Shown here piece by piece: positions 1 through 64,000 of a stretch of 64,000 nt of DNA (positions are counted from its first letter, which is position 1; every line of letters begins with the position of its first letter). A program made the translations under genes and the position numbers. The notes under the pieces are model-generated. The model made no database searches and was not told the DNA's origin. It saw nothing but the letters and a program-made list of their open reading frames with translations. Source of the stretch: Trachythela sp. YZ-2020 (Eukaryota; Cnidaria; Anthozoa; Malacalcyonacea; Clavulariidae); the NCBI GenBank assembly GCA_016169945.1, contig JADLSH010000257.1:186001-250000 (forward strand). The letters run 5' to 3'.

Positions 1-841
1 ACCACGGCTTAACACTAGAGCAATAAGATGTAACCACATCTAAACGTTTAGGGAGAACAGTTAAGAACTGATAGAGCTATACAAGTTAAATAAAGATAGA
101 TTAGTTAAGTTTCCTTCTGCAATAACACTGGAGAAATAAGTGTTGGCCCTTTCTAAACCTGTTGGGAGAATAGTTGTGCGGACTGATAGATCTATCTAGC
201 ATAATAACTAAAGTTAAATAAGTTTAGGTTCGTTAGACGCCTAAACAGATCACCTTTCCTGGACCTCGATTCTATGGACGACAGTTTAAACGAAACTGAT
301 TGAGCTATTCAGTATGAAACTATACCTGAAAAATACAATGAGAACTTCGACGTTTCGAGCGAAGGCCCTTCGTCTGGAAGTTAGTAGAATGGGTCGGGGA
401 AAAGTTAGTAGAATAATGGGTCGTATTTTCTATACTCTACCCACCGTGGCACCGCATATTCAGCATGAACTAAGACTTTGTTTACTTGAGAATAAAATTG
501 ATTTGGGATAATCTTTTTACAGAATCTCCTCGCTCAACGAATGACAAACCATTGCTGGATCTAGAATAAAAGCACCCAGACGTTGTGGCCAGCACATTTC
601 ACCAGGGATATCGTAATTCAATGAATCATTATTAGCACAAAAAGTACGCATACGTAATCATGCACTTTTAAACAATATTTAGAGCGAGACTTGTAAGTGG
701 TTTCATTAATAATAATAAAAGTAATGTTGAAATAATGAAGTTACTGTTTTTTATATCATATTCGTGCGAACGATCTCACTTCGTTACCAAACTGCAGTGA
801 AAATAATCCCAATGCTAGAGATGGAACTCATTATCTACATG
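1..841. other. Intergenic DNA, no gene recognised
   Basis: No open frame here resembles a known protein. Apart from the hammerhead-like relic near 342-384 I see only AT-rich unique-looking sequence. Confidence 0.5.
342..384 (-). repeat. Degenerate minimal hammerhead-like motif (Penelope/retrozyme-type relic)
   Basis: On the minus strand the order is AACTTC, CAGACGA, a G/C-rich stretch, GAAACGTC, GAAGTT. The outer six bases pair perfectly (stem I), and GAAACGTC fits the very short stem III and cleavage triplet of minimal Penelope-type hammerheads. The core has CAGACGA where CUGANGA is required (U4 to A) and stem II pairs poorly, so it should be inactive. A second copy lies at 23780-23830. Confidence 0.4.
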
Positions 842-1155
842 TTACACGCAAATCTCACATTTTGTCAACAAGAAGTGTTCGCCACAGATTTGTAGCAAGG
901 TTGCCAACAAGTCGTAACACTGTTGTGGCAATTTTTGATCAAGTTGCTACAAGGTTGTTGAATTGCAGGACGATAATAAGTTGTTGATGTTGGAACTACT
1001 TGTAGCAAGTCTGTCGAGTCAACAACCTTGTAGCAAGTTGTGACAAGCTAGGAACAAGCAGTGCCAACACATTCTGATAACAAGTTGTTGAAACAGCATT
1101 AGTACAAGTCTGCTGCAGGTTTGTTACAACTCGGTACGTTTTTACGTGTGTACGA
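842..1155. repeat. MITE-like repeat rich in CAACTTGT/ACAAGTTG
   Basis: A roughly 310-bp non-coding repeat starting near ACACGCAAATCTCACA and ending near TTTTTACGTGTGTAC, so the tips are imperfect inverted repeats. The interior is a string of short inverted ACAAGTTG/CAACTTGT motifs. Other copies are at 18405-18760 (more complete) and 20150-20345 (truncated). Non-autonomous DNA element by structure; superfamily unknown. Confidence 0.6.
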
Positions 1156-3404
1156 CAGAGGTGAAGGGCACATATAAAAGTATTTACTATTTACTTACCA
1201 TTATGTCACAAAAACGCTCAACTCTATCAAGTAGTAACACTTCATTTAGCATATACAATTATACAAATTAGCTGCAACGTCGTGAAAGCAAAGCCGTGGA
1301 CGGCTTATGTCGCAAAAGTATTTGTGCATATATAATTATAGGTGTTAATAAGTTCCTTGTACGATTAGTCAAGTGGTTCAAAATTATCATTACTTTTCGA
1401 ACAAAATCATGACCTTTTGCACAGAGCCTCCACGGAACCTGCCTATCGATATTAAAGTGGGTGCCCATTAATTGCTTCAAAGATTTTTCCAGAGGCATTT
1501 CTGTGGTTTTGCATATTCTCCTCACAAAGAAAAAAGGTCAAATTTAAGCATCTCCGCTACAACAAGTCAACAACATGGATTGCTTCAGCCGTAAGAACTC
1601 ACGAAAAGAAGCAAAATGATATATTTCGCCTCTACATACGACTTATTGATGCAGAGAAATTAAACATATAAATTGCGAGATAATGTAACTGCGCACGCGC
1701 ATTGTGTGTGCAAAGTGTAGATTTTCTCGACTTTCCGTAAGCTATAATATCTTTACCATGCAACGCATAGTATCGTGCAATTTGCAATAGCTTATTTTGC
1801 CGCTTTACGCACGTACATTTTATTGAAATGATTCACTTTTCCCTCACAGCGATTCTCAAATTTGACTGGAATGCGGTACTTGATCACGAATCATGTATGT
1901 CCTTGTTAAAATCCGCCATTTTGAATTTGACTAGGAGTGAAAACTACGAAGTATACAAACAAAACTAAGAGAGGTTTTCATCGTCAACAAGTGTTATCTT
2001 GCTTTACAAGTTTTGCAGTTTCAAGTAGAGTTTTAAAGTAGCCTATTATAGGTTCTTTGGAGGCATTTTAAGCCCTGCATACAGTAGTGCATTTATAGAA
2101 GCAATAAAATATATATCGTTTATATTTTATTTTATATAAAGCAGTTTCGATCTGTAAGCCTCTTCCTCAATTCAAATATTCATGGTGTCAGTTTCCGGGA
2201 AAATAAAACAATTATACGGCGCCTAACGGCGGTGCTGTACACACCAATATTCCCATGCACGCACACTGATGTTCAAAACAATATCAAAACTCGAAACTTG
2301 GCAATGTATTGATCTTAACCACTTTAGACTCTCAAACCAGGGCTTTAAGTTTGTCCATGCAGTGAAAGAATTATTTAAATATTTTAAATAATTTATATAA
2401 CTTATGCTACAATGATATCTATTTCTTTGTTATATATATATATAATTATCTTAATTAGTTTATTTGATTTCAGTGTAGATAGAATGACGTCATGATCAAA
2501 AGCGGGGTACATATTTGACAGGACACAGGTCTACCTTGAAAATGACTACCCTAGTCTTGTAGAAGCGTCCGACTTGAAATTACTTTTAAAGAACCGAACA
2601 TTCGAAATATTTCTATTTGGAGATAATAATAATCGCTATCACGCATTTTGTGGTTTTAAAACACTTTGAAGTATGTAAAAACAAACGGCTACCATCTCGT
2701 TTATCGACACACTTGTATGATGTAAATATAGTTTTTAATAAAGGCAAATATTTTATGAAAATTCATAGACATCAGTCATTATTAATTCCACTATGTATGC
2801 CCAAATTATATGATGCTATATTATTTTAAATAGGTCTATAGCAATATTCAATACTGAGTAAATAACGATTGGGACGAATAACGGTCTCGGGTCCATAAAA
2901 CACACTGTGTCCCTCCGTGTCAGTAAGGTAAAACACTGGAAATAGATTCAAAGCAATTAAATTTGGGGCACTCCCTTCTATAATGTTGATAGGTAGCTAT
3001 AGGTGCCAAGGAAGCTCTGTGCTAAATGTCATGTTTTTATCACTCTTGTCAGGATCATGGCTAAATTGTGTAATAAGCGCGACATGGCTGGATTGCATAC
3101 GGAAAAAAATGACTGTTTTGTTTGGTGCAAACATAGAAATAATAGATATAGATTATAGAATGTGTACTTGACCACGAATCCGATGTCTCCACTTTTTCTC
3201 ATGCGTGCCCTATTGAAATTCGCCATATTCAATTTGACTTGGAGTGAAAACTCCAAAGTACAAACAAAGCTAAAAGAACATTTTCATCGTCAAGATGTTT
3301 TATCTTGCTATCTAATTTACAGTTTAAGTAGAGTTTTAAAGTATTAGGTTATTTGGAGGCACAAAATATTTAAGTCCTGCATGTTACAATATATCGCAAG
3401 TAAC
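1156..3404. other. Intergenic DNA with decayed repeat-block copies
   Basis: No gene is recognised. The stretch about 2100-2830 is related to the host repeat blocks at 10-17.9 kb: the phrases around GTCAAAAGCGGGGTA, GACAGGACACA and the fragment near 2600-2720 recur there. Short frames such as those at 2617-2829 and 2983-3171 show no conserved pattern. Confidence 0.5.
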
Positions 3405-4400
3405 GTCTTTTCAAGGAGAACAATCTGATTTTAAAAGAATCAAGGGTGGCGTTCCCCAGGGGAGTAAGCTGGGTCCAATTGCTTTCATAATTAAAATAAA
3501 TCAATTACCAATGTCTATCGTACCCAAAGACCAAAGGATGAAGGAATGGAATTGAACGGTAAAAAGTGTATGGAGATGATTATTGATTTTAGGAAAAATA
3601 GATCGACGATACCCCCAATTCATATTGGCGGTTGCAATGTATCTCGTACAAAATCATATAAATTATTGGGAATATGGTTAGACGATGATCTAAAATGGAA
3701 ATCTAATACTGAATATGTCACAAAGAAAGCGGAAAAGCGTCTGTATTTATTAAAGATTTTGAAGAGTTATGGCGCCCCCACGGGTGATTTGTTATCATTC
3801 TACTGTACAGTAATTCGTTCCATTCTAGAATATGGTGCAGAGATTTGGAGCGGAGGTCTAACACAAGAACAGAAGAAGAGTATTGAACGAATTCAAAAAC
3901 GATCACTTAGAATAATTTGTCCAAAGCAAGATTATGATCAAGCATTAATCGAGACCAAATTACAAACTTTGGAGGAACGTAGGGATGATTTATGCGTATC
4001 CTTAATTAAGAAAATGCTAGAGCCAAATCATAAACTTCATAGCCTATTACCAATGAAACTAGAATATGTTAGACAAAAGAAAACAAGAGCTAATACTCAA
4101 AGGATATATAATTTCTCTTGTAAAACTGAACGTTTTAAACATAGTACATTGGTTTATTCTATGGACTTGTATAATTCTAAATTAGTTGATTAGAATGACC
4201 TATTTTATTTAAATTTTTAATGCACGATATAAATTGATAGAATGGGTATAGATTAGTAAGTTTTCATATATTTAATGGACGATGTAAATAGATAAAATAG
4301 ATATAGATTAGTAAGTTTTTTGCATTTGTATTGTAAACACATGGTAAATTAGCGTAACTGCTACTAAATGTGTCAATAAACCATTACCATTACCATATTA
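3405..4400 (+). pseudogene. 5'-truncated non-LTR retrotransposon, reverse transcriptase C-terminal part
   Basis: The fragment opens with the reverse transcriptase motif GVPQGSKLGP (from about 3445). It then jumps, with the YxDD active-site block missing, into a 215-codon frame (3546-4193) covering the end of the RT domain and thumb, recognisable by KLLGIWLDDDLKW and a typical LINE C-terminus. The 3' end is a short repeat tail (ATTACC units near 4380-4396). The 5' truncation and internal deletion show a dead insertion. Clade is uncertain; CR1-like or a relative is my best guess. Confidence 0.8.
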
Positions 4401-4429
4401 TACATTAGTGCATTTATAGAAGCATGGAA

Positions 4430-5181
4430 AGAACACGTTTATTTTATATAAAGCAGTTTCGATCTAAGCCTCTTCCTCCAGTGAAATATTGATGGTGTCA
4501 GTTTCCGGAAAACAAAACAATTATATGACGGTGCTGTTTTCCCACACCAATATTCAAAACAATAGTCAATATCAAAACTCGAAACTTGGCGATGTATTGT
4601 CTATTGATCTTAACCACTTTAGACTCTCAAAATTCGTACGATTTATGGTTTGTCTTTGTTCTGTTTTGTGCGTGTGTATATATCTTAAAGGGTATTTAAT
4701 TTAGGGTACGAAATTTATGACCCGATCCGACGAGGATGAGAATTCTCATTAACTTTGAGCTGGTTCAGGTTTTGAGGAGAGTTTTTGCTTGTTTAACCGG
4801 TACGCGTGGTAATATCCAGTCAACTCTCATGCAACTCTTGTTTTCGTTTGACCGGAGCATTAGAGTTGATGAAACTCTCATGCAAACTCTCGAGTTGCAA
4901 CTTTCATCAACTCTCATCCTCGTTTGTCCAGGTCCAGGGCTTTAAGTTTGTCCACATGGCCACATTGAAAGAATACTTTCAACTGTAATATATATACATA
5001 TATGTAACTTATGTTACATAATATATTTCTTTGTTTATACATATAATTATCTTAATTATAGTTTATTTAATTTGTAGATAAGCTATATGACGTCAAAAGT
5101 GGGGTAAATATTTTGACAGGACACAGCGGGTCGCTTATAACTTCATAGTGAAAATCGGTCAGTGAAATGGAATTGCTCATG
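4430..5181. repeat. Partial copy of the host repeat block, left flank of the Polinton insertion
   Basis: This stretch matches the ends of the blocks at 10.04-17.3 kb: the AACTCTCATCAACTCTCAT family (about 4736-4945), the line around GACGTCAAAAG and GACAGGACACA, and finally GGAATTGCTCATG. The last six bases (5176-5181, CTCATG) are the left target-site duplication of the Polinton-like element. Related AACTCTCAT segments occur near 11280-11530, 13870-14110, 16840-17100, 39730-39900, 43970-44130 and 49860-49960. Confidence 0.7.
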
Positions 5182-5535
5182 AGTAGTATTATAGGGGCCG
5201 ATCAACCCCCTTTTGTAGGGGGGAGCAGGGGGGAGCAAGGGGGAGCACATCATTAAAAATTCAAACATTAGCATATGGTACATTAATATACAGGGGGGAG
5301 CAGCGTCATTAACAGAGGGGAGCAGTGTCATTAACAGGGGGGAGCAGCGTCATTAACAGGGGCGGAGCACATCATTAAAAATTCATTAACATAAACATAA
5401 TTAATTATGTATTGACGTCATAATTATATACAAGGCAAGTTTGGGCAAAACAGTCATTAAGCTGAGCTCAACATTTTCGTCACAAAAAGAGTTAATCCTG
5501 ACGCTTTTTATCACAATAGCTATAGCGTCCTTATA
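5182..5535 (+). repeat. Left terminal inverted repeat of the outer element
   Basis: Inverted counterpart of 9485-10039. It contains G-rich repeats (GGGGGGAGCA units), the phrase around CATTAAAAATTCA, a GACGTCA motif, and an inner part ending GCTATAGCGTCC. It is shorter than the right arm because the right arm carries many more copies of the CTCCCC subrepeats. Confidence 0.8.
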
Positions 5536-5540
5536 TATTT
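5527..5540 (+). promoter_or_regulatory. TATA-like promoter at the inner edge of the TIR
   Basis: TCCTTATATATTTT lies about 45 bases before the ATG at 5579. The equivalent place in the related element reads TCCCTATAAAGTCC (60613-60626), so a TATA box within the inverted repeat appears conserved. Inferred from position and sequence only. Confidence 0.45.
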
Positions 5541-5578
5541 TACTAAGCGTTGTTTGAGCATCATTTACAAGCAATACG

Positions 5579-5757
5579 ATGGAGTGTCTACATGGAAAAC
5601 CTGCGTCCTATTCGACTACAAACCATGGTACATTTTGGTTCTGTAGACAAAAACCTAGCTGTGAGTTCTTTTGCCGAGATGAAGATTGTTATATGTTCAC
5701 GAAAGCCGTAGAAGATTTTAGAAAGAGTGGTCCTCAACATCCTGTGTGCCCTACACA
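5579..5757 (+). pseudogene. GRF-type zinc-finger protein, N-terminal part, interrupted
   Basis: Starting at ATG 5579, the frame gives a GRF-like zinc finger: an early C-x2-H, the aromatic FWFC, then PSCEFFC with further Cys and His residues. GRF fingers bind single-stranded nucleic acid, and tandem-GRF proteins recur in virus-like invertebrate elements. The frame is cut at 5757 by the inner element. The flanking DNA beyond 9156 continues open in the same frame after the second TSD copy, to a stop near 9220, so the inner element inserted into this gene. The related broken gene at 60826-61355 holds a C-terminal GRF finger. Confidence 0.65.
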
Positions 5758-5895
5758 AACACAATTCTATGCGGTTGGTAGGTCATTTGCAAATCGTTAA
5801 CAGTGATTTGAATAAATTTAGAATATATCATAGGACGGGAAAATATTGTACAATGTACACACACAGAATTCGTTTTAAAACATATTTATTTCTTA
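5758..5895 (+). repeat. Left terminal inverted repeat of the inner element
   Basis: Pairs with 9025-9156. It includes the blocks CATTTGCAAATCGTTAAC and CCTATGATATATTCTAAAT (the latter as its complement). It ends just after the stop of the minus-strand gene at 5915, so it supplies that gene's 3' flank. Confidence 0.75.
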
Positions 5896-5914
5896 AAATT
5901 TATTTTACAGAGTT

Positions 5915-6415
5915 TTAAATGTCATCTTGGGAATATTCACTGTCCGAGTCATTTTCGTCGCTACTTTCATCATTCCTTATCCACCTTGTTGGTCTTCTAT
6001 CCTCATCGTCTATATTGAAACACAGTCTTTTCCTTTTGGTGGATGGTATATTACTGCGTGCATGTTTTCGTCTCTTATTTCCTCGGCCTGATTGTCGTAG
6101 TAGCGTCTTTGCTCCCTGTTCAGCAAAGTCTTTGACAACTTCCCGTCCACGAGACTTTATTGATTTTGATACATTTTTCCCATTGAGTACATCTTGACCA
6201 ACTTCCGTTGCTGCTTGTAACGCTCTCTTTCCTACTACTTGTGCGCCTTGTGTGAATAAAGATATTGCAAATCTAGCAAGGCTTCTGAAAATACCCCCGA
6301 TCCCATATCCCCTCTGCATTCTTGCTCCATGAAATCCTTCAATACTACCACCACGTTGATTTCTTGTGTAATGTTCAGTTAGTAGCTTTACGTCGGGGAT
6401 AAGTACACCCTTCAT
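5915..6415 (-). CDS. Adenovirus pVI/adintovirus-like minor virion protein
   Basis: 166 codons from ATG, apparently intact. The protein has a Gly/Arg-rich N-terminal segment (RGYGIGGIFRS) at about residues 35-45, followed by a long amphipathic helix (LARFAISLFTQGAQVVGKRAL) and a basic stretch (about residues 105-125, GRGNKRRKHAR and STKRKR) like a nuclear signal. The tail is very acidic (SSDENDSDSEYSQDD). This layout is that of membrane-active or core-associated minor virion proteins of adenoviruses and adintoviruses. Similar frames sit beside packaging-type ATPases in other cnidarian elements I recall. It is the distal gene of the minus-strand block. Assignment is by layout and motif, not by alignment. 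Confidence 0.65.
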   Translation of the reverse strand: MKGVLIPDVKLLTEHYTRNQRGGSIEGFHGARMQRGYGIGGIFRSLARFAISLFTQGAQVVGKRALQAATEVGQDVLNGKNVSKSIKSRGREVVKDFAEQGAKTLLRQSGRGNKRRKHARSNIPSTKRKRLCFNIDDEDRRPTRWIRNDESSDENDSDSEYSQDDI

Positions 6416-6466
6416 ATTTTTATGTGTCTTGGTCGGCTTCCAATGTTCAACTGATGGGAGAATACT

Positions 6467-7069
6467 TTACTTGTGTATTTTATTTGAATCATAAAAGTGA
6501 CTTCTATTTGTACGGACGTCTAATATTTCATCACAATAACAACGTGAACAACACGCAATCGTATGTGTCAAATCATCTTTGTAAAGTGTACAATCACAAA
6601 TCATACAGTGACATCCGGTAAAACTCGAAAAAAAATCTGTCCATGTACAGATAGGGCATGTACCCAATTGACATATCTGTAAACAATTTTCACAATTGTT
6701 ACATTTCGTATCTTCAGACGAATCCTTAGTATCTTCAACTTGCCGTGACTCCATCCGTGCTAGCATTGCGAGGACCCGCCCGTTGGTGATAAGACTTTTA
6801 TCAATTTCCAATGCCGCAAGACCTTTGAGAAATATACTCAATCCATGAAAAGGCCTCGTGCAATATTTTAGAATGTTTACAATTTCAGTTCCACGTATAT
6901 CCTGTCCTCTGTAGACGATTTCTCCTTTTGTATTCCACGTCAAAATGTCCGTAGATGTGAGAATGGAGTGAAGGATTTCTTCAGCGCCATAACTATTTTC
7001 ATTGTCAAGATATTCAAGAATGTCTTGAAGTCGCCACTGCTCAGGGGATGGTCTTTTGGTGCTATCCAT
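6467..7069 (-). CDS. Conserved element protein with C-terminal Cys-rich zinc-binding region
   Basis: The ATG at 7069 starts a 200-residue frame. The first half (from SPEQWRLQDILEYLDNE to about residue 115) is helical and resembles a small conserved protein that accompanies pX-like and pVI-like genes in other elements of this kind. The second half holds a dense Cys cluster from about residue 125 (CNNCENC, CPIC, CHCMIC, CCSRCYC) and could bind three or more zinc ions. The frame could also open 18 codons earlier without a better start. It overlaps the end of the next upstream gene by a few codons' distance, consistent with a packed viral gene block. Function is unknown. Confidence 0.6.
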   Translation of the reverse strand: MDSTKRPSPEQWRLQDILEYLDNENSYGAEEILHSILTSTDILTWNTKGEIVYRGQDIRGTEIVNILKYCTRPFHGLSIFLKGLAALEIDKSLITNGRVLAMLARMESRQVEDTKDSSEDTKCNNCENCLQICQLGTCPICTWTDFFSSFTGCHCMICDCTLYKDDLTHTIACCSRCYCDEILDVRTNRSHFYDSNKIHK

Positions 7070-7106
7070 GGTTGGAATGATGGATATGAATTTAATGTTG
7101 ATCATT

Positions 7107-7421
7107 TTATACCAATTCTGCAAGTCCTTCTAAGATTGGAGCCAGTACCAATCCTAGGAAACCATTTCCACGCTGAACAAGTATCTTCCTTTTTGTTTTA
7201 ACACTTTTATTTTTATTAGTCAGATCAATAATATCGTGTTCGAAAGGTCTAAGTTTGTCCATTGTGTGTTTAGGAAGTGCGAGGTTCATAAAACTTTTCA
7301 CACAATTACATAGAAACCGAATCTGTTCATGAGATGTAGATCTCAACAGAGCTTGTTGTTGAGTTGGATAAGAAGTACATAGGAGTTCTATAAACGATAT
7401 ATGCTTGGGAAGGTTAGTCAT
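7107..7421 (-). CDS. Small basic protein with hydrophobic C-terminus (pX-like)
   Basis: 104 codons from ATG 7421. A helical N-terminal domain (LPKHISFIELLCTSYPTQQQ) is followed by a basic linker (KNKSVKTKRKILVQRG) and a hydrophobic, Gly-led tail (GFLGLVLAPILEGLAELV). This pattern is widespread in small proteins of virus-like elements in cnidarians and resembles core or membrane-active peptides of adenoviruses and adintoviruses. It is the first gene of the minus-strand block, next to the central repeat and presumably near the divergent promoter. The fold-level link is inference. Confidence 0.65.
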   Translation of the reverse strand: MTNLPKHISFIELLCTSYPTQQQALLRSTSHEQIRFLCNCVKSFMNLALPKHTMDKLRPFEHDIIDLTNKNKSVKTKRKILVQRGNGFLGLVLAPILEGLAELV

Positions 7422-7490
7422 ATCTGCTCGACGGTCAACAATGTAATGAATATTGTATGGATAGATTATATTCTTATATGTTTACTTGCT

Positions 7491-7833
7491 CATAAGTCAT
7501 AAGTCATAAGTCATAAGTTATAGGTCATAAGTCATAAGTCATAAGTCATAAGTCATAAGTCATAAGTCATAAGTCATAAGTCATAAGTCATAAGTCATAA
7601 GTCATAAGTCATAAGTCATAAGTCATAAGTCATAAGTCATAAGTCACAAGTCACAAGTCACAAGTCACAAGTCACAAGTCACAAGTCACAAGTCACAAGT
7701 CACAAGTCACAAGTCACAAGTCACAAGTCACAAGTCACAAGTCACAAGTCACAAGTCACAAGTCACAAGTCACAAGTCACAAGTCACAAGTCACAAGTCA
7801 CAAGTCACAAGTCACAAGTCACAAGTCACAAGT
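7491..7833 (+). repeat. Heptamer array: CATAAGT then CACAAGT
   Basis: About 49 tandem 7-bp units. The left part (to about 7643) is CATAAGT with a TATAGGT variant near the start; the right part is uniformly CACAAGT. The array sits at the divergent centre of the inner element and abuts the ATPase frame directly, replacing its N-terminus. Confidence 0.95.
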
Positions 7834-9000
7834 ATCGTAGCAGGATGTACACAGAGTGGTAAGACTGTATGGGTGAAAAGTCTATTGGAGAATGCCCAGA
7901 AAACCATAAGTCCACCTCCTCAGCGTATCGTCTGGTGTTATGGTCAATGGCAGCCATCCTATTTTGATATGATGAGAACAATGCCTGGAATAGAATTCAA
8001 TGAAGGAATACCTGAAGACATTGACAAAGCAGGTTACCTAGATGTTTCTCAACGCAATTTGATCGTACTAGATGATCTCATGGCACAATCTGGCAAGGAT
8101 AAACGTACAGAAATTTGTCCGTCATCTACATTGTCCAAAATATATTTCATCAAGGCAAAGAAATGAGAAATATTAGTCTCAACGCTCATTATATCGTGTT
8201 GTTTAAGTCACCAAGAGATAAGCAACAAATCTCTATGCTTGCAAGACAAATTCATCCTGACAAAGTGGGAGATCGAGTTTATGAGAAGTTATGAAGACGC
8301 TACGAGCCGTCCTCATGGGTATTTAATGTTGGATTTAAAACCTACAACGGATGATCAACAACGACTCAAAACAAATGTATTGCCAGGCGAGGTCTTAGTC
8401 GAATATGTACGGAAACAGTCTTATCGTCAACCACCCCTTGTAAATGCAATGTATAACACCGAGCAGCGAATGAAAGAGATCATTAAAGCACCACAGCTTA
8501 CCCCGGATGAAAAAAGCAAGCTGTATTCTGACCAACTAAATCGATTTCTAACTTTTAAAAACAAGATGGATATTCCAGTCCATCATCCTCCAATTGTTGT
8601 AACCCCAGATATCGTTGAACCACCAACCGCTCCTGAACCTATGGAGATAACACAACCAACCACTCCTAGATCTATCGAGATGACACAACCTGTGCCTGCT
8701 ACTCCTAAACCTGGCTTTCTCACACCACCACCAACACAAGGAGAACGACCCAAACTCAAACACAGCTTTTTCCACAATTGGGTAGACTCGGCTGATTGGA
8801 GACCTAAAGATTTAGCAATGATGACTCCAGAGCAACGAGAAGGTTACGAACAAAGACTGCTTCACGAGAGACCAAAATTTATTCCTATGAAAGCTGAGGA
8901 TATAGTAAGATTACCACCCGAAGACAGACAAGAATATGAGAATTCTTTACAGACACAAAAGACGCCTAAACGATATGCTCTTAGGAGCAGACCTTACTAA
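7834..9000 (+). pseudogene. Decayed packaging-type P-loop ATPase gene
   Basis: Three frames together spell one protein. From 7834 there is a P-loop (AGCTQSGKT) and a Walker-B-like stretch (LIVLDDLM), of the type seen in A32/FtsK-HerA packaging ATPases. A frame change near 8110-8125 leads into a segment with NAHYIVLFKSPRDK. A further change near 8270 leads into the long 3' frame (to 9000) with GYLMLDLKP, a helical region around YNTEQRMKEI and a Pro/Thr-rich tail ending in a basic motif. The N-terminus is lost into the heptamer array. The two ATPase copies at 41 and 45.5 kb are related. ATP-driven genome packaging is the family role; this copy is dead. Confidence 0.75.
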
Positions 9001-9024
9001 CGTTGTAAAAGAAATTATAATCAA

Positions 9025-9156
9025 TAAATGTGTTTTAAAAATTAATTCTGTGTGTGTACATTGTACAATATTTCCCCGTCCTATGATATATTCTAAATTT
9101 ATTCAAATCGCTGTTAACGATTTGCAAATGACTTATAAACCGCATAGAATTGTGTT
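9025..9156 (-). repeat. Right terminal inverted repeat of the inner element
   Basis: Complement of 5758-5895. It starts 25 bases after the ATPase-module stop codon and so forms the 3' flank of the plus-strand gene, mirroring the left side. Confidence 0.75.
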
Positions 9157-9484
9157 TACATACAATGTTTGTATCTCGCTTAAAATCACTGCTACATCTA
9201 AAACGCTTGAAACTCGGTAAGGTTTAAATCCCTGTAAGAACTATGTTTATACAATCGCTTGGCAAACATATATTTGTATTTCTCTATAAGACCTTAGACC
9301 TCTCTTAGACTATAAGACCTTTCTCGTTTTAGAAAGCAATATTTCTACTTGTTATTATTTCGCATAAGGCAATACTAGGTTAAGCGTCGCTATATTAGTT
9401 GTCTAAGCCGTTTCGTATAAGGTGATATTAGATACGAGAATATGTCGAAGCGGACTGTGATTGGAACACGACGCTTGGGAACTT
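9157..9484 (+). other. Right remainder of the outer element
   Basis: After the second TSD copy (TACATA) the interrupted GRF-gene frame stays open to a stop near 9220. The rest is non-coding and shares its last part with the inner edge of the element starting at 60158 (complement of the phrase around CACAGTCCG). Confidence 0.5.
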
Positions 9485-10039
9485 TATACGGACGCTATAG
9501 CTATTGTAATGGTTCATCTTAATGAAATATGCTGAGCTCAACATAATGACTGTTTTGCCCAAACTTGCCTTGCATATCATTATGACGTCAATATATAAAT
9601 AATGTCTATGTTAATGAATTTTTAATGACGTGCTCCCCCCCTGTTAATGACGCTGCTCCCCCCTGTTAATGACGCTGCTCTCCCCTGTTAATGACGCTGC
9701 TCTCCCCTGTTAATGACGCTGCTCCCCCCTGTTAATGACGCTGCTCCCCCCTGTTAATGGCGCTGCTCCCCCTGTTAATGACGTTGCTCCCCCTGTTAAT
9801 GACGTTGCTCCCCCTGTTAATGACGCTGCTCCCCCCTGTTAATGACGCTGCTCCCCCCTGTATGTTAATGTACCATATGCTAATGATGTTTGAATTTTTA
9901 ATGATTTGCCACCCCCTTGCTCCCCCATTGCTCCCCCCTTGCTCCCCCCTTGCTCCCCCCTTGCTCCCCCCTTGCTCCCCCTTGCTCCCCCCTTGCTCCC
10001 CCCTAAAAATAAGGGTTGATCGGTACCTACACTACTACT
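9485..10039 (-). repeat. Right terminal inverted repeat with CTCCCC minisatellites
   Basis: Two tandem arrays form most of this arm. About 11 units of a 22-23-bp motif (GACGCTGCTCCCCCCTGTTA) occupy roughly 9636-9860. About eight units of TTGCTCCCCCC occupy roughly 9905-10005. The tip is GGTACCTACACTACTACT. Unit number differs from the left arm, so the TIR length varies by repeat expansion. Confidence 0.85.
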
Positions 10040-12459
10040 CTCATGACAATATAGTATTGAATGACTTCATCAATTTTGAACAGTTAGTTTATGACTTTGA
10101 CGAGACTACCGTCTTTGAAAATATTTTACCCGCGCTTGTGATGCCATAGGCATAGATTTTACATTTACATATCAAACGAACTATAAAATATTTTGAGAGT
10201 GCAGGAAAGCGATGAACATTTAAAATAATATTTTTACCGTATCACAAGTTCTTTTTGCCTAAAATGCAGACTTCACTTTCGTTGCCATTAATACCTCATG
10301 AAAGTAAACTACCCTGTTTTCATGGGCCAATATAAAAAACAAGACATATATAAAATAGGGCAATTACGCCCAAGCTGAAATTACATTTAAAGTACCGAAC
10401 TTTCGAAATAGTTCTATTTGGGTTAATCGCTACCACGCATTTTTTTTCTACAATAATTGTGTATTTCCTGATTTGAAGACATTCCGTTGTCTCGATACCA
10501 TGTCCATGGCGATAAACGATCATATAATTGTTTTATTTTTGTCGAAAGCACAAAGTTTGTATTGATTTTGCAAAGCTGTTTTACACAAATTGTGCAGTTC
10601 TAAATAAATTTGTGCAGCTCTAACTAACTAGGTTAGTTGAAGGTTGTAAGGATTTCCGTCCACCTCAGGCTCAGAGTCAATAAACACGATAAAAACAAGA
10701 AACTAAGCTCAAGCCTAAGTCAGGACTTAGCTGCGTGCAAGCAACCCCCTTTCTCTACTCTATTAATATAAATACACTCATATAGATATTCCTATAAACT
10801 AGAGTTCTCAAGTGAAACAACTTATTCCGTGAGAACTACGCTAGTTCGGATTCATAATCTTAATTGAAGTATATATAGTTGTAGATCTATTCTTCTCATC
10901 AAATAATGTTAATTTAATCACTTTGCCGAAGGAGATTCATACTCAAGCTACTTAAAATAGAATTCCAAACTCTTTCAAAAACAGGAGCAAACACTTAACT
11001 TCAAGTTCCCGAAAGCGTAGGTTAATTATCTTTATCTTGATATACTTTTTCCGCAATCCAAGCTAAACCAAGAAACTCTCTCATCTCTTACATAGCTAAA
11101 CTAAGACCTTCTTTCAGACCTTTTTTCATCTTCTTTCCACTCTTGATGGAACGGCAACATTCAAAACAACATCAAACTCAAAACTTGGCAATGTATTGAT
11201 CTTAACCACTTTAAACTATTAAAATTCTTACGATTTATGGTTTTTCTTTGTTCTGTTTTGTGCTTGTGTATCTTAAATGGTATTTAATTTAGAGTTTGAC
11301 AACCACTCGCCAACTTTCATGCCTCATCAACTCTCACTCATCAACTTTGAGCTTGTTCAAATTTTGATGAGAGTTGATGAGAGTTCTTGCTCGTTTGACC
11401 GGTACGCGTGGTAATATCCAGTCAACTCTCATGCAACTCTTGTTTTCGTTTGACCGGGGCATTAGAGTTGATGAAACTCTCATCAACTCTCATCCTCGTT
11501 TGTCCAGGTCCAGGGCTTTAAGTTTGTCCACAGTGAAAGAATACTTTCAACTGTAAAATATATACATATATATAACTTATGTTACATAATATATTTCTTT
11601 GTGTATACATATAATTATCTTAATTAGTTTATTTAATTTGTAGATAAGCTATATGACGTCAAAAGCTGGGTAAATATTTTGACAGGACACATGAGCGGGT
11701 CGCTTATAACTTCATAGTGAAAATCGGTCAGTGAAATGGAATTGCTCATGACAATATAGTATTGAATGACTTCATCAATTTTGAACAGTTAGTTTATGAC
11801 TTTGACGAGACTACCGTCTTTGAAAATATTTTACCCGCGCTTGTGATGCCATAGGCATAGATTTTACATTTACATATCAAACGAACTATAAAATATTTCG
11901 AGAGTGCAGGAAAGCGATGAACATTTAAAATAATATTTTTACCGTATCACAAGTTCTTTTTGCCTAAAATGCAGACTTCACTTTCGTTGCCATTAATACC
12001 TCATGAAAGTAAACTACCCTGTTTTCATGGGCCAATATGAAAAACAAGACATATATAAAATAGGGCAATTACGCCCAAGATGAAATTATATTTAAATTTT
12101 CGAACTTTCGAAATAGTTCTATTTGGGTTAATCGCTACCACGCATTTTGTTTTTTTACAATAATTGTGTATTTCCTGATTTGAAGACATTCCGTTGTCTC
12201 GATACCATGTTCATGGCGATAAACGATCATATATAATTGTTTTATTTTTGTCGAAAGCACAAAGTTTGTATTGATTTTGTAAAGCTGTTTTACACAAAAT
12301 GTGCAGTTCTAAATAAATTTGTGCAGCTCTAACTAACTAGGTTAGTTGAAGGTTGTAAGGATTTCCGTCTACCTCAGGCTCAGAGTCAATAAACACGTTA
12401 AAAACAGGAAACTAAGCTCAAGCCTAAGTCAGGACTCAGCTGCGTGCAAGCAACCCCCT

Positions 12460-12770
12460 TTCAGTAGCGAAGCCAGCCCGATGTGAGCGGTCATGCAACG
12501 AGCGCCAAAGGCGCGAGACCTACTAGGGGGGTCCGGGGGCATGCTCATCCGGGAAAATTTTGAAATACTGACTCCCAGAATTGCCATATGCAGCAATCTG
12601 GGCATCAACTTCTACGAATAGCTTGACCTAATAAAGGAAAAAATGTTGATAATTTTGCATATTTCAGAGAACAATAATGAAGGTTAACACAAAAATAGGA
12701 AAACCCATTCAGAATAATATCTAAATTTTGACTGTCTCACTCAGCCGACAATACCGGCTTCGCAACAAAG
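12460..12770. mobile_element. Probable non-autonomous DNA element in block 2
   Basis: Sequence not present in the sister blocks starts CAGTAGCGAAGCCAGCC and ends near CCGGCTTCGCAAC, short imperfect inverted tips. It contains the GGGGGGTCCGGGGGCATGC phrase that I know as a common invertebrate repeat. No clean target duplication was found and the right flank does not rejoin the block, so boundaries are uncertain. Confidence 0.4.
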
Positions 12771-14679
12771 AAAGCATTTTCACGAGAATTGCCATAAAAG
12801 GGCTAGATTATGTCGTATTGTAATAAAAATGGATTCATTTCAAAGATATCACAAAGACCCGTCGAATGGTGGTATTTACGAATTTGTACAGTGTAAACCA
12901 AAGGTAGGAAAGCGAAATGAATATTTAATTAGTTTATATTATTGTTAATTTGTAAACAAAACAAAATTCAGAGTGTTTAAAAGCGGCTAAATTGGCCGCA
13001 TAGCGTTGTAAACAAACACAATTTACTTCTCTAAAGAGATCGTAAAACGCTGAATCGAACGTGTCTCGATACCATGTCCATGGCGATAAACGATCATATA
13101 ATTGTTTTGTTTTTGTCGAAAGCACGAAGTTTGTATTGATTTTGCAAAGCTGTTTTACACAAAATGTGCAGTTCTAAATAAATTTGTGCAGCTCTAACTA
13201 ATAGGTTAGTTGAAGTTGAAGGTTGTAAGGATTTCCGTCCACCTCAGGCTCAGAGTCAATAAACACGTTAAAAACAGGAAACTAAGCTCAAGCCTAAGTC
13301 AGGACTCAGCTGCATGCAAGCAACCCCCTTTCTCTACTCTATTAATATAAATACACTCATATAGATATTCCTATAAACTAGAGTTCTCAAGTGAAACTGA
13401 CAACTTATTCCGTGAGAACTACGCTAGTTCAGATTCATAATCTTAATTGAAATATATATAGTTGTAGATCTATTCTTCTCATCAAATAATGTTAATTTAA
13501 TCACTTTGCCGAAAGAGATTCATACTCAAGCTACTTAAAATGGAATTCCAAACTCTTTCAAAAACAGGAGCAAACACTTAACTTCAAGTTCCCGAAAGCG
13601 TAGGATAATTATCTTTATCTTGATATACTTTTTCCGCAATCCAAGCTAAACCAAGAAACTCTCTCATCTCTTACACAAGCTAAACTAAGACCTTCTTTCA
13701 GACCTTTTTTCATCTTCTTTCCACTCTTGGTGGAACGGCAACATTCAAAACAATATCAAAACTCAAAACTTGGCAATGTATTGATCTTAACCACTTTAAA
13801 CTATTAAAATTCTTACGATTTATGGTTTTTCTTTGTTCTGTTTTGTGCGTGTGTATCTTAAATGGTATTTAATTTAGAGTTTGACAACCACTCGCCAACT
13901 TTCATGCCTCATCAACTCTCACTCATCAACTTTGAGCTTGTTCAAATTTTGATGAGAGTTGATGAGAGTTCTTGCTCGTTTGACCGGTACGCGTGGTAAT
14001 ATCCAGTCAACTCTCATGCAACTCTTGTTTTCGTTTGACCGGGGCATTAGAGTTGATGAAACTCTCATCAACTCTCATCCTCGTTTGTCCAGGTCCAGGG
14101 CTTTAAGTTTGTCCACAGTGAAAGAATACTTTCAACTGTAAAATATATACATATATATAACTTATGTTACATAATATATTTCTTTGTTTATACATATAAT
14201 TATCTTAATTAGTTTATTTAATTTGTAGATAAGCTATATGACGTCAAAAGCGGGGTAAATATTTTGACAGGACACAGCGGGTCGCTTATAACTTCATAGT
14301 GAAAATCGGTCAGTGAAATGGAATATTGCTCATGACAATATAGTATTGAATGACTTCATCAATTTTGAACAGTTAGTTTATGACTTTGACGAGACTACCG
14401 TCTTTGAAAATATTTTACCCGCGCTTGTGATGCCATAGGCATAGATTTTACATTTACATATCAAACGAACTATAAAATATTTCGAGAGTGCAGGAAAGCG
14501 ATGAACATTTAAAATAATATTTTTACCGTATCACAAGTTCTTTTTGCCTAAAATGCAGACTTCACTTTCGTTGCCATTAATACCTCATGAAAGTAAACTA
14601 CCCTGTTTTCATGGGCCAATATGAAAAACAAGACATATATAAAATAGGGCAATTACGCCCAAGATGAAATTACATTTAA

Positions 14680-15930
14680 GGTGGCTCCCTACAGTTAGTA
14701 CAGTTTGAAACACGATCTATATAGATCAGATGTCACCTCGCGTGGAATCTTCGTGACCGGTAAAATTTTGAAACAACTCAAACAAGCCGCGGGAAGTTAT
14801 TTTCGAGACTTTTCTGCGAAGAAACCACAACCTTTTTTCATTATAATCGTAAGTCTTTGAGATTCAAACAGTGTGTATGTTGTTAACCAGATTCTAAGCT
14901 CTCGTTTAGTATGTTTTTACGTATTTACGTTCAGTATTATCTTTATAATGTTCAAAATCTTCGACTTGTTGCCGACTAGAAATTCTAAAATGACATTTTA
15001 TACTATGTTCAAGACAGTCTAGAACTGTCAGAGTAATATAATTATTTAAAGCAATCGAAAGTTTAAAAACTACTGCATACAACTACAGTACAGACAGTTA
15101 TGACTTACGAGTTATCTTACGAAAATTTGGAATTGTTTGAATACGTTGAAAAGTTTTCATACCGATTTCAACAATAAAAACAAATTTAAGAGACGTTGGA
15201 TTAATTCAATGGGTAAATCACCGACAAACCAGACCAGAAAAAGACCACCAACAAACAATCTTGGGTCCAACAAGCCAAGGGTAACGAAAACGAAGAGAAT
15301 TTTGCTCGCAATTGTACACCATTTCGAAAAAAAACAGCCTGTTTTACAGCCAGTGAGCCAGCGAGTGTCACGCGAAAGACAAGGACATGCGCAGATGCCG
15401 ATCTTGTCGAAATGAAATTCTGTTTGCCCGCGTAAGTTTTGTGCGTGGCTTAATGGCTTTAGTTTTAATTTCCTTCGGTGAAATTTTTTTAATTTTTGTA
15501 TAGTGAACTTACAAGTCGCCTTTTTTAATATATCCAAATTTTAGAAAAATTTATAGATAAGTTTTCTCAGAATAGAAATTTGCAAATATCTAAAAAACTT
15601 ATCCTACAACCTACCTTAATTTTTTGATATAATGTTCCGTTTAGTATTCCAAATTTACTTGCATTTTTAAAAAAAAATTCACCGAAGGAAATTCAAGTAA
15701 TTTTATTTTTTGTCCCATTTATAGGATATGACTACTATAGTTCATACGCTATTGTTGCCATAGCAACGCGACTGTGGTATATTTAGAACCCATAGGTTGG
15801 ACACATAACAGTTATATTATTAGTTATTACCCAAAAAGCAACTATATATTTCACAAACATGAAGATATGTGTTGCAATAGGGAGGGCACATTTTCACCCC
15901 TTGTTTTAATAATAACTGCAGGGAACCACC
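14680..15930. mobile_element. TTAA-target (piggyBac-like) non-autonomous element
   Basis: The tips are GGTGGCTCCCTACAG and, complemented, GGTGGTTCCCTGCAG. The flanks are TTAA at 14676-14679 and 15931-15934. Sister block 1 reads ACATTTAAAGTACC at the same place (near 10383-10397), a precise empty site with a single TTAA. TTAA duplications are typical of piggyBac elements. No transposase frame is present; the frames at 15137-15537 show no family signature. Confidence 0.8.
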
Positions 15931-17304
15931 TTAAAGTACCGAACTTTCGAAATAGTTCTATTTGGGTTAATCGCTACCACGCATTTTGTTTTTTTACAAT
16001 AATTGTGTATTTCCTGATTTGAAGACATTCCGTTGTCTCGATACCATGTCCATGGCGATAAACGATCATATAATTGTTTTATTTTTGTCGAAAGCACGAA
16101 GTTTGTATTGATTTTGCAAAGCTGTTTTACACAAAATGTGCAGTTCTAAATAAATTTGTGCAGCTCTAACTAATAGGTTAGCTGAAGGTTGTAAGGATTT
16201 CCGTCCACCTCAGGCTCAGAGTCAATAAACACGTTAAAAACAGGAAACTAAGCTCAAGCCTAAGTCAGGACTCAGCTGCGTGCAAGCAACCCCCTTTCTC
16301 TACTCTATTAATATAAATACACTCATATAGATATTCCTATAAACTAGAGTTCTCAAGTGAAACAACTTATTCCGTGAGAACTACGCTAGTTCAGATTCAT
16401 AATCTTAATTGAAGTATATATAGTTGTAGATCTATTCTTCTCATCAAATAATGTTAATTTAATCACTTTGCCGAAGGAGATTCATACTCAAGCTACTTAA
16501 AATGGAATTCCAAACTCTTTCAAAAACAGGAGCAAACACTTAACTTCAAGTTCCCGAAAGCGTAGGATAATTATCTTTATCTTGATATACTTTTTCCGCA
16601 ATCCAAGCTAAACCAAGAAACTCTCTCATCTCTTACATAAGCTAAACTAAGACCTTCTTTCAGACCTTTTTTCATCTTCTTTCCACTCTTGATGGAACGG
16701 CAACATTCAAAACAATATCAAACTCAAAACTTGGCAATGTATTGATCTTAACCACTTTAAACTATTAAAATTCTTACGATTTATGGTTTTTCTTTGTTCT
16801 GTTTTGTGCGTGTGTATCTTAAATGGTATTTAATTTAGAGTTTGACAACCACTCGCCAACTTTCATGCCTCATCAACTCTCACTCATCAACTTTGAGCTT
16901 GTTCAAATTTTGATGAGAGTTGATGAGAGTTCTTGCTCGTTTGACCGGTACGCGTGGTAATATCCAGTCAACTCTCATGCAATTCTTGTTCTCGTTTGAC
17001 CGGGGCATGAGAGTTGATGAAACTCTATGCAAATTCTCGCTTGCTAACTCTCATCAACTCTCATCCTCGTTTGACCTGCAGGGCTTCAAGTTTGTCATCC
17101 ACAGACTACAGTGAAAGAATTCTTTAAACTGTTATATATATATAACTTATGTTACAATGATATCTATTTCTTTGTTTATATATATAGTTATCTTAATTAG
17201 TTTATTTAATTTCAGTGTAGATAGGATGACGTCAAAAGCGGGGTAAATATTTGACAGGACACAGGTCTCTTATAACTTCATCAGTGAAAACCGGTCAGTG
17301 CTAG

Positions 17305-17930
17305 CTCATGACATTATATAGCATTGAATGATTATATCTATTTTAGGCAGTTAGTTTATGACTTTGACGAGACTGCCTGCCGTCTTTGAAAATATTTTAC
17401 CCGCGCTTGTGATGCCATAGATCTACTTCATTTACATATCAAACGAACTATAAAATATCTCTCGAGAGTGGAAAGAGATGAAGAAAAGATGTAAAATAAT
17501 GTTTTTACGGTATTACAAGTTCTTTCTGCCTAAAATGCAGACTTCACTTTCGTTGCCATTACCCTTGAAAATGACTACCCTGTTTTCATGGGCAAATATA
17601 AAAAGCAGGATGTTGTCTTGTAGAAATTAAAACAATTACGTCCAAGCTGAAATTACTTTTAAAGTACCGAACATTCGAGATATTTCTATTTGGAGATAAT
17701 CGCTATCACGCATTTTGTGGTTTTAAAACACTTTGAAGAATGTAAAAACAAACGGCTACCATCTCGTTTATTGACGCACTTGTATGATGTAAATATAGTT
17801 TGAAATAAAGGCAAATATTTTAAAATTCATATGGACATCAGTCATCACTAATTCCACTATGTATGGCCAAATTATATGATGTCCTGTTGTGGTACACTGG
17901 TTAGTTCACGTTCCTTTACCTTTCTTTTAA
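17305..17930 (+). repeat. Fourth, diverged and truncated repeat block
   Basis: Begins with CTCATGACATTATATAG and follows the block order to about 17900. It matches the 2540-2830 region better than blocks 1-3 (for example the part around CGCATTTTGTGGTTTTAAA). No intact coding frame. Confidence 0.65.
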
Positions 17931-18404
17931 ATAGGTCTATAGCAATATTCAATAGTAAATAACGGTTGGGAACAATAACGGTCTCGGGTCCACAAAACAC
18001 ACTGTGTCCCTCGGCCTCAGTAAATAAGTGTTAAATATAGGTAAAAATAGATTCGAGGCAATTAAATTTCGGGCACCCACTCTACACGAGGAAACCTAAA
18101 CTAACTTCATATATAATATACTGAATAGCTCTATCAGTTCTAAACTGTTTTCCCTAGAGGTCCAGTAAGGATCACCCCTTATTCATGCAGTGTTACTACT
18201 TACAGTTTATCTTTAAATGCTGGTACAAATTATATCATGCACTAGGAAAGAAACCTCTAAAAATACCATGGTTAATTTTAACCAGAATGGGATTAAATTC
18301 TAATCTGGTTCCTGGTTGCTTGTCTGAGTTATCCATTTAGTATAGTTTCAATAATTCATTATAAGAAAATTGAGGGTGAAATCAATTTTCAAGCATAAGT
18401 AAAT
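17931..18404. other. Intergenic DNA, nothing recognised
   Basis: Part of this stretch (to about 18090) resembles 2840-2960 and is the extension of the older repeat block. The rest holds no open frame of note. Confidence 0.5.
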
Positions 18405-18760
18405 GCTACACACGTCAAAATCTCACATCTTGTCAACAAAGATGTGTTCTCAACAGACTTGCAGCAAGCTTATCATTTTATCATGTTCCTACAGGTTGTC
18501 ACTCACAACTTGTTAACAAGTTGTACTCACAACTTGTTAACAAGTTGTTGAAAATGCAGGACGTTAACAAACAACTTGTAGCAAGTCTGTCGAGTCAACA
18601 ACCTTGTAGCAAGTTGTCAACAAGCCGTTGACAACTTGTCAACAAGCTGGGAACAAGCATGAGTGCGAACACATCCTGATAACAAGTTGTTGAAACGGCA
18701 TTGGTACAAGTCTGCTGTAGGTTTGTTACAACTTGTGCTTTTTACGTGTGTACTCGTTTT
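18405..18760. repeat. MITE-like ACAAGTTG repeat, best copy
   Basis: Tips are CTACACACGTCAAAATCTCACA and, on the other side, GCTTTTTACGTGTGTAC, giving imperfect inverted repeats of about 13 bp. The interior has repeated CAACTTGTTAACAAGTTG palindromes. Same family as 842-1155 and 20150-20345. Confidence 0.7.
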
Positions 18761-19332
18761 CTGAACTATCAATCCTTGACGTGTGCTCATTCTTTAATTT
18801 TCTACAATGCCTGACTTCTAAAGAAAAAAGAACCGCCGGCATGCTTTTCCCCCACCTTGAAATCTGAGCATTTTACGATTTCCAAAAATACCATTCACTA
18901 TTTTTTTCTCATAAAGAAAATTGAAAAAGGCTACATGCCTAGGAATTGATAGGTTCCGAAAAGGTAGCATTTAATGATGCTTCGTAACATGCTCCACATG
19001 TTTGAATTGTTATTTATAAGGCCCTACATTGTTGGATGCAACGTTGTTTGGTCTGTTTGAACATTATGATTAGTAATGTTGGCTGATATTGGAAGATGTT
19101 GAATGAGGTTTGACTTGAAAGTCAAGCTGTGTGAAATTGATTTTTATAAACTCTGTGAAAACAGGAACAAACACTGAAAGCGTGGGGTAATGATCTGGCT
19201 TATCTGGATATTGTCTCAGGCTAAATTAAGAAACGTTTTATCTATTTTTTGACCACGTCGCACATCGGCGGTACGCATAAAAGCGCGCGAAAACAGGCAA
19301 GCAAACCAGAGAGAATCGAAGCAGCCAACAAG
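18761..19332 (+). other. Upstream region of the secreted WSC-like gene
   Basis: No gene. The last 170 bases (AACAGGAACAAACACTGAAAGCG, GGTAATGATCT) resemble a segment repeated in the host blocks at about 10979-11080, 13560-13660 and 16525-16625. The blocks may therefore contain decayed copies of this promoter region. Confidence 0.45.
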
Positions 19333-21165
19333 ATGAAGTGTTGGACAATTCTTGCCTTGCTGATTACAGTCTGTGCTGTGTTTCTTGGTGTTGGACACAC
19401 TGAAGAAACTGTCGACGATTTTGAAGAGCAAGCTTTTGAAGATGTCAATAGTGACACTGAAAATGATGGGCAATTGTAAGTTTGTGCTTTTTGGTTTCTC
19501 TTCAATGATTTATTTTATGTATTTGCCTCATTTTTATTGCAGATATTTAATTTAAGGTTTAGATTATAATTTCGACTCGTGCAGTTGCATGTAAGAAGAA
19601 TGCTCTAAGTTTGACTCTATCAAACACCAAAGGTTTTCTCTGTGTGCTCTTGTTATCTTCTGCTTTTTTCAACACCAATAAGATCTAGATATGGCCCTTA
19701 CTGAACCTCTACGAACAACACTGTATATTCCTCAATTCAGAGAGAACGTCATGGACAGGGTTGATGAGACATCAAACGACGAAGATGAACCAGAAATGTT
19801 TAAACGTACACCATGGCGTCATCGTCGTCGCCGCAGTTCTCGTCGTCGCCGCAGTTCTCGTCGTCGCCGCAGTTCTCGTCGTCGCCGTTGTCGTCGCCAT
19901 TGTCGTCGCCGTTGTCGCCGCAGTTCTCGTCGTCGCCGTCGTCCTCGTCCCAAGCCTACAACTACCAGCCCTACCACTACCAGCCCTACCACTACCACTA
20001 CCACTACCAGCCCTACAACAGTTAAAGGTAAGTCTAGCACCGCTACTTGATCTTAAGAGGAGTCCGGCAGAGTTAGAATAAAGTTAGTAAACCTGAGGCA
20101 GGGTAGCATGGGTGACAGGTGCAGTTAGCGCGTTGAGTTAAAATAATGCGTAAAATCACATGTAAAAACCTCACATCTTGTCAACATGATGTGTTCGAAA
20201 CACACTTGTAGCAAGCTTGTCAACAAGTTGTAACAAGTTGTTGCATTGCAGGACGATAACAAGTTGTTGAATTGCAGGACGATAACAAGTTGTTGGAACA
20301 ACTTGCAACAAGTCTGTTGAGTCAACAACCTTGTAGGTTTCTTCAAAGTGCCCTTTTCTCCACCTAAAACAATGGGGAAAGTGCCCTGCAATTTAAAGTA
20401 TGCCTATGGTATGGTGAAAGCCAGAGTCTCCCTAGTAGTCTTGAAGATGCGGCCTTCATAATTTATCTGTAAGGAAAGATGACACTAGTGAGATAAGCAT
20501 AAGCAATTAAGCAAAAATGAGAAATTATAGCCAAACAGCTAATATGCAAAGCTTTCCAAAGTCAAAGACAAAGCAGAACAAATTGTCTTTTAAAATGTCT
20601 CTTCTTACGCTTTATCCTAAACCTGACTATCTTAAGTTGCGACTAAATGGAAACTACGCTTTAACTGCTTTATGTTTTAATAGCGTTCTATGCCTTGTTT
20701 CCATTTAGTTGTGACAGGCGGAACCATATCAAGCTGCATGGCTGATGTAATAGAGTATAGCTATTTAAGAAATGAAAAAGTATCGAATGTAATGTGAAAG
20801 TTTGTGGAACTAATGGCCAATCATGCAAAGTCTATGAGACACTTAATTTTATGTTTGTTGTTTTGTTAGTACTGCCGCAGTATAGTCCTCTCGGATGTTT
20901 TAAAGATGATGCGACTAACCGAATATTACCGGATCTACTTAAAAATCTTCGAGACGAAATCGACTGGAACAATATAAATGCTACTATCGAAGATTGTGCT
21001 GAGGTCGCACAGGAACACAATGTGGAGTATTTTGGTATTGAGTTTTATGGTGAATGTTGGGCAGCTAAGCCAGGATCTGTTCCAGATTATGACAAGTATG
21101 GACAAGCAAGCAATTGCTGGAGTGGAGTTGGAGGTGATTTGTCCATTTATGTGTACAAATATTAA
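19333..21165 (+). CDS. Secreted acidic/Arg-rich/Thr-rich protein with WSC-like domain (multi-exon)
   Basis: Exon 1 (19333-19475) encodes a signal peptide (MKCWTILALLITVCAVFLG) and an acidic stretch, ending at GTAAGT. A middle exon (about 19683 or 19689 to 20027, donor GTAAGT) gives an acidic part ending in a KR pair, then RRRRSS repeats and a TTTSP-type linker. The last exon (20870-21165, acceptor TTTTGTTAG) encodes a compact Cys domain (PLGCFKDD, AEVAQEHNVEYFGIEFYGECW, NCWSG) like the WSC domains common in cnidarian extracellular proteins. The joint between exons 2 and 3 is in phase. The joint between exons 1 and 2 is out of phase by one base with the obvious sites, so an exon or site is missed or the gene is damaged. 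Likely extracellular or capsule-located; exact role unknown. Confidence 0.6.
19818..19945 (+). repeat. In-frame 18-bp tandem repeats encoding RRRRSS
   Basis: CGTCGTCGCCGCAGTTCT is repeated about three times and then degenerates into CGTCGTCGCC variants. The other two frames read as Val/Ala-rich or Ser/Pro-rich strings and are shadows of this array. Confidence 0.85.
20150..20345. repeat. Truncated copy of the ACAAGTTG MITE inside an intron
   Basis: Matches the left two thirds of 18405-18760 (CTCACATCTTGTCAACA to TTGAGTCAACAACCTTGTAG), then stops. It lies in the intron between the Arg-rich and WSC-like exons. Confidence 0.65.
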
Positions 21166-21179
21166 GATGATCACAATAT

Positions 21180-23430
21180 ACAATACAATACAATAATACA
21201 ATATTTAATTGAACACTCCCCTTTGGGGCTTTTCAGTGACAATTATAAAGTGGTAATTACAATATAAATACTAATGTTGTAAGATACAATTTATGTAATT
21301 GTAAGCTATGGCTATAATCTACTATATGTGGTATTGCATGCGTTATGATAAAAAACTATCAAGTAAAATTCTCTTTAGTTTATATTTGAATTCACTAATT
21401 GTCTTACTAGCTTTAAGTTCTGGGCACAAATCATTCCATAGTTTGACCGCACGATAATAAAAAGTCCTCTGGCCTGACGCCCTTTAAAAATTGGAGTGTT
21501 CAAATGCGAGGCTTGTCTGGTTAACCTTCCACTTACACTATCTCTACTTACAAATTGCGAACTTAGATAGGCGGGCGCAGTTCCCGCCATACACTTAAAA
21601 ACCATGACCGGTTTCGCGATAATAGAGTTTAAGTTTTACAGGTATCCATCTTAGATCCTTTAATACAGGAGTTATATGGTCGTATTTCCTGGTTCCACTA
21701 ACGATACGAGCTGCGAAATTCTGTATGCCTTGAAGTTTTCGTATATTCCGATCAGAAGTATTTGACCGAACGTTTGAGCAGTAATATAACTTGCTAAACA
21801 CAAGTGAATTAATTACGGTAATAAGTAGCAGCTCGTTCTTAAAAGCATGTTTTACTCGACTTATTTGACCCAAGCTAGACATACAGGATGACACAGTTTT
21901 AAAGATATATTCATCAAAATTCAGATTACGGTCAAACATAACTCCCAAGTCTTTCACAGACTGTGCTGGAGTTAGTTCTTTGCCTAATAAAGAAAGATGA
22001 AAATCCGGGAGTTTGGACACCATTTGTCTGCTTCCGTACACGATCAATTAAGTTTTATCGGGATTAAATTAAAGCAAATTTTCGAAACACCAATTTCTGA
22101 TCCTGCGGATCTGATCCATCGTTCATGCATGTCGGCAGTAGCAATTTGGGCATCGTGTACGGGGAAACGCATGTAAAGTTTAGTATCGTCAACATAGCAA
22201 TCGGTAGAGCAACTTAGGAAGATCATTGATATATATATACTAAAGAGTACTGGCCCCGGCCAAAATACTTCCTTGCGGGACTCCGTTTACGACAGATAAC
22301 GAGTTGGAGAGAGCTGAATGAATACGCACAACCTAGCCTGCGTGGCAGGCGTTCTATTGTTGGGGAGGGAGTTTTGTTTAGAGCGCGCTCTATTTTTTTG
22401 AGAACGCACGCTAGGTGAGAAGTTAGGGGGAGGGGGGAGAAAAGGCGAAGGGAGAGGCGACGACAACGGTTGGACAAATAGCTGTTGAACCATTGTAAAA
22501 CTGATCGCAACATGCCTACATCTTGAAGTTTATTGAGTAAAATACTGTGATTTATGCTGTCAAAAGTCTTGCTCATATCTAGCAAAACGATAGCTGTTGT
22601 TTTCCATTTATCCATGGCATTTAAAATAAAATCAGTTGTTCGAATTAATGATGTCTCGGTTGAGTGCCACTTTTTATTGCCGCTTTGTTTTCTTGTTAGT
22701 CGGTCATTTACTACCAAAAGGGCATAATTGATTCAAAGCAGTTCTCTCACAAATCTTTGAGAGTATGGGCAACAGTGATATTGGCGGTTTTCCTGTGGGC
22801 ATAGATAAAATAATCAAAAGGATTTTGTGCGAATTTATAGTTGCATTCTTGAGCAAGTGATTGTATTTTAACAACAGTCTTCTCACCAACCGAGTTAAAA
22901 AACTTATTAGAGTCATTTGCTACCACTTTCTCATCCTCAGTAAAAGTTTTCCTGCTAACTGATTTCCTTGGGATACAACGACGGATAATTTTCCAGAGAT
23001 GACCAATATTGTCAATATTATTGGGGTTGCTTTCTATCACACTAGCAACGTATTTCCCTATTTCTTAGGCATTTCCCTATCTCTTAGGATCGACCAACGC
23101 ATGTCCAACTGCTGTTCACATGGAACCTTTCTCCACTTCAGTCTTCAAAGTTCTCATTTGAATATTTGCTACTACCACCAAGATCTGCACCATATTCTTT
23201 CTCTGCGAGCCTCAATTCACGTCTTACTTCTCGTTTAAAATTTCTATAACCTGACCACGCCAGCGGATCGTTAGACTTCCTAGCTAATTTTCTCCATGTA
23301 TCACTAGTTCTCATCAACGCACGAATCTCGCCAGTCACGCAGGGATTTTGACGGCCTCGCAGTTTAACACGCTTAACGGGTGCGTGTGCATCTAGTATCG
23401 GATTGAATAAGGAGTGAAATGCATTCAATT
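21180..23430 (-). pseudogene. Decayed CR1/L2-type LINE, minus strand
   Basis: Read from 23430 down there is an endonuclease-to-RT linker (DAHAPVKRVKLRGRQNPCVTGEI), then RT pieces with the motifs LLDMSKTFDSINHSILLNKL, GVPQGSIL and a YVDDTKLYM-type active site. The C-terminal frame (21595-22047) has VKDLGVMFDRNL. Frames are shifted several times. The 3' end carries CTGAAAAGCCCC...GGGAG followed by TATTG units, comparable with the 3' ends at 55075 and 32350. An insertion of foreign sequence sits at about 22325-22490. Inactive. Confidence 0.85.
22325..22490. repeat. Short repeat inserted in the decayed LINE
   Basis: Begins CCTAGCCTGCGTGGCAGGCG and includes GAGCGCGCTC and GAACGCACGCTAGG, giving imperfect inverted tips. 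It splits the RT sequence between the 'WFNSYL' region and GVPQGS. Probably a small SINE or MITE. Confidence 0.5.
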
Positions 23431-25358
23431 AATCTTCAACATCTTCAAAACTATCGATAACTGCCCAAGGGGCCAGGGATATATCGCGGTTAAAGGCTTC
23501 ACGGTCATATAATGTTTAAACCTACGTGTTGTTTATATATGAACTGGCTTCCTACGAGTCTTTTCCGAGCCAAGTACAGTATACAGTATACCATGTCATG
23601 ATCGCTTATAGAGACAGGTAGCAAGCTCGATTCTTGGTGTAGTTATCAATGCAGAACGTCTGAACGATTGGTTTTTTATTGCTATTAAAATATTACAAAC
23701 GTGCGGTGCCAGTGTGGGTAGAGTATAGCGAATACGGCGGTTGACTGTGGTGTAAAACTACCTCGGAAACATACAATGAGAACTTCGACGTTTCGAGCGA
23801 AGGCCCTTCGTCTGGTCGGTCTGGAAGTTAGATACATAAGGCAATCGGATCTAGAATCAGGCCTCCAGGCCAAAAAAGTGTTTACTCTATGACGTAATTA
23901 TCGAAAGGGTCAAGTAATGATTTATCAAGAGGCATAGAAATATATAGTATATAGTTAACTCATCTATGCCCAACACTTCCCCTCTGCATGAAGTGTGTCA
24001 AACTTTCTATTAAAATATACTTACTGTGCAAATCATGAAAATGAGATTTTTTGAAATGGCCTTCTCTTTCAAACAGGATTCTCTTTTAAATCTTAATTAA
24101 TTCTTACGTCATCATCACGAGTACAAAATATTATATTTACTATAACCTGTACCAAGGTGGGGTTCTTTTGGGTGAAATGCCGCTTAGAGTGTTAAACCCA
24201 TTTTAATATTATTATTATACGACTAGACAGTACAGATGAAAGATTCTCACCATAGAATTTGTATATATATGACCCAGAAGTTTCCAATCGTTTCTGCAGA
24301 AACTAAGGGCTGAGCCAGTCTGGCTTTCCGAGTTGCCCCTATTCACCGGGTCAACTCACCTCATGCAATCAGCCCCTCAATACAATCACACGCCCAAGCC
24401 AACTCAGTACATCAGTACATCACTACATGTATACCCAGGCTTATTGAGGCCAAGCCTGTTGGAGTGTTGGCTATCTCTATAAGCCTGATATTTACAGTAC
24501 TAAAACAGAACTATTCAAGAGGCCTATACTCTGCTAAATTATATAATAACATTTCATAATACTTTACCATGAAAACATTTTCAAAATATGTATATTTTTT
24601 CTGACAGAGACACATGGGTGTGGGCCCTAGCATCCATATTTTAAAATAATATTTTATCTAAGTCTTTATACTCAATCCTATTATAAATTGAAATCTCAAA
24701 TTATTATTTAATTTTAATTACCTGCTTTTTGAGGTTATTTTTGGAGAAATCTAAATCCGTGTCGTTATGTCGTTTGTATTTTAATATATCAGTGATTCAA
24801 ACATAAATATTACCATGAATTACCAGCATGCTTTGTGGCCTTTGCTAGGACGCAAATATGGAAGAAATTTTTTGACACGAAATTTATAGTTTTTATACGA
24901 TCTACGACATTGTTTTGATCTCGCACTTTATTGAGTTAAAATAAAATGAGTTCGTGAATCATGTTGTGTTATTGTATAAAATATGGCCTTCGACTAGCAA
25001 ATATTCAATGTTTTTTCCAACTGATGAACGCAACTCCATACTTACTCTTCGTAAGAATGTCAATGTGCAGTTTAACATACGAACTAACAGCCGCGACAAC
25101 ACCAGAAAGTATAAAAAAACAAACAACTCGAAGCGGAATATAACCAAACGATTCAGTCGCCAGCGATGAAATGAATAATTTCAATCTTGCCGCACAAAAT
25201 TTGATCTCATGTTATGCCTAATATGGTATTCCATGCCATATAGAGAGTTACCGGAGTTTTTGGAGCGCGTGGGGCCTCGGAACCCGGTATTGTGCGTCAC
25301 GTCTCGTATAGCACATCTACTGAGAATATTTTTGTGTTTCTGACAAAAATATGGCCTA
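23431..25358. other. Intergenic DNA with one hammerhead-like relic
   Basis: No coding region is recognised. The segment 23780-23830 repeats the degenerate hammerhead-like motif of 342-384 with a small internal duplication (CTGGTCGGTCTGG). The overlapping frames around 24954-25169 have no family pattern. Confidence 0.5.
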
Positions 25359-26889
25359 ATGGCTTGCTTTCGTTGCAGCATTTGTCTCGAATTTGTGTCA
25401 GAATCTATTCAAACATTAGTAAAGTATATTGGCAGGATTCATCAAAATGAACCGAATTTCCATATCGTTTGTGGTATCAAGAGGGTTGCGCGAAAACATT
25501 CAAACGTTCATCTCCTGTACGATGATATTTGGTCTGTGAATTTTATCTGATGCTACAAGTACAGTAATAAGCGTTTGTTTAAGAATACATAATGATAAGA
25601 ATATCGCTATTTTTAAGGTACATTAGTTGGCAAGTCCTCACCGTTGCCGTATTCAAAAGCACAATCTCTTGGGCTAAAGTTCGATGGTTTGCCGTCCGAA
25701 CTTATGAACGAATTGGATTGTTATCCAAAACAGCCAAACCATTACGGAGCACAACAAAAACGAAGGTTGTGGGAGAGAAGAAACTCGTTCTCTTTCTCTT
25801 TGGAGTCGCGCTGTTTGGAAACAAATAGCAATACCAGTAACACGGCATCTGCACCTTCAACATCATCAAATAATTTGTCTACTGCTGACCCACTTTTGCC
25901 TCAATCGACATTACCAGTACAATCTTCACATAAAACTATACAGAAATCTGTCATCAAGCCACACTTTCCACCAATATTGTAGGTGTCATCTATTTTACAC
26001 TTGGTAACATACCACCAAGGCACAGAGCAAAGCTCGATTCTATTCAGCTGCTCTGTATTGCAACATGCCCAGTAATTAAGGAATATGGAATTGATGCATT
26101 ATTGGAGCCATTTATGAATGATCCAAGTAAGTTATTTTATGTGAGTCTTGTTTCCTAATGGGGTAAATTGAAACTAGCATTTTCACCCATTAAGCGGAAA
26201 TGTTCCCCAGTGCGCCTAACGCCAGATGAATGTGCTTGTCAATTAATGAGAAACCCTTGCTGCGTAATGGGTTAGGGACCATGCTGCCTCAAATTGAAGT
26301 TGTGTTCAATGTTTTAAGGCCCTGTCACACTATTGCGTATCGTACTAGCGTATGCCTGCGTATGAAAAATATCACTCATACGCCGGTATACGCTGACATA
26401 CGCTAGGGGTACGTTGGGCATAGGTTGTATACGTTTAAAGCACGGTCGCATACGGTGGCATACGCTGGCATACGGCGAGGCAGAAAAGTTTTTTTAAGCA
26501 TGCTCAAAAATTTTGTGCGTATTCGGACGTATGGTTTATACGGTAAGCATACTCTAGGCATACGCTGAATACGGTAGAGGGACGCTAGATGTACGGTACT
26601 AATAGGTCGAGTACGCTAGTCATACGCGGGCATGAAGGCGTACCGTACAGCTAGTGTGTTGATAGCGCATGAGTAACGTACGTCTAACGTATGTGTGACG
26701 TATGTGCAACTTCCATAGATATCTTGGCGTATGGCAGACGATTGAGTAACGTATTTGCCGTACAATTTGCGTATGAGTGACGTCTGGCCATCGTATCCCC
26801 AGCGTATTGCCCGCGTGTTGAGAAAGTGTATATATAGGCTCCCATTTTTAGCTGTTCTTCATATCTTCTTGGATCTCCGGGTATGAACG

Positions 26890-27534
26890 ATGGAGTTAGC
26901 TGTTCTCCAACATCAGTATGATCTCATAGATTTGGCAATTCATCACATCCAACATAACAGAAGAAAGAAGAGAAGAAGAAAAAGACGTGGAATCTGGATG
27001 AGATCATGGATCGGCAGGCGAAGGCAGTTTGGCATGTATGACCAGCTTCTGGTGGAGCTCCGAAACGAGGACCAACAATGCTTCAAGAACTTCATGCGGA
27101 TGGCCCCCGAGATGTTCGATGAGCTGCTGGCCAGAGTCAGTCCCAGGATCACCAAACAACATACCTGGTATAGGCAGCCCCTGGAGCCCGGCCTGAAGCT
27201 CGCACTGACTTTGCGTCATCTTGCCCACAACACCCAGTCACTCATCAACACCCAGTCACTCATCGTCAGAGAGGTCTGCCAAGCCATCATCGACGAATAC
27301 ATGTCCGATGTCATGACCTGTCCAACCACCCCAGAGAGATGGCGTGCCATATCTGACAAGTTCCTCAAGAGATGGAACTTCCCCCATACATGTGGTGCAC
27401 TAGATGGGAAGCACATTGCCTGCAAGTGTCCTCCAAAAAGTGGATCCCAATACTTCAACTACAAGGGATTCTACTCTGTTGTACTCATGGGCCTTGTAGA
27501 TGCAGATTACAAGTTCATCTGGGCAGACATGTAG
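26890..27534 (+). pseudogene. Harbinger transposase, C-terminally truncated
   Basis: The 214-codon frame from ATG 26890 covers the N-terminal region and the start of the DDE_4-type nuclease. GALDGKH supplies the first Asp and the second lies in LVDADYKFIWAD. The frame then stops and runs into the 3' end of the opposite gene, so the region with the third acidic residue is missing. A direct 15-bp duplication (NTQSLINTQSLI) is also present. The family is normally about 350-400 residues. Cleavage activity is not expected. Confidence 0.85.
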
Positions 27535-28814
27535 GGAGGTGTCTGATAATGCTCGGAGAAGGATGGTGCTGAGGAGGTGAATGAGCAGAAGGGAGGTGCT
27601 GAAATGGGGCGCTGGGGGTGGGGTGGTTGAGAGTGGCTGGCCTGCTGGGTTTGTTTGATGTGTGGAGCTTCCATGGCACTTGGAATATCATAATCGCTAT
27701 CCTCATCCATCAGTTCTGACAGTAACCTGTTGATGGAGGACCTTGCCTTCTTGTACTTGGGCTTGGACATGGTCAGCAGGCTGTCTTTAACGTAGTTAGC
27801 AAAGGCAGTTCGGGCTGTGATGGGATGTTGCTGGGCTTTGGAGAGCTCCTTGAGGATGGTGCCAGACTCAGAAAGTCTCTGCTGTAGGGAATCAAGGACG
27901 TCGCTGTCTGGGTCCCGAGGTCGCTTGCGTGAGGATGAAGGGGTAGATGAGGGTATAGGAGTGATTTCATCCAGGTCAATCTGCATGTCAGCGCAGGCGC
28001 TCTCGGCTGCATCAAGGTCTCCTCTGTACCGTTGGATGGTTGCTGTCACCTGCAAAGACAAAAAATAACATCACAAGTACATGATTGCAAAAATGATTTA
28101 TATATATATACATCATGAAATTAATGAGTTCCATAAAAGATCGAATAGTTGTCAACTTACACTCTGCATGGGCTCTGGACGGTGGCGAGTGACCGTCTTC
28201 AGAAAAGCAAACTTTGAGAGGATCCACTGCTCTCTCTCAGTCAGGTTTGGTGTACTATCACCGCTCTTTTTCTTATCAAGGCGTGTGTGGGTGTCACGCA
28301 ATGACCTGAACCAGCCCTTGAGGGTGTCAGCTGTCTTGTCCATTTGCTGGGCTTGCTCTTCCCAGATCTTGTCCTTCTTGTCCTTCCGCCTGTAATCTGT
28401 CATCTTGACATTCCAAAGCACAGGGTTGTCCATGATGAACTCCAGCATCAACTCTTCCTCTGCGATGATGAGGTTGCAGGGGTTTTTCTTGGCCCTTTCC
28501 TTCTTCTTCTTCCCCTTGTTATCGGCCAGGCGGGAGGCGGTGGAGAAATCAATAGATGCATAAGATGACACCGATGATTCACGGGAGTCTTCGCGAGGTA
28601 GAGCTGGGGACCTTGATTGCTCAGGAACATGTAGTTCATCATTAGGAGGTGTCTCAGGAGCATCAGCAGGTGTGTCAAGTACATCATCTGGTGGTTGAAG
28701 TATATCTGCAGGTATATGAACAGGTGGATCATCAGCTTTGGATGAGGATGATGCTGGAATCTTCTTCCCTTTTCCTCGGCCATGAGTAGACGATGTCCTC
28801 TTCCTGTTTGGCAT
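27507..28814 (-). CDS. Harbinger MADF/Myb-like DNA-binding partner protein (2 exons)
   Basis: Exon 1 runs from ATG 28814 to 28161 with donor GTAAGT. Exon 2 runs from 28049 (acceptor TTTGCAG) to the stop at 27507; the join is in phase. The N-terminal part is low-complexity, Pro/Asp-rich, with a Lys-rich stretch. A MADF-like domain follows (ELMLEFIMDNPVLWN, then KIWEEQAQQM and LKGWFRSLRDTH). The C-terminal exon has a BESS-like helical part (FANYVKDSLLTM) and a Ser/Pro-rich tail. In this superfamily the partner escorts the transposase to DNA and the nucleus. The gene is open throughout, unlike its transposase. Confidence 0.85.
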
Positions 28815-29640
28815 GTTGATAGTTGGACGTTTTCTGCAATAATGCTGCAATGTTGAACGACCGCCGCTTTTATAGGCTTGAAGTTTGTAACATGATAGTG
28901 GTACGCTAGACATGCGCATTTCAAACGCTGCTCGTAAGCTATTCATATGCTGGGCATACGCCAGCGATGCGCTACTCATACGATACTCATAGGTTCAATG
29001 AGGTAAGTATATGCAGAAATCTGTATTTTTAAGGGCTTTTTTGTGCGTATGACAATACATGAAATAATTTTCATACGCAACTCATACGTTTCTATCATAC
29101 GCAATAGTGTGACAGGGCCATAAAAGTTCTTTATCAATCATTTTATAGGATGGTAGTCATGAATTTGTTGTGAAAGATGAACCAATGTCATTTTCTGGTA
29201 CAATTACATATATGTGTCTGACAACCTTGGCTCACAAGCTGTTGGACGGTTTAAGGAAGGTTCAGGTGCAAACCTTAAATGTAGGCATTGCATGGAAGAC
29301 ACAGATGGAATAAAGTGTAAGGTATGTAAATAAAGTGTAAGGTATTTTAAATTGATGTTGAGAAACATCATAAAGGAACTATAATAGGAATATCATAAAC
29401 TGTGTTGTCAGGTATTTATAATTAGACTAAAATTTTGTTCAAAGAGACTGGTAGCTTTAGTTGGTCCCACTGTAGCTATGTTGATACTTGATATTGTAAG
29501 CAAGGCTCATTCCAAATATTTTTTCCTGCCTTATCTTCATTGTTACACTTGCATGGTCAATTTATTTTGTTAACCCATTAAGCAGCAATGCGCCCTGCTT
29601 TATCCTTTTACTCGTCAAGGAAAGAGCCTTGCAGCATTAA

Positions 29641-31154
29641 GGGGGTCTTATACAAAATTTTAAAAGCAAATCCTATTTTGAAATTAGCCATATTATGCAT
29701 CATTAATGATCTCTTTTTCGTTTTCTGGTGTTATTTTTTCTATTTGTTTGGCGGAAAATGGGTAAATAGGGGAAAATAGCAGCTTGTTTGAAATTTTGTC
29801 CCGTAGCAACCACCATAGCAACGACGTGTTATTGGAAAATCGCTATGACTACCCACCTAACCACCCCCCACCCTCCAAATGACTACCCACCTACCCACCC
29901 CTAGCTATATAGTGATTTTAAACGATTTTATTTCAAATTACACCAAGTACAAGTAGGTTATATTTGGGCGGGAGAGGCGTTATAATGGCGTGAAAGCAAA
30001 TTGTGTTCACGCTCTATATTGTGTATAATTACGGTTCCACTTCAAGGCTTTGACTGATTGAGGACATCATGTAAAGTCCGACGAAAGTCGATCTGCCATA
30101 ACCTTTCAAAGAACCGAAGGGTTAAACATTGGTGTCTTTTTAAAGACGGCAACGGCGGAGGTCACAGCTGGGAACCTAACTTAGATGTTGAAATAGTACG
30201 TGTTAAACATTTTTCAAAAAATCTAGCATGGCATTTTCATGATATATATGCCTACCTCTCCCGTTTAGGATATGTTTGGGTATGTGATTTCGCCCCGAAT
30301 TAGTCAACGTATATTTGGTTAGCATATGAAAATATAGGGGAGCTCCATGTCCAATTTTTCCTTTGTGAATATCAAGGAAACGAAGGACAAACGTATTAAA
30401 ATGGGTCATTCTAGCTGCTGTTTGCCTTTCTTTGGTTAGTAATGTGTACTCAATATTATTGCAAAACGCTATTCGAAACTATAAACTTGATTTTATCAAA
30501 ACAGCTCGAAACGTAGGAGTAAGAAAGAATAAGCAAAAGCAAGGAGAACATATGCAGCTGGATCATTTTAAACTTTCCAGATGCCTATTCAAGTCTTCAA
30601 ATTAGGATAGTTTGTCGAAAACATACCTAAGAATATTTTAAACTTAATTTTCCCAAATTGTCAATTCACGAGACGTTAAAAACTCTCCTGGGTTTACTAT
30701 TTATGCAATCATGGTAAAATTTTCAGCATTTACTCATTATTATTAAACCTGTGACGTGAACCTAAAAGATACTATGTGTGAGTTATACCCGCCACAGGCC
30801 AACCCTATTAATGAACTGAACATGCCCATATTTTCATTCAACTATAAACACAAGTAAAATTTATACACTATATGCCTTTAGCTGAGTATTTTTTTAGGTT
30901 CACGACATAGATAGGTCTATTTTGTATCCATTAAAGCTGTTTGGGAGATCATTCGTAGTTTACTTTGGCTCCTATCATTTGTGGCACAAACACCATATTT
31001 TACTCCATAGGGGGTCATATCTTGGTTACTGTGGCAACAACAAATGTATAAGCGAGTGATTTTGTGTCAGCTACCCATATTCTATAATGTTAGAGTAAAA
31101 AATGAGGGAAAAGTATTAAATTAGAGAAAAAAGTTTTCAATGTATAAGACCACC
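29641..31154. mobile_element. Second TTAA-target (piggyBac-like) non-autonomous element
   Basis: The left tip is GGGGGTCTTATACA and the right tip, complemented, is GGTGGTCTTATACA. TTAA flanks at 29637-29640 and 31155-31158. It is 1.5 kb with no transposase; the frames at 30058-30303 and 30203-30409 have no family signature. Different tip sequence from 14680-15930, so a separate family with the same target. Confidence 0.75.
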
Positions 31155-31158
31155 TTAA

Positions 31159-32059
31159 GCTTAGTTAATGCATTATAATTAAGTTCATTAAATTAGGCAT
31201 CTTCAATTATATTATCTGTGCTCAAGTCAATCTCAAACCCAGAGCTAACCTGCTCTTATTCGGGCGGACACAGGTTAGCTCTGGAGAAATAGTTTTTTTT
31301 CCTGTTCTGTTATTGGTTAATTTCTATTGTTATAAACCGAAATCATAATAACTGGAACCCCTCGACCGTCGACCAGGGACGGATGATCTGACATGTTTTC
31401 ATAAATGATATTTTTAGTATGCTCATATAATTACTGTAAGTACTGTACATACTGGTAGTTTAATAAATTCTGTATGGTTGTTTGCAGATTTGGTCCTATG
31501 GTTCGCACATGGTGCATGCGCTATGAGTAGCCTATCTTGGCACAGAGTACAGGATTGGAGCCATTATACAAGTTGGGTACAAGAATGATGTACCTCATAT
31601 TTTGTTTCAAAAACAATAGAAACCAAAAGGTTTTCACATCATTTTCATGCTTTTGAGGTTTGTTTTCCAATAAGGCCAGGAACATTAGTATTGTTGCAGA
31701 GTGAGTTTAGTATATACTTGCCAACTCACTGTACTAAAACATCTAACACATCGAGTGGTACTTATATAATTACCAAATATAATTGTCCAAAAAGTTACAT
31801 GTAAGGAAAGTAATGTGTCATATGTACTGTATTTTATGTACACTATACCTGGAATTTTTATGCAATGTAATAACCAATTTCTTAGGAGCCAAGTTACTCG
31901 GTTAGCAAGTTACTTGGCAACCCTGAGATCCAGCTATGACAGTGTATAAACTGGATATGTTAACCCGGCTTACTGACAAGGCACAACCGGGTAACTTGGT
32001 TTGCTTAGATAACTTAGCAGCCTAGGTGTTATGCATGTCATATAATTTTGTAATTACTG
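31159..32059. other. Intergenic DNA, nothing recognised
   Basis: No frame longer than a few dozen codons with a recognisable pattern, and no clear repeat boundary. Confidence 0.5.
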
Positions 32060-32425
32060 TGCATCTAGATTACATTCAGCAATATCCTACAAGACATAAT
32101 AAAGATCTGACCATACCTAAATTTAAAACAAGTACTGGCCAAATGTCTTTTTATTATCGAGCGGTAAAAAGTGGAACAGTCTGGACGAACATTTAAAGTC
32201 TATTAATAATATTAAACAATTTAAGGTAACGCTTAAAAAACATTTGCTTGAACATTAAGAGTCTTTCGTGGATGTTAAAATCTTATCTCTCATTATTATC
32301 AGTCACTAAAAACATATTGTAAAGTTTAACTGCTACAAAGATTTTATCACTAAAACTTGTAAATACATCCTGAAAAGCCCTACTGGGAGTATGTATATTC
32401 ATAATAATAATAATAATAATCTACC
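32060..32425 (+). pseudogene. 3' end of a CR1/L2-type LINE
   Basis: A short frame reading KWNSLDEHLKSINN and FKVTLKKHLLEH, then a stop (about 32165-32260), is the usual C-terminus of such RTs. The 3' end CTGAAAAGCCCTACTGGGAG (about 32371) matches the 3' ends at 55075 and 21225. A (AAT)n tail follows at about 32401-32420. Confidence 0.8.
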
Positions 32426-32460
32426 ATTGAAAAATAAATTAATATTATATATAGTACAAT

Positions 32461-32504
32461 CTGCAGACATGCATGTTTCGGCGTCCAACGCCTCGTCAGT
32501 GCAG
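32461..32504 (-). ncRNA. Type I hammerhead ribozyme, copy 1
   Basis: On the minus strand from 32504: stem I 5' strand CTGCA, core CTGACGA (32499-32493), stem II GGCGT/ACGCC with loop TGG, GAAA (32479-32476), stem III ACAT/ATGT with a GC loop, cleavage triplet GTC, stem I 3' strand TGCAG. All invariant core bases are present and all three helices pair perfectly. Predicted cleavage is 3' of the C at 32466. The very short stem III is typical of ribozymes that work best as dimers. Confidence 0.9.
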
Positions 32505-32743
32505 CTTGGTATACGACTATACACGAGATGTCAACCGTATTTATACACATGAGCTTACTCTCACCAAGCGCATGTGGTACAACACGGTGACATCAATGCA
32601 TCTAGACATGCGCAAAGTGTCATGGAGCCAGAGTGCTCAAACGACCACAAGTGAAGTGAGCTTTGCATTATCGCTAGTAGATACCCATTAGCTTTGCTAG
32701 AGTGCTCAACAACACTAAAGTGAAGGAGCGTAAATAGTACAAT

Positions 32744-32787
32744 CTGCAGACATGCATGTTTCGGCGTCCAACGCCTCGTCAGTGCAG
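32744..32787 (-). ncRNA. Type I hammerhead ribozyme, copy 2
   Basis: Identical in core and helices to copy 1, exactly 283 bases further. Predicted cleavage is 3' of the base complementary to 32749. Cutting at both sites would release a 283-nt monomer. Confidence 0.9.
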
Positions 32788-33059
32788 CTTGGTATACGTC
32801 TATACACGAGATGTCACATGTCAACCGTATTTATACACATGAGCTTACTCTCACCAAGCGTATGTGGTACAACACGGTGACATCAATGCATCTAGACATG
32901 CGCAAAGTGTCATGGAGCCAGGTGCTCAAACGACCACAAGTGACGTGAGCTTTGCATTATCGCTAGTAGACACCCATTAGCTTTGCCAGAGTGCTCAACA
33001 ACACTAAAGTGAAGGAGCGTAAATATTATATATATGTATATATACATATAGCAGATATG

Positions 33060-33405
33060 GCCCACCAATACCAAATTAATGGTTGCAACCAACCATTTCA
33101 TATTAGTTGCAATAACCAATTATTTATGGTTATAACCAATTTGTAATTGGTTATTTCTAAATGTCACCAGTTATACCTCATGGATACCAAATAGTAATTG
33201 GTCAATTTAACCAAATTTTATTGGTTGTTACGAAATAAATTTGGTTGTTTTGAACAATATGATATTTCATTTCCTTTTTACCAATTATTAATTGGTTAAT
33301 ATAATCATTATAATTTGGTTTTAACCAATTTAATTGGTTGAATCAACCATTTCTAATGGTTGTAACTTTTTTTTTGGTCATTTTAACCATTCAGTTTTTA
33401 AAGTG
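33060..33405. repeat. Cluster of AACCAATT/AATTGGTT motifs
   Basis: About twenty short motifs of the type AACCAAT or ATTGGTT in both orientations are packed into 340 bp, giving many possible hairpins. No coding frame. Looks like an end of a DNA element or a degenerate palindromic satellite. Confidence 0.6.
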
Positions 33406-33724
33406 TAGATCACGCAACAATCAGCGCTTTTCCCCGCCCGTGTTTTACACCGCCCTGCACCGCCCTATATATAAGCGCCCTGGTCGAAAATTTCGGCTTG
33501 CGTCCTTCGGTTTGTCTGTCTCTCTTCTCCGCAGAACCACCTTAACTATTTACAAGTAGGTTACATCAAGTTTCCTGTAAGAGGGAAGCGAGCGCAAGGG
33601 GAATGACGGGAAGATTGAAATGAACGCCAGAAGCATAGAATAAGGATATATAGAACATGTGCGCATGCGCGAGGTCCGCCATCTTCCTAGCCGGTCGATC
33701 GCACCCAGTCGTAAAGAAAACAAT

Positions 33725-34152
33725 ATGGCAGAGACCGATGTGGAGACAAGAAAACTGTTATTACTTAAATGCAAGTTGTCTGTTTTGCATTTCAACATTA
33801 AATATATCAATTACAAGGTACGTAGAAACATTCCTGGTGGTTAACTGTCATCATGGAACAGCAACTCATAGTTGGCATTAAATATGTATTATTCTATAAT
33901 TCTATAATATATTATTTACTTATTTATTTTTTCTTCTTGTTTTCTGCCATTTTGTTTTCCTTTTAGGCCAGCAGACTTGCGCTTCCGATGCGGCAAACGA
34001 GGCCACTGGAGCTCAAACTGTACAAAATTTGCCTTCATACGATCAAGTCAGAACGAACCAGCATATTTTCCACGTTCCTCTGCTCCAAGCAACGCAGGAG
34101 AGCGAGTTAACGGCACCCGATAACTTCTTGCAAGACACTTATGAGGTAAGGA
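33725..34152 (+). pseudogene. DIRS ORF1 remnant with zinc knuckle
   Basis: A start at ATG 33725 gives a short basic frame. After a gap from 33966 the sequence reads RPADLRFRCGKRGHWSSNC, a CCHC-like knuckle with the first Cys changed to Arg, then an Arg/Ser-rich tail to the stop at about 34123. Gag-like nucleic-acid binding is the family role. Confidence 0.6.
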
Positions 34153-34246
34153 CATAGTGCAGGTACACTTTTCCAATAATGCATTGGGAATTTAAGCAGT
34201 CAAGTATAGCAATTCCTCGGATTCTTCTTTGAACGTAAGAACATAT

Positions 34247-35335
34247 TCAGTTTTGGAAGGATATTGGCGCTTCAGAGTTTATCGTTTACACTATTCAGGA
34301 GGGGTATAAGATTCCTTTCCGGGAGACACCGAAGCCAGCCGTTTTTGCGAATAACTCATCCTCCTTAAATAATTGGCAGTTTCTGTTTGATTCTATAACC
34401 CAATACACTGACAGAATTGTTCAGGTAGAAAAGCATGACTAAATAGTATGTAGCCCGCTTTCTGTAGCTTCACAACCGAGTGGTAAAAAGCGACTGATTC
34501 TGGATTTGAGATATGTGAACAATCATGTTTATAAGCAAGTTACAAAATTTGAAGATTGGCGAACGGCCTTACAATTTTTTGATAAGGGCTCCTTTTTCAC
34601 GAAATTTGATTTGAAATCTGGTTATCATCATTTGGATATTTTCTCAGAGCATCAGCCCTACCTGGGTTTCAGTTGGGTGATGGATGGCAAGAAATCCAGT
34701 TATTTAATGTTTTCGGTATTGCCATTTGGATTGACTTCAGCTCCATATATATTCACCAAATTGTTGCGGCCCATAGTAAAATATCGGCGATCCCAAGGGA
34801 TTAGCAATGTAGTATATTTGGATGATGGCTTTGAGGCCACGATAGCCCTTCAGAATTTAATTACTCATCCGAGGACATCTGCTCGAAAGTTGGCATCTGC
34901 CGTTGGGATGATCATTTCCATGGGGTCTGTTATAGGCAATTTAACTCGTATTATGAGTCGTCATTAACAGATGTCAATCGCTTTCTCTTCTTCATGGGAT
35001 TCTCTATTTGACTTGGATCGCTATTGCATTCTAGAATCACAGTTTTTGCAAACCAATATTAAATAAGTTTGTAAATTGGCGTTCCTTTACCCCTAGACCA
35101 TTTTGCAACAGAGCATTCTTTCCCGACGCTAGTGAGACAGCTTGCGCTGTAAATTCAGGGGATGGGAACATGGTAGCACATCGTATGTTTAATGCATTGG
35201 AAAGGGCAGAAAGTTCTACTTTCAGGGAATCAGTTGCGATATAATTTGCCTTAGAATCTTTTGAACCCATTTTACAGCAGTCCAGGGTTAAACACATTCC
35301 ATTCTTATTTATCATGTCGTACACAAAGATTTTGT
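34247..35335 (+). pseudogene. DIRS reverse transcriptase and RNase H
   Basis: The N-terminal RT part (FWKDIGASEFIVYTI) starts near 34247. A stop near 34440 separates it from the open 153-codon frame (34506-34967) with FDLKSGYHHLDI, LPFGLTSAPYIFTKLLRP and the active site YLDDG. The palm is intact but the thumb is fused to a deletion joint (LITHPRTSARKL). RNase H remains near 35095-35300 (DASETACAVNSGD, ESSTFRESVAI) with stops. The order RT-RNase H and the YLDDG form are DIRS-type. Confidence 0.85.
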
Positions 35336-35336
35336 G

Positions 35337-36047
35337 TAAATGCATGGACATCTATCTAGTAGTCGACCAATTAATTATGGGATCCCTCAAGGTTCTATAA
35401 TATGTCCCCTTTTATTCTTGGTCTATATCAATGACTTGCCAAACTGTTTGAACAACGGCTTATCGAGCATGTACGCGAATGATACAAATATTAGCTTCCA
35501 AAGCTCTAATCTTATTGATCTCGAAGATGGAGATCAGCTCAGATATGAACACTGAGCTGAGTAGCTTAAACACTTGGCTCATAGCAAATAGATTGAGCTT
35601 AAATATAGCTAAGACAGAATTCATGGTCATTGGCTCTCGGCAGAGGCCTATGAGGCATAATGTGAGTAATCTCAACATATGCGTAGATAATATTCAAATC
35701 AAAAGAGTTCAGCACACGAAATCCTTAGGCTTAACCATTGATGAAAACTTAACCTAGAAGAACCATGTTAATGTTATTTGTAAAAAAATATCATCAGGAA
35801 TTGGAGCTTATATGTAGGGAAACTGCGGAGAAAGCCTACAGAGGCTTAATTTACTGCTGTCCAGTTTGGGACGGTATCGGCAGCCAGTTGAGCAGTAAAC
35901 TACGTACAAAAACTACAAAATCGTGCCGCTCGTATGATTGCAGATGCACATACAAAACCCCCTCGAGCTCTCTATTAGAGGAGCTAATGTAAAATTTTTA
36001 GTGATGGTTCTACCGTGCCTAAATAAAAGTTTCAATACAATACAAAA
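35337..36047 (+). pseudogene. 5'-truncated LINE nested in the DIRS element
   Basis: Begins in the RT palm (GIPQGSIICPLLFLVYINDLP) and carries YANDT where YADDT is expected, so the catalytic Asp is lost. It continues with NRLSLNIAKTEFMVIGS and KSLGLTIDENLT, and ends with AATAAAAGTTTCAATACAATACAAAA, a short 3' repeat tail. DIRS RNase H resumes immediately afterwards (QIVQVGSMKFNLH), proving the nesting. Confidence 0.85.
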
Positions 36048-36660
36048 TGATAGTCAGGTAGCAGTACAAATTGTACAAGTAGGAAGTATGAAATTCAACT
36101 TGCATCACCTGTATTTCGTGATTTTCTCCATTTGTTTTAAAACTCGTATTGAGATACACGATCGTATACAGTGTATTCCTCGGTCCTTGATTAAACAAGC
36201 TGACTATTTGAGTAAGATTGTTGATTATGATGACTGGGAGATTACACCCAGTTATTTCAATTATTGGAAAGGAAATTTGGTCCACATACGGCAGATTCTT
36301 TTGCTGACTAGAAAAATTGCAAAGTAAAAAAATTTATTCTAGGTTCTGAAACCCTGGCTCCGCGTGAATGGACGCATTTTTCCAAAATTGGGAGGGGGGA
36401 AACGCCCTTTTGGTCCCTCCTATCGCACTTGCTGGCAGGGTTTTGTCTTTCATGCACAGTTGCAAAGCGAAGGAAACTTTTGTAGTGCCCTACTGGCCCT
36501 CTGCTCCCTTCTGGCCTCTTCTTATTTCCCGGTTTTCTGGCTATATAAGAGATTCTACAGTATTTGTTGGTAATACAGCTCTAAAGTTAGGCAATAATCG
36601 CAAGTCGCTTCTGGGTTCAAACTCTTGGACCCCTATCTTATAGCTTTTCAGTTAGAATTC
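36048..36660 (+). pseudogene. DIRS RNase H end and linker
   Basis: After the nested LINE the frame gives IFSICFKTR and IPRSLIKQADYLSKIVDYDDW, the conserved DIRS motif that follows RNase H. Further pieces with APREWTHFSK-type sequence lie in shifted frames at about 36355-36560. Multiple stops. Confidence 0.75.
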
Positions 36661-37034
36661 TCGTAGTCTCTTAAGTGTCTACTTTGCATGAAACATATGT
36701 GATAATATTTGTGTTACTGTACGAACCTGTTAGTATAAAAGTAAATAAATTAATGATCGGAAATAATTGCTTGCACGTCTGATCTCAATGTTGTTTCGTT
36801 TGCTTGTTGTATACTCCTAGCCGCGTGGCTTGGGAAGAGGCGGATGCCTACCATTATTTATCAGTTAATGAGATGCTCTCATCCGGGTGGCTCAGGAGCG
36901 GGCGGATGCCTAGTACAGTTACAGGTATGGTACGCATTTTAAGCGTTTATATTTTAACAGTTGGCGATAGGTGTTCTAATTATCAACTCTTTATTCCAGG
37001 ATCTATTTGTTGCTCCTTCTTGGGGAGAGACGAG

Positions 37035-37475
37035 TATGATTAACAGGAAACAAATGATTCGCCAAGTGTTATTTTCGCGGGCTAGTTCTACGGTTAAGTG
37101 TTATTTATCGCAGTACAGAAAATGCACCCACTTTATACAGGAATCTAAACTCCCTGACAAATTTAATTACTCTACCCTGGTTATTTCCCGTTACCTTTCA
37201 CACTGTCAATTCTGACCATTTAAAAATATTAGTCCCTTTAAAAATACAGACCAATATCGTAATAGAAATAAAGTATACATTGCACAAACTAATGGACACA
37301 TGTGTCTTCATGCTTTGCTTCTTCGTTATGTTTCTTTAGCTAATATCCACACACAGTCCGATGAATATATATTCAGGTCTATCCAAACTTCTCGTCGTGG
37401 CACCGCCATTACTGCTCTTTGTTCGAAATGCCTTAGCTACACACTCCTTGGAAAGCAGACTAACTTTAACTAAGC
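37035..37475 (+). pseudogene. DIRS tyrosine recombinase remnant
   Basis: The frame at 37036-37215 (MINRKQMIRQVLFSRASSTV) matches the N-terminal SAM-like domain of DIRS recombinases. A second piece at 37250-37472 (VYIAQTNGHMCLHALLLRY, YIFRSIQTSRRG) covers the beginning of the catalytic domain. The R-H-R-Y catalytic set is not complete before the stop. Confidence 0.7.
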
Positions 37476-37490
37476 AAATTTAAGATAGCA

Positions 37491-38097
37491 CCAATACTTA
37501 TAAGTGGTAAAAAAAAGAAATAAAGGAAACGAATATAGACATGTGTATGTAGTGATTATTGGAAACTTTGTTACAAAATATATTTGTTTGCCAGGGCAAA
37601 TGCTTGCACGCCGCCTGCCATTACTATTGTGTATATGTGCTTAGTGGGAAGGAGAAGGAAAATGATTTTCCTTCGGATGAACGAAGTGAAGTAAAAGGAA
37701 ATAATTGTTACTTTTCGACACATCATACAAAACATAAAATGAGCTGCTGAGCCTGTTCTTCATACGGTCAGTTGGAACGCGGTACTTCATCTACGCAGAT
37801 CTACGCAAATTCATCTAGACATATTATTACCGTCGATCGCATCCAACGATGAACAGTGTCAGATAAAAACATTGTCTATTTTCACGTGAAATGTCAATAG
37901 ACAAAAGTTTTATCTGCAAGACTGCAACTGTTCATTTATATAAATTGCAAACGATGGCACACAGAAATGGGCACATGATTGATGATTTCATATTGAATAA
38001 AAAGAGTGTAATTATTTCATCAATTGCACTGCAGTGAAACAGTCTGATTAGCTTAACAAAGTTCATCTTTAATAATTCTTTACATCTTTTTCTATAT
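37491..38097. other. Intergenic DNA with one hairpin
   Basis: No gene. An imperfect inverted repeat of about 22 bp (AGATAAAAACATTGTCTATT against AATAGACAAAAGTTTTATCT) at 37861-37915 encloses CACGTG. Confidence 0.5.
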
Positions 38098-38100
38098 TTA

Positions 38101-38790
38101 ATTTTTACTCGCTGTGATGCTAACTCGAGGTACATTCCAAGTAACAGTGCCATCATTTTCTTTGATGACAATTTTTTTAGCTAACGCCGGATCTAACTCC
38201 TCAAATTCTCGATGAGATGAAGCTTTGTACCAGCATTGAAATATTTCAAATGATATAAATCGGAATGGGATGGATTCTCTCGCGATCACGACATTGTTGA
38301 ACAAACCAACAACTTATGGTACCATCTTGAGTCAATGGATGAAAGCCTGCTACTATGATATCGTTTTTCTTTTGCACTTCCAAGATTTTCTCCAAACACT
38401 TAATAGCCAATTTCCCTCCAGGTTTCAGACATTCATATGCCTTCTGTATATAAATATTTTTCTCTTTATTTGGTACCCAGTGAAATACAGACTGACGTTC
38501 TTATTTGGACATCATAATACTGCTCATTATCGTGTGGAAATCCAGTCACACTATTACCAACATGGAACTGAAGATTACTTTATATTTTATTTCAGCAATT
38601 TTGATTCTCGCATCATCGGGATCGACCCGACCGCCTGACCACTCGAGCCAACGATATCAGCGATTTATTTAGTGAGATTGCCAATACCACAGCCCATATC
38701 CTAGCGACAGGTTTAATTAACTGATCAATTTACAACCTACTTCATATTGTGCCTACTTAGTTCATCATAAGCCTGAGCATCTGCCTCCAT
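38101..38790 (-). pseudogene. Diverged methyltransferase copy, minus strand
   Basis: The ATG at 38790 begins MEADAQAYDEL as in the other copies, followed by damage. Clear later parts are AYECLKPGGKLAIKCLEKI (about 38370-38440) and a C-terminal frame (38101-38304) ending ITASKN. Amino acids differ much more from the other copies than those do from each other, so this is an older paralogue. It is head-to-head with the copy at 38922, with 131 bp between the two ATGs. Confidence 0.75.
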
Positions 38791-38921
38791 CTTTACTATT
38801 GCACAATCTTTGATTTGTACAGCACAGGCGTAAAACTACATAATACTACATATTATTTGCATCATTATAAGACATTCAGGTCACAGATGTGTGTCAGTGC
38901 ATACATTTTACAAGAGTCAAG

Positions 38922-39598
38922 ATGGAGGCAGACGCCCAAACATATGAAGAACTAAACCAACCACAATATGAAGCATATGGTTGTAAATTTATCAGTGAAG
39001 TAAACATCTCGCTTGGAGCCAAAGTGCTTGATATGGGCTATGGTACTGGCAATCTCACTAAATATATCGCTGATATCGTTGGCTCTGATGGTCAGGCGGT
39101 CGGGATCGATTCCGATGATGCGAGAATCAAAATTGTCACTGGTTTCCACAGGAAGGTGAGCCGTATTATGACGTCCATATAACCATGAATGCATTCCACT
39201 GGTTTCCAAACGATTAGAAAAGATTTACATACAAAAGCATACCAATCTTTAACACCTGGAGGGAAACTGGCCATTTTGTGTGAGATAAAGAAAAGAGCGG
39301 TCGAGGAGATCAATTTGAACTTGTTGACATCTATCCTTTGACTCAACATGAATTTCGAAAGCTATCGCAAGAAGTAGGCTTATTCAACAATGTTGTGGTC
39401 AAACAAGTCGTTTACCCAGTACATTTTAAGTCGTATAAAATATATAAGCGTTCGGTGAAAGCATCGTCACATCATGATTTAGGCAAGTTAGATCCAGCCT
39501 TTGTAAAACAGGTTATGGCTGACCAGATTACTTTTCACGATGATGGCAGTGTTACATCCAAATCACCAAGCATTTGCATCACCGCAAGTAAAGAATAA
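38922..39598 (+). pseudogene. SAM methyltransferase copy, frameshifted
   Basis: Starts at ATG 38922. Motif I reads DMGYGTGN, where intact copies have DMGCGTGN. A deletion of about 18 codons after DDARIKI shifts the frame, and a stop follows at 39182. Beyond it the rest of the domain is recognisable (NAFHWFPND, then FELVDIYPL to SICITASKE) with further stops. Downstream lies the common 3' region of the family. Confidence 0.85.
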
Positions 39599-40187
39599 AC
39601 GGTTTTAAATATAGACGATAGTTGTAGACCAATATTGTATGTGGTGAATGTAAACTATAGCAAATAAATGTGAAGTTTACTAGTTATTAGTATGAAATAA
39701 AGCATGGAATCTGTCAGAGTTGGTTCCTGAACTCTCATGCCCCGGTCAATCGAGAAGGGTATACACCGTAGGCTAGAACAAGAGTTGCATGAAAGGGCTA
39801 TCACCTAAACATTCTTTGACTCTCTTCAAAATTTGAACCAGCTCAAGCTTCAAAGTTGACGAGAGTACACGAGAGCTGGCGATCAAATACGAGCGAGATT
39901 TGTAATCTCATCTTTGTTTGATGACATGCATTATGTAAATTGATGTAAATTGTCATGAGTTATTAGATGTAATATGTCATTAAAATGCAAATGATAAATT
40001 CTATACTAACCTACATAACACGTGAAATGCTTTAAGTATTCTTTGTTTGCACATGACGTCACTTCGTTTCATTGGGTTTCTAGTGGAGAAGAATGCTTCC
40101 AGTTTGACTCTACCAAATATCGCAGATTTTCTCCGAGTACTCTGGCTTTCCTCCTGTAGTCACACTGGATCAGTAAGGGATCGCCCC

Positions 40188-42716
40188 AGTAGGTAACACC
40201 CCCCTCCCATCTGGGATCGGAAGTAATTAGTATTCAGGATATGTTTAGAGTGATGACGTCATAGGGTGTTCGTATTTTCCCGCCATATGACGTCAGCAAC
40301 GTACATCCATCGTAATTTTCCCACCATATGACGTCATTTGCGTACGTAAAGGATTAGAAGTAATTAGTATTCGTGTGAGGTCATTTGCGTGCGTACGCGT
40401 GCGTGCAGAGCGTAATAATCAGAGCGTTTTGTGTTTTTATTTTATTTAAATTACACACAACAATTTAAATGTTTCTTCTAATAAGAAAGTCGTTTTATAG
40501 TTTTGACTTTATTGTTCGTTAGCCATGGTTTCTTTAACAAAGCCTCGGACCATAGGCTCGTCTTCGTGCAGATTCACCCACTTCATACGACCTGTAGATT
40601 GATGCCTTATTTTGACAGGTCAATAATGTTCGTCGTTGATGCAGACACCAGGACGACTAGGATCAAAACTATTGCGCGATGACTTATACATCTCTATGAT
40701 AGCATATCCTTCGGGAATGTTACGGACCTCCTGTGCTCCCAGCGTGTAATTTTGCCACTCGGGGATAGTTGCATCCGACCAGGTAATATAACGCTGACGT
40801 TTAGGTTGTTTTCTTCTAGACTTGGTTTCGATGCCAGAGACTGGGGTGGGTGTAGTACTCTTCACTTTAGTTTGGGTGGTGAAGAGATAAACATGGCAGT
40901 CGCCAAATAGGTCCCCAAGAACTTGCTATAGGCTGGTGTGTCAGGTTTGTTATCCACCAACAAGTATCCAAACGGTTTTTCGGTCTCTTTGTAATTGGCG
41001 TTCATAAAGTGGATTCTATTCTTATCAAACATTCGTTCTCCAACAATTCCAATTTGTTTCCTGTCACTAGGACTTTGGAAGAGAGCAAGATATTGGGCAT
41101 TTCGGCTGATATCTGTATTAAATTTCCCCCTAGGAAACATGTTCTGAAGCAAAGGATAACACTAGCGTTTCTATGACGACCCTGAGTAAGTAATCGAGCT
41201 ACCATAGGACTGTCTGTTGCTTCGGCCATCAGATCATCCAGTATGATTATGTTGTTGTACTTGGTATTAATCTCACTCAGATCCTCCGACAGCTCTGGCA
41301 AACCTCTCTCAAATCGGATGCTTTTCCCAAGGGATTTTTTCAAATCGTCGTAACGATCTTGCCATTGATTGTAGCACCAAAGGATATGAATGTGTTTCTT
41401 TTCCTCATACACGATACGATTTTTCCCCAAAATTTGTTGGACAAAATACGTTTTTCCACTTTGGCTCGGACCCACGACCAATAGCGAAAATTTATGGCGG
41501 AAAATTCCGGATAGGGCTTAGTAATCAAAGATGCTGTTACTTTTGGTACGGTTTTTGTTGGTTTTAGTATAGAACTTGTTTTCTTTCGAACACATCTCAT
41601 TTCTTTTAGCATATGTGCCGGTCGTGTAGGTAGTAAACTTGAGTTGTGGTTATGCGGTGTTGAGAACCTCGCCCTTCCTAACCACTTTTTCCTTTCATCT
41701 CCGTATAAGTTATGTACTTGACGCAAATGATCACTTATATATCGAAGACCAGGCTTGTTACAGAAAGGACAGTCTCTTTTGTGCTTGTAGCCTTGTAGGG
41801 CATGTTTGACACTTGGAAAGGGATTTCCAAGACGATGTCTCAACAGCTTCAACGCATGGGTCTGAAATTTCGATGACGACTGATAATGAGTCAGAAACTG
41901 AAGAAACAGAAGAAATGGATCCTTGGATGCCATTGATAGAAGAAGCAAAGCAAAGAAGTAATACAGCTTTTGAGGAAATGAAAGAGAGCCTTATAAACAG
42001 CGGTCTTGATGAGCAATCTGCTACCGACAAAGCTTACACCAATATTCTGCCTGAACTCCAGAAGGAACTTGAAAATATTTAATAGATAATTACTGAGGCC
42101 AACGGCATTCTTGAATATATTGCAGCCAGCTGAGGCCGAAGGCCGAAGCTGGCTGCAATATATTCAAGAATGCCGTTTGGCCGAAGTAATTATCTATTAG
42201 AATTACTGACGTTAGTCAAACGTATTGTTCTTTCTCTTTACGATCGCAGCGATTTTAGGCATCGCCCCCAATTCAAAAGTAATTGTTTTAGGTAAGGTTC
42301 TAAGATTAGGGTACTGCTTGTTGGACTGAATCACAATGAGCTAGCGTGTTCTTTCAAATCCCACAAGCGCAAGCCAAGAAATTGCAGCATAAATACAACA
42401 GCTGAATATGCGCATGTTAGAGCAAACGCTTGCCGCGACATGTCTTGCGCGGCGACTCCAGACGAAAGTTATGACGCAATCTTCATCAAGAACGGAAAAG
42501 CAACAGAACAGAGCAATGCAGAGATGCGCTAATTCTAAGTGCAGAATTAATTAAACAGAATAAGACACGAATAAAAACTTTTTAATGTGTTTTGCGCATG
42601 TGCCGATGTTCGATAAAATACCACAAGCGCAAGGTAGACTATTGCTGTATAAATTCAACAGATTGAAATAAGGATTCAGTTCACCTTCAGGTGGCAAAAC
42701 TTGAGGCACCCGAGGC
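40188..42716. mobile_element. Truncated copy of the AGTAGG Polinton-like family (unit 1)
   Basis: The left terminus AGTAGGTAACACCCCCC at 40188 follows CGCCCC, as in the complete copy at 44427. The element is cut at 42716 by the duplication joint, so the right terminus is missing. It lacks the central 370 bp. Confidence 0.85.
40509..41948 (-). pseudogene. Zinc-finger/ATPase module, unit 1 copy
   Basis: Same gene as 44746-46066, described there. Here an additional single-base deletion near 41153 splits the ATPase into two frames (41002-41481 and 40862-41152). The start region is fused to unrelated sequence by the 370-bp deletion near 41806. Confidence 0.8.
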
Positions 42717-43026
42717 ACGTTCTTATTTGGACATCATAATACTGCTCATTATCGTGTGGAAATCCAGTCACACTATTACCAACATGGAACTGAAGATTAC
42801 TTTATATTTTATTTCAGCAATTTTGATTCTCGCATCATCGGGATCGACCCGACCGCCTGACCACTCGAGCCAACGATATCAGCGATTTATTTAGTGAGAT
42901 TGCCAATACCACAGCCCATATCAAGCACTTTGGCTCCTAGCGACAGGTTTAATTAACTGATCAATTTACAACCTACTTCATATTGTGCCTACTTAGTTCA
43001 TCATAAGCCTGAGCATCTGCCTCCAT
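42717..43026 (-). pseudogene. 5' fragment of the minus-strand methyltransferase paralogue
   Basis: Duplicated copy of the start region of 38101-38790 (MEADAQAYDEL at 43026), truncated by the duplication joint. Confidence 0.75.
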
Positions 43027-43157
43027 CTTTACTATTGCACAATCTTTGATTTGTACAGCACAGGCGTAAAACTACATAATACTACATATTATTTGCATCA
43101 TTATAAGACATTCAGGTCACAGATGTGTGTCAGTGCATACATTTTACAAGAGTCAAG

Positions 43158-43837
43158 ATGGAGGCAGACGCCCAAACATATGAAGAACTAAACCAACCAC
43201 AATATGAAGCATATGGTTGTAAATTTATCAGTGAAGTAAACATCTCGCTTGGAGCCAAAGTGCTTGATATGGGCTATGGTACTGGCAATCTCACTAAATA
43301 TATCGCTGATATCGTTGGCTCTGATGGTCAGGCGGTCGGGATCGATTCCGATGATGCGAGAATCAAAATTGTCACTGGTTTCCACAGGAAGGTGAGCCGT
43401 ATTATGACGTCCATATAACCATGAATGCATTCCACTGGTTTCCAAACGATTAGAAAAAGATTTACATACAAAAAGCATACCAATCTTTAACACCTGAAGG
43501 GAAACTGGCCATTTTGTGTGGAGATAAAGAAAAGAGCGGTCGAGGAGATCAATTTGAACTTGTTGACATCTATCCTTTGACTCAACATGAATTTCGAAAG
43601 CTATCGCAAGAAGTAGGCTTATTCAACAATGTTGTGGTCAAACAAGTCGTTTACCCAGTACATTTTAAGTCGTATAAAATATATAAGCGTTCGGTGAAAG
43701 CATCGTCACATCATGATTTAGGCAAGTTAGATCCAGCCTTTGTAAAACAGGTTATGGCTGACCAGATTACTTTTCACGATGATGGCAGTGTTACATCCAA
43801 ATCACCAAGCATTTGCATCACCGCAAGTAAAGAATAA
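43158..43837 (+). pseudogene. SAM methyltransferase copy in unit 2, frameshifted
   Basis: Nearly identical to 38922-39598 and shares its defects: DMGYGTGN in motif I, the internal deletion after DDARIKI and the stop at 43418. The 3' frame (43514-43837) is slightly longer than in unit 1 because single-base differences remove stops. Confidence 0.85.
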
Positions 43838-44426
43838 ACGGTTTTAAATATAGACGATAGTTGTAGACCAATATTGTATGTGGTGAATGTAAACTATAGC
43901 AAATAAATGTGAAGTTTACTAGTTATTAGTATGAAATAAAGCATGGAATCTGTCAGAGTTGGTTCCTGAACTCTCATGCCCCGGTCAATCGAGAAGGGTA
44001 TACACCGTAGGCTAGAACAAGAGTTGCATGAAAGGGCTATCACCTAAACATTCTTTGACTCTCTTCAAAATTTGAACCAGCTCAAGCTTCAAAGTTGACG
44101 AGAGTACACGAGAGCTGGCGATCAAATACGAGCGAGATTTGTAATCTCATCTTTGTTTGATGACATGCATTATGTAAATTGATGTAAATTGTCATGAGTT
44201 ATTAGATGTAATATGTCATTAAAATGCAAATGATAAATTCTATACTAACCTACATAACACGTGAAATGCTTTAAGTATTCTTTGTTTGCACATGACGTCA
44301 CTTCGTTTCATTGGGTTTCTAGTGGAGAAGAATGCTTCCAGTTTGACTCTACCAAATATCGCAGATTTTCTCCGAGTACTCTGGCTTTCCTCCTGTAGTC
44401 ACACTGGATCAGTAAGGGATCGCCCC

Positions 44427-44785
44427 AGTAGGTAACACCCCCCTCCCATCTGGGATCGGAAGTAATTAGTATTCAGGATATGTTTAGAGTGATGACGTCA
44501 TAGGGTGTTCGTATTTTCCCGCCATATGACGTCAGCAACGTACATCCATCGTAATTTTCCCGCCATATGACGTCATTTGCGTACGTAAAGGATTAGAAGT
44601 AATTAGTATTCGTGTGAGGTCATTTGCGTGCGTACGCGTGCGTGCAGAGCGTAATAATCAGAGCGTTTTGTGTTTTTATTTTATTTAAATTACACAACAA
44701 TTTAAATGTTTCTTCTAATAAGAAAGTCGTTTTATAGTTTTGACTTTATTGTTCGTTAGCCATGGTTTCTTTAACAAAGCCTCGG
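44427..44785 (+). repeat. Left terminal inverted repeat, AGTAGG family
   Basis: Pairs with about 47855-48186. It contains four GACGTCA/TGACGTC sites embedded in CCCGCCATATGACGTCA repeats and alternating CGTACG. Its inner edge includes the last codons of the minus-strand ATPase module (VKETMANEQ and stop). Confidence 0.85.
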
Positions 44786-45755
44786 ACCATAGGCTCGTCT
44801 TCGTGCAGATTCACCCACTTCATACGACCTGTAGATTGATGCCTTATTTTGACAGGTCAATAATGTTCGTCGTTGATGCAGACACCAGGACGACTAGGAT
44901 CAAAACTATTGCGCGATGACTTATACATCTCTATGATAGCATATCCTTCGGGAATGTTACGGACCTCCTGTGCTCCCAGCGTGTAATTTTGCCACTCGGG
45001 GATAGTTGCATCCGACCAGGTAATATAACGCTGACGTTTAGGTTGTTTTCTTCTAGACTTGGTTTCGATGCCAGAGACTGGGGTGGGTGTAGTACTCTTC
45101 ACTTTAGTTTGGGTGGTGAAGAGATAAACATGGCAGTCGCCAAATAGGTCCCCAAGAACTTGCTATAGGCTGGTGTGTCAGGTTTGTTATCCACCAACAA
45201 GTATCCAAACGGTTTTTCGGTCTCTTTGTAATTGGCGTTCATAAAGTGGATTCTATTCTTATCAAACATTCGTTCTCCAACAATTCCAATTTGTTTCCTG
45301 TCACTAGGACTTTGGAAGAGAGCAAGATATTGGGCATTTCGGCTGATATCTGTATTAAATTTCCCCCTAGGAAACATGTTCTGAAGCAAAAGGATAACAC
45401 TAGCGTTTCTATGACGACCCTGAGTAAGTAATCGAGCTACCATAGGACTGTCTGTTGCTTCGGCCATCAGATCATCCAGTATGATTATGTTGTTGTACTT
45501 GGTATTAATCTCACTCAGATCCTCCGACAGCTCTGGCAAACCTCTCTCAAATCGGATGCTTTTCCCAAGGGATTTTTTCAAATCGTCGTAACGATCTTGC
45601 CATTGATTGTAGCACCAAAGGATATGAATGTGTTTCTTTTCCTCATACACGATACGATTTTTTCCCAAAATTTGTTGGACAAAATACGTTTTTCCACTTT
45701 GGCTCGGACCCACGACCAATAGCGAAAATTTATGGCGGAAAATTCCGGATAGGGC
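44746..45755 (-). pseudogene. Packaging-type P-loop ATPase of the AGTAGG element
   Basis: The open frame from 45755 to 45099 gives FRHKFSLLVVGPSQSGKTYF (Walker A) and NIIILDDLMAEA (Walker B), then RLLTQGRHRN, YLALFQSPSDRKQ and GYLLVDNKPDT, the layout of A32/FtsK-HerA-like packaging ATPases. It has no ATG of its own and follows the zinc-finger frame, shifted by one base. A second frame begins in the overlapping GTGA at 45102-45099, runs to a TGA at 44857 and stays open to a TAA at 44746, forming a basic C-terminal module (RRKQPKRQRY, VKIRHQSTGRMKW). The three parts are probably one ancestral gene. Stops and shifts make it non-functional unless recoding occurs. Confidence 0.7.
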
Positions 45756-46066
45756 TTAGTAATCAAAGATGCTGTTACTTTTGGTACGGTTTTTGTTGGT
45801 TTTAGTATAGAACTTGTTTTCTTTCGAACACATCTCATTTCTTTTAGCATATGTGCCGGTCGTGTAGGTAGTAAACTTGAGTTGTGGTTATGCGGTGTTG
45901 AGAACCTCGCCCTTCCTAACCACTTTTTCCTTTCATCTCCGTATAAGTTATGTACTTGACGCAAATGATCACTTATATATCGAAGACCAGGCTTGTTACA
46001 GAAAGGACAGTCTCTTTTGTGCTTGTAGCCTTGTAGGGCATGTTGACACTTTGAAAGTTCAACCAT
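45578..46066 (-). CDS. C2H2 finger N-terminal part of the ATPase module
   Basis: From ATG 46066 the frame carries CPFCNKPGLRYISDHLRQVH, a C-x2-C...H-x4-H finger at about residues 20-40, followed by a basic linker. It overlaps the ATPase frame from 45755 onwards; beyond that point the reading (INFRYWSWVR) is a shadow of the ATPase sequence. I read it as the N-terminal domain of the same protein with a one-base frame change near 45740-45755. Finger domains ahead of such ATPases occur in related invertebrate elements. Confidence 0.55.
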   Translation of the reverse strand: MVELSKCQHALQGYKHKRDCPFCNKPGLRYISDHLRQVHNLYGDERKKWLGRARFSTPHNHNSSLLPTRPAHMLKEMRCVRKKTSSILKPTKTVPKVTASLITKPYPEFSAINFRYWSWVRAKVEKRILSNKFWEKIVSCMRKRNTFISFGATINGKIVTTI

Positions 46067-46098
46067 AAATGACCGAGAATAAAGTGTTTCAAACATTT

Positions 46099-46205
46099 TT
46101 GCGGCGACATGTGAGGTCGATGTAGGGTCGATGTGAGGTCGATGTAGGGTCGATGTGAGGTCGATGTGAGGTTGATGTGAGGTCGATGTTGGGTCGATGT
46201 GGGGC
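46099..46205 (+). repeat. Minisatellite (GGTCGATGTGA) at the element centre
   Basis: About nine imperfect units of GGTCGATGTGA/GGTCGATGTAG lie between the divergently transcribed ATPase module and acidic gene. It is followed by ACCGGTTCGAGTCCGGT (46206-46222), which has the form of a tRNA T-arm without the rest of a tRNA. Confidence 0.8.
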
Positions 46206-46398
46206 ACCGGTTCGAGTCCGGTTCGGTAGATGTAAACATTTTATAAGATGTCATAATGATTATTTAATTTGTCAATATAAGAAAATTATGACTAAGCTAT
46301 CATTAACAAGGCATTTACAGACAGTCAGTGGTAACGGAATGAGCTGCAGATTTTGAGGAAAACAATTTAATTATCCACTACGCGAACAAGAAAGAAAC

Positions 46399-47819
46399 AT
46401 GTCTCAAACAGGCTCCGATAGCCAGGAAAGGGATTTCCAAGACGATGTCTCAACAGCTTCAACGCATGGGTCTGAAATTTCGATGACGACTGATAATGAG
46501 TCAGAAACTGAAGAAACAGAAGAAATGGATCCTTGGATGCCATTGATAGAAGAAGCAAAGCAAAGAAGTAATACAGCTTTTGAGGAAATGAAAGAGAGCC
46601 TTATAAACAGCGGTCTTGATGAGCAATCTGCTACCGACAAAGCTTACACCAATATTCTGCCTGAACTCCAGAAGGAACTTGAAAATATTTAATAGATAAT
46701 TACTGAGGCCAACGGCATTCTTGAATATATTGCAGCCAGCTGAGGCCGAAGGCCGAAGCTGGCTGCAATATATTCAAGAATGCCGTTTGGCCGAAGTAAT
46801 TATCTATTAGAATTACTGACGTTAGTCAAACGTATTGTTCTTTCTCTTTACGATCGCAGCGATTTTAGGCATCGCCCCCAATTCAAAAGTAATTGTTTTA
46901 GGTAAGGTTCTAAGATTAGGGTACTGCTTGTTGGACTGAATCACAATGAGCTAGCGTGTTCTTTCAAATCCCACAAGCGCAAGCCAAGAAATTGCAGCAT
47001 AAATACAACAGCTGAATATGCGCATGTTAGAGCAAACGCTTGCCGCGACATGTCTTGCGCGGCGACTCCAGACGAAAGTTATGACGCAATCTTCATCAAG
47101 AACGGAAAAGCAACAGAACAGAGCAATGCAGAGATGCGCTAATTCTAAGTGCAGAATTAATTAAACAGAATAAGACACGAATAAAAACTTTTTAATGTGT
47201 TTTGCACATGTGCAGATGTTCGATAAAATACCACAAGCGCAAGGTAGACTATTGCTGTACAAATTCAACAGATTGAAATGAACGATTCAGTTCACCTTCA
47301 GGTGGCAAAGCTTGAGGCACCCGATGATAGGCACTTCTTCCTGACGAACGTCTGGTAGTGGTTGAGGGGTCTTTAGCTTGCTCGAAGAGAGCACTGCCGC
47401 CTTAATGCGCCATGCTGGCAGCATTATTCTTAATAATGCTGTGAGCAGGCTGCATTATTTTTAATATTGCTGTGAGCAGGCTGCAATATTTTTAATATTG
47501 CGGTGTGCAGGCTGCAATATTTTTAATATTGCTGTGTGCCAAGCGCACTCTGCATTCGCTGGTATAATGCAGAGAGAGAACAATAGGTTATTATGACCGT
47601 CAGTAATTATTTACATGGAACGCCTTTTGTGGATGACACAAGAAAGATCCAGTACATCAGAAAATAATGCAGACAAAGGATGTGTTTGTGGAAAACGATG
47701 ACTTTGATTCAGAAGAAGCTTTAGAAGCTGCTATTGATAAGAGGGCATTTCTTATAAGAAGACTTTTAAAGGATTACGATTTTGATGAAGAGAATAATGA
47801 AGAAAGTGATAATGAATAG
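46399..47819 (+). pseudogene. Small acidic protein gene, interrupted by an insertion
   Basis: From ATG 46399 the 97-codon frame is rich in Ser/Thr/Glu, then helical (MDPWMPLIEEAKQRSNTAF, then SATDKAYTNILPELQKEL). It stops at once inside the insertion at 46691. The interrupted part resumes at 47612, as shown by the uninterrupted fragment at 58116-58400. A further frame (ATG 47667 to TAG 47819, 50 codons) is strongly acidic (DDFDSEEALEAAIDKRAF, DFDEENNEESDNE) and overlaps the former in another phase. Not recognised outside this family; role unknown. Confidence 0.6.
46691..47611. mobile_element. Insertion with 50-bp foldback and AATTACTGACG tips
   Basis: Absent from the related sequence at 58306-58312. 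It begins with a long hairpin: arms 46691-46741 and 46756-46806, pairing over about 50 bases including AATATATTGCAGCCAGCT. The inner AATTACTGACGTTAG (46811) and the right end CGTCAGTAATT are inverted. A tandem repeat around CAGGCTGCAATATTTTTAATATTG fills 47410-47535. No transposase. The duplicated unit 1 has a copy from 42091. Confidence 0.7.
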
Positions 47820-47854
47820 AAGTTAAACTCGGTCAAACGGTTTAATACGTTCCG

Positions 47855-48186
47855 GGCCTTTGTTAAAGAAACCATGGCTATCGAACAATAAATCCAAAAC
47901 TATAAAACATTTAAATTGTTGTGTGTAATTTTAAATAAAATCAAAACACAAAACTCTGATTTATACGCTCTGTACGCACGCGTACGTACGCAAATGACCT
48001 CACACGAATACTAATTACTTCTAATCCCGTACGTACGCAAATGACGTCATATGGCGGGAAAATTACGATGGATGTATGTTACTGACGTCATATGGCGGGA
48101 AAATACGAACACCCTATGACGTCATCACTCTAAACATATCCTGAATACTAATTACCTCCGATCCCAGATGGGGGTTGTTACCTACT
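47855..48186 (-). repeat. Right terminal inverted repeat, AGTAGG family
   Basis: Complement of 44427-44785, including a copy of the ATPase module's last codons (VKETMAIEQ and stop at about 47890). The inverted repeat therefore has spread into coding sequence. Confidence 0.85.
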
Positions 48187-48411
48187 GGCCCCCTCACTGA
48201 AAAACAAGTTCGAACTCATAGAGTTACGCAGTATATACATATAGCTGTGTACATTGTAAATACTATAAAGTTATTTTAATTCTTATTTATTTTAATATAT
48301 CTATGTCACTATGTGCCAACAGTTCTAATCAAACCATGCAGAGCTTGGTAACAATGTAATGACGTTATCGCATATCCGGAAACACTTAAGGGTGCTCTGG
48401 TTGACTAGTTG

Positions 48412-48420
48412 TATATAAAT
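48412..48420 (+). promoter_or_regulatory. TATA box of the methyltransferase copy at 48519
   Basis: TATATAAAT within the conserved phrase GGTTGACTAGTTGTATATAAATATTG, about 100 bases before the ATG. The same phrase precedes the copies at 50388 (TATA at 50300-50308) and 59160 (59053-59060). Confidence 0.6.
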
Positions 48421-48518
48421 ATTGATTATTGTGTAATTATCGCTATACACAGAGCTGTACATGAATATCACACATTTTACTAGCCTGCGTGCCGTCTCAA
48501 CATTTTACAAGAGTCAAG

Positions 48519-49247
48519 ATGGAAGCAGACGCCAAAGCGTATGACGAACTAAACCAACCACAATACGAAATTGGTTGTAAATTTATCAGTGAAGTAAACA
48601 TCTCCCTAGGAGCCAACGTGCTTGATATGGGCTGTGGTACTGGCAATCTCACTAAATATATCGCTGATATCGTTGGCTCCGATGGTCAGACGGTGCGAAT
48701 CGATCCCGATGATGCGAGAATCAAAATTGCTGAAGACAAATATAAAGAAGTCAGTAATCTTCAGTTCCATGTTGGTAATAGTGTGACTGGATTTCCACAG
48801 GATAGCGATCCGTATTATGACGTCCATATAACCATGAATGCATTCCATTGGTTTCCAAACGATCAGAAAAAGATTTACATACAGAAAGCGTACCAATCTA
48901 TAAAACCTGGAGGAAAACTGGCCATTTTGTGTGCGGATAAAATAGAGAGCGATCGAGGAGATCAATTTGAACTTCCCGATGTATTTTTCTTTTCCCAAGA
49001 TGAACTTCGAAATCTGTTTCAAGAAATTGGCTTATTCAGCAATGTTGTGGTCAAGTAAGTCGTTTATCAAGCACATTTTAAGTCGAATGAAATCTTTAAG
49101 CTTTGGGTCAAAGCAACGACACATCATTTAGGCGAGTTTGATCCAGCCTTTGTGAAACAGGTTATGGCTGACCTGATTACTTTTCACGATGATGGCAGTG
49201 TTACATACAAATTACCAAGTATTTGTATCACCGCAAGTAAAGAATAA
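48519..49247 (+). pseudogene. SAM methyltransferase copy with a single nonsense change
   Basis: From ATG 48519 the frame matches the intact copy at 59160 almost throughout: DMGCGTGN in motif I, DDARIKIAEDKY, NAFHWFPND and LKPGGKLAILC-type motif. It reads TAA at 49056-49058 where the intact copy has CAA after NVVVK. The remaining 60 codons to 49247 are open. Loss of the C-terminal quarter probably inactivates it. The stop change also creates AAGTAAGT, which resembles a splice donor. Confidence 0.85.
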
Positions 49248-49334
49248 ACGGTTTTAAATATAGACGATAGTTGTAGACCAATATTGTATTGTAAACTATA
49301 GAAAATAAATGTGAAGTTTACTAGTTTATCAGTA

Positions 49335-49507
49335 TACAAATAATGAATGTTTATGCGTGCAATGGTAAAAATATTTTCATTCGGTCAAAGATGGAATTTT
49401 CCCTTCCACGAGCGACAGCCCGGTGGAATGGGAAATTCCATCTTTCACCGAATGAAAATATTTTTTTCCATTGTAAGAATGAAATCATTCATTATTTGTT
49501 TTATATG
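49335..49507. repeat. Foldback repeat downstream of a methyltransferase copy
   Basis: Near-palindrome from ATACAAATAATGAATG to CATTCATTATTTGTTTTATAT with inner arms AAAGATGGAATTTTCCC / GGGAAATTCCATCTTTC. A second copy is at 59978-60150 behind the intact methyltransferase. The frames here are shadows of the palindrome. Confidence 0.8.
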
Positions 49508-50387
49508 CACCAAAATATATCAATGTTGTGAAAGATTTATTGGAATAAATACAAAAAAAAACAAATCAAATACTCCATTGATATACCAATCAAATACCCC
49601 ATCCCAAAAATGTTTTCATGAAGAATGAATACGATAATGGCATAACCGTGGATTTTTGTACCATACGATTTGTTCCATTGCACGGCTGAGCGTGCAATAT
49701 AATAGTTTTTTCCATTTTCACGATCGTGAAAATGGAACTTTTATTTCAACGTTACGTGATAATAATGAACCAATTAAATTATGAGAATCTACTAAGGTGT
49801 TATATAATATGAAATAAAGCATGGACCAAGCGCGATTGGAATCTGTCAGAGTTGGTTCTTGAATCTTAAACTCTCATGCCCCGGTCAATCTAGAAGTGTA
49901 TACAAGAGTACACGAGAGCTGGCTATCACATGCGAGCGAGATTTGTAATCTCATAAATTAAATTCTAAATTCTTACTAACCTACGTAACACGTGAAATGC
50001 TTTAAGTATTCTTTGTCTGCACATGACGTCACTTCGTTTCATTGGGTTTCCAGGGGAGAAGAATGCTTCCAGTTTGACTCTACCAAACATCGCAGATTTT
50101 CTCCGAGTACTCTGGCTTTCCTCCTATAGTCACATTGGATCAGTAAGGGATGGCCCCCTCACTGAAAAACAATTTCGAACTGATAAAGTTACGCAGTATA
50201 CATATAGCTGTGTACATTGTATATAGTATAAACTGATCAAACCATAATGACGTTATCGCATATCCGGAAACGCTTATGGGTGCTCTGGTTGACTAGTTGT
50301 ATATAAATATTGTGTAATTATCGCTGTGCATGAATGTAAAACATTTTACTAGCCTGCGTGCAGTCCCAACATTTTACAATAGTCAAG
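49508..50387. other. Methyltransferase 3'/5' flank with an empty Polinton site
   Basis: Non-coding. It includes a second small palindrome (CCATTTTCACGATCGTGAAAATGG, about 49713-49736), the CACCAA site that is occupied at 60152 in the paralogue, and at about 50150-50175 the unoccupied GGGATGGCCCCCTCACTG site of the AGTAGG family. A TATA box is at 50300-50308. Confidence 0.7.
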
Positions 50388-50994
50388 ATGGAAACAGACG
50401 CCCAAGCGTATGAAGAACTAACCCAACCACAATACGAAGCTTGAAAGTGTTTGATATGGGCTGTGGTACTGGCAATCTCACTATATATATCGCTGACTTT
50501 GATGGTCAGGCCGATTCCGATGATGCGAGAATCAAAATTGCTGAAGACAAATATAAAGAAGTCAGTAATCTTCAGTTTCATGTTGATAATAGTGTGACTG
50601 GATTTCCACACGATAATGAGCCGTATTATGACGTCCATATAACCATGAATGCATTCCATTGGTCTCCAAACGACCAGAAAAAGATTTACATACAGAAAGC
50701 CTACCAATCTTTAAAACCTGGAGGAAAACTGGTCATTTTGTGTTGCGATAAACTTCGAGCAGATCAATTTGAACTTGTCGGTCTATATCTCCTGTCCCAA
50801 GATGAATTTCGAAAGCTATTTCAAGATGTGGGCTTATTCAGCAATGTCGTGGTCAAGCAATTCGTTTATCAAGCACATGATTTGAACGAATTAGATCAAA
50901 CCATTTTGAAACAGTTATTGGCTGAAAAGTTCACGATGATGGCGGTGTTACATCAAAAATACCGTTTATTTGTACCAGAGCCAGTAAAGAATAA
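50388..50994 (+). pseudogene. SAM methyltransferase copy with deletion, abutted by a LINE
   Basis: ATG 50388 starts METDAQAYEEL. A deletion after QYEA removes about 16 codons and shifts the frame; DMGCGTGN then lies in the frame from 50441. Further small deletions remove parts around IADIVGSDGQ and the region before the C-terminus. The family C-terminus SKE is reached in a shifted frame, with its stop at 50992-50994. A LINE begins within ten bases of this stop. Confidence 0.85.
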
Positions 50995-51000
50995 ATGGTC

Positions 51001-52095
51001 TTAAACGGGCCGAACCATGTAGAACAAAGCAATCGTGACTTTAATCGAGGTTTGGGTGAGAAAAACTCCCCGACCGACCTTGCACAGAAATCGCGCCTGA
51101 CTTCCAATCTAGTCGTTTCCAACAATGGACGCGTTGACAATGACCGTAAAGAAATTAACTCATCAGTTAAGGATAATCAATTATTTTTAAATACCGATAA
51201 TAGCTCAGCCAACCTATTACAAAGCCATAATAATAATCTGATCAATGGCATCAATTCCCCTGACGGTCAACATGTGAAAGTTAATTTGAATGCAAGGAAA
51301 TTGCTAAATATTATCGAACGCAAATCCCCACTTCAAGTACCTGGAGTGTCAGTTACTATGAATGAATTCGACAACAAGGTTGACACATATCCCATTATCG
51401 ATGGTCACAACTACAGTTTGAGGAACGTTAGTTCGTCAACCTTTAATGTTTTTAAAGATGTTCAATTTTTACCCCTAATCAGTCTCAACGAATCCCATGA
51501 TACCCCTCGTAACATGAAATCAAAAACGAGTAAGGCAAAGGCCAATTCGACCGAAGCTCATGTCCATAGGAATATGCATCGGCATAGTTTTCATAGAAGG
51601 AGGAAAACAGCAGCAAAAATAGATTTAATCGCATGGAAAATTTTCATCCTGTTCCCGAGAGGAGACGACCCCCAGACTGGCAGAATTACCTGTCACATGT
51701 TCGGCACAAAACAACATATCCACTCACGACATACCCCAAACCACGATCCCCCCAATTCCCTCACCCATGTTCGCTGAGACCGCTGATGGAGTTCTCTTTC
51801 GAATACCCGTTAGAATAACCCCACGTAACCAAGAGCGTTCGATTTCAAACCGGAATTTCAGTAACACCCTCGACCTAGTTCAAAGGAGAAATACAACAAT
51901 ACATCACGGGCCGAACCATGTAGATGCTAAGTACGACCCGATCCCTGTACTTATAACAAATCATACCCGGCCATATAACACTGCTAGAAAAAACGGCAAT
52001 GTGGTCAATAGCAATAATATTGCTGTTAAAATAACCTCCATTGACGAACTTGCAACAACAACTCCTATTACTCTTTCAGGCCTAAGATTGTTCAC
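51001..52095 (+). pseudogene. LINE ORF1 region
   Basis: Three overlapping frames (to 51777, to 51818 and 51767-52099) together look like one Asn/Ser/Arg-rich ORF1 with a basic stretch (HRHSFHRRRKTAAK). No zinc knuckle or esterase motif was seen. At least one frame change near 51770. Function by position only. Confidence 0.5.
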
Positions 52096-53170
52096 TTAAA
52101 TATTCGCTCATTGAGGAACATAGCCCATCTTGTTCAACTTAGGGATCTAGCCATATCATCAAATATCGATGTCCTTACAATCTCCGAAACATGGTTGAAC
52201 ACAACGGTTACCAACTCTGAAGTCGGCGTCGAGGGCTATAAGTTGTTCAGGCTCGATCGCCTTCATAAAAGGGGTGGCGGCGTTTGCGCCTACATTCGAA
52301 AATAAATAAAAGCCTCCGTATTAAAAGAACTTTCACAAATATCCGAAACTAATTTCCACCAACTCTGGATAAAACTTCAATGCAATAAATCCAAATCTCT
52401 TTTAATATGTGTTTCGTACCGTCCACCAGACTGTCCTGTGGCCTGTTTTGAGAACTTCTTCAAACCTAATTACGTGCAAGCTCTTCTATATGGAAAACCG
52501 ATTTTCATTCTCGGTGATCTGAACTGCAATTTGTTAAAGACTAGCCGTGACCAGAAAGTTCTAGCTGACGTATCTGCTGAACTAAACCTCACACAAATGA
52601 TCAATAGTCCAACTAGAATAACACATACTTGCCACTCATTAATTGACGTTATTCTCACCTCGTCCTCGAAACTTGTGCGCGAAAGCGGCGTGTTAAATAC
52701 CCCAATCAGCGACCATCTACCTGTTTACGCCATACTGAAGTTGAGACCACCTAAGAAAGCACCATGCTTTATTACTGTACGGAGCTACAAGCACTATAAC
52801 CCCTTGTCATTCTCCTCTGATCTCGCTTCGAACTCAAACCGTCTCCTATCTATTTTCTCGGAATGCGACGTGAATTCGAAGTTAAAAACCTTCAACGACA
52901 TACTTCACTCTGTCCTTGGTGTACATGCACCAATAAAGACCGTGAAAGTTCGTAGCCGACCATGCCCGTACGTCACGCACGAAATTAAAAACCTTATGAG
53001 AGGTAGAGATCGACTTCACCGCCGTTACCTACAGACCCGCGACAATAATGATTGGAATCATTACAAAGATTATCGTAACAAAGTCAAATCTACACTAAAA
53101 GTGCTGCCAAAATCCACGCATTTAATGAAGTTCAGAAACATAAGAACAACCCCAGCTCTCTTTGGAAGAC
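52080..53170 (+). pseudogene. LINE apurinic-like endonuclease domain
   Basis: Begins with PKIVHLNIRSL at about 52081, then DVLTISETWLN and GGGVCAYIRK, where a TAA (52303-52305) interrupts. It continues with VSYRPPD, FILGDLNCNLL, SLIDVILTSS and ISDHLPVY. The catalytic ET, GDLN and SDH motifs of APE-type LINE endonucleases are all present. The linker to the RT (APIKTVKVRSRPCPYVTHEI) follows. One stop and one later frame change are the only defects. Confidence 0.85.
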
Positions 53171-53234
53171 AATAAATCGATATATTCCAACCAAAGAAAA
53201 GGAATCGCAAGTATATGCCAAGGATCAAAAAGTA

Positions 53235-54940
53235 GTGGCTGATGATTTCAACCAGTACTTCACCTCGCTGGGAAAGAACACCGCTGAAGCAGCAAGACGT
53301 GTAGCTGAAGACAATAACATTGAATTAATTAGTCCATTATCTACTGTAATTTCTTACCCAACAAGTGAGCTATTTTACTTCGAATCAGTTACCTGCACCG
53401 AGGTGCAACGTATTATCCTCGCTATGCCCACTAACAAGTCCCCTGGACTAGATAAGATAAGCCTTCGTGTTATTAAAGACAGCCTTCCTGTGATATTAGC
53501 CCCCCTCACGGACATAATAACCTGTTCACTCGCTTCATCGACGTTTCCTGATGTTTGAAATTAGCCGAAGTAATACCATTGCTGAAGGAAGGCGATCACG
53601 AGTTGGCATCGAATAATCGACCTCTTTCACTTCTTGTCGTTGCTTCAAAAATCTGTGAAAAAGTTGTCCTTAATCAATTTGGTGCTTACTTATCTAACAA
53701 TAATCGTTTATCCTCTCATCAGAGTGGAAATAGAAAATACCATTCCACTGAAACCATCAACATTATGGTAAGCGACTGTATTCTGGAAGCTATGGACAAG
53801 AAGATGGTGACCGCTTTGATCTTGTTAGATTTATCCAAAGCATTTGACAGCGTCAGCCACTCAATCTTGTTGCATAAACTAAGTTGCGTTGGTGCTTCTC
53901 CTGAGGCATTGAAATGGTTCGACAGTTATCTCTCTGGTAGATCTCAATCTGTACGTATTGGATCACAAATGTCTTCTTCACTCCCCATTACTCATGGCGT
54001 ACCACAAGGTGCAATCCTATCACCTCTATTGTTCTGTATCTACACAAATGACCTACCATCAACCACTCAATCGTGTAACCTTGATTCGTACGTAGATGAT
54101 TCTAAAGTTTTTCTGTCGTTCTCCATCAAAGACATAGAACAAGCGACTCATAATTTGGAATCAGATCTCAACAGGGTCGTAAAGTGGTGTTCTGCGAACC
54201 AATTGCTTATTAACCCAGAAAAAACTAAATTCCTCCTTGTTGGAACAAGTCAACTGATGGGAACCATCCCCCCTGATATATCGTTAAACCTCTTGGGAAA
54301 AACCATTACGCCAGTCCCATCCGTCGAAGATCTAGGGGTACTTCTTGACTCACACCTATCATATGACTGTCACATTACTAAACTGGTTTCATCATGTATG
54401 TCCAAATTAGTTCAAATCTACCGAGTCAAGGACAGCTTCGACAGAGATACGCTCTTGTTAGTTATTGAAGCTCTAGTTATTAGCAGGCTTTTATACTGCT
54501 CCTCCGTCTGGTCTAATACTTCCTCTGTGAATTTGAAAAAACTCCAGGCAGTACAGAACTTTGCGTGTAGAGTCATCACAAATACCAGAAAGTTTGACCA
54601 TATTACACCAGTTTTACAAGAACTTGGATGGCTACCTGTCGAACAACTGTTATTGTTTAGAGATACAGTAATGGCCTATAAGTGCGTTAACAACCTAGCC
54701 CCCAATTATTTATGCGACAAGTTTAGTAAACGTGCCGAGTTACACGATCATCCAATGCGCTATCAAGATCTGCTCCACATTCCATTTTACAGAACGGCAG
54801 CAGGACAGAGAACGTTTCACTACAGAGGAACGAAAATCTGGAACGATTTAGAAGACAATTTTAAAAACATTCCTACAGTAAGAAGTTTTAAGAAGAAACT
54901 TAAATCACATATTCTAGATACGTTTTATTCGAATCCATAA
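53235..54940 (+). pseudogene. LINE reverse transcriptase
   Basis: The first frame (to 53558) carries the RT start (FNQYFTSLGKN, MPTNKSPGLDKIS). One missing base near 53556 shifts to the 461-codon frame with LLDLSKAFDSVSHSILLHKL, GVPQGAILSPLLF, the active site YVDDSKVF, DLGVLLDSHLSYD and a complete C-terminal region ending at 54940. Catalytic residues are intact. Closest in layout to CR1/L2 elements; the decayed copy at 21.2-23.4 kb belongs to the same broad group. Confidence 0.9.
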
Positions 54941-55126
54941 TTTTTATCCTTTTATCATAAATTGACAATTTAGAAAGTCTTATAGATATATAGTTTAAAC
55001 TATCTTAACATAACATTTTAAATTAGCTGTTATATTAATATTTAAATTGTTGTAATTTTATGCTGAAGAGCCCACTTGGGAGCATATCATTAAAGTATCA
55101 TATCATCATATCATCATATCATAAGT

Positions 55127-55950
55127 AATTTAATAGACGATAGTTGTAAACCAATATTTTTGTGAATAATGTAAACTATAGCAAATAAATAATGTGAAGA
55201 TTACTAGCTAGTATTACTATCAGTATTATGAAATAAAGCCTGAATCAAATGTCTATCAGAGTTGGCAAGCGAGATTCCATTTATCTATTACCTAGCCTGC
55301 GGACCGTCCCTACCTCGCTTAACGTAAGATATTACGTAAATCAAAGTAATTTGTCGTGCCTGTGGATTGTGGGTTACTAGATATCAGCATGTTATTAAAT
55401 TACAAATTAATTATCAAATCTTTACTAACCTACAGTCTTACATACACATGAAATGCTTTATTATTTTAAGTATTCGTTTCCTCATGACGTCACTAATGTT
55501 TCATGACGTCACAGTTTCGTTGGGCGCCTGCAGGTAAGAATAGTTCCTCCAGTTTGACTGTACCAAACGCTGCAGGTTTTCTCCGTGTACACTGGAGTAA
55601 CATTGGACCATATGGGAAGGCCGGCCCTATCGGGCAGGCAAGTTTAGTTTAGTTTAACACATCTTTACATCTCGTATTTACTGCAATCCTAAAGTAGCAG
55701 ATACAAACTCCCCAGGTTTTCATCGAAGTATTTTCCAAATTCTTCACGTCGCCGAGACACCAATCAGGGCAACTGATTGTAGAATACAACCTACACTAGA
55801 CTCCCACGTTTGAAATATTTTATTCTATCCAATATCAATATACCAAGGGTGTCTATCTAATAATACATTAATACAACACTACTTCACCAACACATACATG
55901 GCATTGTCATACTACAGTTTCGATCGTACGGCATTTCTACAGATTTTGTA
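55127..55950. other. Displaced methyltransferase 3' flank and spectrin-gene flank
   Basis: To about 55640 this is the usual 3' region of the methyltransferase family (ACGATAGTTGTA, CACATGAAATGC, TTTTCTCCGTGTAC), separated from its gene by the LINE. The rest is non-coding. Confidence 0.65.
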
Positions 55951-55956
55951 CAGTAT

Positions 55957-57537
55957 TCACAATTGAATGAGAAAGATTAAAGCTACTTCATGTAGTTCTG
56001 CGTTACCTCTTTCGTTTAAATAAACTTCGTTTCTTCTCTTCTTGGGCATTTCTTGACCGTCACTGGTTAAACATTCTCGCAGATATTGGATCCATTGGGC
56101 GATGTCGTTCTAAACAACACAAAATAATGAAGTTAGGACCGATCTTCTTCCTATGTCCACGATTGTCATTTTAGTGTATGTAAATGAGTTGGCAACTTAC
56201 ATCATCTTTAGCTTGGAATAAGTATTCGTTTCCATTTTCCATTCTATAAAAATAATCGACAATGTTTTAATTTGCAACTCTTCATCCTTTGCAAACAACT
56301 GTACTTTGTAATATATAAAATTTCTTACCTTAATCTGAACACATGCATTCTTTCGTTTATGGTAATCATCAGCCACCTCGGTCTTAGATCCTCTTGAGGA
56401 CAACAAATTTAAGGCTTCGTTGATCTGTCCAGCATCTTTTTGATCATCAAAGAAATGAAGTGAACTATCCTTTAGAACAACAACATAAAACTGTTTCCAC
56501 CGTCTAAAATACAACGATTCATTACATTAGTACAGTCAAACAGTCAGTCTCAAAACACAATCCATGGCAACTTATGAACACTTCCCGAATTTCCTTGAAT
56601 GCACACAAGGCAATGGTGCGAGGTCGATGTTGGCAATGACTTAACATAATGGAATCAATGTCGGGCTCGAGTTCAAGGCTTCAAGCTATTGTTTCCTTTT
56701 CACTCAAGTAATTTGGGAAGTGTCTATTAATAATACTACCTACACAGAATCCATACGTTTTAGCCCCATATTTCCAACTACGAGCAAGCTACTACGTTTG
56801 AGATATCTATAATATCTGACCTGTACAGTTAGAAGCATAATAATTAACAGTTATTCTACGAACTCGAGTCGTATATTAGCTGATAGCCGACGAGGTGTGA
56901 CAGTCATATACGACGAAAGTGAGTAGAATAACTGTTTTATTATATACACAAGCTCTGGATATGAACAGAACATTTTGGCGTACTTGTTTCAAATAAAACT
57001 TTAATTTCCTCTCCATTTAATCGTCCAAATCTTCCAGCCATTTTTCTACTTTTCTCTACTAGCAAGATAATGAGCTAATATCCTGCTAGTAGAGAACCAA
57101 TTAGATTGCAGAATACCTCATATACAGAGCTTGTGTATATAATAATTATATTTATCCCGGTTGCTAGGGGAGCATTTGGGCCTATCAGTGGAAACTCGGG
57201 CTTATGGATCGAAAGCTTTGCCGAATAAATAAGCAACATGGTGTTTTCACAAAACAAACAAAAAAAATTACTACCCAGACAAAAGTACCGCGCAGACAAA
57301 AACAATAGAAAGAGACTGGCACTGCACGTCAATTTCCGCCATCTTTGGCAGATATATATGGAGCTCACTGCTATTACCTTCTTCCTGTCTTTTCCTTTCA
57401 GCTTCCACTTCTTCTTCTCTCTTTTTCTGTTCTTCCACTTCACGTTGTCGTTTTTCCTCTTCTTCTTGCCTCGCTAGTTCATCTCTTTCCCTCTCCTGTT
57501 CCTCTTGTTGTCGACGTCTAGCTTCACGTAGTTCAAA
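55957..57537 (-). CDS. Beta-spectrin-like protein, C-terminal exons with PH domain
   Basis: Four exons are visible on the minus strand. 57537-57378 is a Glu/Arg-rich coiled coil (ELREARRRQQEEQERERDEL). 56503-56329 encodes RWKQFYVVVLKDSSLHFFDD to HKRKNACVQIK, 56243-56201 encodes ENGNEYLFQAKDD, and 56109-55957 encodes DIAQWIQYLRECL and a basic tail. The middle two and the start of the last form a spectrin-type PH domain, which binds membrane phosphoinositides. Splice sites fit GT-AG throughout (donors GTAAGA, GTAAGT). The exon carrying the PH start, between 56504 and 57377, was not identified. The stop at 55957 assumes no further splicing at the GGTAAC after NERG. Confidence 0.8.
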
Positions 57538-57664
57538 CTGCAACGACACAACCAAATATCGGCTGTTAAAATGGCGACCATCGTAACAAAAGCAGCATAA
57601 AACGTTTAGCTAGTATACACGAATCGCGAAATTCGGCGCGCATCCAAATGACGCGTTCTGAGTC

Positions 57665-57879
57665 GGGCAAAAATCACAGTTAAAGAAAAACATGTAGCTG
57701 TGACTGGATGATTTAAAATATGCGTATTAAAGTATTCAAATGTTCAGTCATGCTTTCGTATTTTTATTGTTGTGATATGTAATCACGAATGCATGACTGA
57801 ACATTTGAATACTTTAATACGCATATTTTAAACCATCCAGTCACAGCTACATGTTTTTCTTTAACTGTGATTTTTGCCC
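57665..57879. repeat. 88-bp near-perfect hairpin upstream of the spectrin exon
   Basis: Arms 57665-57752 and 57791-57879 are complementary with about one mismatch (GGATGATTT against GGATGGTTT), loop 38 bases. Outer bases (CGAATCGCGAAATTCGG / CCGAATTTTGCGATTCG) extend the pairing imperfectly. MITE-like; transcripts would fold into a long duplex. Confidence 0.85.
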
Positions 57880-58115
57880 GAATTTTGCGATTCGTGTATT
57901 GTCTTTTGTGTCAATATACGCTATGTTTCTATAACACGTTTAGGTAGTATTGTCTTTTGTGTCAATATGCGCTACGTTTCTATAACATTCGACTACGATA
58001 GAGTTAAAGTAAAGAACAGGCCTTAAACCAAAGAGTTAGCCATGACAATTCCATGACATTAAACGTAACCTACCGCAGTTAAACGTTCCAAATCGCAGTT
58101 GAACGTTCCAAATCA

Positions 58116-58835
58116 AATGAGTCAGAAACTGAAGAAGCAGAAGAAATGGATCCTTGGATGCCATTGATAGAAGAAGCAAAGCAAAGAAGTAATACAGCTT
58201 TTGAGGAAATGAAAGAGAGCCTTATAAACAGCGGTCTTGATGAGCAATCTGCTACCGACAAAGCTTACACCAATATTCTGCCTGAACTCCAGAAGGAACT
58301 TGAAAATATTTACATGGAACGCCTTTTGTGGATGAAACAAGAAAGATCCAGTACATCAGAAAATAGTGCAGACAAAGGATGTGTTTGTGGAAAACGATGA
58401 CTTTGATTCAGAAGAAGCTTTAGAAGCTGCTATTGATTAGAGGAAATTTCTTATAGGAAGACTTTTAAAGGATTACGATTTTGATGAAGAGAATAATGAA
58501 GAAAGTGATAATGAATAGAAGTTAAACTCGGTCAAACGGTTTAATACGTTCCGGGCCTTTGTTAAAGAAACCATGGCTATCGAACAATAAATCCAAAACT
58601 ATAAAACATTTAAATTGTTGTGTGTAATACGTACGTACGCAAATGACCTCACACGAATACTAATTACTTCTAATCCCGTACGTACGCAAATGACGTCATA
58701 TGGCGGGAAAATTACGATGCATGTATGTTACTGACGTCATCTGGCGGGAAAATACGAACACCCTATGACGTCATCACTCTAAACATATCCTGAATACTAA
58801 TTACCTCCGATCCCAGATGGGGGTTGTTACCTACT
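58116..58835 (+). mobile_element. Right-end fragment of the AGTAGG Polinton-like family
   Basis: Starts inside the acidic gene and runs to the terminus TTACCTACT at 58835, followed by GGCCCC as at the complete copy. The acidic frame here is uninterrupted by the 46691 insertion (ELQKELENIYMERLLWM), which defines that insertion. The later acidic part has a TAG at 58438-58440. Left half missing. Confidence 0.8.
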
Positions 58836-59052
58836 GGCCCCCTCACTGAAAAACAAGTTCGAACTGATAGAGTTACCCAGTATATACATATAGCTGTGTA
58901 CATTGTAAATACTATAAAGTTATTTTAATTCTTGTTTATTTTAATATATCTATGTGCCAACAGTTCTAATCAAACCATGCAGAGCTTGATAACAATGGAA
59001 TGACGTTATCGCATATCCGGAAACACTTAAGGGTGCTCTGGTTGACTAGTTG

Positions 59053-59060
59053 TATATAAA
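59053..59060 (+). promoter_or_regulatory. TATA box of the intact methyltransferase
   Basis: TATATAAA in the family-conserved upstream phrase, 100 bases before the ATG at 59160. Confidence 0.6.
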
Positions 59061-59159
59061 TATTGATTATTGTGTAATTATCGCTATGCACAGAGCTGTA
59101 CATGAATATCACACATTTTACTAGCCTGCGTGCAGTCTCAACATTTTACAAGAGTCAAG

Positions 59160-59891
59160 ATGGAAGCAGACGCCAAAGCGTATGACGAACTAAACCAACC
59201 ACAATACGAAATTGGTTGTAAATTTATCAGTGAAGTAAACATCTCCCTAGGAGCCAACGTGCTTGATATGGGCTGTGGTACTGGCAATCTCACTAAATAT
59301 ATCGCTGATATCGTTGGCTCCGATGGTCAGACGGTGGGAATCGATCCCGATGATGCGAGAATCAAAATTGCTGAAGACAAATATAAAGAAGTCAGTAATC
59401 TTCAGTTCCATGTTGGTAATAGTGTGACTGGATTTCCACAGGATAGCGATCCGTATTATGACCTCCATATAACCATGAATGCATTCCATTGGTTTCCAAA
59501 CGATCAGAAAAAGATTTACATACAGAAAGCGTGCCAATCTTTAAAACCTGGAGGAAAACTGGCCATTTTGTGTGCGGATAAAATAGAGAGCGATCGAGGA
59601 GATCAATTTGAACTTCCCGATGTATTTTTCTTTTCCCAAGATGAACTTCGAAATCTGTTTCAAGAAATTGGCTTATTTGGCAATGTTGTGGTCAAGCAAG
59701 TCGTTTATCAAGCACATTTTAAGTCGAATGAAATCTTTAAGCTTTGGGTCAAAGCAACGACACATCATCATTTAGGCGAGTTTGATCCAGCCTTTGTGAA
59801 ACAGGTTATGGCTGACCTGATTACTTTTCACGATGATGGCAGTGTTACATACAAATTACCAAGTATTTGTATCATCGCAAGTAAAGAATAA
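59160..59891 (+). CDS. Class I SAM-dependent methyltransferase, intact copy
   Basis: 243 codons from ATG 59160 without introns. Motif I is DMGCGTGN (about residue 36), followed by GIDPDDARIKIAEDKY (acidic end of beta-2), then FHVGNS, ITMNAFHWFPND and LKPGGKLAILCADK (motif III region). This is the Methyltransf_11/25 layout of small-molecule methyltransferases such as the juvenile hormone acid and trans-aconitate types; the substrate is unknown. The start chosen is the ATG shared by all copies (MEADA). It is the only family copy here open from start to stop. The lack of introns and the repeated flanks suggest local duplication of a compact unit, perhaps originally retroposed or captured. Confidence 0.9.
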   Translation: MEADAKAYDELNQPQYEIGCKFISEVNISLGANVLDMGCGTGNLTKYIADIVGSDGQTVGIDPDDARIKIAEDKYKEVSNLQFHVGNSVTGFPQDSDPYYDLHITMNAFHWFPNDQKKIYIQKACQSLKPGGKLAILCADKIESDRGDQFELPDVFFFSQDELRNLFQEIGLFGNVVVKQVVYQAHFKSNEIFKLWVKATTHHHLGEFDPAFVKQVMADLITFHDDGSVTYKLPSICIIASKE

Positions 59892-59977
59892 ACGGTTTTA
59901 AATATAGACGATAGTTGTAGACCAATATTGTATTGTAAAATATAGAAAATAAATTTGAAGTTTACTAGTTTATTAGT

Positions 59978-60150
59978 ATACAAATAATGAATGTTTATGC
60001 GTGCAATGGTAAAATATTTTCATTCGGTGAAAGATGGAATTTTCCCTTCCACTAGCGACAGCCCGGTGGAATGGGAAATTCCATCTTTCACCAAATGAAA
60101 ATATTTTTTTCCATTGTAAGAATGAAAACATTCATTATTTGTTTTATATG
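59978..60150. repeat. Foldback repeat, second copy
   Basis: Counterpart of 49335-49507 with the same palindromic arms around AAAGATGGAATTTTCCC. It ends eight bases before the Polinton-like element at 60158. Confidence 0.8.
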
Positions 60151-60157
60151 ACACCAA

Positions 60158-60640
60158 AGTAGTAGTGTAGGTACCGATCAACCCCTTTTTGTAGGGGGGG
60201 AGCAGGGGGGAGCAAGGGGGGAGCACATCATTAAAAATTCAAACATCATTAGCATATGGACATTAACATACAGGGGGGAGCAGCGTCATTAACAGGGGGG
60301 AGCATTAGGAGGCCGCAGGGGGCCGCAGGGGGCCACACTAATTAGTATGCAAGGGGGCCGCAGGGGCCCGCGAACACTAGCATACAGGGGGGCGTAGGGG
60401 GCCGCAAAGAACACTAATTAGTATACAAGGGGGCCGCAAACACTATCATATAGGGGGCCGCAAACACAACTCATCATTAACATTCATTAATTATGTATTG
60501 ACGTCATGATGATATGCAAGGCAAGTTTGGGCAAGACAGTCATTAAGCTGAGCTCAGCATTTTCGTCACAAAAAGAGTTAATCCTTACGCTTTTTATCAC
60601 AATAACTATAGCGTCCCTATAAAGTCCCCAAACGTTGTGT
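60158..60640 (+). repeat. Left inverted terminus with GGGGGAGCA and GGGGGCCGCA repeats
   Basis: Shares GATCAACCCC, GGGGGGAGCA units, CATTAAAAATTCAAACAT and TTAAGCTGAGCTCA with the outer element. Between 60305 and 60470 it has an additional G/C-rich array of GGGGGCCGCA units not present there. TATA-like CCTATAAAGTCC is at 60614-60625. Confidence 0.8.
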
Positions 60641-60825
60641 TCCAAACACAGTCCGTTTCGACAACGATTACAGCAGCAGCTTACTGGTTTTAGTACTTTG
60701 GATTTTACTCGTGAGAAGAATATACAATGACTATCGACATACTGTTCATGGCCAAGAATCAACTTGTGCTTCGTGTCAATATGTGTGCTTCTAGTTTTGA
60801 GAATAAAATCTTAAATTAATTGACA

Positions 60826-61355
60826 GATGCAGAGTTTGAGAAAGGGGTTCCCGTTTATGATGACGACGAAGATAGATATGTATATACTAATGAAGAGTTT
60901 ATTGAAAAGGTTTGGTACGCGTGTGTCAAGCATGGATATATCTCTGAAGATTACGATATCATGGGGAAGTTTCTTGACGAAATAAAAGTCACTCCATAAG
61001 CAAATTTTGACAATGGGGAAATGTATTCGAAGAGCCAAGACCTATATGTCAACATGCAATGGTATACTATGAACGAAAAGTCAAGAAAGATGGACCAAAC
61101 CAAAACCGTCTATTTCACTGCTGCCCCAAAGAAGACGTTTGTGGTTTCTTCGAATGGGAGAAGTAAGACCCTCGTGTGATCAATGCTGGCATCGGACTTT
61201 TCAGTAATCCACTACAATACCGATACAAGATTGAAGAAATAGAAGAGATATTTAATAGTACTAAATCTAACACTAAAGAGGCATACGCGGAATATACATT
61301 TCTTAAATCTGTTAATGCTTTAACAAGTGAACTTGATGAAATAGACATCTTTTAG
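60826..61355 (+). pseudogene. GRF zinc-finger protein gene, C-terminal part, broken
   Basis: Three segments. 60826-60999 is an acidic frame (VPVYDDDEDRYVYTNEEF). From 61011 to 61166 a GRF finger reads ICQHAMVYYERKVKKDG, then NRLFHCC and CGFFEWEK. 61167-61355 is an in-frame helical tail after a TAA. The GRF part is preceded by TGA at 61008 where family members have Trp, so a nonsense change is likely. N-terminal GRF repeats, as at 5579, are missing. Single-stranded nucleic acid binding is the family property. Confidence 0.65.
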
Positions 61356-62003
61356 CTGTATTTATATATGTCACAATAAATGTTGTAAAAACACTGTGTT
61401 GTATGCTTTTTCGTTGCTATATGCGTCGCTAAGTCATTATAAAGCGATCCACGAATTTACATATTATTGAGATACCTCACTTGCCTTTTAACCTTTGTGG
61501 TGAAACGGTGAAATGGAGAACATAGATATAATTTATGACGAGTTGAAACGAAATGAGAAAAGTGTCTTACTAAATACATGTTTGCGAACCGAATATATAA
61601 ACGTATAACTCTAAGTCAAAGCTTTCATTTTATTACCAATAATACATTTAACAAGTAATTAAATCTAGTTTTGCATAGTACATTTTGTACTTTAAATCAT
61701 TAAACCGGTGATTAACACAGCCAAACAGTCATCTCCCCAGACACGCCTGAGCGAACACAAACCAGATAACCTTAAGCAAACAGGCTTTACTTTGTAAGAT
61801 ACTGTATGATGTCCTAAGATAGTGTATGATATCTTAAGATACCGTGTATGATATCCTAAAATGATATCTTAAGATACTGTATGATCCCTTTCTCTAACCT
61901 TAACCCCAACCCTAATTCTGATACTTAAACCATTTTCATTGACCTCACAAAGTATAATTATACTGAAATCGAGAAATTCGTATATATCTTTTGATAATTT
62001 GGT
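61356..62003. other. Non-coding stretch with AAGATAC repeats
   Basis: No gene. At 61790-61890 short imperfect repeats of TTAAGATACTGTATGAT occur about five times, followed by CTAACCTTAACCCCAACCCTAA, a degenerate telomere-like phrase. Confidence 0.55.
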
Positions 62004-62019
62004 GGCTCTGAAAAGAGCC
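62004..62019 (-). terminator. Histone-type 3' stem-loop
   Basis: The minus strand reads AACCAAACC, GGCTCTTTTCAGAGCC, ACCA. The 16-mer is a perfect 6-bp stem with a TTTC loop and matches the metazoan histone mRNA stem-loop consensus, including A/C-rich flanks. It starts 21 bases after the stop codon of the RING-type gene (stop 62042-62040) on the same strand. A purine-rich phrase (CAAAAGATA) 10 bases further could serve as a U7-pairing element. Confidence 0.75.
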
Positions 62020-62039
62020 GGTTTGGTTGCGCTATGCCT

Positions 62040-62492
62040 TTACAGACTTAGCCATATACAACCACAACCACCACATTCAAAATAAACAGACAAGGCGGTA
62101 TCTCCGACCCCATGTTGGACACTTTCAATACACGAAATGTGTACTCTTGAGTGACAACAAGAGGTGGTTTTGCTGTCTTGACTGTTTATTTTTTTCACGC
62201 AGAACATACAGTGGTGATCGAGCTGTAATGACTGCCTGCAAAGGGCACAGCGCGTAAGGAGCTCTCCAGTTCTCGAGAAGGCCTCTATTTTCCATCTAGC
62301 CAGACACCAGCTGTGGCAAAGATGTCCACAGCAAGGCGTCGTTACGATCATCGTCGTTCCACAACGGATCTCTTCGAGGCAGAAATGACATTCCTCATCA
62401 TTTTCTGCCTTACCAATGATACCAAAAGTATCGACCAATCTTCGCTTTTCTAATTCTTGCTCTGGCGATGGTAACTGACCAACCTCTTCCAT
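62040..62492 (-). CDS. RING-type Cys-rich protein of the Polinton-like element
   Basis: 150 codons from ATG 62492. A charged N-terminal helix (PSPEQELEKRRLVDTFGII) precedes a RING-like module: C35-x2-C38, CCGHLCHSWC, then CALC. A second Cys/His cluster follows (HHCMFC, CCHSRVHISC, CGGCGC), so a double zinc module. RING proteins usually act as ubiquitin ligases; here this is inference. The frame also opens 12 codons upstream but without an ATG. It is uninterrupted, unlike its neighbours, and is followed by a histone-type stem-loop. It resembles the Cys-rich tail of the gene at 6467-7069 in spacing only. Confidence 0.65.
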   Translation of the reverse strand: MEEVGQLPSPEQELEKRRLVDTFGIIGKAENDEECHFCLEEIRCGTTMIVTTPCCGHLCHSWCLARWKIEAFSRTGELLTRCALCRQSLQLDHHCMFCVKKINSQDSKTTSCCHSRVHISCIESVQHGVGDTALSVYFECGGCGCIWLSL

Positions 62493-62919
62493 GGTCGAAA
62501 TCTCGCTTGGACTTTTTAGGGAAACCACTTCTCATTTTTATGTGTTCAACTTCAATTGTGTCCTTTTCGGAACGATAATTAGACCATTTAACGCTCTATT
62601 ATGTTTCTTTGTGAACTTGTCGGAACGAAAATTATCATCATTTGCTAATTATCCTCAAACGCCACCCTGATAGATCCATTATTTTCACCGACACAGATTA
62701 TCCTCAAACGCCGTCCTGATAGATCCATTATTTTCACCGACACAGATTATCCTCAAACGCCGCCCTGATAGATCCATTATTTTCACCGACACAAGGACGT
62801 CCGCGCGTTGTAGGTTTAGAGAATGTATGTTTTCAAATACGTCCTCTACAACTCCTAAAATGTGAATTCCAAAAAAACTCTGTAGAAATCTTTACCTTGA
62901 CAATGAGTCAACGTTTCTG
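62493..62919. other. Upstream region with a 49-bp tandem repeat
   Basis: Three direct 49-bp units lie at 62648-62696, 62697-62745 and 62746-62794 (ATTATCCTCAAACGCC... to CACCGACACAG). No other gene seen. Confidence 0.8.
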
Positions 62920-63715
62920 TGTGGTCTATGGTTTGATTTTTTCCCATTCTGTTAAACACGCTATAACCTTACTATACACTATATGTCTTCATCTTTGCTA
63001 TAATTTACCCACCCACAAAAATCGATTAGTCAATGATGATGTAGAATAAGGTTTGTCATTAGTAGGAATCAAAACTACGCATTTGCCAAGAGAGGGGTTC
63101 GAACCCTCGCGTGCTGAATGCACATTGGAACTTAAGTCCGATTAATGTATCAGCGTTAACAGGGGCTCTCGGGTCTATAAAAGTCCTGTGGTCTATGGTT
63201 TGATTTTTCCCATTCTGTTAAACACGCTATAACCTTACTATACACTATATATCTTCATCTTTGCTATAATTTACCCACCCACAAAAATCGATTAGTCAAT
63301 GATGATGTAGAATAAGGTTTGTCATTAGTAGAAATCAAAACTACGCATTTGCCAAGAGAGGGGTTCGAACCCTCGCGTGCTGAATGCACATTGGAACTTA
63401 AGTCCGATTAATGTATCAGCGTTAACAGGGGCTCTCGGGTCTATAAAAGTCCTGTGGTCTATGGTTTGATTTTTTCCCATTCTGTTAAACACGCTATAAC
63501 CTTACTATACACTATATGTCTTCATCTTTGCTATAATTTACCCACCCACAAAAATCGATTAGTCAATGATGATGTAGAATAAGGTTTGTCATTAGTAGGA
63601 ATCAAAACTACGCATTTGCCAAGAGAGGGGTTCGAACCTCGCGTGCTGAATGCACATTGGAACTTAAGTCCGATGAATGTATCAGCGTTAACAGGGCTCT
63701 CGGGTCTATAAAACT
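62920..63715. repeat. Three tandem 266-bp units with a tRNA-like 3' half
   Basis: Units start at TGTGGTCTATGG: 62920, 63187 and 63453. Each has, on the minus strand, CGGACTTAAGTTCC (anticodon-arm-like, TAA in the loop) and GAGGGTTCGAACCCC (T-arm and pol III B-box) ending CTTGGCA. The 5' acceptor and D arm of a tRNA-Leu are absent. This is a tandem array of tRNA-derived sequence rather than tRNA genes. Confidence 0.75.
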
Positions 63716-64000
63716 CCCGCCGGGACATAATTCAAAATGTCCCTGCGGGACTTTTTGTGTCCTGGAAATCCCGATACGCAAGATTTCTGGGGTACTCTCC
63801 ACCCAACGATAATACACGCATGTGGTTTTGAAAATCTCTATTTTTATAAAATGTTATGTTGTTCTTAAAATGAAACATTCACTGGTTAGCTTCGATGAAG
63901 GTAGGAGCTATAGCTATCGCTTAATCGTTGGTTTAACATAAGAAGACGCGAAAGGAATACTATATACTCTGCGAGATCACAACTCAGCAGCAGAATCTGA
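63716..64000. other. Window end, nothing recognised
   Basis: A short inverted phrase (TCCCGCCGGGA and CCCTGCGGGA) at 63711-63750 and AT-rich sequence; no conserved frame. Confidence 0.5.

Follow-up and report, generated by a model that had tools for sequence, protein, structure and literature searches.

The tandem dimer on the minus strand at 32454-33025 of the window, by which we mean the whole 64-kb stretch of DNA that was analysed, is on the evidence of its sequence and copies an insertion of a metazoan non-LTR retrozyme, and it represents a new sequence family. We consider it likely that this non-autonomous element is mobilised in trans by the reverse transcriptase/endonuclease of a Penelope-like element (PLE), acting from an internal start site that is marked by a hairpin. 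Comparison of the copies reveals a fixed start, a TA target, 5' truncation and the sharing of a module with a PLE-like element of the same genome; recognition of the hairpin by a PLE protein, and mobilisation in trans, are what we infer.

The element and its ribozymes

The dimer comprises two head-to-tail units, both read on the minus strand. Unit 1 (32454..32736, 283 bp) is 3'-terminal in the RNA sense, and unit 2 (32737..33025, 289 bp), the 5' unit, differs from it by a 7-nt insertion, a 1-nt deletion and 5 substitutions. An earlier reading of this DNA, made from the sequence only, had placed the dimer at 32454..33026; both units are indeed present, but the last base, 33026, belongs to the flank. 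As that reading had also noted, sequence is shared on the two sides: a perfect 13-mer direct repeat, AATATTATATATA, lies at 32441-32453, the outer flank of the RNA 3' junction, and again at 33022-33034. Up to 4 bases of the right copy can alternatively be read as the end of unit 2, so that the target-site duplication measures 9-13 bp according to the end that is chosen. No stop-free run in the dimer exceeds 89 aa, in agreement with the claim that it holds no protein gene, and its GC content is 46.2%. The proposal that the dimer is a metazoan retrozyme is therefore well founded, in that type I hammerheads, tandem units of 283 and 289 bp (within the range of about 150-450 bp expected for retrozymes), many dispersed copies, the lack of an ORF, a GC content below 50% and a direct repeat of more than 4 bp occur together. 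A plant-type LTR retrozyme, which would have a type III hammerhead and LTRs of about 350 bp, was considered and rejected in view of the type I topology and the 283-bp units.

At 32454-32510 and 32737-32793 on the minus strand lie two 57-nt hammerheads of the same sequence. Each has the core CUGACGA/GAAA/GUC, pairing in stems I-III and an open helix I, as in a type I hammerhead. The predicted cuts fall 3' of 32466 and 32749 and would give the 283-nt monomer deduced in the earlier reading. Both sides of stem II are changed between retrozyme A, as we call the present family, its sister family B and a variant found elsewhere in the genome (L021 1982-2266, plus strand), whose stem II, GGUGU/ACACC, is a compensatory change relative to A. 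A loose pattern for the core matches the window four times, twice in the dimer, against 0.95 expected; since 3 of 100 shuffled sequences match as often, the core alone proves little, and the assignment is supported instead by the paired stems in two identical copies and by the copies elsewhere in the genome. In the Rfam check suggested in the sequence-only reading, no hammerhead reached the gathering cut-off; Hammerhead type III alone was matched, at 19.7 and 19.6 bits where 48.5 would be needed.

The same reading had taken both hammerheads to be complete. For the invariant core and the paired stems of both copies this holds, but not for stem III as it was drawn: the energy model forbids 4 bp closed by a 2-nt loop, and permits 3 bp with a UGCA tetraloop. 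Stem III is a self-complementary palindrome, ACAUGCAUGU. When two ribozyme strands are cofolded, the predicted energy is -40.5 kcal/mol, with a shared stem III of 10 bp and both ribozyme cores formed, whereas the best fold of a single strand (-14.4 kcal/mol) lacks stem III and the ribozyme fold reaches only -11.9. Folding in silico thus makes plausible the suggested action as a dimer, in which the ribozymes would work as a pair sharing stem III.

Several other features of the window may be recorded here. Just to the left of the retrozyme, at about 32150-32420 (plus strand), the sequence looks by eye like a LINE-type 3' end with a (TAA)n tail, and to its right, at 33060-33420, ACCAATT repeats form a palindrome-rich block. 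A reverse transcriptase ORF (22223-22732, minus strand) has beside it 89 nt that are almost the same as eukaryotic 28S rRNA (22870-23176, minus strand), the two possibly representing an rDNA-targeting element or a captured piece of rRNA. A histone 3' UTR stem-loop at 61981-62024 (minus strand) scores above the Rfam cut-off, and the adjoining ORF at 62040-62531 (at least 130 aa) has no Pfam match. The ORF at 41005-41517 (minus strand) matches the poxvirus A32 ATPase family and might mark a Polinton-type element. Methyltransferase ORFs are present on the plus strand at 48465-49055, 50414-51001 and 59106-59888, the last having its best named relatives in the octocorals Paramuricea clavata and Dendronephthya gigantea, from which we take the host to be probably an octocoral. 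Two further tandem repeats comprise 49 copies of 7 bp (7490-7833) and 3 copies of 266 bp (62920-63717), each with 98% matches.

Genome copies and the start of reverse transcription

Copies were sought in the whole assembly (578 Mb, 396 contigs), where the retrozyme proves to be dispersed. At least 74 matches come from the 40 scored of 1195 candidates, and the exact 3' motif GTACAATCTGCAGACATGCATG occurs 201 times, the reversed control 0 times. The existence of further tandem copies, whose absence would have counted against the sequence-only reading, is borne out by ORF-less, head-to-tail units of about 280-290 bp at many sites. We sampled 38 stretches around listed matches and 20 loci from the first places of the motif list, the latter serving as copies not chosen for length. 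The repeat loci L001-L008 were excluded from the tables of unit distances, shared variants, junctions, families, start spacing and facing ends. The insertion of the window is itself met at three places whose flanks are alike (95-99% identity); it is a dimer at two of them and a trimer at the third, implying that units have been gained or lost after insertion. L009, L010 and L025, as same-site copies, were left out of the unit distances and shared-variant counts. Searches of a phage collection, and one exact scan of viral contigs, led nowhere.

Where on the RNA does copying begin? The sampled loci contain 75 exact motifs, a few of them duplicates of one site; 35 are internal unit junctions and the rest are outer ones, of which 39 end in ATA and 1 in TA. 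All 40 outer junctions fall at one RNA position, immediately after GUAC, where the element is joined to target TA. This position, 12 nt past the predicted hammerhead cut, corresponds in the window element to the RNA base at 32454, which we take as the start of reverse transcription. In the RNA sense the constant end reads ..CUGCAGAUUGUAC, and the next unit opens UAUUUACGCUCC. Genome-wide, TATATA immediately precedes 104 of the 201 exact motifs, while this context accounts for 0.16% of window positions. When arrays are found by similarity to the whole element and not by the motif, 27 of 40 begin at this same unit base, preceded by ..ATA, and the other 13 have a different start base (L021 is not included in this table). 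The opposite end varies. Among the 20 copies sampled without regard to length, of which L079 and L080 have common flanks, the best local matches make 14 shorter than one unit and 4 longer, with 2 unclear; the search motif spans the cut, so that copies ending within 12 nt of the constant end go undetected.

Target-primed reverse transcription is recognised by just this combination of a constant 3' end, a TA-rich target and 5' truncation of varying extent. From the insertion ends we conclude that copying of the retrozyme is target-primed, that it begins inside the RNA and that it crosses the cut site; an internal start 3' of the hammerhead cut is also what is expected of an element mobilised by a PLE. 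Insertions that begin beyond the cut site and continue through it rule out the cut linear monomer as template and leave either a circle or an uncut transcript.

The mean divergence of units is 3.3% within an insertion (48 pairs) and 5.2% between insertions (3074 pairs), and units of one insertion have 42 derived variants in common, compared with a mean of 6.0 and a maximum of 13 in 200 random pairings, although overlap was not matched in those pairings, which limits the comparison. Nine of the 42 variants are private to one insertion, and 203 sites are discordant. Repeated copying of a single template would produce such likeness, and so would gene conversion or uniform source arrays. That the template is an uncut tandem read-through transcript instead of a circle, with the hammerhead dispensable for insertion, is an alternative to which we give somewhat less than an even chance. 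Insertions whose start lies 12 nt beyond the cut, and which continue through it, can be understood in this way, a uniform source array would likewise yield similar units, and in the lizard PLE Poseidon hammerhead mutants left insertion in vitro unchanged, so that the ribozyme was not needed for it, according to excerpts of PMC11167929. The excess of common derived variants and the lower divergence within an insertion are, on the other hand, what a circle predicts, a prediction tempered by the discordant sites, the unmatched overlap and possible gene conversion.

The shared hairpin and a candidate partner

The flanks of the retrozyme copies contain many further hammerhead elements, and a hairpin of the form GCUC-(inner stem)-UU/UC-GAGC-ACUCU is common to the retrozyme and 14 further families. 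Eight of the 14 (C, D, E, F, G, K, N and P) have a full hammerhead pattern upstream of the hairpin; for the remaining 6, entry required only GAAA or CGAA upstream. The outer stem of the hairpin was part of the search pattern, the inner stem was not. Across 16 families, including A and B, 88.9% of cells are paired and the covariation is 0.308, against 0.164 in shuffled alignments and at most 0.133 in slid ones, and RNAalifold agrees with the hairpin. For the inner stem alone, with A and B omitted, 91.1% are paired and the covariation is 0.684, against 0.330 in shuffled and at most 0.176 in slid versions. No shuffle out of 500 reached the observed value on three of five measures, and 3 and 20 of 500 did so on the other two. 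The 14 families are not independent witnesses, however, since F, O and N are closely related.

Searched with a covariance model built from the other 14 families, the 64-kb window yields just two matches up to E = 1, one for each retrozyme unit. In unit 1 the hairpin (GCUC..GAGCACUCU) occupies 32697..32737 on the minus strand (24.7 bits, E 0.0003), 7 nt downstream in the RNA of the preceding unit's start site; in unit 2 the model match extends over 32986..33026 on the same strand (27.6 bits, E 4.6e-5). The spacing from start to hairpin is 7 nt in both retrozymes A and B, 8 nt in a family that we call PLE-C, and 7, 6 and 8 nt in families D, H and I. Up to E 5, no Rfam family matches the hairpin in the window, and in a limited search of the openly licensed PMC literature no paper was seen to describe this hairpin or a retrozyme start site.

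PLE-C, a copy of which surfaced during a look for an intact 5' end of another family, PLE-P2, is one of the hairpin families and has a coding sequence upstream (copy L098). By eye, we take this coding sequence to comprise a YRDD reverse transcriptase motif, a cysteine linker and a GIY-YIG-like C-terminus. The family is young and abundant, to judge from its 5035 candidates, the 129 scored all having at least 92% identity, and from open frames of up to 751 aa. Its parts follow the order ORF, hammerhead, AC/TA, hairpin, second end ACACG/TA and TA tract. Four copies were examined at their 3' ends: two short ends (L102, L105) read ..GCGAAAAAC and then pass into TA-rich DNA, and two long ends, extending past the hairpin (L103, L104), read ..CCTAAACCTACACG followed by TATATA, like the optional 'tail' of PLEs. 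The first PLE-C end lies 8 nt before the hairpin and the ends of A and B 7 nt before it, so that autonomous and non-autonomous elements agree in the order of hammerhead, start and hairpin. PLE-C thus provides what is expected if the retrozyme is mobilised by a PLE, namely a cis module shared with an autonomous PLE-like element of the genome.

Outside A and B, a PLE-like ORF precedes 15 of 50 hairpins, at a distance of up to 700 nt and on the strand of the hairpin; for the other 35 no PLE ORF lies upstream in the sampled DNA, 5 of them being in stretches that end just after the ORF. These 50 remain from the best 54 of 123 matches (77 loci) once three in L057 and one in L068, which overlap L056 and L053, are removed, and some overlap persists among them (L024/L025 and L067/L069).

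How secure is the placing of PLE-C among the PLEs? For its endonuclease part against that of family P2, which Pfam recognises (PF01541), hhalign gives a probability of 94.6 and an E-value of 6.6e-8, but profile comparison of its reverse transcriptase part with a PLE recognised by Pfam gives a probability of 12.3, below significance. Pfam finds neither RVT_1 nor GIY-YIG in pieces of PLE-C, a PDB sequence search led nowhere, and a fold search with the predicted model (pLDDT 68.2) returned no match at E <= 0.001. Its protein has 2302 and 4628 relatives at E <= 0.001, most of those among the matches listed being unnamed. Given an endonuclease that aligns, and reverse transcriptase, Pfam and fold searches that give no significant match, PLE-C likely belongs to the Penelope-like elements, although the name is not proven. 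Families P1 and P2 (L050, L051, L053, L056 and L057-L076) have endonucleases recognised by Pfam, P2 also having RVT_1; by eye their hammerheads lack stem III, and they end at TA tracts. At the 3' end, some copies of P2 have a tail of about 40 nt that ends ACACACAGTC before ATATA, and others lack it. As the closest partner of the retrozyme P1 and P2 were set aside, for although they share its TA targets, inspection of their 3' regions did not reveal the hairpin. Reverse transcriptase fragments in the window itself led nowhere, the one at 34443-34964 being nearest to Ty3-type reverse transcriptases.

Homology to PLE-C is found at 19 of 38 retrozyme loci, compared with 2 of 20 short loci, and is absent from the 64-kb window. 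With L009, L010, L025 and L080 omitted, 12 of 38 outer junctions face another 3' end across a TA tract, 6 of these ends being retrozyme and 6 PLE-C. For the four motifs that give these 12, the 201 control sites (TATATA in the window) yield 2, each of them at the retrozyme itself; with nine motifs, some of low complexity, they yield 13. In L102 and L103 the TA tract after PLE-C is followed by an inverted 3' end of retrozyme B. As PLE-C is very abundant, this adjacency may partly reflect chance or a shared preference for TA. At L033 (1000-1726) and L104, inverted pairs of retrozymes or PLEs, head-to-head or tail-to-tail, surround TA-rich spacers, for which priming on both strands or repeated targeting could be the source.

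Proposed mechanism and comparison with known systems

How might such an insertion arise? In the mechanism that we propose, a minus-strand transcript of a tandem copy would fold its hammerheads, probably paired through the 10-bp stem III, and, by analogy with the known class, may be self-cleaved to monomers of 283 nt, with a host ligase then closing them. The PLE reverse transcriptase/endonuclease would recognise the hairpin just 3' of the start site and nick the DNA at a TA-rich site, whose 3' end (..ATA) could then prime on the RNA UAU that adjoins GUAC. Copying would run from this internal start through the uncut or resealed cleavage site, often stopping early and sometimes making more than one round.

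Other origins can be weighed against the same observations. Retrozymes A and B carry the PLE module and could be merely truncated 3' ends of a PLE whose autonomous copy is unseen, with no independent retrozyme lineage, but this is unlikely when complete, ORF-less units of about 280-290 bp recur head-to-tail at many sites. A LINE, to which the LINE-like 3' end nearby (about 32150-32420) hints, would explain 5' truncation and target-primed insertion equally well; that a LINE and not a PLE moves the retrozyme is nevertheless distinctly improbable in view of the RNA-internal start with a conserved hairpin beyond it, as in PLE-C, and of PLE 3' ends at the same kind of TA tracts. An ordinary satellite, spread by unequal exchange and segmental DNA duplication with the hammerhead as a fossil, would suit the three occurrences of the window site with common flanks (95-99% identity), one of them a trimer, but is scarcely credible when the same exact junction recurs at many sites whose flanks visibly differ, with the other end varying among them.

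We return, then, to mobilisation by a PLE from the hairpin-marked start, for which a wider reading may be offered. The hammerhead, with a start site 6-8 nt before the covarying GCUC..GAGCACUCU hairpin, could be the start signal of a whole PLE clade, and the retrozymes ORF-less riders that keep just this module on a small RNA circle, on which a telomerase-like reverse transcriptase would start at one point and could run round to leave tandem insertions in TA tracts; we would put the chances of this at about even. The partner of the retrozymes of corals, mussels and axolotl has been proposed to be a PLE or a LINE (PMC7229834, in excerpt). As far as the consulted parts of two reviews go, that of 2020 states that no conserved motif is known from which the autonomous partner of retrozymes could be deduced (PMC7761336), and that of 2024 makes the partner proposal again, with the suggestion that retrozymes are reduced PLEs in origin (PMC11722881). 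If the wider reading is true, the hairpin is the missing conserved motif that ties animal retrozymes to an autonomous partner, and its covariance model could help in the search for such partners in other animals. To the question of which enzyme copies animal retrozymes, a single genome here contributes a base-exact start, an adjoining covarying hairpin and a young, abundant candidate partner that has the same module.

In the excerpts of PMC7229834 (Cervera and de la Pena 2020), metazoan non-LTR retrozymes have a type I hammerhead, tandem units of 170-400 nt, no ORF, low GC, many copies and a target-site duplication of more than 4 bp. The window element resembles them in all these traits, and also in sharing its genome with PLEs; it differs from the known metazoan retrozymes in its new sequence family, and here in addition the fixed internal start, the TA target and the covarying hairpin can be seen. 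The satellite retrozymes of amphibians, as described in the same excerpts, are similar in their weak stem III, palindromic loop and dimeric action, and dissimilar in sequence, size (330-350 bp) and host.

Among PLEs, hammerheads without stem III are described in part of PMC7761336 and are matched by eye in P1 and P2, whereas A and B differ in having a palindromic 10-nt stem III and the hairpin module. The Penelope elements of Adineta vaga, from what excerpts of PMC3846280 report, also show partial tandems, an optional 3' tail and inverted neighbouring copies, but are autonomous, with reverse transcriptase and endonuclease ORFs and pLTRs. In Poseidon from Anolis, reverse transcription starts internally, at two sites 3' of the hammerhead cut, and insertion is into AT-rich DNA (Frangieh et al. 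2024, PMC11167929, in part). Poseidon is autonomous and has an AC-rich stem loop, in contrast to the window retrozyme, which lacks an ORF and has the GCUC..GAGCACUCU hairpin, of which the consulted parts of that paper give no description. The two are alike, so far as that partial source goes, in their hammerhead, in an internal start past the cut, in an AT-rich target and in an optional tail, and the internal start of Poseidon finds its match in the 12-nt tail of the window retrozyme.
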